Assembly (NCBI RefSeq): GCF_000003605.2
Contig: NW_003133844.1
Location: 100,787-139,984 of the forward strand
Direction of reading: 5' to 3'
DNA: 39,198 nucleotides
From: Saccoglossus kowalevskii
Taxonomy: Eukaryota; Hemichordata; Enteropneusta; Harrimaniidae
In this document: positions 1-39,198 of the stretch, in pieces
How the letters are laid out: each line of letters starts with the position of its first letter
Position numbering within the stretch: the first letter of the stretch is position 1
Translations under genes and position numbers: made by a program
Notes under the pieces: generated by a model
Told to the model about the DNA's origin: nothing
What the model saw: the letters and a program-made list of their open reading frames with translations, nothing else
The model's database searches: none

Positions 1-2081
1 GTATGTGAAAGTTTATTTTCTCCCGTGATTGTAGGAAAATGCTTTTCAACTTGACTATTTACATTTTGTAGTTTCAAGCAGTGTTCAAGATGGCTACCCC
101 AATATAATATCGGTGAAATAATCGCATTTATCATATTATCACTTGTACGCCAGCTGACTGTGGTTATTTCCAGGCTCAAATTACTCAGGGGAATCCAGAC
201 ATGTACCGGGCTGCGTAAAAAGCATTATTACCCCTATGCAATATAGACTCACCCAGAGTGGACGCGATCACAAGTTGGCGCCAGCGAGATGCGAAAGCCA
301 ATCGTTTAGTCAAAACCCAAGCAGTTAGCCAATTCGCTAGCAAGTTTGCAAATTGGCTGCCCCAATATAGTAACAAACATTGTATTTTTACACATATTGA
401 ATATGTGGCCCATATCAAACACTATGTGAAATGGTGACAACCAATTTATATTCCATAGAATATGCTCTATTTGAAAATAGAATATATGGTTTCAATTCAA
501 TCATGGATTTAAAAAATGATTTTTCAGAAAGTATACTTCATATATTAGTTAAGTGAAATTTGCTACATACTAGTAATATACATAACATAACTTTTCAGTC
601 ATTTTAGTTTTAGTGACAATTTTATAATAATATAATTTTATATATAATATAAACAAGATTAATTATTCAGGAATGATTACACTGAATCTAGTGTACAGGG
701 GCTCAATGACCTTTTATCGATTGGAAATAGAGATATTCAACCAATGCATTGAAAACATTGGACAGGGATACTGATTGGAGTGCACTCAAAAAATTCGACA
801 GTGTTGATGGATACATAAATTCATAGGTCATCACATCTATATATAACAATGAAGGCGATGACTACATCATTCCACTTCAATCTGGTGTGCACACTGTATA
901 TTGTGTTCTTCCGTTTTATGTGGCAAATATCGATTGAAAATGATTTGTTGAAAATGAAATTTGTGCATATTAATTAGATTAACTCTTAAATATACCTTGT
1001 GTATTCTGAAAGCTATCTCAAAAAGATTGAAACTTGGCATACATATGTGTGTTAAAAGCTTTATAACAGTAGGATTGATTATCTAATTTCCATTTATATT
1101 TTGGACACAACATTTTCAAATTCTAAATGCTCAAGCTGTGTCTCGAGCTGTTTCTTAAAATGAATGAAATGATTTTGATCAATCTTAGTTTGATGATAAT
1201 ACTTATTTGGTTACAGGTCATATTTTTTCAGACAAAAGTGGCTGACTGGTGGTCATTTTGTATTATTCATGTCCATGCATATTCTTTACTATATCGCCTG
1301 ATTTATTTGCAAATTTGCATATACTATACTTATAATACTGCAGGTATTGTTGTTTTGTGGTTTGATACAATTTGTTGAATTGACTGCCATTTATCTAAAA
1401 ACCCTGAAATCATATCCTGTTGATGTTTCTGGAACCATTCCCAAGAGATGGCCATGGTGATTTCAAAGAAAATTTGTATCATGATCATGCATACTTGATG
1501 TGCACGCTGTTATTTGGACAAAAATATTTGGGGGTGGACCTTTATTGGATTTGCCCATGTAACTATGCCCACACTTATTATTGCAAGACTGTGATCTGCT
1601 GTTTGTCAGAATGAACTTCAAGAATCTTTGTATCCGCTTTACATGGAAGCACTTTCCAGACTCCAGTACGTATTCTTGACTTTCAAAAATATACTCCAAG
1701 ATAAAATAACACTTTATAAAATTTGCTGGATAGCTGTCCTAAAAAAAATTAAAAGGTTTTTTTTACAAATTGGAAAATTCCTATGAATGTATTCAAGCAC
1801 GAAATTTATTTTTTATCATACTTTTGTTATATCTGATGTAATAAATTACAAACTAAATCATATCAGAATGTCTCACAGGCAACACGAAAAGTGAGAAATC
1901 TATAAGATTTGCTGAATATTATATGGAGTATTTCAGTTAAATTGCAATCGTACATGTACACAAGTATATACACATTATCTACAGAAGATAATGAAAGTAT
2001 TCAATCAGTCAGAAATAGAAATATAGAGAAATATAGAAATATTGAGCAATAACCTTCCAAATATCAATAGTCGACGGTTCC
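1..2081. other. Gene-free AT-rich flank with dispersed repeat traces
   Basis: I see no host exon here; the open frames are short, lack domains and are not bounded by convincing splice sites. Around 1010-1300 the sequence carries words such as 'ttgaaacttggcatac' and 'gtggctgactggtggtc', which recur in the TBCCD1 introns near 24.1-24.5 kb and 33.5-33.7 kb, so part of this stretch is an old dispersed repeat. A loose direct repeat ('ggctaccccaatata' near 93 and 'ggctgccccaatata' near 355) is also visible. Function unknown. Confidence 0.6.
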
Positions 2082-2224
2082 ATGTTGGTGAGCATAAATT
2101 TGAGACATATGTACAAGCAAACATTCATCAAAACTCTTCGTGGTCGTACGATAGCAGATATTGATGCGTACACACAGAATTATACATTTGAAGACATCCA
2201 GAATATTGCTATCCCTGCACTAAC

Positions 2225-2370
2225 AATATCTCTGATGGCTATACCATCAAATCATATACAAATGATTACACTGCTAACATGAAAGAAAATATCCTTCAAT
2301 ATCTCTGATGGTTGTACCATCGAATCATGTACAAAAGATTACACTGCTAACATGAAAGAGAATATCCATT
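2225..2370. repeat. Two-copy 73-bp tandem duplication
   Basis: Two adjacent copies of a 73-bp unit, each starting 'aatatctctgatgg' and ending in 'catgaaagaraatatcc', differ at only a few positions. The unit length is not a multiple of three, so the duplication breaks any frame through it. It sits just upstream of the LINE endonuclease remnant and may lie in the decayed 5' part of that element. Confidence 0.8.
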
Positions 2371-2429
2371 AACAAAGAACCACATTTCGTCAATCACACA
2401 GAGAAATGATGCTACAATCATAGATTTTC

Positions 2430-3960
2430 TCAACAATAAGTTGAAGAATATTAGTGGAGAAATCTATCATATGTTGATATCATCAAACCTGGTTCACTTC
2501 AATAATAATAAAGTTACTGTAGCTTGGTTGAAGCACTTGATAGATGTAATCGGATCACTCATTGGCGTGAATAGAATGACAAGTAGACACAATAAACAAT
2601 CAATACAACACTTTAATAATGGATATATGTGGAAATCCATACTCATTTAATCAGTTTTATTGGCCACAAATGTACAGCGAAACAACAGCACAAACAAATA
2701 AATGTGTTATAAAAAAAGAGATACTTCAATTTCATACCGGAACATTCAATGTTTAGGAAGAATATTAAAAGACTATGACTTTATATCAAACATAAATTGC
2801 TATGATATTGACATTGGAGAAACATGGTTGAGTTCAGATTCAGCAAACCTTATATACCTTGATACTATTTCTAATCTGTAACTATAATTACAAACAAAGA
2901 GGAGGAATATCAATTGCTATAAAACAAAATGTCAGAAAAGGCATAACACATCACAAATCTACATACATCATCTGAGGACATGTCATAGTGTAACATTTAA
3001 AAACTTTTCCAACTCAACAACAGACATTTACTTGTGTTTCGCTTAATAATTCACCTTACCATTCAGGACGCTGCAAGTCAGACTTTTTTGACATTATAAA
3101 AATGACATATCCAGATTTTCCAAACATGGCAACATCATTTTACTTTGAGATCGCAACAGCAGAAAGGGAACACGACCTGATTATGTTGGTAATGGGTTTA
3201 CATTACTTATTTCTTACATAGATGAGGACATACTAACAATTTGTAATAACAAGGACGCGACCATGAATGCACACGGTAAAGCATATTATTCGACATATGT
3301 AAAAATTGTAAAAATGTGATTTTTTAATCGAAGAATGCCTGGAGGTTTCATTGGCAATTTTACATGCTATGTCATTGAATATTTTGAATTACATGATTTC
3401 CATGTAAATCAAAACACTGCCAAATATCTTGCTTACTACGACTAGATCAGAATGTTGTACTAAATGATATACCAATAAATGACAGGACTTTTAAAGGAAA
3501 AAAAATCAGCCAGATAAACGAAAATGCAATCTACAGTTTTTATATCATTTTTCATTCTCTAGATATTCAACTTTTCGTCATGGCATCTTGAAAAGTGCAA
3601 ACTATTGTAACCTCATTTGTTAATAATTATAGAATAGATAAAGGAATTAACTATGCTTTGGAAGATTTAAATTTAATTAATAATAATGCAGTCATTCATT
3701 TTCATAAATGAAAGAGTTTTGCGGAAAAGTTTAACGTACACCAATAAGAAAATGCTTTGACAAATAATTTAATATTCTTAAAACAGATTTGCGTAATGCA
3801 TAATTAGCAAATATCCTTTTAACTTAAATTAATGAAATAATATTTGAACATTAATAATCGGGTATCTGAAAAAGAAATAAAGATAGCTATTAAAAAGTAA
3901 AAAACATCAGGGTATAATATAGCCCTCGATTATATAATCCAGAACGATTGAATATTAGTT
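2430..3960 (+). mobile_element. Decayed LINE, 5' part: endonuclease domain and start of RT region
   Basis: Broken plus-strand frames spell an apurinic/apyrimidinic-type LINE endonuclease. Near 2740-2880 they give 'LKDYDFISNINCYDIDIG' followed by the family signature ETWL. Near 2900 they give GGISIAIKQNVRKGI. Near 3040-3200 they give 'NSPYHSGRCKSDFFDI' and, after a frameshift, PDYVGN. The segment around 3865-3940 reads 'VSEKEIKIAIKK', resembling the stretch before the RT palm. Stops and frameshifts are frequent, and the GDFN-type catalytic segment reads FEIAT, so it is dead. The element resumes near 5.58 kb after an interruption. The clade cannot be assigned by eye. Confidence 0.75.
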
Positions 3961-4384
3961 TTTTTTCTCCAAACAAGTAGACAAAAATGGAATAATTGCT
4001 GTTTCTAGTTGTGTAGAATAAAACTTTGTGTAGCATATAATAAATTTTAGAGTAATTCAATGCGTCGAAGGCAACATTATAAACAATAATCAGGGAGCTT
4101 TCCGCGAGAGATACTGTAGTACATATCATATTTTTGTACTGAAAACTATCGTCAACCAATAGTTGAAATCAAAGGTAATTTATATATTTTTTCTCAGGAT
4201 AACCATGAAATCATCCAAATTCTTGCAAGATTTGTACACACAGCTTTTCAGATTAGATGTAATTTGTTAGTGTGAGTTCACCAATAGATGAGTAATTGTA
4301 TTACGTTTTTTTTGTGGCGAGAAAAATAAATTTTGAAATATTACTACATTTTGTAATTGTAATAGCGATATAAATTTTTCGGGT
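3961..4384. other. Unassigned interval between LINE fragments
   Basis: No recognisable RT motif on either strand. A minus-strand open frame at 3890-4159 contains AFDALN, slightly like the RT AFD motif, but that motif should precede the FADD motif seen at higher coordinates on that strand, so the order is wrong. It may be a rearranged piece of either LINE or chance. Confidence 0.4.
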
Positions 4385-5570
4385 GAGGGAAATGTATAAT
4401 AATAACTTGGGATGTATTTAGATCTCAAGTCTTGGTAAAACGGGCAGATAATGCAAAAAATGGTACTCGTTCTCTACACAATTGGTATTACATAAAATAC
4501 AAACTCTTTCTGCGCGTGTATTATGAAATTTTCTATCAGTTTCAATACGTAGACAATGGGCAGAAATTCTTAGGCGAAACTTTCCTGTAACAGTCTTTTT
4601 GGACTGTTGTAAAATACTTCTCTTGACCAAATATATATTTAAATTTTCTATAAAAACACAGCTTCGGAAATAACTCGAGTCCACTTTGCCAATTTTGAAT
4701 ATCAATGTCCAAGCATCGCTGTTTGAAAAGCTTAACAGAGTTCCCCACCCCTTGGTTGTACCATGCCTCACCCAGACCATAATAAAGAAGTAGCACTTTT
4801 AAATTCAGGGCCCAACACGTTTTACCCTTTTTGCTTCATGGTACTGAAACATGTAACATAAATAGACCAGTCTGTGTCGGGGTAATGATAAAATGCGAAG
4901 CCAGTACTTAATAATCCTAATAAGTCTAAACGTTTTAATAGTAAACCTACCTAACTCCCCCTTTATAGCCAAATTTGGTACATTATGATAGTCTTTCAAA
5001 ATAAATCGACAGAATTCGATGTTTTGTATAATTTCAACTTGATTGCCATTGTGAAAGCCCCAGACTTCGCTAGCGTACATTAAAATTGGTAGGATTTTAC
5101 CATCAATTATTTACATCAATACCATCAAATTGCGAAATACTTTTCTTAATCGCAAACAACGACCCTGACGCTAGACTGGGCATAATTCCAAATCCTAGAA
5201 CTCGACAATACTATACCCAAATAATTATTATAAGAAACAACTTCTAGTTTATGTCCTGCAAGCCACCATTGCTCAGTTGATTTCAATCTGCCCCCACGCC
5301 TAAATGCCATTACTTTAGATTTATCAATATATATTAACTTTTAGTCCCCATTTATTTGCATAGAGATCCAAATTATTCAGAAGACGTTGTAAACCCATAA
5401 TGGAAGAGCTAAAAACTGCCAAATCGTCTGCAAACAACAAATAAAATAATTTTATAGGCGTTATATAAACTCCGGCGTGGCTGTGTTGTAATTTAGGTAA
5501 TTTATATTCAAGTTTCATATTCTTATAAAAAACATTTGATATAATTTGGAGAAGGGACTTATTAATTAGG
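4385..5570 (-). mobile_element. Nested minus-strand LINE fragment: end of RT and C-terminal domain
   Basis: Reading right to left on the minus strand, 5518-5324 gives the RT active-site motif in 'FYLLFADDLAVFSSS', then 'GLQRLLNNLDLYANKWGLKV'. A later stretch gives 'KVMAFRRGGRL' and YLGIVLSS. Positions 5080-4805 give YASEVWGF and GELGRFTIKTFRLIRIIKYW. Positions 4780-4418 give 'RLRISAHCLRIETDRKFHNT' and CILCNTNCVENEYHFL, the zinc-finger-like tail common in invertebrate non-LTR elements. Stops and frameshifts separate the pieces. It is 5'-truncated and lies inside the plus-strand LINE, so it probably inserted later. Confidence 0.85.
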
Positions 5571-5579
5571 GAAAGGAAA

Positions 5580-6420
5580 TTATATGTATTAATACAAAAT
5601 CATGCATTTGTTTAAAGAATAAGATTACACCCAGTTTGGAAATTTGGAACGACCAATACAGGGTTGTGTCATTAGCCCAATGCTTTGTAATTTGTTTGAC
5701 TAAAATATGTGTCATCAGATCCAGTTACATTGAATAACTGTAAAATAAGTTCACTACTCTATGCAGATAACGGGCTACAAAATGCATTAAATAGTTTGAA
5801 AGTTTGTCAAACAAATGTTTTTGTTTTAAGGCGAAGAACACCGACAAAACCCAGACAAATTATATTCTCACGAACAAAATATTACCTGTGTAGATATGTA
5901 CAACTACCTGGATATAAACATAAAGTCAAATAGCTGCTACACTGAAACCAAACAAAATTTAACAGAGTAGCAGCCCGAGCAAAGTATGTATTGAAACAGT
6001 CCCCACCAAACAAAACAAACTTTAGAACTTTAATTCATCTTATTAAATGAGCGAGACCAAAAAAAGACTCAATTGCGATTTTACAAACAATTACTACCGG
6101 GTAGCTAAATAAGGATTGAAATTTGTGGCAAATATCGCATACAGACCAGAAGTAAAAGTATTCACACTCTTGGTGAATGTAAAGATAACATATTGGACGT
6201 GTATCAGTAAATTACCAGACATTATCACAAAATAGGCATATCTTTGAAAAGAAAAATCCTAATACAATGTGTTTTTTTTCAATACAAGAACTGATACATA
6301 TTTTTCATTAGATTAACAGAATGATTTGTTAACCAAAATATAAAGAAAACTAGCAAAGTTATCAAACAAAAATGCATTCAATTCTGGCAAAAAATATATA
6401 TCTAAAAAAAAACGCTAAGA
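5580..6420 (+). mobile_element. Decayed LINE, 3' part: RT core and C-terminus
   Basis: Plus-strand frames near 5640-5700 read 'ERPIQGCVISPMLCNLFD', the QGC..SP.L.N.F RT motif. Positions 5709-5930 read ISSLLYAD (YADD-box remnant with the second Asp lost) and GLQNALNSLKVC, followed by IIFSR. Downstream, 'RVAARAKYVLKQSPPNKTNF' continues the usual post-RT region, and remnants such as 'VIKQKCIQFWQKIYI' reach about 6400. This is the natural continuation of the endonuclease fragment at 2.4-3.96 kb. Confidence 0.8.
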
Positions 6421-6444
6421 TATTCTCAACATAACTTAGTTTTT

Positions 6445-8665
6445 CTGAAGTATGTAGAGGTCATAGTCAACTGGCGAGAGACACGAGCGTAAATGATAGC
6501 AATTTTAAAACATTTATAATATATATAATTGGCCACCAATTCGGTTAAAATTCTAATGACTCTCATAGTTTAGTGGTCAGGTGCTCGATTCCAAACAAAA
6601 GTTAAGATCAAGTCGTGTGTCGCTACTACATGCATGGGAGACAATCTTATCAAACCAGCTATATATTTTTTATTCGTAACACACAAGGAAAAGACGTAAA
6701 GCATTTTTTTCTATATTATGATGTCAAACACTTATAGCAGAAAGTCGTGCTGATTATTTAGATTTCAGAAGTTTATATAACGTTTTACAATTTGCACGTA
6801 TTTTCAATGAACAGCTTATTTTTGCAGTCGTCACATAATGGTTCTAAGCCGTTAAAACGGCGTGCAAATTTGTGCAAAGCGATTGAAAAGTTGGTAGATT
6901 TGCGTGTATATTTGAACTAAGTTGTTTTCATATCGAACCGTGAAGTTATAAAGTAGAAAAATTAATAGAATCCAAGTGAAAGCCCTCTATATTAGCAGAC
7001 TGTCAAATGTTATGAAACGTTATGAAAAACACTTAAAATGTTGGTGAATTTGCATAAATATTTGCCCTCAGTCATTATCATATCGACCCCGCTGTTAACT
7101 TTAGAGAAAAAAAATAAGTTAATGATTTGGAAAAAGCCCCTTATGTTAGTAGTAGCAGATTGTACCACTATCAAAGAGTGAAATTATAAACAAACTGCAT
7201 ACAAATTTATAAAAAAGCGATTGCAAAGTTAGCAAATTTACATGGAAATGTGAAATATGCTGTTATATACTATCGAGATCCATCATTAAATATTCGCAAA
7301 AGTGCATAAATATGTCGTAAATAGCCGTATATTATCGTACTGTTTCCTAAAGTATGTAATGTCATGGGTCAACTGACGAGAGACACTAGTGGAAAGGTTA
7401 GCAATTTTATAAACATTTTTAAATATCAAATAGCCACCAATTCGAATAAAATGTATATGACTCTTCTAGCAGAGGGTTCTGGTGATTAGTCCCAAACAAA
7501 AGTTAAGATCAATCGATCGTGGTTAATACGTGCATGGGAGATAATCTGAGCATTTTTTTTTTCGTTTCATCAAACACAAGAAAATAACACAAAGCATTGT
7601 TTTGTGTTTTCTATATTACTATGATGTCAAACATTCATAGCAGAAAGTCGTCATTAGTATTTATATTTCTCAAATTTATAGAACGTTGTAAAATTTGCAC
7701 GTGTTTTCAATGAACAACTAGTTTTTGCAATCACCACATATGATGGTTCTAAGCCGTTAAAATGGTATGCAAAGTTGTGCAAAGCGATTGAAAAGTTAGT
7801 ACATTTGCGTGTATATTTGAAGTAAACTGTAACATGTTCAAAAACAGACTAAAGCGATATGAAAAGTATTATAAATGTTGATGGCTTTGCATAAATATTT
7901 GACATAAGTCATTGTCATGTCGATCCCGCAGTTAAATTTAGAAAAAAATAAGTTAATGTTTTAGAAAAAGTTCCTTATATTAGCAGATTATGCCACTATC
8001 AAAAAGTAAAATGATAAACAAACTGCTTACAAAGTTGTAAAAAGCGATTGCAAAGTTAACAAACGTACATGGAAATTAGAAATATGTTGTTATATTATCG
8101 AGACCCATCGTTAAAAGTTTGCAAAAGTAAATAAATATGTCGTAAATAGCCGTTGTATTATTGTACTGTTTCCTGAAGTATGTAAAGGTCAAAGGACAAA
8201 AGACACATGTGGAAATGATAACAATTTGAAAGCGATTCTAAACATTAAATGGCCCCAATTCGGATAAAATTCAAATGACTCTCATAGTAAAGTGGTCATA
8301 TGATCGGTTCCCAACAAAAGTTAAGATCTAGTACTTGCAAGGGTAACAATCTGAGTAAACCAGCTGAAGATTTTTTTTTTGGTTTCGTATTTTTTATTAT
8401 TATGATGTCACACATTTATAGCAGAAAATCGTGCTGATTATTTAGATTTCTGAAGTTTATAGAACGTTTTAAAATATGCAAGTATTTTCAATGAGCAACT
8501 ATTTTTTGCATTCGCCACATATGATGGTTCTAAACTATTAAAGTGGCGTGCAAAGTTATGCAAAGCGACTGGAGAGTTGGTAGATTTGAACTAAGCTGTT
8601 GTCATATCTAACCGCGATGTTATAAAGTAGAAAAAAATAATAAAATCAAAGTGAAAGTCTCTAAG
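6445..8665. repeat. Diverged tandem array, unit about 0.83-0.90 kb, 2.6 copies
   Basis: Three copies begin at about 6445, 7347 and 8173 with 'aagtatgtar.ggtca' followed by 'gagagacac' or a variant. Each then runs through the same landmarks in order: 'caattcggataaaat', 'aacaaaagttaagat', a poly-T stretch, 'atgatgtcaaacatt', 'gcagaaagtcgt', 'gatggttctaagccgtt' and 'gcaaagcgattg'. The third copy stops after roughly 490 bp. Inside a unit, 'gcgattgmaaagttrg' and 'ttgcataaatatttg' recur, so the unit itself seems built from older subrepeats. No coding potential. Confidence 0.85.
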
Positions 8666-9074
8666 ATAAATACTGAATGTTGAATAAAGTTATATTTGAC
8701 TATTATATCTGAAGTGACCAAGTTATTTCTGTCCATTATCGTCCATTGTTATTAGGGGAGTGTGGAAAATAAACTTGTTTGGACACCTGGTGATAGCACT
8801 CCCAGAGTACCAATCTGCGTTCATGTTTTGACAGAAAAAGAGAATGATATTATGTAAAACCACAGTCCATGAAAGCACAAATAATAAGTACATTTCCGAG
8901 AAAATACCAATAGTGTTTCTTTTCATAGCAAATTATAACCGTTAACCCTGACTGTTAAGCCCAGGCTGTGAAGTCTAGACTACGAGTTGCTGATGTTTGA
9001 AGGCCAAGGAAAAGGGTGTATATTAAAAATCAGGATCAAGCTAGGGTACCCACCACCAACATTGACTCCCTTCT
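8666..9074. other. Gene-free spacer
   Basis: No recognisable gene or clear repeat. A minus-strand open frame (8723-8926) lacks domains and looks like chance. Confidence 0.5.
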
Positions 9075-9167
9075 GAACATAGAACCTTCTGAATATCGGA
9101 CCTTTCAACATAGAAGCTTCTGAACATCGGACCTTTGAACATAGAACCTACTGATCATCGGACCTTC
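9075..9167. repeat. 31-bp minisatellite, three copies
   Basis: Three head-to-tail 31-bp copies starting at 9075, 9106 and 9137, of the form 'gaacatagaaccttctga' plus 'atatcggaccttt', with a few substitutions each. Confidence 0.9.
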
Positions 9168-9351
9168 TGAGCAACCGGAGTTAGGTTAACTGTAATTTGA
9201 AGTTTGAGTTACTAAATGTTCAACAAAAACAGAAATATGTGCTGTTCGTAACTCGAAGTTCCTTTAACTGTTAATCGAACATTGAGTTATAATTTTAAGC
9301 GTGGTTTTGCAAAAGTGAGCGTGTTTCTAAAATACGAGCGTGGTCATTTTT

Positions 9352-9435
9352 GTAACTCGAAGTCCGTAACTCGATGTCCGTAACTCGATGTCCGTAACTC
9401 GATCTCCGTAACTCGATCTCCGTAACTCGAACTAT
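9352..9435. repeat. 14-bp minisatellite, six copies
   Basis: Six consecutive 14-bp units 'gtaactcgatctcc' or single-base variants (gaagtcc, gatgtcc, gatctcc; the last ends gaactat). The core 'taactcgaa' also occurs singly just upstream near 9250, so the array probably grew from local sequence. No spacers, so not CRISPR-like. Confidence 0.95.
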
Positions 9436-9672
9436 ACACGTTTACTATTTATTGGTCTCGAAGTAGATACAAGAATTTACATGCAAAGACAAGAAATCAA
9501 TTGTGTTACTATAAAACAGTAATACGTATTTCTGAGAGAAATACGAAAATAAGATTACAAGTATTGTTATGCTGGGCCGTGAGAAATAATTATTATTAAC
9601 TTATTTGACAGGTAAAAACAATAAAAGCAAATACCCAATAAATTAGAAAATAAGAATATAATTTATTGTGAA

Positions 9673-9987
9673 TTACCTCTTAATAAAGTATTCAATTATA
9701 AAACATTCAGTGTGAAATGAGAAAGATTTTGTTAAATACGTTACTCTATAACGCATGCGCATTCCGTAAGTTTCTGATGGACCGGAAGTGTTGTGGTCCC
9801 ACCGCGTGCGCCCGCTTACGGTGGGAGTGGAATAAACTTTCTTCTTTACAAAGAACTCAGAAATCTTCAAATATCTTATAACAACATATATGAAACCAAA
9901 CAAAATTGTTAGATATAGAACGAACTTTTTATCATAGGAACCATAAATAAATGACATATTTTTTCTGGGTTTTGTGAACAACATCAT
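9673..9987 (-). CDS. Doubtful open frame with a single transmembrane-like segment
   Basis: A 104-residue frame with a basic N-terminus, then one long hydrophobic stretch (about residues 24-41, 'FVLYLTILFGFIYVVIRY') and a polar tail. That is the shape of the first exon of a type II membrane protein such as a Golgi transferase. No catalytic domain or downstream exon was found, and I do not recognise the sequence. The tail region contains a CCCACCG/CGGTGGG inverted repeat, which could mean a repeat origin. Probably not a gene. Confidence 0.15.
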   Translation of the reverse strand: MMLFTKPRKNMSFIYGSYDKKFVLYLTILFGFIYVVIRYLKISEFFVKKKVYSTPTVSGRTRWDHNTSGPSETYGMRMRYRVTYLTKSFSFHTECFIIEYFIKR

Positions 9988-10265
9988 AAAATAAAACCAT
10001 TATATTATTGTAGTTTTAATACATGATCTGTTAAAAACATCCATAGATAGCCAAAATAAATGAAAACATGGCTTCAGGAGGGGATGTGTTTATAGTTACC
10101 AATTGCCTTAATGCGATTCCTATTTCTGTGACACAATAGCTTGGCTTTATAACACAAGCATTTAGCTCCATGGTTCAGGGAAGTTTTGAATCACAGTAAT
10201 ATATCATGAATTTCTTTCTATTATTAGTGCATTCTCAACAACTGCAGTTGTTTTGTATTGCCATT

Positions 10266-10362
10266 CATGGTTTATTTTATGTAATAAATCATCAAAAAAG
10301 AATCGTTTTGTCATACATGGTTTATTTTATGTAGTAAATCACCAAAAAAGAATTGTTTCTTT
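10266..10362. repeat. Two-copy 50-bp tandem duplication
   Basis: 'catggtttattttatgtart' followed by 'aaatcaycaaaaaagaat' occurs at 10266 and again at 10316, with only a few differences. Confidence 0.85.
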
Positions 10363-11415
10363 TTTTATGTAATTTGTTTGTCATCACCACACCATACAGA
10401 AGCAGTGGATGCTGAAGCATTATTACTTAATCCAGAGTTGAGTAGATTTCCTTATTATATATGCGAAAAAAAGTCCATTTGATTCCTCAGGTTGCCAGAT
10501 ACAAAAAGATTCCCTCACAGGCTGCTCTAGGGTGACAAGCAGTACTGGAATATATTTGTATTCAATGGTTTATAAGTTCATACACAGTAAAAATCATACA
10601 AACAAAAACATCCTAATGATTAAGTGGAATTAACACTGGAGTTCAATCCTGTAAGAATAATTGTGGAAAGCAATGGTCTGGTAATCAAGACGCACTGTCA
10701 AATTAATAACCCTACCAAGGCCGTAGGAAGCAAAAATTAGTTGGTCCGGCCATCCATCGAGGGCCGTATGATGACGTGGGCCGAAGGGGGGACGTGCATA
10801 AGTGGTCCGGCCATAGCCTACATCGTGAGCATCAATGTGGTGAGATAAAGAAAATAAACTAATGAATCCATTTTTTTCCCATTTTATTATAATCCATTGA
10901 AATATTCTACAAAAATGATTTATGCTTATTCATACATATAGTATATTTCAACACTGATAACAAATAAACCATAAATTCCCTTTTTACCGCCATTAAAGGT
11001 GAATATAATAAATTAAAATAAAGTGATTTAAAACTTGTCAACTGTCATAAAAACTGGGTGAGGTTTCACAGGTGATATTGTCAGATGTTTTCATGAAATA
11101 ACATTCAATGTGATGTAACTCCATTTTAATATGGCATGCATTGATTTCTTGATTCAATAATCTCTCATCTTTGAATGTGTGATTCACATGCCTGTTTGAT
11201 TAAAGCAATTTAGTTTTCAAAACAATTTCTCTGGGTCTCCTGCGATGTATACAACAAGTGTCAAATACAAAGTTTCTTTATTCAAGATCTGAATGTGTTT
11301 TGCAAAGCAATTGTGGTATTTTTAATTTTCTGCTTTGTACTGCAAGTTCCAAACACAATTTCTGTTCTCAATAGAGCTCTAGCCAAATTCACATTTGTTA
11401 CGACTGAAGATAATA

Positions 11416-11623
11416 CTGTAAAATACTTTATTTTTGCTTGGATTTAATTTTCACTATTTTTTGCTAAAGGAATGATTCAGTGAAAATAAAATCCAGCGAA
11501 TATACCTTTTTTCCTATATTTTGCATTCAACTTGTCAAAAAACAGAGAAAATAAATTCCAAACAAGACACCCAGAAATTATTTCAGCGAAAATTAATTCC
11601 AGCTAAAATAAAGTATTTTACAG
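11416..11623 (+). mobile_element. MITE family A, copy 1
   Basis: A 208-bp non-coding element with terminal inverted repeats 'ctgtaaaatactttattt' and 'aaataaagtattttacag'. Inner inverted blocks extend the pairing ('ttaattttcgctgaaa'-type sequence on both sides). The left flank is TA; the right flank is degraded. It lies about 1 kb beyond the ERP29 stop codon, in the gene's 3' flank. Three other copies in the window define the family. Confidence 0.9.
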
Positions 11624-12224
11624 GGTATAATTTTTTGAAATTTTTTCAACAATAATTACAATTTTTCATCCTGTGTAGTACCATATAAACCAGTGAAAAA
11701 TGTCAATTTCAATCTCAAAATATTGTCTGTCAAATCCAATTTCTTTTTTTCCCCTATATTTGTATCCTGATGATATAAACCAATAATAATACTTGTATGA
11801 CAAACATGATATATACTTTAATTGAACATTTTTAATCAAGATATGATGAAGAATTCCAATACATGTAACTGTATGATTGTCAACATACAGGTTGCGAACA
11901 TCGTAGAATTGAAAAAGAAATTGCACATACACACACCTAAGACAATGTCATACTATTTTATCCACCTTAGTTGGGAAATTCCACCAGCATTAATGAACCT
12001 TTGCAACAAAATTACGATGTTCCCTAATCCCTCAATATTAGGCCAAACCAAATTCAGCTGTTTTTTTTCAAGTAATACTGCAAGAATAAAAAATAAATAA
12101 AATAAAGCAGCGTCACTATATCATTTCAGGACAAATAAATATTTTTTTTTTTAGCCTTACTATCATCACTACCCAGTATTTCTAATAAAGCATCACCTGC
12201 ATTGAAGGACAACAGAATAGAATA

Positions 12225-12432
12225 CTGTGGAATACTTTATTTTCGCTGGAATTAATTTTCGCTGAAAAGGCTTTTTGGGCGTTTTGTATGGAATTTATTT
12301 TCACTGATTTTTGATGAGTTTAATGTGAAATATAGGAAAAAAAGTATATTCGCTGGATTTTATTTTCACGGAATCATCCCTCCAGCGAAAATAGCGAAAA
12401 TAAATTCCAAGCGAAAATAAAGTATTCTACAG
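12225..12432 (-). mobile_element. MITE family A, copy 2 (inverted relative to copy 1)
   Basis: A 208-bp element flanked by TA on both sides, with ends 'ctgtggaatactttattttc' and 'gaaaataaagtattctacag'. Its reverse complement aligns along its length with copy 1. TA target duplications suggest movement by a Tc1/mariner-like transposase, which is inference; no transposase is present. It starts about 230 bp beyond the ERP29 stop and could lie in its 3' UTR. Confidence 0.92.
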
Positions 12433-12665
12433 TAGCAGCAATACTGACACACCAAAGCCTGCAAAATCTCATCCAGTAAACAATCATTCAAAACCAATTC
12501 ACTTCATTGACTCGTGTAATCTGCACTAAATTTATGAGATAAATTAAGGAGAAAATCACATTAACAAATTTCAGTAGAATTTTTCAGTCACAGTGACCTT
12601 CTTGAAATTTAACGCTGTGAACACCGTCAAATTATTGTTAAATTGACCTTTTATTCCTAACTAAA
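12433..12665 (-). other. ERP29: ERP29 proximal 3' flank / probable 3' UTR
   Basis: No coding sequence. A minus-strand AATAAA is present at 12650-12655, but it is only about 10 bases past the stop codon and may be too close to act. No other strong poly(A) signal is seen before the MITE, whose ends themselves contain AATAAA. Confidence 0.5.
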
Positions 12666-13165
12666 TCACAGCTCATCTTTTCCACCAGGTTTTGCTCTGA
12701 AAGAATATAAAATATTCAAACGATCTTTGAATTGCTCTTTCTTCTCTGCTTTCACTTTCTTATTTTGTAAGGTTTTCACACGAACGATCTCGTTTTCTAC
12801 AAAGTGATCGCCTATCTCTAACACCTTCTTCATAGTTTTGACGTAAATCTCGGCTGATGCCTTCTCGTTGCCTTTTAAATTCTCCACTTCTTTCTCTGCA
12901 TCAGATAAAACAGTTTTCCTCTCTGCTTCCTCAGCACCCATAAACTTCACAGCCATCTTGTCAAAATTTTCCAGGCATCCTTGAAGCCCGATCCACAGAC
13001 CAGAATTTTCTTTCACAAATGCCATTATATCATCTGATTTTATATCACCATAATATTTAATCGGGTCGTCTAGTTTTCCACCCAAAAATAATCTGTATTG
13101 TGGGAAATCTTCTTCCTTGATGCCAAATCTGTCACCAACTTCACTGTTTTCTTTGTCACCATACT
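12666..13165 (-). CDS. ERP29: ERP29 coding exon 3 (end of thioredoxin-like fold, D domain, KDEL, stop)
   Basis: Encodes residues 89-254 and the TGA stop. The acceptor reads ttccag before AGTATGG; two bases complete the codon split with exon 2, restoring the ISKYGDK junction (human ISDYGDK). Contains 'DFPQYRLFLGGKLDDPIKYY' matching the end of the thioredoxin fold, then the all-helical region. Confidence 0.97.
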
Positions 13166-16100
13166 CTGGAATTTGAATAGAAGTGAATATGAGCATATGT
13201 TGATACAGAAAGAAATAACAACATCAACCTTCAGTATTATGATTTAGATATCTTAAAATCATCACAAGTTGTGGAACGAACGTGACATTTGTTGGTTTGT
13301 GGGGTTGACTTCTGGGTTTAGATTAATGCTTACTAATATATTGTGAATTCTCTCCTCTATAACTATTTAATACATTTGAAGGATGTCTTCTGCATAAAAT
13401 TATTGTATAGATAAAATATCAACAATATGGTAAGAAAATACACTCATTAATACCCAAACAAATTACATATACTTTATGTATGTTGTAAACATTTGATGAT
13501 GAAGATTTTTACTTCACTGTTTTCCCATCGTCATTATAAAAATCAGCATTTTCAGAGTTGTGGTCACTTGTCGGTCAAATACAGTAAATTAACAGCATGT
13601 TTTTTTTCACTTTTTTTGTATTTACTAGCTTGCCTGTAAATTTATATTGGACTTTTATCTGCTCTCTAAAAATTAGTCACTATGCAAACATTTTTTTTGT
13701 GGGCCTCCTTTTTGTGAGCATAAATGTACAGTTATGACGAAAGTGTCTATAAAAAGCAACTTTTTGAAGAAAAGCTGGATACAAACATCTCATATGGAAC
13801 AGGAAAACGATCAAGCATAGTCAACAGCGACAAATTTCATTTTATTTACTCCGTAATTATGTGATTTGTGAGACAGAACTCTAATTTGAAAGAGATTGGA
13901 TTTTAACACACAGTGTGTGACAGCTCTGAGGTCACAGCTGCATACATAGAAATGTACTACCCTCAAAGCTATCCATGCTTCCTAGATATGCATCACAAAA
14001 TGCACAGATGTCTCCAATAAAGCTAGAACAAAAACAATTATGGTCATAGTCAAGGCCATAATCATTGTCAAATGTAATGAATGCCATTGTTACAGGAGTT
14101 TATTGTACCACATTATATCGCGGAAAGCACTATTTGAAGAGACTACTAAGCACATTATAAACTTCACGAATATGAGTGCCTGCAACAAATTTTTAAATCT
14201 AATGGGTGATACAAATCTGAATGTACAAATACATTTTCTCATTTCCATCTTTCATTGATTTACTGTTTATTATTTTTTTTCAATATTATTACCAACATAT
14301 ATCAATTGGTTTTTTTTGTAATTGTAGTTTGTTGTTTTTTTAAAACCATTGTTGTGCTTTAGACAATAATTCTTGTAAAATTTGTATGTGTTATATATAT
14401 ATGTGTTTTAGAAGTTAGTGTAACCATTTTAATTCCTTCTGAAGATTCCATTTTATACATTAGCTGCTTAAAATAAGGTCAAAAAAGGTCACACATCCTG
14501 GTACTTTCTGGGGGTACAAATTCACCTTCAATTCGAATTTAATTATTATTTTCTCACAAAAATGCAAGCAGTTATCTTTGAAATTCAAAAACAGTTAAAC
14601 ATCGTAAAAAATGATATATATTATTGGAAATTCTTGCTGTGATGGAACAAAATACCCCCTGAAAGTACCAGGATGTGTGACCTTTAGAGGTCACGCATAA
14701 GGCCAAATACTTTGTATATCACAGTGACATGCATAAAGCTGTGAATGTTGGGAAAGTTTTATCGATAAAAATTTTTATAAATTCAAATTCACAAATCCAG
14801 AAATTATATGACAAAAACATTGAGGTTCTAATTAATATTTGATGAGGTAGCAAGCCCTTTTAAATAAGTGGGTGTGTCACTTAATGGTTTGTGCATGCAT
14901 TATAGGCTTGGACAATGTGGAACTCATGAGAAAATTAAATTATTAAATATTAGAATTTCAATGAAGACTAATCACCAGTTGGGGTGATTTCGCGCTAACA
15001 CCTCCATTTCGCGAATTTTTTTATTTTATTTAAACTACAAAAACAAATTAATCGCCCCGACTGCGCTAGTCTACATACCACTGTGCATATAAACAAATTG
15101 CAGTTCTTTAAAAGAATTAGTATCAATTCATTTACGCAATAATCCTAGTTTGAAATGCATACATGTACTGGTTATGGAGAAAACCGTGAAATCTGTACTA
15201 GAAGTCGCATCCCTAATAGAAGTTGCACCTATTCTTTTTGAACAATTTAAAACCAAAAATTCATCATTTCTCAAATGTGTAAATGCTCTAATAGAAGCCG
15301 CATCCCCTCTGTTGCATTGTATCATTTCAATAGAAGTCGCGGCTTCTAATACAGATTTTACAGAAGTACTGGCCTAATCAATAAAATAGTTTTGTTTGGG
15401 TTTGAATTAGACAGCAGATGTTGAATGAAAACAGATTGGTTTATAGCCACAGTAATGAGTATGGTACCGGTAATACATGAAGTGCACAATTTCAGTATCA
15501 CATGGAATTTTTTGTCTAAGTATTTCAACCTGCTATCTCATTCATAGTTTAATAGACAAAATGTCTTTAATACAGTGATTATCATATGCACAGCAAGAAT
15601 CAACCCAAATAAATGTTGACTTGTTGGATAAATCATGTGTACCAGAAACTCACAAATATATAAAAATTATATAAGTCTATACGTCTGAAACAATTTTTCA
15701 TATTATTATATTAAAGCGGAGGAGTCGTCACCTGCGGATGCATCAGATGGCCATCGCATGTCATTGTTTACAAACAAGCGTTTACCCAAGAGCCTTTACG
15801 TTTTGGCGTGTGTTGTTATCGTTGCTTTCGACTCAATTGCAGCGCATGTGCAGATGACTCCCCTTCCGCTATAATATAATTAGCACCAGATTCAATTCTG
15901 CATACTTACTTGAAATGCCAACTTCAGCAACTAGCAGGTGAGGCTGTGATACCGCCATTGAAGCAACTTTTTTAAATTCATCTTGTTTTTCACCATATGG
16001 GTAACTTTCATCAAACTTAACTAAAGTCACTTTGTGTTGCTTCACAATCTAGAATACAACGGTAAATATAAATTGGTTTAGTGTTTGAACACTGGATTTT

Positions 16101-18281
16101 GTCCACATTATTTATCAAAAATGTTTTGGAAAATTTTATACATTTGATCCAAAAGTTTGAAAGATATTGTAGCAAAATACATTATTAAACTGTACAGAAT
16201 GTTGCACCAAATTTTACGTGGAGTTAAGGAGCACTGGTAGTACAAGGATGCATGATAATCCTGTAATAGGAATGCAATTTTTAATTGCACAATTCATGGG
16301 TGCAATACTTTATGATTATACAGAATTGGGTGAGAATTAAGGGTTGGGAGTTGGGTAGAGGACTGTGCATTTCAAGTGTTTTGGTTAAGTGTCGCCATGG
16401 TTTTAGGTTTGACACATGAAATAATAATTATTTACCAGTGTAAGATCAAAAATGGCAATATAAACCTCACTCAGCACCCCTCATCTACATCAACACCATG
16501 CTATTCAGTGAGTTAAAGATTTGTTCATTGATTATAGACTTCCTAAATAAACAAGGATATCATTTATGATATTTGATTAACTTTTGGCAAAGATCTTGGG
16601 GTTTATGTTTACTGTCTGTAAAAATGACAAGATCATACTATTACTTTGCCTGGTTCTCCCCAGCCTGATTTTAGTGCCGGACGCTAATTAATATTCAAAG
16701 TCTTTGCCATTTACAAACATACATTTACACATTTCAGCAACAATTAAAATTAATTTTATGTGAATATAAATAAACTATGAACATCTTGTATTCTAAAACT
16801 AAGATTGAAATAAAATTGAAAGCAAAAATGTTCCCATGTTGAAGTGAGCTACACCAATATAATTAGCCTGAACACCTGACACTGATTCAGTCTTTTCAAA
16901 AGTGTGTGTTTTAATGCGTAAAATGTTATAATATGCTCAATAGAATTTCTAATCACTTGCATAATGCCAAATTACTAGTGGCTAAAATTAAAAAAAACAA
17001 AACATTCTTATTGCAATTTAATGTATTTTATCATATTTTAATATAACGTTATCATTGGACGATTTTTTGGAAAATGTATGTATAATCAAAATAAATACAA
17101 GGACAAGATAAATATACATGTATTTATACAGGTATTTCTCATTATCATCAGTTAAAATATTCATGTTCCTGGCTATCATCAGTTAAAATATTCATGTTTC
17201 TGACCATCATCAGTTGAAATATTCATGTTCCTGGCCATCGTCAGTTAAAATATTCATGTTCCTGGTTTTTGTCAGTTAAATATTCATGTTTCTGGCCATC
17301 TTGTGTGCCATTTAAAAATGTGCATGTCACAGCTTTTTTTAAATAAATTGACCAGCACCTTTTTTTTTTTTTTGACTGGGCCGAAAAGCAAAAAAAAAAC
17401 TATACTATACAATTAGTTGTGTTATTTGGTTTCATCATTTATTTACCAAAAAAGAAAAGGCAAACTTTTTTTACAATGATAGTTTTTAAGATAAGGATAT
17501 TAGATTGAAAGAATAGATTATAGAATAATCAAGAAGTTTTGGTAGATTTTACACTTCTATCAAACACAGCAATTCTTTTACAAAGTTTAAGAAAAGTGTT
17601 TTGTATGTAACTTTTTTTTTTAAATGCCCAGATGGCAATTACATTTAAGATGAGACACACCTTTGTGCCAGAGGGTACACAGATACCATATGATGGTTTT
17701 CATCATAACAGAATAAAAAACTGTTGGATTCAAATTACTGTACAGTCAATCACAACCAAGCTCGCATATGAGAATATATAACCTTCTACAATAAAATTTA
17801 GTGATATCAGATACGAATTTGGTTGTTTATAAAAATCCATCTAACTGTACCAGACAAACTTATTGAGTTGCCCAATCACAGATAGATATGTATTATAATA
17901 ATAATGCAAATGTTTTTTTTTTTTTGTATTTACATTTTACACTTTTGTTGTATATATATTTATGTTTTTCCTATTTTATATTATATTCATTTCAATAAAT
18001 AAACTTTTGTATATTATTATTATTTTGGAAATTTTCCATTATTGGCCAATTGCTAACAAGCGATCACTGTTTTGTGCACAGCGGCTGATCGAACGATGAA
18101 AGCTCGTTACATAAAAACAGATCAGTATTACTAGTCAACGAGGAGAGAGACTTACCTTATCAAATGTTTGCCCATCTAGTGGCACTGCCCCTTTAGTCGA
18201 CAGAGCAAATGTGGCATTTAAAATTATGAAGAGAACAAACAGCGAAAGAAGCATGATCTTACCACTTGCACTACAAGCCAT
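12666..18281 (-). CDS. ERP29: Endoplasmic reticulum protein 29 (ERp29), complete, 3 coding exons
   Basis: ERp29 is a soluble ER-luminal, PDI-related protein without redox activity that assists folding and export of secretory proteins. The exons (18156-18281, 15910-16048, 12666-13165) join with consistent phases to 254 residues; vertebrate ERp29 is about 260. Residues 1-26 form a signal peptide with a leucine/isoleucine-rich core. Residues 27-145 match the thioredoxin-like domain (TKGAVPLD, 'VTLVKFDESYPYGEKQDEF', LLVAEVGIS) and, as expected, lack CXXC. Residues 150-250 are the charged helical D domain, beginning with the conserved lone Cys152 in GLQGC. The C-terminus is KDEL (251-254), a canonical ER-retrieval signal, where human ERp29 ends KEEL. 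The start is chosen because it directly precedes the signal peptide. Introns hold a minisatellite and several foldback elements. Confidence 0.97.
14485..14684. mobile_element. 200-bp foldback element with 32-bp arms
   Basis: The left arm (14485-14516) begins 'aaggtcacacatcctggtac'. The right arm (14653-14684) is its reverse complement with one mismatch, ending 'gtaccaggatgtgtgacctt'. The 136-bp core is AT-rich and non-coding. Extra AGGTCA-type words lie just outside both arms, so the true ends and target duplication are uncertain. Confidence 0.85.
15185..15363 (-). mobile_element. MITE family B, copy 1
   Basis: An element of about 180 bp. Its right end reads 'cttctaatacagattttaca' and its left end is the inverted, slightly decayed counterpart 'gaaatctgtactagaag'. 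In reverse complement it aligns throughout with the copy at 27684-27863, including internal 'agaaatgatgaatttttgg'. Short open frames on both strands here are by-products of the repeat. It lies inside ERP29 intron 2. Confidence 0.88.
15715..15870. mobile_element. Probable 156-bp MITE with imperfect inverted ends
   Basis: The left end reads 'agcggaggagtcgtcacctg' and the right end, in reverse complement, 'agcggaaggggagtcatctg', matching with one-base gaps and substitutions. The interior is GC-richer than the surrounding intron. No clear target duplication is seen in the AT-rich flanks. Confidence 0.65.
15910..16048 (-). CDS. ERP29: ERP29 coding exon 2 (thioredoxin-like domain)
   Basis: Encodes residues 43-88 plus one base: 'VTLVKFDESYPYGEKQDEF', then LLVAEVGIS, the best-conserved part of ERp29. 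The acceptor is ctag before ATTGTG and the donor is GTAAGT. The CXXC active site of true disulfide isomerases is absent, as in other ERp29 proteins. Confidence 0.97.
16049..18155 (-). other. ERP29: ERP29 intron 1
   Basis: Phase-0 GT-AG intron. It holds a 31-bp minisatellite (17143-17296) and several poly-T/poly-A runs. I found no exon or RNA gene in it. Confidence 0.85.
17143..17296. repeat. 31-bp minisatellite, five copies, in ERP29 intron 1
   Basis: Five consecutive units of 'tatcatcagttaaaatattc' plus 'atgttcctggc', starting at 17143, 17174, 17205, 17236 and 17267. Each differs from the consensus at one to four sites, and the last is 30 bp. Confidence 0.95.
18156..18281 (-). CDS. ERP29: ERP29 coding exon 1 (signal peptide)
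   Basis: Encodes residues 1-42: start Met, a polar MACSASGK lead, a hydrophobic core (about residues 9-25), a likely cleavage after TFA, then the mature N-terminus with the family motif TKGAVPLD. The donor GTAAGT follows AAG in phase 0. Confidence 0.95.
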
Positions 18282-18534
18282 GTTGTCGTGTATTTCCTAT
18301 GTCGTACTCCCTAACTAAGTGATAATAATTAGACATATGTGTATCTATATAGTTCAAGCTTATCCGACCGTGACACTTATATTCCGTGTTGTATTTAATT
18401 ATATTGTCGATTATAACACATTTTGTACCGTTATTTTGTCTAAGCTATCGTTAAAAAGGGATATCTAATGAGAAACCCTAAATAACAGTAAGGTCCTTAA
18501 TAACAGTGGTCTATGGGGCTTTTTAAAGTTCTGA

Positions 18535-18553
18535 CCAATCACAGCTTGCCACA
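18535..18553 (+). promoter_or_regulatory. ER stress response element-like site (CCAAT-N9-CCACA)
   Basis: CCAAT at 18535-18539 is followed, after exactly nine bases, by CCACA. The known ERSE bound by NF-Y and ATF6/XBP1 is CCAAT-N9-CCACG, so this matches at 9 of 10 defined bases. It lies about 250 bp upstream of the ERP29 start codon. Function is inferred; a chance match is possible. Confidence 0.5.
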
Positions 18554-18612
18554 CAAACCATGTAGGCTCACATCTGACAAGTACACAAAATTGGGTTGGT
18601 TAATATTCAACA

Positions 18613-18622
18613 AAAATGGCGG
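18613..18622 (+). promoter_or_regulatory. YY1-like motif AAAATGGCGG
   Basis: Matches the AANATGGCG core typical of YY1 sites near transcription starts of housekeeping genes, with TBCCD1 downstream on the same strand. If it marks the TBCCD1 start, the 5' UTR would be about 270 bases. Single-motif evidence only. Confidence 0.4.
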
Positions 18623-18886
18623 TCGTCTGTCAGCTGTTTTGATGAATTGGCCAGGAACCCAGAGTGACCGAGAAGAGGAAGCGAGGTGGTTTATAATATT
18701 TCACAAAATAGTGATTTAACATGTGACATTTACCAGGAACACTAAGTCACTGATTTATCTGAAACAGTGCGAAACGTCGTTTTCTTGTGCAATACGAATA
18801 ATCTGACGTGCACGAACGTGAATTGGTGGTTTGTTTACAAATATTTATTTGGTATTTTGGCTTGCCGCTCAATATCCGAAAACTAT

Positions 18887-18985
18887 ATGGCTACATTCAG
18901 CATGTCTGTGTCGTTGTGGGTTAAACCGGAACCATTCAATTTCGGCGCATTGCAGATACCGCCTCACCCGAAGCTGTCCATGCAC
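18887..18985 (+). CDS. TBCCD1: TBCCD1 coding exon 1
   Basis: Residues 1-33, ending ...PPHPKLSMH at donor GTGAGT (phase 0). An in-frame ATG at 18767 would add 40 residues unlike any TBCCD1 I know, so it is not used here. Confidence 0.93.
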
Positions 18986-21900
18986 GTGAGTATTCTGCTT
19001 CCCGAAACCCAGTAAGGCCCGCCCTTTAGGGGTGGACCATTAACAATCATGCGGTGAGCTTGTAACATTTGAGGGAAACTGAAAGTTTGAGGGAAAGTTT
19101 TCACGCTGATTTTCTCTCAAAGAAATTTAGCCACAATAAACTTGATTATAGTCAGATATTACAAAAATCAAATAAATTATTTTTGAAATAATTATTTTTC
19201 TCCCAATTCTTCATCAGAAGTTCAAATGATCCATCCCTAATTTTACATATATTAATGAAGAACAATACTTATATCCAGCCTGACATGGTCAGCAACATTT
19301 ATTGCGCCCTCGCCAACAGACTTCTCTGAATGAAAACTATGATGAAACTGCTGTAGTTTTCTGTTATCACTTTCTGTTTTCTGTTCAAAAACTATTAAAA
19401 ATGTGCTTCTAACAGAGCAAGTATGGAGGTATGTAAGGGTGCATGAATTCATCAGTTGCGAGTGGTGAGTTGCTAGTTGTGAGTCACAAGTAGCAATATG
19501 TGTCAGTTGCGAGCACTAGAAAGTGGCAGTTGCGAGTGGCAATTTGTATGTAGTTGCGAGTGAGTGCGAGTGCTAGCTACATCGGCATTGTGTGAAATAA
19601 AATTAAGTTTGATGTCCTAGCCACTTGTTGTGTGTACTTTCTATGCACGAAACATATAATTCTGAGGAGAATTATTTATGTCGTTTAATTAATATTGTGC
19701 ATGAAAATTGCATTTAGCATTTTACATTTTTTTTTCTTTGTAGTATCTGAAGAAGATAGCTGTGTATGCCAAAACAAAAGGTAAAGGGGGATTTCCTCGA
19801 TTGACATATCCAACATGGAAACGTATTGCATGCAGTAAAATGGGATTGCCTGAAGAGGAGGCATGGTTGTAAGTTACCCAATGAGTCAAGTCAAATTAAA
19901 TGACATTCTTGGGAAATATTAGAAAGTAGCATGTTGTTTTTGTAATTTTTGTCATATTTTTTATTCATATATTGATAAAAAAATTACATGACATGTGCAT
20001 TACAACTATCTATTTTTTTGGGCTTCTATTTGTCATTTATGATTTCTTGCTGTGTGATATCTTGCTAACAGAGGGATATGAAATAGGACAAATAAAAAGG
20101 AAGGAAAAGTGAAAAAATGACAGCTAATAAAGCCCTATACGTACACCCATAGACCCATGGAGAGTCTATGGTACACCAGATTTTAATCTCATTGGCTACA
20201 TGCATGTTCATTCAGTCAGTCTTGTATACTATTGCCCCAGTCAAATTGTATTGAAAAAACAATGATGTGATTCTGACAGTTATTAAGCTGAGGTTCAGTC
20301 TCGTGATACACTGTTTTGTCTGTGCATGCACACAGGTACTTTGAAGGTTTCGATTTACTAGACAGATGTCCACCAGAGCAAAGATTACAAATTGCTGAAT
20401 TATTTACAGACTGTAAAACGCCAGAAGACACAGGTATGTATTCACCACCTTGCTAATGACCATAATTTGACGATTTGTAGGTCATACATTCACTATCATG
20501 AGAATATAATGACAATACTGGAAAGTATGCATAAAAGCAGTACAGTATGGTATGGTATACATATCAACCATTACCTTGCAAAGAGGGTCCGCAAGGGATA
20601 TTTTCGTAAGCTGTAATCAATTGTTTTTATTTTCGTAATAATGTAAATAAAAAATGAAAATTCGTAGACATGGGCAAGGTGTAAAATGTAATCTGCTATT
20701 TTATTCGTCTGTAATTTGTACAAAGATGTTATTTTTTGTAAGCGTATAAAGCATTTTCCACATTACCGGTAAATGTCATGATTCAAATGCAATTCCCAAT
20801 TTTGATTCTTAACACAAATTATAAAATATATTATAAAAATGTAAATATTAGGAATTTGCTTTATCTTTAAATTGTAAAAGCCTATTTTTTACTGTAAATG
20901 GAACTTTCATTTCATTTCCTGTAAAAACGTAAAATGCTGTTTTTATTTTGTGTAACCTATACTAGCTATCCCCCCTTGCCCCTCCCTACAAAGGTTGATA
21001 TGATCATGTGATGCCAGAGGATTTATTTTGTTACCGGTATATACTCATCATAATGCCATAAGTTACAGCATGCTATAATTTTGCATATTTTCATCCTACC
21101 ATATTAGGAAATGCGAATTCCAAATATGGAACGATTATGCGCTTTAAGTGTCCTCAAATAATAAAAACAAACACAGCAGCCCCCAGGAAGAAGTTTAATC
21201 GGACCCCACACAAAGAAGTTTGCTAAATTTGTTTTTGATTTTGGCATTTGTATATTTGGTTAATGGCAATACGTGTATAAAATAAATGTAATAGTAAAAG
21301 TTGGTATTACAAATCAAGAGAATGCTCATTTCTAAAAATTGAAGAATTGTGAATAAAATCACCCAACAGCTTAACTGTATTTTTTCACCACTTTTCATTA
21401 AATATATGAATTAGTAATGGTAACTATGAAGAGCATGATGGAATAAAATTAAATCGCTGTACACAAACAATCATACAGACACAAGTCTTATAAAATGATT
21501 TCAGGCATTTCAGTCGGTTATCCATTACTAATCTATACTACAAGTAGAAAATGATGTGCAGCACATGTTACTCAATAAGATCACTCTTCTGCTATTGTGT
21601 ATTCTTTTGCATCATTCTCGTGAAAACATTTTTTTTTTTCATTTGTTTTTTCAGAACAAGTCAAAAACAGTTTGTCAGTGAATACCTGTGAGTTTTTACT
21701 ATATTTATTTTTACAACAAGTCTACAAGATTTCATTGAGAACATCATTGGTATCAACTGGAGAAGAGTATCCTCTTACAGCTTGTTATCAAATAATAGCT
21801 AGGTCTAGAAACAGATCAAGATGTGATCTAGAAACAGTTCTAGACTTGCTATTTATTTTACAGACTTGGAACTACATGTACATAATAGTTTCCTTTGATC

Positions 21901-24900
21901 ACCTGAATGGTATATGTAATGAATGTTTGTTTTTTGTTCAAGAATTTATTTACTGATGAACCAAAATTAATCACACGGCAGCATTCTATCAGTATCCTAT
22001 GGAGCCGTTGTGTTGTGTAAACGTAGCTTATGACTGTGTGTCATTGGATTAGAGGCCACACTGTAGGAAAGGTTATTTTATTTGGACCTTAACTTTGATA
22101 TTACTAGATGGCCAATGAGAGCAAGGTCACCTGATATTGAAGGTAGATCATCAGGAGTCGGAGCTAAGGTGAGTATTATATCTTGTCTGATGTGCGAATG
22201 AACAACTTCTTAGTTTTAAAAGCTAGTCTGTACTCAAAGAAATTATGTTGATATTGTCTGTTGCTTGGTTGTTGTTTAAAATATTACAACATTTTGAATG
22301 ATGAATGAATTCATATAAAACTTATTGCAGTGCCTTGAACATTCTTCATCCTATATCATAGAAGCAGTTTGACACCAGTTAGTACAATTTATATATTTAT
22401 TTATTTCATATTTTGATCATTCTTCTAGAGTATGGATGAAAATGCACATCTTATGTTTATACTTAACAATCTGAATGCAATATTACAGTTATTGGTTGAA
22501 GCAGGTAAGTTCATTCAATGATGAGAATACATGTATCTTATGTTTATACTTAACAATCTGAATGCAATATTACAGTTATTGGTTGAAGCAGGTAAGTTTA
22601 TTCAATGATGAGAATACATGTATCTTATGTTTATACTTAACAATCTGAATGCAATATTACAGTTATTGGTTGAAGCTGGTAAGTTTATTCAATGATGAGA
22701 ATACATGTATCTTATGTTTATACTTAACAATCTGAATGCAATATTACAGTTATTGGTTGAAGCTGGTAAGTTTATTCAATGATGAGAATACATGTATCTT
22801 ATGTTTATACTTAACAATCTGAATGCAATATTACAGTTATTGGTTGAAGCTGGTAAGTTTATTCAATGATGAGAATACATGTATATATTTATTGCTAATA
22901 TTCATGATTACAACTGTAAACATAGCAGGTGGATCTTGTTGTTGAGGTACTGTAAAATACTTTATTTTCGCTTGGAATTAATTTTTGCTCTATCAGTGAA
23001 AATAAAATCCAGCGAATATACTTTTTTTCCTATATTTTACATTCAACTCGTCAAAAATCATTGAAAATAAATTCCATATGAAACACGAAAAATGTCTTTT
23101 CAGCGAGAATTAATTCCAGCTAAAATAAAGTATTTTACAGTATTGAATAATCTTGCAAAAAAAAAATTAAAATCATTTTTCACTTCTTCCTGGAACAAAG
23201 AACAAAATCATTTTTGGGGAGGTCTTGCGTCACAAAACAGTGACTGACTAGTCGTATCTTTTCAAATCAAGATTTATAGAAACTTGATTTATCTTGCTTA
23301 GATTGTTTTGTTGGTGCCAACAGTAGTGAAAATAGACTAAGCATTACTGCTGTGGAGGCGCTGGGATTCATTATAGCAGCATCTACTGATAAAAAACGGT
23401 GAGTAAAATTTACTTACAGTTTTCAGATGGAACATATGTAATAAGATACATGTTGAGTTTCTCCAACCAGAAGGGAATGTTTCATGATATGTACAATGAA
23501 ATACAGGATGGATGGAAAGTCCTGTGTCAAATTTGTCAGTTGTCAGGATATGATGTCGTTGTGTGACTAGAGTAGTTCTGTGACCTTTAGTATTGCAAAA
23601 ATAAAAAGCACAGTCTACACACCTGTTTGTAGACTTTATTTCCCTTACAACCATGGTACATCCTATAACCTTTGCTATCCTGCTGCTGTTATGTTTTTCA
23701 AAAAAATCATATAGTAGCATTTACCGTATCATTATATTTGGTGAAAGTTGTTGAATGTTACTTTAATACCGGTTGACAACATCAGCGTTTGGGACACTCC
23801 AGTCAGCCATGCCATTCTACCCTATTCTGTTAGCGATTTTTCCCAGACACGAACACAGACGATGGTAGATAGCTGTATTATGTTAATTTTTCAATCCCCT
23901 ATACTTGTACATTTAGAACTTGTTACATGCATTTACAGATCAATGAGACCTTTACTGGAGGTAGCCCTCATGCAACCTTTTCAACAAAAATCTGGATTTT
24001 CTAAAGTAAGTATCTGCATTGTCCTATATTCTCTAACATTGATGTGTGATTGGCTGCCAGACATAGATCAACTTTCATGGATATGCTAAAAATAGTACCA
24101 AGTTTGGACGTACCGGTACTTGGACAGTGTCAATGTGACATATAAGTAGATTTATGCAAAAAAGAGACTAAATATTAAAGATTTTTGTCAAACAAAATGG
24201 TTGCCAAATGACCATCTTGGACTGGATTGAGACACAACTAAACTTTCCTTGATTTGCTAGAGAACAAGTTTCCTGTAAACCAAGTTTGGATCTATTTGGA
24301 CAGAGGTGGTCTGAGATATAAGCATAATTGTGCAAAAAAAAGATAAAAATATTTTATTTTTTCTCAAATTTGATCTCATCAAAAATCAATTTGCATCTTT
24401 TTGAATAATTCAATGCCACTGTACCAAGTCTTAATAAATTAAGTGATTACATTCATTATAAGCAAAAAACATGAGTATTTTTAATTGCAAAATGGCTGCC
24501 AGTTGGCCAATTTGGAAAAAATCCTGAAAAATCATGAATGCCTTGGTATGCCAACAGATGTTATCAGTATTCAAAAATGTTAACAGTATTGACCAGCATA
24601 ACTTGAAGATAATGCTCTATACATTGAGTGAAATATATAGCCACAGTAAAATCTGTAAAATAATTATTGAATCATGTATCACCTATGAACCAGTTTGAGA
24701 AAAATCAATAAACATTTGAGAAAATGCAACAGATAGACTCTATCCAGTCAGTGGCTAAAAATATATATTAGATGGTTGCTCTATCCTATATTGATTTAAG
24801 TGTTTTTCCAATTCATATCTACAGATAATTTAGAATAACACAGAGTTGACTTGTCTACTTGAATATCATATTATTACATTTTAGTTTTTTATTCATTTAT

Positions 24901-27900
24901 TTTTTCCAGATTTCTCAAACCTTTTCTCTGAGGACGTTTGAGTCTTGGTTGAGAGCTAATTTGGGTAGTAATCCATTTGGTTTATCAGTTTGTATATCAG
25001 CGGGGCGGCGACTGTCATGGCCTGCAACAGGTGAATATGTGACTGTCATCTATTTCCATTGGTTTTATTTGAAATGAATGAATGACAATTTGATTGAACA
25101 ATCCAGTGCATATGAAGTTTATAGAGAAGCATATTTGTCATTGCAGGCAGTGATTATAAGGAAGACAGCGGTCAGAAAAGAGGAAGAATAGCAACCAATG
25201 CTCAGTTTGCTCCAAAAGAGTAAGTCATAACTCTATATTAAAACAACATTATGGTATTACAATGTATAGTTCTGTGAGGCAATGAAAATCATACCATTTT
25301 ATAATAGAGTCAGGGTTTTTTCTAGAAAAAAACTGCAAGAGGGAGCACTGCAATTCATCAGCACCACTAAGTGGCCCCCTTACCCTGGAGAGCAGATCCT
25401 CTGGCAACCATAAAATTCTGATTGACCAGAGATCGCATGTGGCCACAGTCTTCAACTGTGACCTGTCTGATAGTAATTTTGGCCCGAAGGAAGCCATAGA
25501 ATGCTCCATTTTAACTTAGAATTATCAAAAATTCCACACCCTGGTAGAGAGAACCCTATCTCCCCCACTTGGTGGTGTCGCTGTATTGCAGTGCTCTCTC
25601 TTGCATTTTTTTTCTAGAAAAATCCCTGTATCAACGGTGCCATAAAGTCTACATTGGGCAAAAACCAAAGCATTTTACAAGTTGCAAATTATCTTACTGT
25701 CTATTCAAATAATTCTCAGAATCGCTGTAAAATTGCGTCATCAAATTGCAAAAATTCTTAACTATATTTTGAGAAATGAATCAAATCTATTACAAGATTA
25801 GTTTCTGCAGAACAAGTGGTACAATGTTTTTAATTGGCCTTTAATTAGCATATAATATAGACCGTGCTGATTATAGCATTGTTTGTGAATTCGTGATTAA
25901 ATGCATGCAACATGACTGGACCAATTTCATTCATACTTGATATGCAAGATCTTTCTTTAAAGTCAGATTCAATATACATTATTAATGAGCAACCTTCACT
26001 TCTTGTTTCCATGACAATGATTCACATTGCTTAAAATCTTCCACATCTTGGTGACTCCCTCATATAATTTTGAATGTAATAAAATAAATTTCAGACCAAT
26101 TTGGTCATAATTTTAGTTTAAATTATGTATTAGTATAAAATTATATTAGGTGAATTAATAAAATATGTCTATTTTACTAATTTTGTAATTAATTGTATTC
26201 CCACAGGTGTAAAATTATTATATTGTCACAAGTAGGAAAACAGACACTAGCCAAGGTAAGAATAGTTTTTGATTTCAAACTATATTTTATTCTCGAATGT
26301 GCGTTTATGTCCAGACTTTGGCAATGTAAACATTTCAAAATAGAGTGACTCAGAATATAGTAGTAAGTGAATACCGTATATCACAATGTCTCTGTTTATC
26401 TCTGTGCCAAGTAGTCTAATGATATATCAGTCATGCCGTTGTATGGTTTTATTTTCACCGTAGTACGCATTTGACACCTGCTATTTTAGTCATGAAACTT
26501 TTAGTACGGTATGCTATTACACGGCCGTGCATCACGCTTTCGGATTTTCTGAATACAAAATTTTATGTTGTATATGTTGCATGGTCATAGTGCCCACTAA
26601 CAGAACTGATTTTGCAGGGTAAGTCACAATGGAATTTCAAAAATCAAGTTGGGTCAGTTTGGTGAATGCTGGGAAGAGAGAAATTGAAGAAAAAATTAAT
26701 ATTGTATGTGGCTTTTGGAAGCTTCATGAACTAAAAATGTTTTGACTTTGACTTTCCTCTATTTTATACTTATAAAATATGAATTTCATATTTCCAAATT
26801 TCATAACTATAGTAAAATCTCTTTAAAATCAATACATGTTTTTTTTTATGTGTCTTTGTTGGTACATGTACCGGGGGGGGGGGGGATACGACTCTACTTT
26901 AACCAATTGATGAGTGTTCATTTTTCAGTAACCACTGTGACTGTGCAAGATTCAAGATTTTTGGTTCTCTGCACAAGAATTGTTTTTCCTTTTGTTAAAA
27001 CCGCGCCTGACACTTGCAAAGACAATCTTGAAATTCAGCATCGGAAACTATAGCCTGTCTGAGCTTGACATCTGCATATGATTTTAAAAATTATATTGAT
27101 TTGTATTAAACATGAAAACGACAAGTCAAGACAGGTTACATAATGAAAAAACTATATAACTATCTATGCCACAGAGGGCATACTGTGCATGCCACCCACA
27201 TCAAACCCAATTTGGCAAGATGACTTCACCAATTTAATATCAGAATACTGATTCATTATATACATTAATTTTTTGTTTACTTTTGTTTTCTCTCCTTCAG
27301 TGTTCAAAAACCTTGGAAGGTGCTGCTGTTAAAATCCACCGATGTCATTATGCTTATATTTATCTTCTGTCACCTCTTAGGTAACTATATACACATGTAC
27401 CTGGAATTGCAATTATACATACTGTATTTGCGCTATTAAAAACACACCAAAATCAAAAATTGCATTTTGACCACAGAAACGCCTCTTTACTTTACGTCAG
27501 TACAATCTAGAACATGTGACAAATACACAAAACAAAAGTTGAAGATGAAGAAATACTTTGTTATAAAGACACATTGACTGTATTTATTTATTTAACAAAG
27601 TGGGAAAATGTGTTAATAATTTTGGAACCAGTTGTGACAGCGATATCTTTATTTCCATTATGAACAGCAGACATATGACAGTACTGTAAAATCTGTATTA
27701 GAAGCCGCGGCTTCTATTAAAATAGTACAATACAACAGAGAGGATGCAGCTTGTATTAGAACATCTACACGTATGAGAAATGATGAATTTTTGGGTTTCA
27801 ATTATTCAAAAAGAATGGGTGCGGCGTCTATTAGGGTTGCAGCTTCTAATACAGATTTTAACATTGTCTTTCTGTGTTTTAGAATGAGTTTGAAGCTTTG

Positions 27901-30900
27901 TTTTTATTTTATTTGCCATTTCTGTCTTGTTTTGTATCTTCTCTCAGAAGTGAAAAATAATAAATATTGCACTACTACAGTAATAGAGCAAATACTGTTC
28001 TCTATACATTTAGCTGCTGAGTCCCATTGTCCTAGTTATCTGAATGACTAGAATGACTACTATGAGTATGATGTGTTTTAATAGTTGATTTAGGATGACC
28101 AAAACAGCAAATTTCATTGCATACTTAGGCAAAAATGTAAAATGCACGACTAGCTAAATTTACTTATATTAACATCTTTACTTCTACAGTCTTGTTACTC
28201 CTAACTAAAACCAACTCTAATAATTCAACTACTCTTAAAATATGATTTAGATGTTTCTTCTAACAATTCAGGAATTTCCAAAAAATAATTATTGTTTTGT
28301 ATTTCATTTGATAGGATCACAGTAGTGCTTTGTATTCTTGACTTTTTGAACACCATAATTTTACCCCCAAACATTTGGTGCAACATTCTGTAAATTTTCA
28401 TTTTTAGCTCCGCTGTCGACTTTGTCGAGCGGAGCTTATCATATGAGTGATTGTCCTCCGTCGTCCGTGTCAATGTTTTACTTTTTCGACTTCTTCTTGA
28501 AAACTACAAGCCTGAATGCTTTGATACTTGGTGTATATGTACCTTGGGTAGACCTCTCTCAGATTTGTTCATTTCATGATCATATCTTCAGTTCTCTAAT
28601 TTTGGTGAATATTTTTGTAATTTTTGGTAAAAAGTGATATTTTCGACTTCTTGTTAAAAAACCGCAAGTCCAATTGCTTTGATATTACATATATAGGTAC
28701 TACATGTGTATCTCTCTCAGATTTGTTCATTTTGTAATGATATCTTCAAATTTCTAATTTTGGTGAATATTTTTGGTAAAAAGTGATATTTTCGACTTCT
28801 TGTTAAAAACCACAAGTCCAATTGCTTTGACATTACATATATAGGTACTACATGTGGACCACTATCAAATTTGTTCATTTCATGATGATATCTTTAATTT
28901 TCTAATTTTGGTGAATATTTTTGTCATTTTTGGTAAAAGGTGATATTTTCTTCTTGTTAAAAACCACAATCATTTATGGTTAAAAATTATATTTTTGAAT
29001 TCTTGTTCAAAACAGCAAGTCCCATTGCATTGATACTATGCATATTGTTCATTTTCTAATGATATCTTCTGTTCTTTAATTGAAATGTGCATTGCTAACA
29101 GCGGAGCTATCTCAGCCGAGAGGTAGCCTGACAAGTTGGCGTAGGTGGCGCCCTGGACTGCTGCGATCCCCACCAACGCCTGACAGAATAGTGTAGTTTT
29201 TTCTTATCTCCGACAACTTTTTGTCGGCACCAATCAGATTTCAGAAACTATTGATTTTGACATCCGTCATAATTTAACCATTCACGAAGCGTTGCGATTG
29301 TTGAGACAACAACTTATCACTTCTGATCGTCTTCCTGCCCATTGTTTACCAACTCGTTGAAAAGTATGTGTGAGGTTGCCGACAGCACGCGTCAAATTGC
29401 CGTGGACACAAGTACCAGTTAAATGTTCAACTTAATCAAACAGCCACTTCACTTTGTTCGTCGTAATCATCAACTCTATCAAACAGGCTATTGTCGAACT
29501 TGAGAGCAAATTGAATATCCAGTTGAAGTCTGAACAGAAACGCGGAATTGCGTCACTGTATCGGGGTGAAGATGCGTTGATTATTCTACCGACTGCACAA
29601 ACTTCCACTGTGCTTTTCTCTTTCCAAAGAAACGGCAAAAATGCTATTCAAAACAGAGACCGTGTCGGACGACAAACTAGAATTGCTGGAAAATATCGGT
29701 CTTCGGTTTTTTGGTTGACTTGACACATCGGTACCGCAAATTGCACACGATGTCGGGTCCAGAGTTAATTCAAAAGTCGTCTTCACAGGAGTAATTTGTT
29801 GGTTGGAAAATTCGCACAATGGTGTAGAGAACTCCATGTCTTCCTCCTAGAATATTCACTACTGAAGTAAATATTCATCGTAAGCTTGTTGACTTGTTAT
29901 CTTTATCGTGCGTAATCTTGAGTGGTGTTTGTTTATATTTAGCACGTTGTAATCTATGACTGACAGAGTTACCATGACTACTTCATTGAATATTCATAAC
30001 TACGCAACAGAATCTAGATCTGGGTGTGGATTTTCTGTTTTGAAGTTGCCGACGAAAACTACACTATTCTGTCAGGCGTTGGTGGGGATCGCAGCAGTCC
30101 AGGGCGCCACCTACGCCAACTTGTCAGGCTAAGCCGAGAGGCTGCTTGTTTTTTTTTAAATTCAACATTTCCCACAGGTCTTGAGAAAAGATTTTTGTAA
30201 AAAATAGCAAATTTTTGGTTGTGGGATTTAAATTTGTGAATTGTGATAAAAGTTGACATTGGCAAAAGCTGGCAACATATAGCATTAACTATTTGCATGC
30301 CAGATATTCAGAAATTCAGTGCAAATATTTTCAAATTTTGTAAAATTTTCAGCGAATTTCATCATCATTTTAGGCCATACTGACAGTGTCAGATATTGGT
30401 TTTAGTTTTTGATCAAAAGATTTGTCAAGTTATATCAACATTTCATGTGGGAAGAAGCAGACTATAAAAAATTATTTTGTAGATGGTGCCAAAAGTTGAC
30501 AATGGTGCTCAAAATGTGATAATCTTTCTATGTTTTCAGATCAGTGAGTATTGAGAAGTGTCGTCATTCTACGATTGTACTCGGATCTGTGGAATCCACG
30601 GTACACGTCAATGCATGTGAACATCTGACGTTGATTACAACCTGTAGAAGACTTTCTGTAAAGTAAGTCACATATGAATTTATCGATTATGCTCTTCTAA
30701 AAGTTTCATTAAAATGTTTTTATTAAGAAGGGTGGATAAAAATATGGTGAATTTTCTAAGATTTACTGAAATGTTCATTCTTTCCCTTTAATGTCATCTA
30801 GCTATGTTTCTGTAAAAGTGTTCATCAATGGCCATATATGAATTCATTTAACTTGACTGTGTTGATGTTTTTTTGTTTTTGTTTTTCAGTGCATCTACAT

Positions 30901-33900
30901 TATGTACATTCCATGCATTGACATCAACAAGACCACTAATATTAGGCGGTAACGATTCAATAATATTAGCTCCATATCACACACATTATTCATTATTAGA
31001 AGAACACATGGCTAAATCGGGTATTGCTGTGACACCCAACATGTGGGATAAACCAATGTGTCTAGGTATGTACGTATTCTCCCTTTAGTGTCCATCATGG
31101 CGCCCTCTGGTGTTCCATTTTATATATGCCTTTGTTTTTAGAGGGTGAGGTCAATTTGTTTTATTTTCGTTCAGTGATAAATGACTGATAGTTTTGGGAT
31201 TACTTTATTTCATGCATCAGAATACATACTATCATAGTTGTTTTATATGTCGCCTGATCGCTCTAGTGTATTGATATGTAAAAAGTTGGGCAGTTGGTGT
31301 AGCTCAAAATGGCAGAATAAACATTATGTCAACTATGAAAGCTTTCTGGGTTTCTTTAATGTTTCGTGTATTCTAGAATCAACACATCACAATGATAAGT
31401 GTTTATCAGTTGATATTTGGATTTACTTTTCTTTGCAGGTCCAGAACATCGACAAGCGAGTCCAGTTTGGTCTTTAATGCTACCAAGAGACTTCTTTACA
31501 TTTGTAATACCATTTAGTATTGAAGGACTTACATCGGTCAGTAGAAGTACTTTCCATTTTTTCAATATCATCATGTGCTTATGAGAAAATAGACAAATCT
31601 CTTCTTTGAATTTTTGTGGTCAGATTGTGTCTGAACTTTCATCCATTTTTGTTTACGCAGGAAATTCCTGGTGGTCTGCCATCAAAGTATGAGCGTGGTT
31701 TAACACAACGAGAGAAAAATATAAAGACATGGCAGAAGACTGTCAAAGAATCAGGTCTGTCGGAACAACAAAGAAAACAGTTCCAGTCAGTAGTAGAAGC
31801 CAAATTTCAGGTGAGTTGTACAACATATAACAGCATGGGGATGCCCGGGGTGAGGGGGAAAATGTGTTGTGATGTGAAGCCTCAATGTTTGGCTGGTGTG
31901 GATCGGCGTGGACTGGTTACATACTCTATGCACATAATAAATTTGATTATTATAAGTATCGTTTTTGGGATGCTCAGTGGCCAAGGGAAAGGCATACCAT
32001 GACATGAATCTAGGCATACACTAGTGTCGGTTCGAGTCGAGTATGCAGTACATGTTTACTTTGATCTGAATCGACATAGTATTTACATGCAGTTTATTTG
32101 GTGATATTTTCTTGATATCTTCCTGTATCTCTATTGCAACATTGTTTGTTATAACATTTATATATAGCCTTCAAAACTTTGAAAGCATGAACAATTATTT
32201 GTATATAAAAAGTCCCACTATATCTGACAGGGGCATTCAAATTTGAAATGATACTTTGTATGTTTGTTTTCTATGATCTCATAATAATTTACTGCTTTCA
32301 AATTTAAAATGCTTGTCCCGGATTCTGCCGTAAATTCACCCATCCGAAAAATCGCCCTGGGCGGTTTCACAGGTAGTGGGCCCTTACTTGAGGTTCAAAT
32401 TTTCAAAAAATTATCATCAAATATTTTTAGGGGGCTTATATTTTCATTGAAAAATGTACCTACACCGATTTTCAACGCCGGCAGTTGGACCACCCAAAAC
32501 GAAAGAAACTATTACAGTAGCTAATCTAAAATTTTATACATTTTTTTCATGCTGGATTAAAAAGTAGTTTTCTCCAAAAAAATCTCATTAATGAACCTTG
32601 TGCGCCAAATACAATTATTTTGTTTCATTTTATTAGTAAAAGATGTTTCAAATAAAAACCAACTGCAACTGCATTGCTTAATAATAGTAGCAAGTCACCG
32701 CGATATTGCAATCCGGTCATGCTGCGTTTTACAAATGTTGATTATTACCTAGTAATGATTATATTAACGTGCAACAAATAATTTTGTTGAATTTTATTAA
32801 ATGCAAATAAATTTCAACTTGTTCCATCATAAGCGAATGATTCCGATCGCATTTTCAGCGCTCGATGCTGTAGAAATGAATATCCGCCATATTTGACCTG
32901 AGACTGTGTTCTTTGACCCGACAGGTCAAATCGATAATTTACCAATGAAAACGATGGATGATGGCAACGTGCTCAAAATACCATAGCTCATTTAAATATG
33001 TTAATGTTATTGAACACAACACGGAAGAGATTTGCTGATGTTGTTGTACGATCTTTTGGCTTGGATTTGATGGAAAAAAGGCATGATTTGTTTTTAAATA
33101 AAAAAATTAGTTGTTTTCCAAAGATAAACTGAAATATAATTCATTGTCGAAACGAAGCTAACCCATTCGCACTAGTCGCAATAAACATCAATACGTCAAT
33201 GACTACGGTGAAACTTTTAGGCATCAGAAAAGATTAAAATAACACCTTAAAAAAAACTGACGAAAAATCGCGGTTTCTTGGTCCCAATTTATTTTTTTTA
33301 AAACCCGAACTGCCGTTTAACGGCCCTGGGCGAATTTACGCCAGAATCTGGTAGTATTCAATAATAATAACTGCATATTAATTTTTAGTTCCCGTTTGAA
33401 CATAGTCCGAAAACAGGGACTTGTAATTTCATGCCTGGGACAATTTCATTTCATACATTTGTTTTGATCCAATTCAAGATGGCTGAATGACAGCCATTTT
33501 ATTGCTAAAAATTCATCAAAATCAAGCATTTCTGCCATTCCTGAACTGGATATCAGTCATGCATGGATATATTGTATTCAAACTTGGTATGTCCATCTTA
33601 TTTTTTTTCATATCGCATTAAAACTGGCTGACTGATGGCCATTTTGTTTTTAGCAAATGCAGTTTTTGGAGCTAACATGTCGGGACTATGGTAATCGTGT
33701 TCAAACTTTACACATAAGTCATGTAACACATGTATCTGTTTCAGAATCTCATTCAAGATGGATGTTTACAGTCATTTTTGGACAGGCACTTGTCACTGAC
33801 AATGACAATGACTTGTATTTGTTTCTTCTCTTACTAGGCTTGGTTAGATGACAGTGGACATAGACGACAACTTGATGGACTAGCCACACCAAGTAAATAA
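18887..33900 (+). CDS. TBCCD1: TBCC domain-containing protein 1 (TBCCD1), complete, 17 coding exons
   Basis: TBCCD1 relates to tubulin cofactor C and RP2 and acts at the centrosome, keeping centrosome and Golgi in place. The coding exons join in phase to 555 residues; human TBCCD1 is 557. Exons: 18887-18985, 19744-19868, 20336-20433, 21655-21766, 22108-22168, 22429-22504, 23302-23398, 23939-24005, 24910-25030, 25147-25219, 26207-26255, 27301-27380, 30540-30662, 30890-31065, 31439-31536, 31661-31810, 33838-33900. Landmarks: LWVKPEPFNFGALQIPP, KISLRTSL, SWLRANLGSNPFG, LSQVGKQTLAK, then the C-CAP/TBCC beta-helix (about 305-440) with VKIHRC and LLSPLRSVSIEKC, TSTRPLIL, APYHTHY, EIPGGLPSKYERGL and RKQFQSVVEAKF. 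The TBCC arginine finger (QLR) appears as RLS. Met at 18887 fits the family's length; Met at 18902 is also possible. Confidence 0.96.
18986..19743 (+). other. TBCCD1: TBCCD1 intron 1 with degenerate 'gttgcgag' repeats
   Basis: A non-coding intron. At 19452-19576 the word 'agttgcgagtg' and decayed forms recur irregularly, a worn minisatellite. Confidence 0.8.
19744..19868 (+). CDS. TBCCD1: TBCCD1 coding exon 2
   Basis: Residues 34-75 with a split Leu codon: YLKKIAVYAK...GFPRLTYPTWKRIACSKMGL, matching the human YPRLYWSTWRHIACGKLQL region. Acceptor ttgtag, donor GTAAGT. Confidence 0.95.
20336..20433 (+). CDS. TBCCD1: TBCCD1 coding exon 3
   Basis: Completes the Leu of AWLYFEGF and continues 'DLLDRCPPEQRLQIAELF'. 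The donor GTATGT splits a codon after one base. Confidence 0.95.
20434..21654 (+). other. TBCCD1: TBCCD1 intron 3
   Basis: AT-rich intron without a recognised element or exon. Confidence 0.7.
21655..21766 (+). CDS. TBCCD1: TBCCD1 coding exon 4
   Basis: 'EQVKNSLSVNTCEFLLYLFL' and QQVYKISLRTSL, a strongly conserved block. The donor is GTATCC inside GAAGAG|TATCC; it is weak, but it is the one that rebuilds GEEW with exon 5 as in the human protein. Reading through gives unrelated residues up to a stop at about 21956. Confidence 0.92.
22108..22168 (+). CDS. TBCCD1: TBCCD1 coding exon 5
   Basis: Completes EEW and gives 'WPMRARSPDIEGRSSGVGAK', parallel to human WPSPRNKSQSPDLTEKS. Acceptor ttactag, donor GTGAGT, 61 bases. 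Confidence 0.9.
22429..22504 (+). CDS. TBCCD1: TBCCD1 coding exon 6
   Basis: 'SMDENAHLMFILNNLNAILQ' then LLVEA, corresponding to the human DHLSDLLELLL helix. The donor is GTAAGT. The last 57 bases of this exon plus the first 30 of the intron are repeated four more times downstream. Confidence 0.92.
22448..22883 (+). repeat. TBCCD1: Five-copy 87-bp tandem repeat of the exon 6 end and its splice donor
   Basis: The unit (57 exon bases plus 30 intron bases, including GTAAGT) is repeated with exact 87-bp spacing; splice donors fall at 22505, 22592, 22679, 22766 and 22853. Copies are nearly identical: the first two end GAAGCAG, the last three GAAGCTG. Each copy also contains an acceptor-like 'aatattacag' 16 bases before its donor. 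Translation from exon 6 through the first donor hits TGA within the unit, so only the first donor keeps the protein intact. Confidence 0.95.
22950..23140 (+). mobile_element. MITE family A, copy 3
   Basis: A 191-bp element in TBCCD1 intron 6, flanked by TA on both sides. Ends are 'ctgtaaaatactttattttc' and 'taaaataaagtattttacag', in the same orientation as copy 1. The short open frame at 22879-23064 is a by-product of it. Confidence 0.93.
23302..23398 (+). CDS. TBCCD1: TBCCD1 coding exon 7
   Basis: 'DCFVGANSSENRLSITAVEA' then LGFIIAASTDKKR, matching human SREAVVALSFLIEGTISRARK. Acceptor gcttag agrees with the one-base overhang from exon 6; donor GTGAGT. Confidence 0.92.
23939..24005 (+). CDS. 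TBCCD1: TBCCD1 coding exon 8
   Basis: 'RSMRPLLEVALMQPFQQKSG' then FSK, matching human YPLHELALWQPLHADSGFSK. Acceptor tttacag, donor GTAAGT. Confidence 0.95.
24006..24909 (+). repeat. TBCCD1: TBCCD1 intron 8 with a dispersed repeat in tandem
   Basis: At about 24090-24560 two or three diverged units of roughly 180 bp carry 'accaagtttgga' and 'aatggytgccaa', then 'atgaccatcttgga' or a variant. The same words appear inverted near 33.5-33.7 kb and in part near 1.2 kb, so this is a dispersed repeat family of unknown type. Confidence 0.65.
24910..25030 (+). CDS. TBCCD1: TBCCD1 coding exon 9
   Basis: ISQTFSLRTFESWLRANLGS then NPFGLSVCISAGRRLSWPA, one of the clearest matches to the family. Acceptor ttccag, donor GTGAAT. 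Confidence 0.96.
25147..25219 (+). CDS. TBCCD1: TBCCD1 coding exon 10
   Basis: GSDYKEDSGQKRGRIATNAQ then FAPK, the basic linker before the TBCC domain (human KRAKIACNTHVAPR). Acceptor ttgcag, donor GTAAGT. Confidence 0.93.
25311..25628. mobile_element. 318-bp foldback element, ends CAGGG...CCCTG
   Basis: The left end 'cagggttttttctagaaaaa' and the right end 'tttttctagaaaaatccctg' are inverted. Pairing continues inward for about 70 bases with gaps (GCAAGAGGGAGCACTGCAAT against its counterpart, then ACCACTAAGTGG against CCACTTGGTGGT). Non-coding. CAGGG ends recall hAT-type MITEs, but I see no 8-bp target duplication. It lies in TBCCD1 intron 10. Confidence 0.82.
25629..26206 (+). other. TBCCD1: Rest of TBCCD1 intron 10
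   Basis: AT-rich and non-coding; nothing recognised. Confidence 0.7.
26207..26255 (+). CDS. TBCCD1: TBCCD1 coding exon 11
   Basis: A 49-base exon: ECKIIILSQVGKQTLAK (human HRLVVMSQVYKQTLAK). Acceptor ccacag, donor GTAAGA. Confidence 0.94.
26256..27300 (+). other. TBCCD1: TBCCD1 intron 11
   Basis: Non-coding. It contains a 13-base G run at 26873-26885. The open frame at 26742-27053 lacks any domain and crosses the G run. Confidence 0.7.
27301..27380 (+). CDS. TBCCD1: TBCCD1 coding exon 12 (start of TBCC beta-helix)
   Basis: CSKTLEGAAVKIHRCHYAYI then YLLSPLR, the first turns of the C-CAP/TBCC domain. Acceptor cttcag, donor GTAACT. Confidence 0.96.
27684..27863 (+). mobile_element. MITE family B, copy 2
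   Basis: A 180-bp element: 'ctgtaaaatctgtattagaa' at the left, 'ttctaatacagattttaaca' at the right, plus a subterminal palindrome GAAGCCGCGGCTTC. It aligns with copy 1 in reverse complement. It shares the outer CTGTAAAAT with family A, which suggests a common mobilising enzyme. Confidence 0.9.
28406..29113 (+). repeat. Repeat element with AGCTCCGCT hairpin and ~150-bp internal tandem units
   Basis: It opens with AGCTCCGCT (28406-28414), answered by AGCGGAGCT (28428-28436), a 9-bp hairpin stem. It ends with ACAGCGGAGCT near 29099-29108, inverted to the start. Between are four degenerate units with landmarks 'cgacttcttgttaaaaacc', 'cacaagtccaattgctttga' and 'tttgttcattt', at about 28488, 28644, 28793 and 28943. 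The class is unknown. Its right end continues past 30141, being split by a younger transposon. Confidence 0.75.
29440..29625 (+). pseudogene. RecQ-like helicase fragment carried by the transposon
   Basis: One frame reads 'LNIQLKSEQKRGIASLYRGE' then DALIILPTAQTST. This fits RecQ-family motif 0 (L...Q..AI..L..G.D) and motif I (LPTG.GKS), but the Walker A residues are lost (AQTST where GxGKS is expected). No motifs II-VI follow; the similarity stops near 29620. It looks like a captured and decayed piece of a host or transposon helicase gene. The RecQ reading is by eye. Confidence 0.6.
29586..29837 (-). pseudogene. Second gene-like fragment on the opposite strand, Cys pair
   Basis: A minus-strand frame starts MEFSTPLCEFSNQQITPVKT and contains CAICGTDVSSQPKNRRPIF, with a CxxC pair like half of a zinc finger. 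I do not recognise the family. The part left of about 29640 overlaps the helicase fragment and is probably just antisense to it, so the likely real piece is about 29640-29837. With the helicase piece it would make the element a chimera of two fragments in opposite orientation. Confidence 0.4.
30142..30539 (+). other. TBCCD1: End of TBCCD1 intron 12
   Basis: Continues the split repeat element for a few bases ('ctgcttg') and then AT-rich non-coding sequence up to the acceptor. Confidence 0.6.
30540..30662 (+). CDS. TBCCD1: TBCCD1 coding exon 13 (TBCC domain core)
   Basis: SVSIEKCRHSTIVLGSVEST then VHVNACEHLTLITTCRRLSV. By alignment the TBCC QLR arginine-finger position falls on RLS here, as in human HRLS, so loss of GAP activity is expected. 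Acceptor tttcag, donor GTAAGT. Confidence 0.96.
30890..31065 (+). CDS. TBCCD1: TBCCD1 coding exon 14
   Basis: 'NASTLCTFHALTSTRPLILG' through 'APYHTHYSLLEEHMAKSGIA' to NMWDKPMCL; the longest exon and nearly colinear with human. Confidence 0.97.
31439..31536 (+). CDS. TBCCD1: TBCCD1 coding exon 15
   Basis: 'GPEHRQASPVWSLMLPRDFF' then TFVIPFSIEGLTS, matching human LLPPCEFYVFIIPFEMEG. Acceptor ttgcag; the donor GTCAGT is weaker than most. Confidence 0.94.
31661..31810 (+). CDS. TBCCD1: TBCCD1 coding exon 16
   Basis: EIPGGLPSKYERGLTQREKN through KTWQKTVKESGLSEQQRKQF to VVEAKFQ, exactly 50 codons, with phase-0 borders (acceptor acgcag, donor GTGAGT). Confidence 0.97.
31811..33837 (+). other. TBCCD1: TBCCD1 intron 16
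   Basis: Phase-0 intron carrying a ~1-kb inverted-repeat element (32318-33351). At 33470-33760 it also has the dispersed repeat 'tggctgactgatggccattt', inverted relative to the copy in intron 8. Confidence 0.8.
32318..33351. mobile_element. ~1.03-kb element with ~25-bp imperfect inverted ends
   Basis: The left end reads 'ccggattctgccgtaaattc' plus ACCCA. The right end in reverse complement reads 'ccagattctggcgtaaattc' plus GCCCA. A second GCCCTGGGC-containing block lies just inside both ends. The interior is AT-rich and non-coding on both strands. No clear target duplication. Likely a non-autonomous DNA transposon of unknown superfamily. Confidence 0.7.
33838..33900 (+). CDS. TBCCD1: TBCCD1 coding exon 17 (C-terminus)
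   Basis: AWLDDSGHRRQLDGLATPSK and a TAA stop, matching the human EWLINTGHRQQLDSLVPP end. Acceptor ttactag. Confidence 0.95.
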   Translation, partial: AWLDDSGHRRQLDGLATPSK

Positions 33901-35079
33901 ACGTTTACGCACTGCAGGTCCACAATGTGCGGAACAACATTGTTCAAGGCAAACACAGGACAGAAACTGTCCTGTATTGTCAGGGTACGAGTCCTGTATG
34001 TATAGTACATAACATCAGCTCAATATTTGTTATTATATCTGATACAATCCTGTAACTATTACTTTGAGTACGTACATGTATTGATTCTACTTCACGTTGG
34101 TTCACTCTATCATAGTCTAGGGAGATGCTTGCATGACGTTTTGGTGTTACGACAGGGTTAATCACTAGGTGACTACATTTGAAATATCTTGTATATTCTA
34201 TGCACTAAATCAAAAAATAGATAAAAAGGGTATTTAACTGTGTTGACATGCACTAAAAATTTCACTATCACAAAACAAACAGAAGACTGTGAAACCAAAT
34301 AGTCTAGTTCTTTATTCTAGCATATTCAGATGCTGCATATTTTGGAATTCATGAATGTAATAAAATCAGTAATTTAATCCCCCCCCTCCAATAAACCTTT
34401 CCTCCATAGTAATCGTCCATCAGCAAGTATGTTCCATGATGCTAATACTGAGAACAATTTGAATTGGAACTCGTTCAGAGAATCCATACCATTGTAAAAT
34501 ATGCATGGTGTAGTATTATTATTATTAATGAAATATTCTATTATAGCTCTTCATGGTTGTATCAAGCTTAGAGTTCTTAGCCTGCACTTGAGCTTTACTG
34601 AGAATAGAATTTGTCAAATCTAATCCCGTTTTTTTTTAATACATCCCCTTGCCACAAATCATTTGATTTGCAGAACAGACTTTCCAATTTTGTGTTTTAC
34701 TACTATAATAATATTTTATAATGTCTACATTGAACCATAATGAATGTCCTGACATACTGCCAGTGTTTATATTTGTTTGTTATATCACCAATATTAGCTC
34801 ATAGATTGTGCATTCTAATTCAAGGGGGATTCTTGGAACTGTAATATGGTTAGTGATAATTTCAAATATTATGTAAATATAGAACAAAATAATTTTGAAT
34901 ATGGCAATGTAAATTTATTATCATATGTATGTTTTAGGTATTTATATTTCTACCGCCCACCAAGCCAATAGAGAAAGATTGTTTGTGTATTTTTTTTACT
35001 GCATTGTTTGATACTGTTTTCGTAATGGTGAATTTTTTTTTCTATTTCTAATGTTGACATGTGATGTTGGCTAAATAAA
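33901..35079 (+). other. TBCCD1: TBCCD1 probable 3' UTR
   Basis: No gene. AATAAA hexamers occur at 33896 (overlapping the stop codon), 34359, 34390 and 35074. The last is followed by a TG/T-rich stretch ('tttgtcaatgatttggttat') typical of a cleavage site, which would give a 3' UTR of about 1.2 kb. Confidence 0.5.
35074..35079 (+). terminator. TBCCD1: Candidate poly(A) signal of TBCCD1
   Basis: AATAAA with a downstream T/GT-rich region. Preferred over nearer hexamers on that context only. Confidence 0.45.
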
Positions 35080-35204
35080 AATGTAAAGTTTGTCAATGAT
35101 TTGGTTATTATTGCGAAGAAGTTGAAATAAATAATTTAATTATTCACTGCTGTAGTGTTTTTATTTACAGGTACATGTAAGTGGTCACCAATAGTGGGTG
35201 GTTG

Positions 35205-35490
35205 TTGCTACAGAGCCATGATAAGTTGGTGATGCTTTTGGCCACACTCAAAGGGTAGATCAAAACAACTGAGCAAGATTAATTTCTTCACAATTGTGAT
35301 ACAGTACACTGAACTGAGAATGTTCCTACGGAGCCATTATCTGTCAGTGATTCTTTTGGCCACAGACTTGATGGTAGACTAAAACCACAGACCAAGCTTA
35401 TTTTCCCAACAATTGTGATACAGTACATTTAACTGAGAATGTAGCTACAGAGCCATTATCAGTCGGTGATGCTTTTGGCCACAGAAAGAA
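35205..35490. repeat. ~118-bp tandem repeat, 2.4 copies
   Basis: 'gctacagagccattatc' followed by 'tgatgcttttggccacag' starts units near 35208, 35326 and 35445. Between them 'acaattgtgatacagtacat' is shared. Copies differ by roughly one base in ten. Confidence 0.88.
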
Positions 35491-35512
35491 ACATTTTTGG
35501 CTATTCTGTTTA

Positions 35513-35640
35513 CAGTATACTTTATTTCAGCTGGAATTAATTTTTGAAGAGTTAAATGAAAAATATAGAAACAATGGTATATATTCACTGTATCATTCAT
35601 TCAGCAAATATTAATTCCAAACGAAAAAAGTACTTTACAA
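35513..35640 (+). mobile_element. MITE family A, copy 4 (decayed, deleted)
   Basis: About 128 bp: the left part 'actttatttcagctggaatt' and right part 'ttaattccaaacgaaaaa' plus 'agtactttaca' match family A ends, but the centre is shortened and the terminal bases have drifted. It directly follows the 118-bp tandem repeat. Confidence 0.75.
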
Positions 35641-35644
35641 TAAC

Positions 35645-36420
35645 TTCTCCAACATGATGCAACTTATCCCTTCTTTCTAGGCAACTGTTACCTACTTCGA
35701 GGTGGCTTTTTTGAATATTCCGGTCACCTGAATTTACAACTTTCTTGACTTTCTAGGTAGCTTCTTTTCTGATACGACAATATGAGCAACATTTCTCATG
35801 CATCTTATTTGACTGTCCTGAATTTTCATAAAACATTCTCCATGCTACTTTTCTAAATTTTCATATGTATACGATTTGATTTACTTATGTACCTTTTTTC
35901 CAAGCAACTTTCTAGACAAGTTTACCGACTTTCTAAACTACCCTTCTGACTGTTCAAGAAAATTTTTGACTTTACAAGCAATGTTAGTGACTTACCAATG
36001 CAACCTGTCAGATTTTCTGGGCAGCTATTCTGCTGAAGTTCCAAGCCAATATTTTTAATTATGGTAGACAATATTTTGCAAGCAACTTTTCTGACTATCC
36101 ATGCAATTCCTACAACTGACCAGATAATTTGTTGATTTTCCTTGTAATTCTCTTAATTTCTTGTGCAACTTTTGGGACTAACTGTTTTTTCAAGTGACTT
36201 AACCCACTTTCTGAAATACAGAAAAGTAGCATACAGTCACTACAGATGCTTTGAAAATTGGGGAAGGTTGCCTTGAAATGTCAGGAACTCATCTTTGCCA
36301 GCTAAGATTCCGCTTGAAAGTCAGAAGAGTTGTCTGAAAAGTCAGAAAGGTCAACTAGAAATCTGAAGCATGGAAGCAACACGTTTCAAAAGTCAGAGTA
36401 AATGGTTTCTTCTTGTGCGA
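35645..36420. repeat. Degenerate ~20-24-bp minisatellite that switches orientation near 36.2 kb
   Basis: From 35680 to about 36200 the words 'aagcaacttttctgact' and 'tctgactttctagg' recur irregularly on the plus strand. From about 36230 to 36400 the same words appear in reverse complement ('gaaagtcagaagagttg', 'gaaaagtcagaaaggt', 'gaaggttgccttgaaa'). The open frame at 35876-36058 is made of this repeat and is not a gene. Confidence 0.7.
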
Positions 36421-37525
36421 AGTCTCAGTGTTTGGGACGAGCATTCTCAGTTCAGTGGGCTGTCACAGCTCTTAGGGAATGATCCTTCCATGCAAGACAA
36501 AAAATTAGACACTTTATGAAATACTTCAATTCAATATGAAGAATTGTTAAATTCTTTTTATTCATTTTAAACTTAAATGAAGAATGTCAGCCCAATTGTG
36601 TATCAAAATAACTGTACAATTTACATACTCAATGAAAATCACTACATAGCTAGAATTGTTTCTGCCAAAAACAAATTGATTCGATTTCTATTTTATTTGA
36701 AATGATGGAAAAACAAAATTGAAATCAAGCTGGTCTGTATCGGTATTTACTGGCCTCTCATTTCAAAAGAGATACAAACATTCTGAATGGCTAATCCAGT
36801 GTAATAGCTTTACCTCAATAGAATGACCCAATCACAGTGTAGCTTCACAGGGGTACATATTGTAATTATAGAATATTCCATTTAAAACATTTCAAATGCA
36901 TCAAGTTCATTGATTCAAAGTTCAAGCTTTGTTTATCAAAATTCACACTTGAAGCAAAATTGAAAAACATAGCATTGTAGTGAAGACAAATAGAAACTAT
37001 AGGCAGTAAGCAAAGCAACATGCCAGATTTATACGAGTATAATTTGGCGTAACCTTTAGATTTGATTTTACAACCTAGTTATCGATACTCAAAATCTTTG
37101 CTGATAATACAACTTCAACCGTTTCCAAACAGTTTATACTGCTTTTATTACTGCACATTAAAAAGCAATACTACAGTGTACAATCAACAATTTCTAAATG
37201 GTTTTTGCCTCCCCTCCTTACTAGGAATTTTTACGATTTGCTAATTTAAAGTCGTTTGTGAAACTTTTAAAATTAATTACAGTAATAAAGAAGATATGTC
37301 AGTTCATAGAATTTGTGGTAGGGAGAATATAGCAATACATCTGATGGGGGGGGGGGGGCACCACAATGAAAATGACCATGTATAAAGGCTAAACTATCGG
37401 TTCAATATATATTATATACAGTTGAAAATATTGTTTATAAAAATCTTCATATAAAGCACGGAAAACAAAAAACATGAACCTAAAATAAACATTGAGAAAG
37501 GTACATGGAAAGATTAACCAAAGTT
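36421..37525. other. Gene-free stretch with a 13-base G run
   Basis: No exon, RNA or clear element seen. A run of 13 G lies at 37346-37358. Confidence 0.6.
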
Positions 37526-37766
37526 AACCTTTTCACCACCAGTTCCTTCTTTCCATCACAAATTCACAAAATAGTCCTGTTTAAATTCTGCACTTTCCTT
37601 CAATAGATTGGGACAAAAATAGCCAATTTTTTTTTAGTAAAAACTGAAAATTGACTCAAATTTTGTCTTTTGACTCCAAAATTACAGTCTACGTTCAGAA
37701 ATATCATAGAATGCAAGAAAAAAGTGCAGACAAATTTGGACGAGAAAGTCTGGTGGTGAAAAGGTT
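37526..37766. mobile_element. 241-bp MITE-like element with perfect 17-bp ends
   Basis: AACCTTTTCACCACCAG at 37526-37542 is answered by its exact reverse complement at 37750-37766. A second pair ('ttctgcacttt' near 37590 and 'aaaagtgcaga' near 37720) pairs further inside. Non-coding; the target duplication is unclear. Confidence 0.82.
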
Positions 37767-39198
37767 TGAACAATTACAGAGTTGACAAAGATGCTTTATT
37801 TATTATATAAATGAATGTCATATTTGTACTACTGGTTGCATGTGCTTACGTAAATTACAGACTAAGGTGATTCTATGTTCAAAATAATAATAGTGTACAC
37901 AGCTTAGTTTTCACCTCTGGTAATTTTTGAAATTTGATGACTTTGTGGCATCCATGAAGTAAATGTTTTGCAAAAGTTGCTGTCATTATGTATTAAAGAA
38001 TCCAATGTTTCTCAAGAACAACTTAAAAAAAATGTCAGTTGATTAGTATACACTTCTATTGGAGATGTTCTTCTAATGTAGCAACTAAGCTACACTCCAT
38101 ACTTTCATTTTAACTACAGAAGATTCAACTTTCAATATATCACTTGATTATACAAAACAGAAATAGAGGGAAGTTACAACTAGTGACCCTTTAAGCATCT
38201 ACTTTAAATAGCATTATATATCCATTAAAATATAGGCAATATTATGAAACAAGCATATGACATTCACTGCATAGATTACTTGGAAATGCTATTCACATTT
38301 CCTGATTTGATCAACTAAATGAACAGAAAGTTTTATTTCAGAATGGTATCATTTGAAGTAATTATATTGACCGTTTTGACCAATCGATGCATACTCAGGT
38401 CAGAGGTCGATACATACTTAGCGGTATCCTCGTAATAACCTTATTATACATCTTCCCAATCTAATTATTTATTGTAGGAGACCTGCGAAATGGTAAAAAT
38501 CAGAGTTACAATCTCGCTATGAATTTAGTTTTCAAAAATGTACGCCTTCTTAGAAAAACCACCGTTTCGTTTAATATTTACAATTTGCATTTTCTGATCA
38601 GATAGAATGCAGATACTCGCAATATCCCCAAATTATGACACACTGTAACTAAAATGATGATAGGGTGACCGATATAATTAAGACAACCTATATTTAAATA
38701 TACTAACAGTATATCAATTAGCATATTTGTCATAAGATTTGAAAACAATCTGTTCTCCTCATGAATAAACCACATCCAACATGCATAGCAAAGTAATATG
38801 ATAACAAGTACTTCTATTGTGTTCATTGATATCATGGTAATTACACTGAATATTCCATATGTAAAATTATAGAATAGAGGCAGCTACTAGAATGTACAAG
38901 GATTCTGCTATTGTTTGGGTAGTGATGAGTAGATTACTCAAATGGAAGAGCAAGATTCTGCAAACCCAGAGATTATTGGGTGGGATATAATGACAAATAG
39001 TTGGCATCTGATGGTGACGTTGCTATTGTACACAGAAACTCATATTGTAACTTGATCAGGTTGTGAAGTGCTTTTCTCTTCTAGATCTGTGAAAAAAACA
39101 GAAAAGAAAAAAAAATCCAGTGGTTATGAGTAAACTAATCCTATACATAACACATGTACCGGTACTGTGTCAATGGCAGAAATGTGCCTATGATCATA
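37767..39198. other. Gene-free right end of the window
   Basis: AT-rich. A hydrophobic minus-strand open frame (38578-38835, 85 residues) has no recognisable family and no supporting splice context. I call no gene. Confidence 0.6.

Follow-up and report, generated by a model that had tools for sequence, protein, structure and literature searches.

Stub copies of a TIR transposon family in Saccoglossus kowalevskii reach at most to a second, inner terminal motif and are possible excision scars

Results

Short copies of a TIR transposon family in the genome of Saccoglossus kowalevskii keep at most about 54 nt of the TIR, and this limit falls beside a second occurrence of the terminal motif GCCTGACA further inside the TIR. 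Among the 78 distinct ends in the loci examined, 6 were full-like, with the inner part of the TIR kept, and 72 were stubs, whose alignments to the TIR end at positions 20–56 and in no case go past 56. These 72 stub ends come from 61 locus identifiers and some may be array units; the low stub lengths are limited by the 25-bp search pattern. The identity of the stubs to the TIR is 0.42–0.60 at positions 44–54, except for 0.35 at position 52, and is about that of chance from 55 onward. The sequence CTGACAG, allowing one mismatch, was observed at positions 50–65 inside 18 of 20 family ends (4.75% in shuffles), a hand-chosen set whose cases are not independent, since six are near-identical ends of the subfamily to which the copy in our window (the whole stretch of 39,198 nt that was analysed) belongs. 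We tentatively propose, at slightly short of an even chance, that the stubs are scars left by breakage near the inner GCCTGACA during excision or repair, a mechanism that we infer from the structure of the copies.

Structure of the element in the window

Read directly from the sequence, the element measures 1,008 bp (29124–30131), with perfect 77-bp TIRs spaced 854 nt apart and a 10-bp duplication, AGCCGAGAGG, on both sides (Table 1). The preliminary description of this DNA had reported these same TIRs and this duplication, and its interval of 29114–30141 covers both duplications but is wider than the element proper. The duplication may be either a 10-bp target-site duplication (TSD) or a 9-bp TSD with one A added at the right end. 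The best explanation for the element is a recent non-autonomous copy of a cut-and-paste TIR transposon family. The recent insertion that had been suggested is upheld by the identical TIRs and by the partial copies on C349 (97%) and C2863 (99%). Ongoing mobility and an active partner elsewhere in the genome had also been suggested; no such partner was found, and ongoing mobility is not shown, because the zf-AD and RecQ relics near such ends, among the best candidates scored, are fragments and the full-like ends are few. A similar repeat adjoins the window copy (about 28359–28634) and the copy on C3852 (L046, 2500–2907).

Table 1. Features of the element, in positions of the window
Feature	Position	Strand	Basis or remark
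Left target-site duplication AGCCGAGAGG	29114..29123	.	Read directly; second copy at 30132–30141
Left 77-bp TIR	29124..29200	+	100% complementary to 30055–30131
TIR outer module, positions 1–54	29124..29177	+	Portion kept, whole or partly, in stub copies
Inner GCCTGACA motif, TIR positions 55–62	29178..29185	+	Sequence; outer copy at TIR positions 3–10
RecQ-like helicase exon relic	29469..29642 (C2560:130255-130428)	+	Genome search with RecQ-like query
zf-AD (ZAD) zinc-finger exon relic, inward from right TIR	29547..29837 (C2560:130333-130623)	-	Genome search with zf-AD query
Right 77-bp TIR	30055..30131	-	100% complementary to left TIR
Inner GCCTGACA motif of right TIR	30070..30077	-	Sequence
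Right target-site duplication AGCCGAGAGG	30132..30141	.	Read directly

Copies in the genome and their target-site duplications

The genome searched comprises 572 Mb in 4,830 contigs. A search with the whole element gave at least 121 matches (the best 40 of 130 candidates were scored), and the best long partial copies were those on C349, on C3852 (88 and 81%) and on C2863. The 25-bp end, with up to three mismatches, was found at 79 places, and its reversed-pattern control at none, which indicates that the family is not a product of chance. For the analysis of the ends, 46 further loci were added to those from earlier searches, and C285, a locus running into N, was excluded.

With the window copy left out, 23 relatives have two ends. 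Twenty of them measure 32–131 bp, and the others are L002 (742 bp) and two arrays, L027 (812 bp) and L032 (165 bp). Their 9-bp flanks match at all nine positions in 14 cases, at eight in 3, at seven in 2, at six in 3 and at five in 1; agreement at eight or nine positions, seen in 17/23, had a mean of 0.72 and a maximum of 4 when the pairing was shuffled. The duplicated sequence at the window copy reads as 10 bp, as given in the preliminary description, but the relatives have duplications of 9 bp, exact in the 14 mentioned. Short copies with 9-bp duplications include L118 (32 bp, one mismatch), L096 (52 bp), L101 (62 bp), L121 (67 bp), L081 (68 bp), L089 and L025 (71 bp each), L084 (72 bp), L104 (78 bp) and L112 (131 bp).

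Another 38 copies are one-armed, a set from which the full-like L003, L040 and L041 were left out. The left 9-mer recurs within 159 nt, with at most one mismatch, in six of the 38 (L019, L024, L083, L094, L095 and L105; shuffled mean 0.8, maximum 3). The duplications of L019 (58 bp) and L095 (36 bp) are exact, and the recurrence at L094 may be due to chance. In the remaining 32 the left 9-mer is not repeated within 159 nt; one of these, L018, is flanked by a duplication whose start is shifted and which was left uncounted.

L027 (C2391:138757-141810) contains, at 768–1550, 16 head-to-tail 49-bp TIR units; they are enclosed by two ends that have a 9-bp TSD, and this array is a minisatellite that arose inside a family member. 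At L032 (C3612:238238-241290, about 1388–1553) the 165-bp element is built on a 42-bp tandem TIR unit and has a 9-bp duplication, and at L083 (C1734:580467-580967) a 40-bp one-armed stub plus its 9-bp duplication is present in about three repeats with a period of 49.

Stub junctions and subfamilies

The limit of the stubs was also observed in long copies cut at one end, namely L002 (52 nt), L016 (54 nt) and L013 (50 nt), of which the other end runs into N in L016 and is damaged in L013. Of the long copies, that on C349 has both ends visible and retains only 52 nt of one of them. In the older subfamily the inner motif lies further in, at 64–65 or 59, and the two family ends that lack it, L117 and L123, belong to this subfamily. 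Read by eye, both consist of about 60–63 nt of the older end type, to which the opposite end type is joined by its inner part in reverse, and both arms halt close to where the inner motif would begin; no TSD was found around L117 or L123, and their far end is damaged or lost.

The stub junctions, also read by eye, vary between loci, except in L025 and L089, which share an identical 71-bp build. Microhomology at the junction amounts to 6 bp in L096 and 5 bp in L025/L089, and pieces of the TIR were recognised as junction filler in 5/10 cases (p ≤ 0.05), inverted in four and direct in one. Within 8 kb, L038, L040 and L041 showed no second end, and at L039 a pair of older-type ends lies about 4.7 kb away, with no duplication that matches.

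An arms-only junction of the older type was found at 36 places (control 0); its length varies among them and is 31 in 14, and one such junction recurs at 22 places with at most three mismatches (control 0). This older arms-only element looks like a conventional MITE, so that arms-only elements of the family can amplify. In the window subfamily only L025 and L089 were seen to share such a junction; a possible reason is that a palindrome with identical arms would be unstable.

Exon relics inside the element

That no transposase is encoded, as had been stated, holds for intact genes, but the element contains two exon relics, a RecQ-like helicase on the + strand and a zf-AD on the − strand, which face inward from opposite ends. 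Frame 0 of the + strand of the window has a stretch ending in ...RGEDALIILPT, which the relative L003 carries on as ...LPTGFGKSLIYSLVPKAFN; judged from these translations, the combined stretch resembles the beginning of a RecQ-like helicase, and in the window the relic is deleted beyond the first part of the nucleotide-binding motif. A 72-aa query joined from the window and L003 matched DEAD with E = 3e-5 and 24.2 bits, under the cut-off of 26, and the window frame by itself gave no DEAD match. Against solved structures, no chain matched the RecQ query at E 0.01; the best matches, at E 0.015 and above, were RecQ and Bloom helicases, headed by 1oyw (E 0.015), which is annotated as an ATP-dependent DNA helicase. 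Two very similar RecQ-like gene pieces, L068 and L069, lie on the different contigs C4624 and C4340.

Inward from the right TIR, the − strand reads MEFSTPLCEFSN...CAICGTD.... A zf-AD query joined from the window and L008, a relative at C2261, reached 31.2 bits to PF07776, over the cut-off of 28; the C2261 frame by itself scored 26.7 bits, below that cut-off, and the zf-AD-like relic of L078 by itself gave no Pfam match. In searches of the own genome, which score the best candidates only, nine matches were listed for the zf-AD query and five for a divergent query; when PF07776 itself served as the family query, neither it nor its controls gave a match, a result that is uninformative. On C1645, C226 and C1731 a zf-AD exon was found near ends related to those of the window element. 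As divergent relatives hold this exon behind related ends, it is the family's own, and a capture of a host gene in the style of Pack-MULEs is disfavoured for the same reason. C1645 has both the zf-AD and the RecQ exon, on opposite strands; it was considered as an autonomous copy (L078) and rejected as an old relic with one end and remnants of both exons.

Superfamily assignment and the search for a transposase

P superfamily elements have 8-bp TSDs and a THAP transposase, and Kolobok elements duplicate TTAA; the relatives described here have 9-bp duplications of varied sequence. For MULEs, a review gives TSDs of 8–11 bp (PMC6446971), a range that includes the 10 bp of the window copy and the 9 bp of its relatives, and the perfect 77-bp TIRs agree with the long TIRs of this group. 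The MULE label of the preliminary description therefore fits the duplications and the TIRs, but no transposase with these ends was found, and the genome searches gave no full-length member. A standard non-autonomous MULE accompanied by many MITEs, with the autonomous copy absent from the assembly or missed, would be compatible with any origin of the stubs. MULE domains (PF10551) do occur at 12 listed places in the genome; however, a family end (12-mer, at most two mismatches) was not found within about 1.5 kb of any of these 12, the exons of the family are RecQ-like and zf-AD, and the stub pattern is unlike the excision of Muta1 (see below). We consider this account rather unlikely, and the MULE membership of the family is unproven.

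DUF6589 gave 11 matches, of which those on C1306, C1561 and C14 lie about 3–5 kb from a RecQ-like match on the opposite strand; the C1306 match was confirmed with E = 2.3e-29. We assume that DUF6589 proteins occur in marine invertebrates. These RecQ and DUF6589 gene pairs perhaps represent a separate transposon type, and as a partner type for the family they are a candidate only. The nine listed matches of the zf-AD query share no contig with the DUF6589 matches, so that they do not link DUF6589 to the family. C1306 was rejected as an autonomous copy: it has RecQ and DUF6589, but in the pieces read the end is matched only weakly, by dispersed 10-mers, and no alignment to the family end was obtained (L067 only). 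DUF6589, alone or combined with transpos-, was not found in the literature search, and searches with the family end sequences listed three papers, unrelated by title.

Comparison with known transposons

In the literature searched, not exhaustively, we met no description of stubs that an inner motif limits to about 54 nt. The family shares with MULEs such as Muta1 of Aedes aegypti TSDs of 8–10 bp and long TIRs. The report on Muta1 states that its excision is mostly precise and leaves at most 13 bp of TIR when the donor TSD is absent (PMC5225508), whereas the stubs described here keep up to 54–56 nt of TIR, and no MULE transposase was found. Plant tandem-TIR MULEs resemble the family in having outer and inner copies of terminal sequence, and one study argues that they were selected for cutting at the external TIR and discusses external versus internal cleavage (PMC3310237). 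According to this study, the two TIRs, external and internal, have 100 bp or more in common, in contrast to the 8-bp motif that recurs here, and the PM-ZIBP elements showed no derivative with a single TIR, whereas here outer modules remain as stubs.

The cleavage stagger of the Drosophila P element, 17 nt, is called unusually long in a passage of PMC7776569, which also has the host Bloom (RecQ) helicase acting in repair; such a stagger could leave terminal sequence. The family differs from P in its 9-bp TSD, its stub limit of about 54 nt and the location of a RecQ-like relic within the element. A RecQ helicase sequence in a DNA transposon, here a relic, is the feature in common with KolobokH and Kolobok-1_CCri, which encode this helicase, in the latter on the complementary strand, as given in part of PMC9587614. 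The word helicase is absent from the main-text part of the MULE review (PMC6446971), whose table lists for Rehavkus a 9-bp TSD, a PHD finger and minisatellites. The TSD length and the minisatellites of Rehavkus and Foldback-like elements are similar to those of the family, with its 49- and 42-bp arrays in L027 and L032; a PHD-finger transposase is a feature of Rehavkus, and no transposase was seen here.

Origin of the stubs

In the mechanism that we propose, excision of the element or repair of the gap would involve a DNA break at or near the inner GCCTGACA. The position of the break could be due to an alternative cleavage site, or to a tail or a protein-protected end reaching the inner GCCTGACA. 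The break would leave a piece of one TIR, at most about 54 nt long, united by end joining with a usually shorter piece of the other. This reading is favoured by the sharp bound of the stubs together with the inner motif in most family ends, by the arms of L117 and L123, which stop close to the motif positions of the older subfamily, by the like bound at one end of the long copies L002, L016 and L013, and by the TSDs around stubs, the junctions that differ by locus, the microhomology and the TIR filler. It is weakened by the recurring older junction, since arms-only elements need not be scars, by the single build shared by L025 and L089, by the surroundings of L038, L039, L040 and L041, by the missing TSDs of L117 and L123, and by the largely precise excision of Muta1 (PMC5225508). 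Moreover, for most of the one-armed copies the loss of one flank must be assumed.

The main rival of the scar reading, which we regard as rather unlikely, is the collapse of a palindrome. According to this explanation, an arms-only MITE of about 102–108 bp was built once from both outer TIR modules and spread. In the window subfamily, where the arms are identical, it would form a near-perfect palindrome and lose one arm by replication slippage, and in the older subfamily, where the arms differ, it would be stable. The recurrence of the older junction at its 22 and 36 places is consistent with such a MITE, as are L108, a nearly complete palindrome with arms of 51 (two mismatches) and 47 (six mismatches), and some deletions that join direct repeats, for example GGCGCC in L096 and CCACC in L025 and L089. 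However, L002, L016 and L013 are long copies, not arms-only palindromes, and show the same bound at one end; among the copies read no perfect palindrome was seen, with the exception of the shortened 52-bp L096, itself with a few mismatches; and most one-armed copies without a flank duplication count against this explanation too.

Should the stubs be scars, the 30–130-bp elements flanked by TSDs that repeat catalogues enter as inserted MITEs would be excision events, and genomes would hold a readable record of excision. From the limit of the stubs follows a testable prediction of where the transposase cuts, and transposon-borne RecQ-like genes bear on the repair of transposon gaps. A broader form of the scar reading, which we think doubtful, supposes a lineage that has RecQ-like and zf-AD genes, possibly a DUF6589 transposase, and two tandem recognition motifs in its ends. 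In this lineage, inner cleavage would leave scars of up to about 54 nt where the donor had been, and most of the dispersed MITE-like copies would be excision scars instead of insertions.

Abortive gap repair after Mutator-like excision with ordinary cleavage, in which a TIR hairpin (GGTGG at 20–24 with CCACC at 47–51) would stall synthesis near position 51, is improbable: the hairpin is predicted to close at 51, the fold of the whole 77-nt TIR is somewhat better than that of its shuffles (z −2.21, 5 of 200) and copies with internal deletions exist, but for the 51-nt end the fold does not surpass that of shuffles (z −0.01) and the bound shifts along with the inner motif in L117 and L123. A stagger of fixed length, about 52 nt, is disfavoured by the longer bound of these same two older-subfamily stubs, and a single amplified MITE as the sole source of the young stubs is disfavoured by interiors that differ by locus except in L025/L089.

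Other features of the window

On the − strand, the window also has a 176-aa open frame ending in GGKDEL (12666–13196), which we take to be an ERp29-like last exon, and a 120-aa open frame (4418–4780), which presumably resembles the end of a non-LTR reverse transcriptase.
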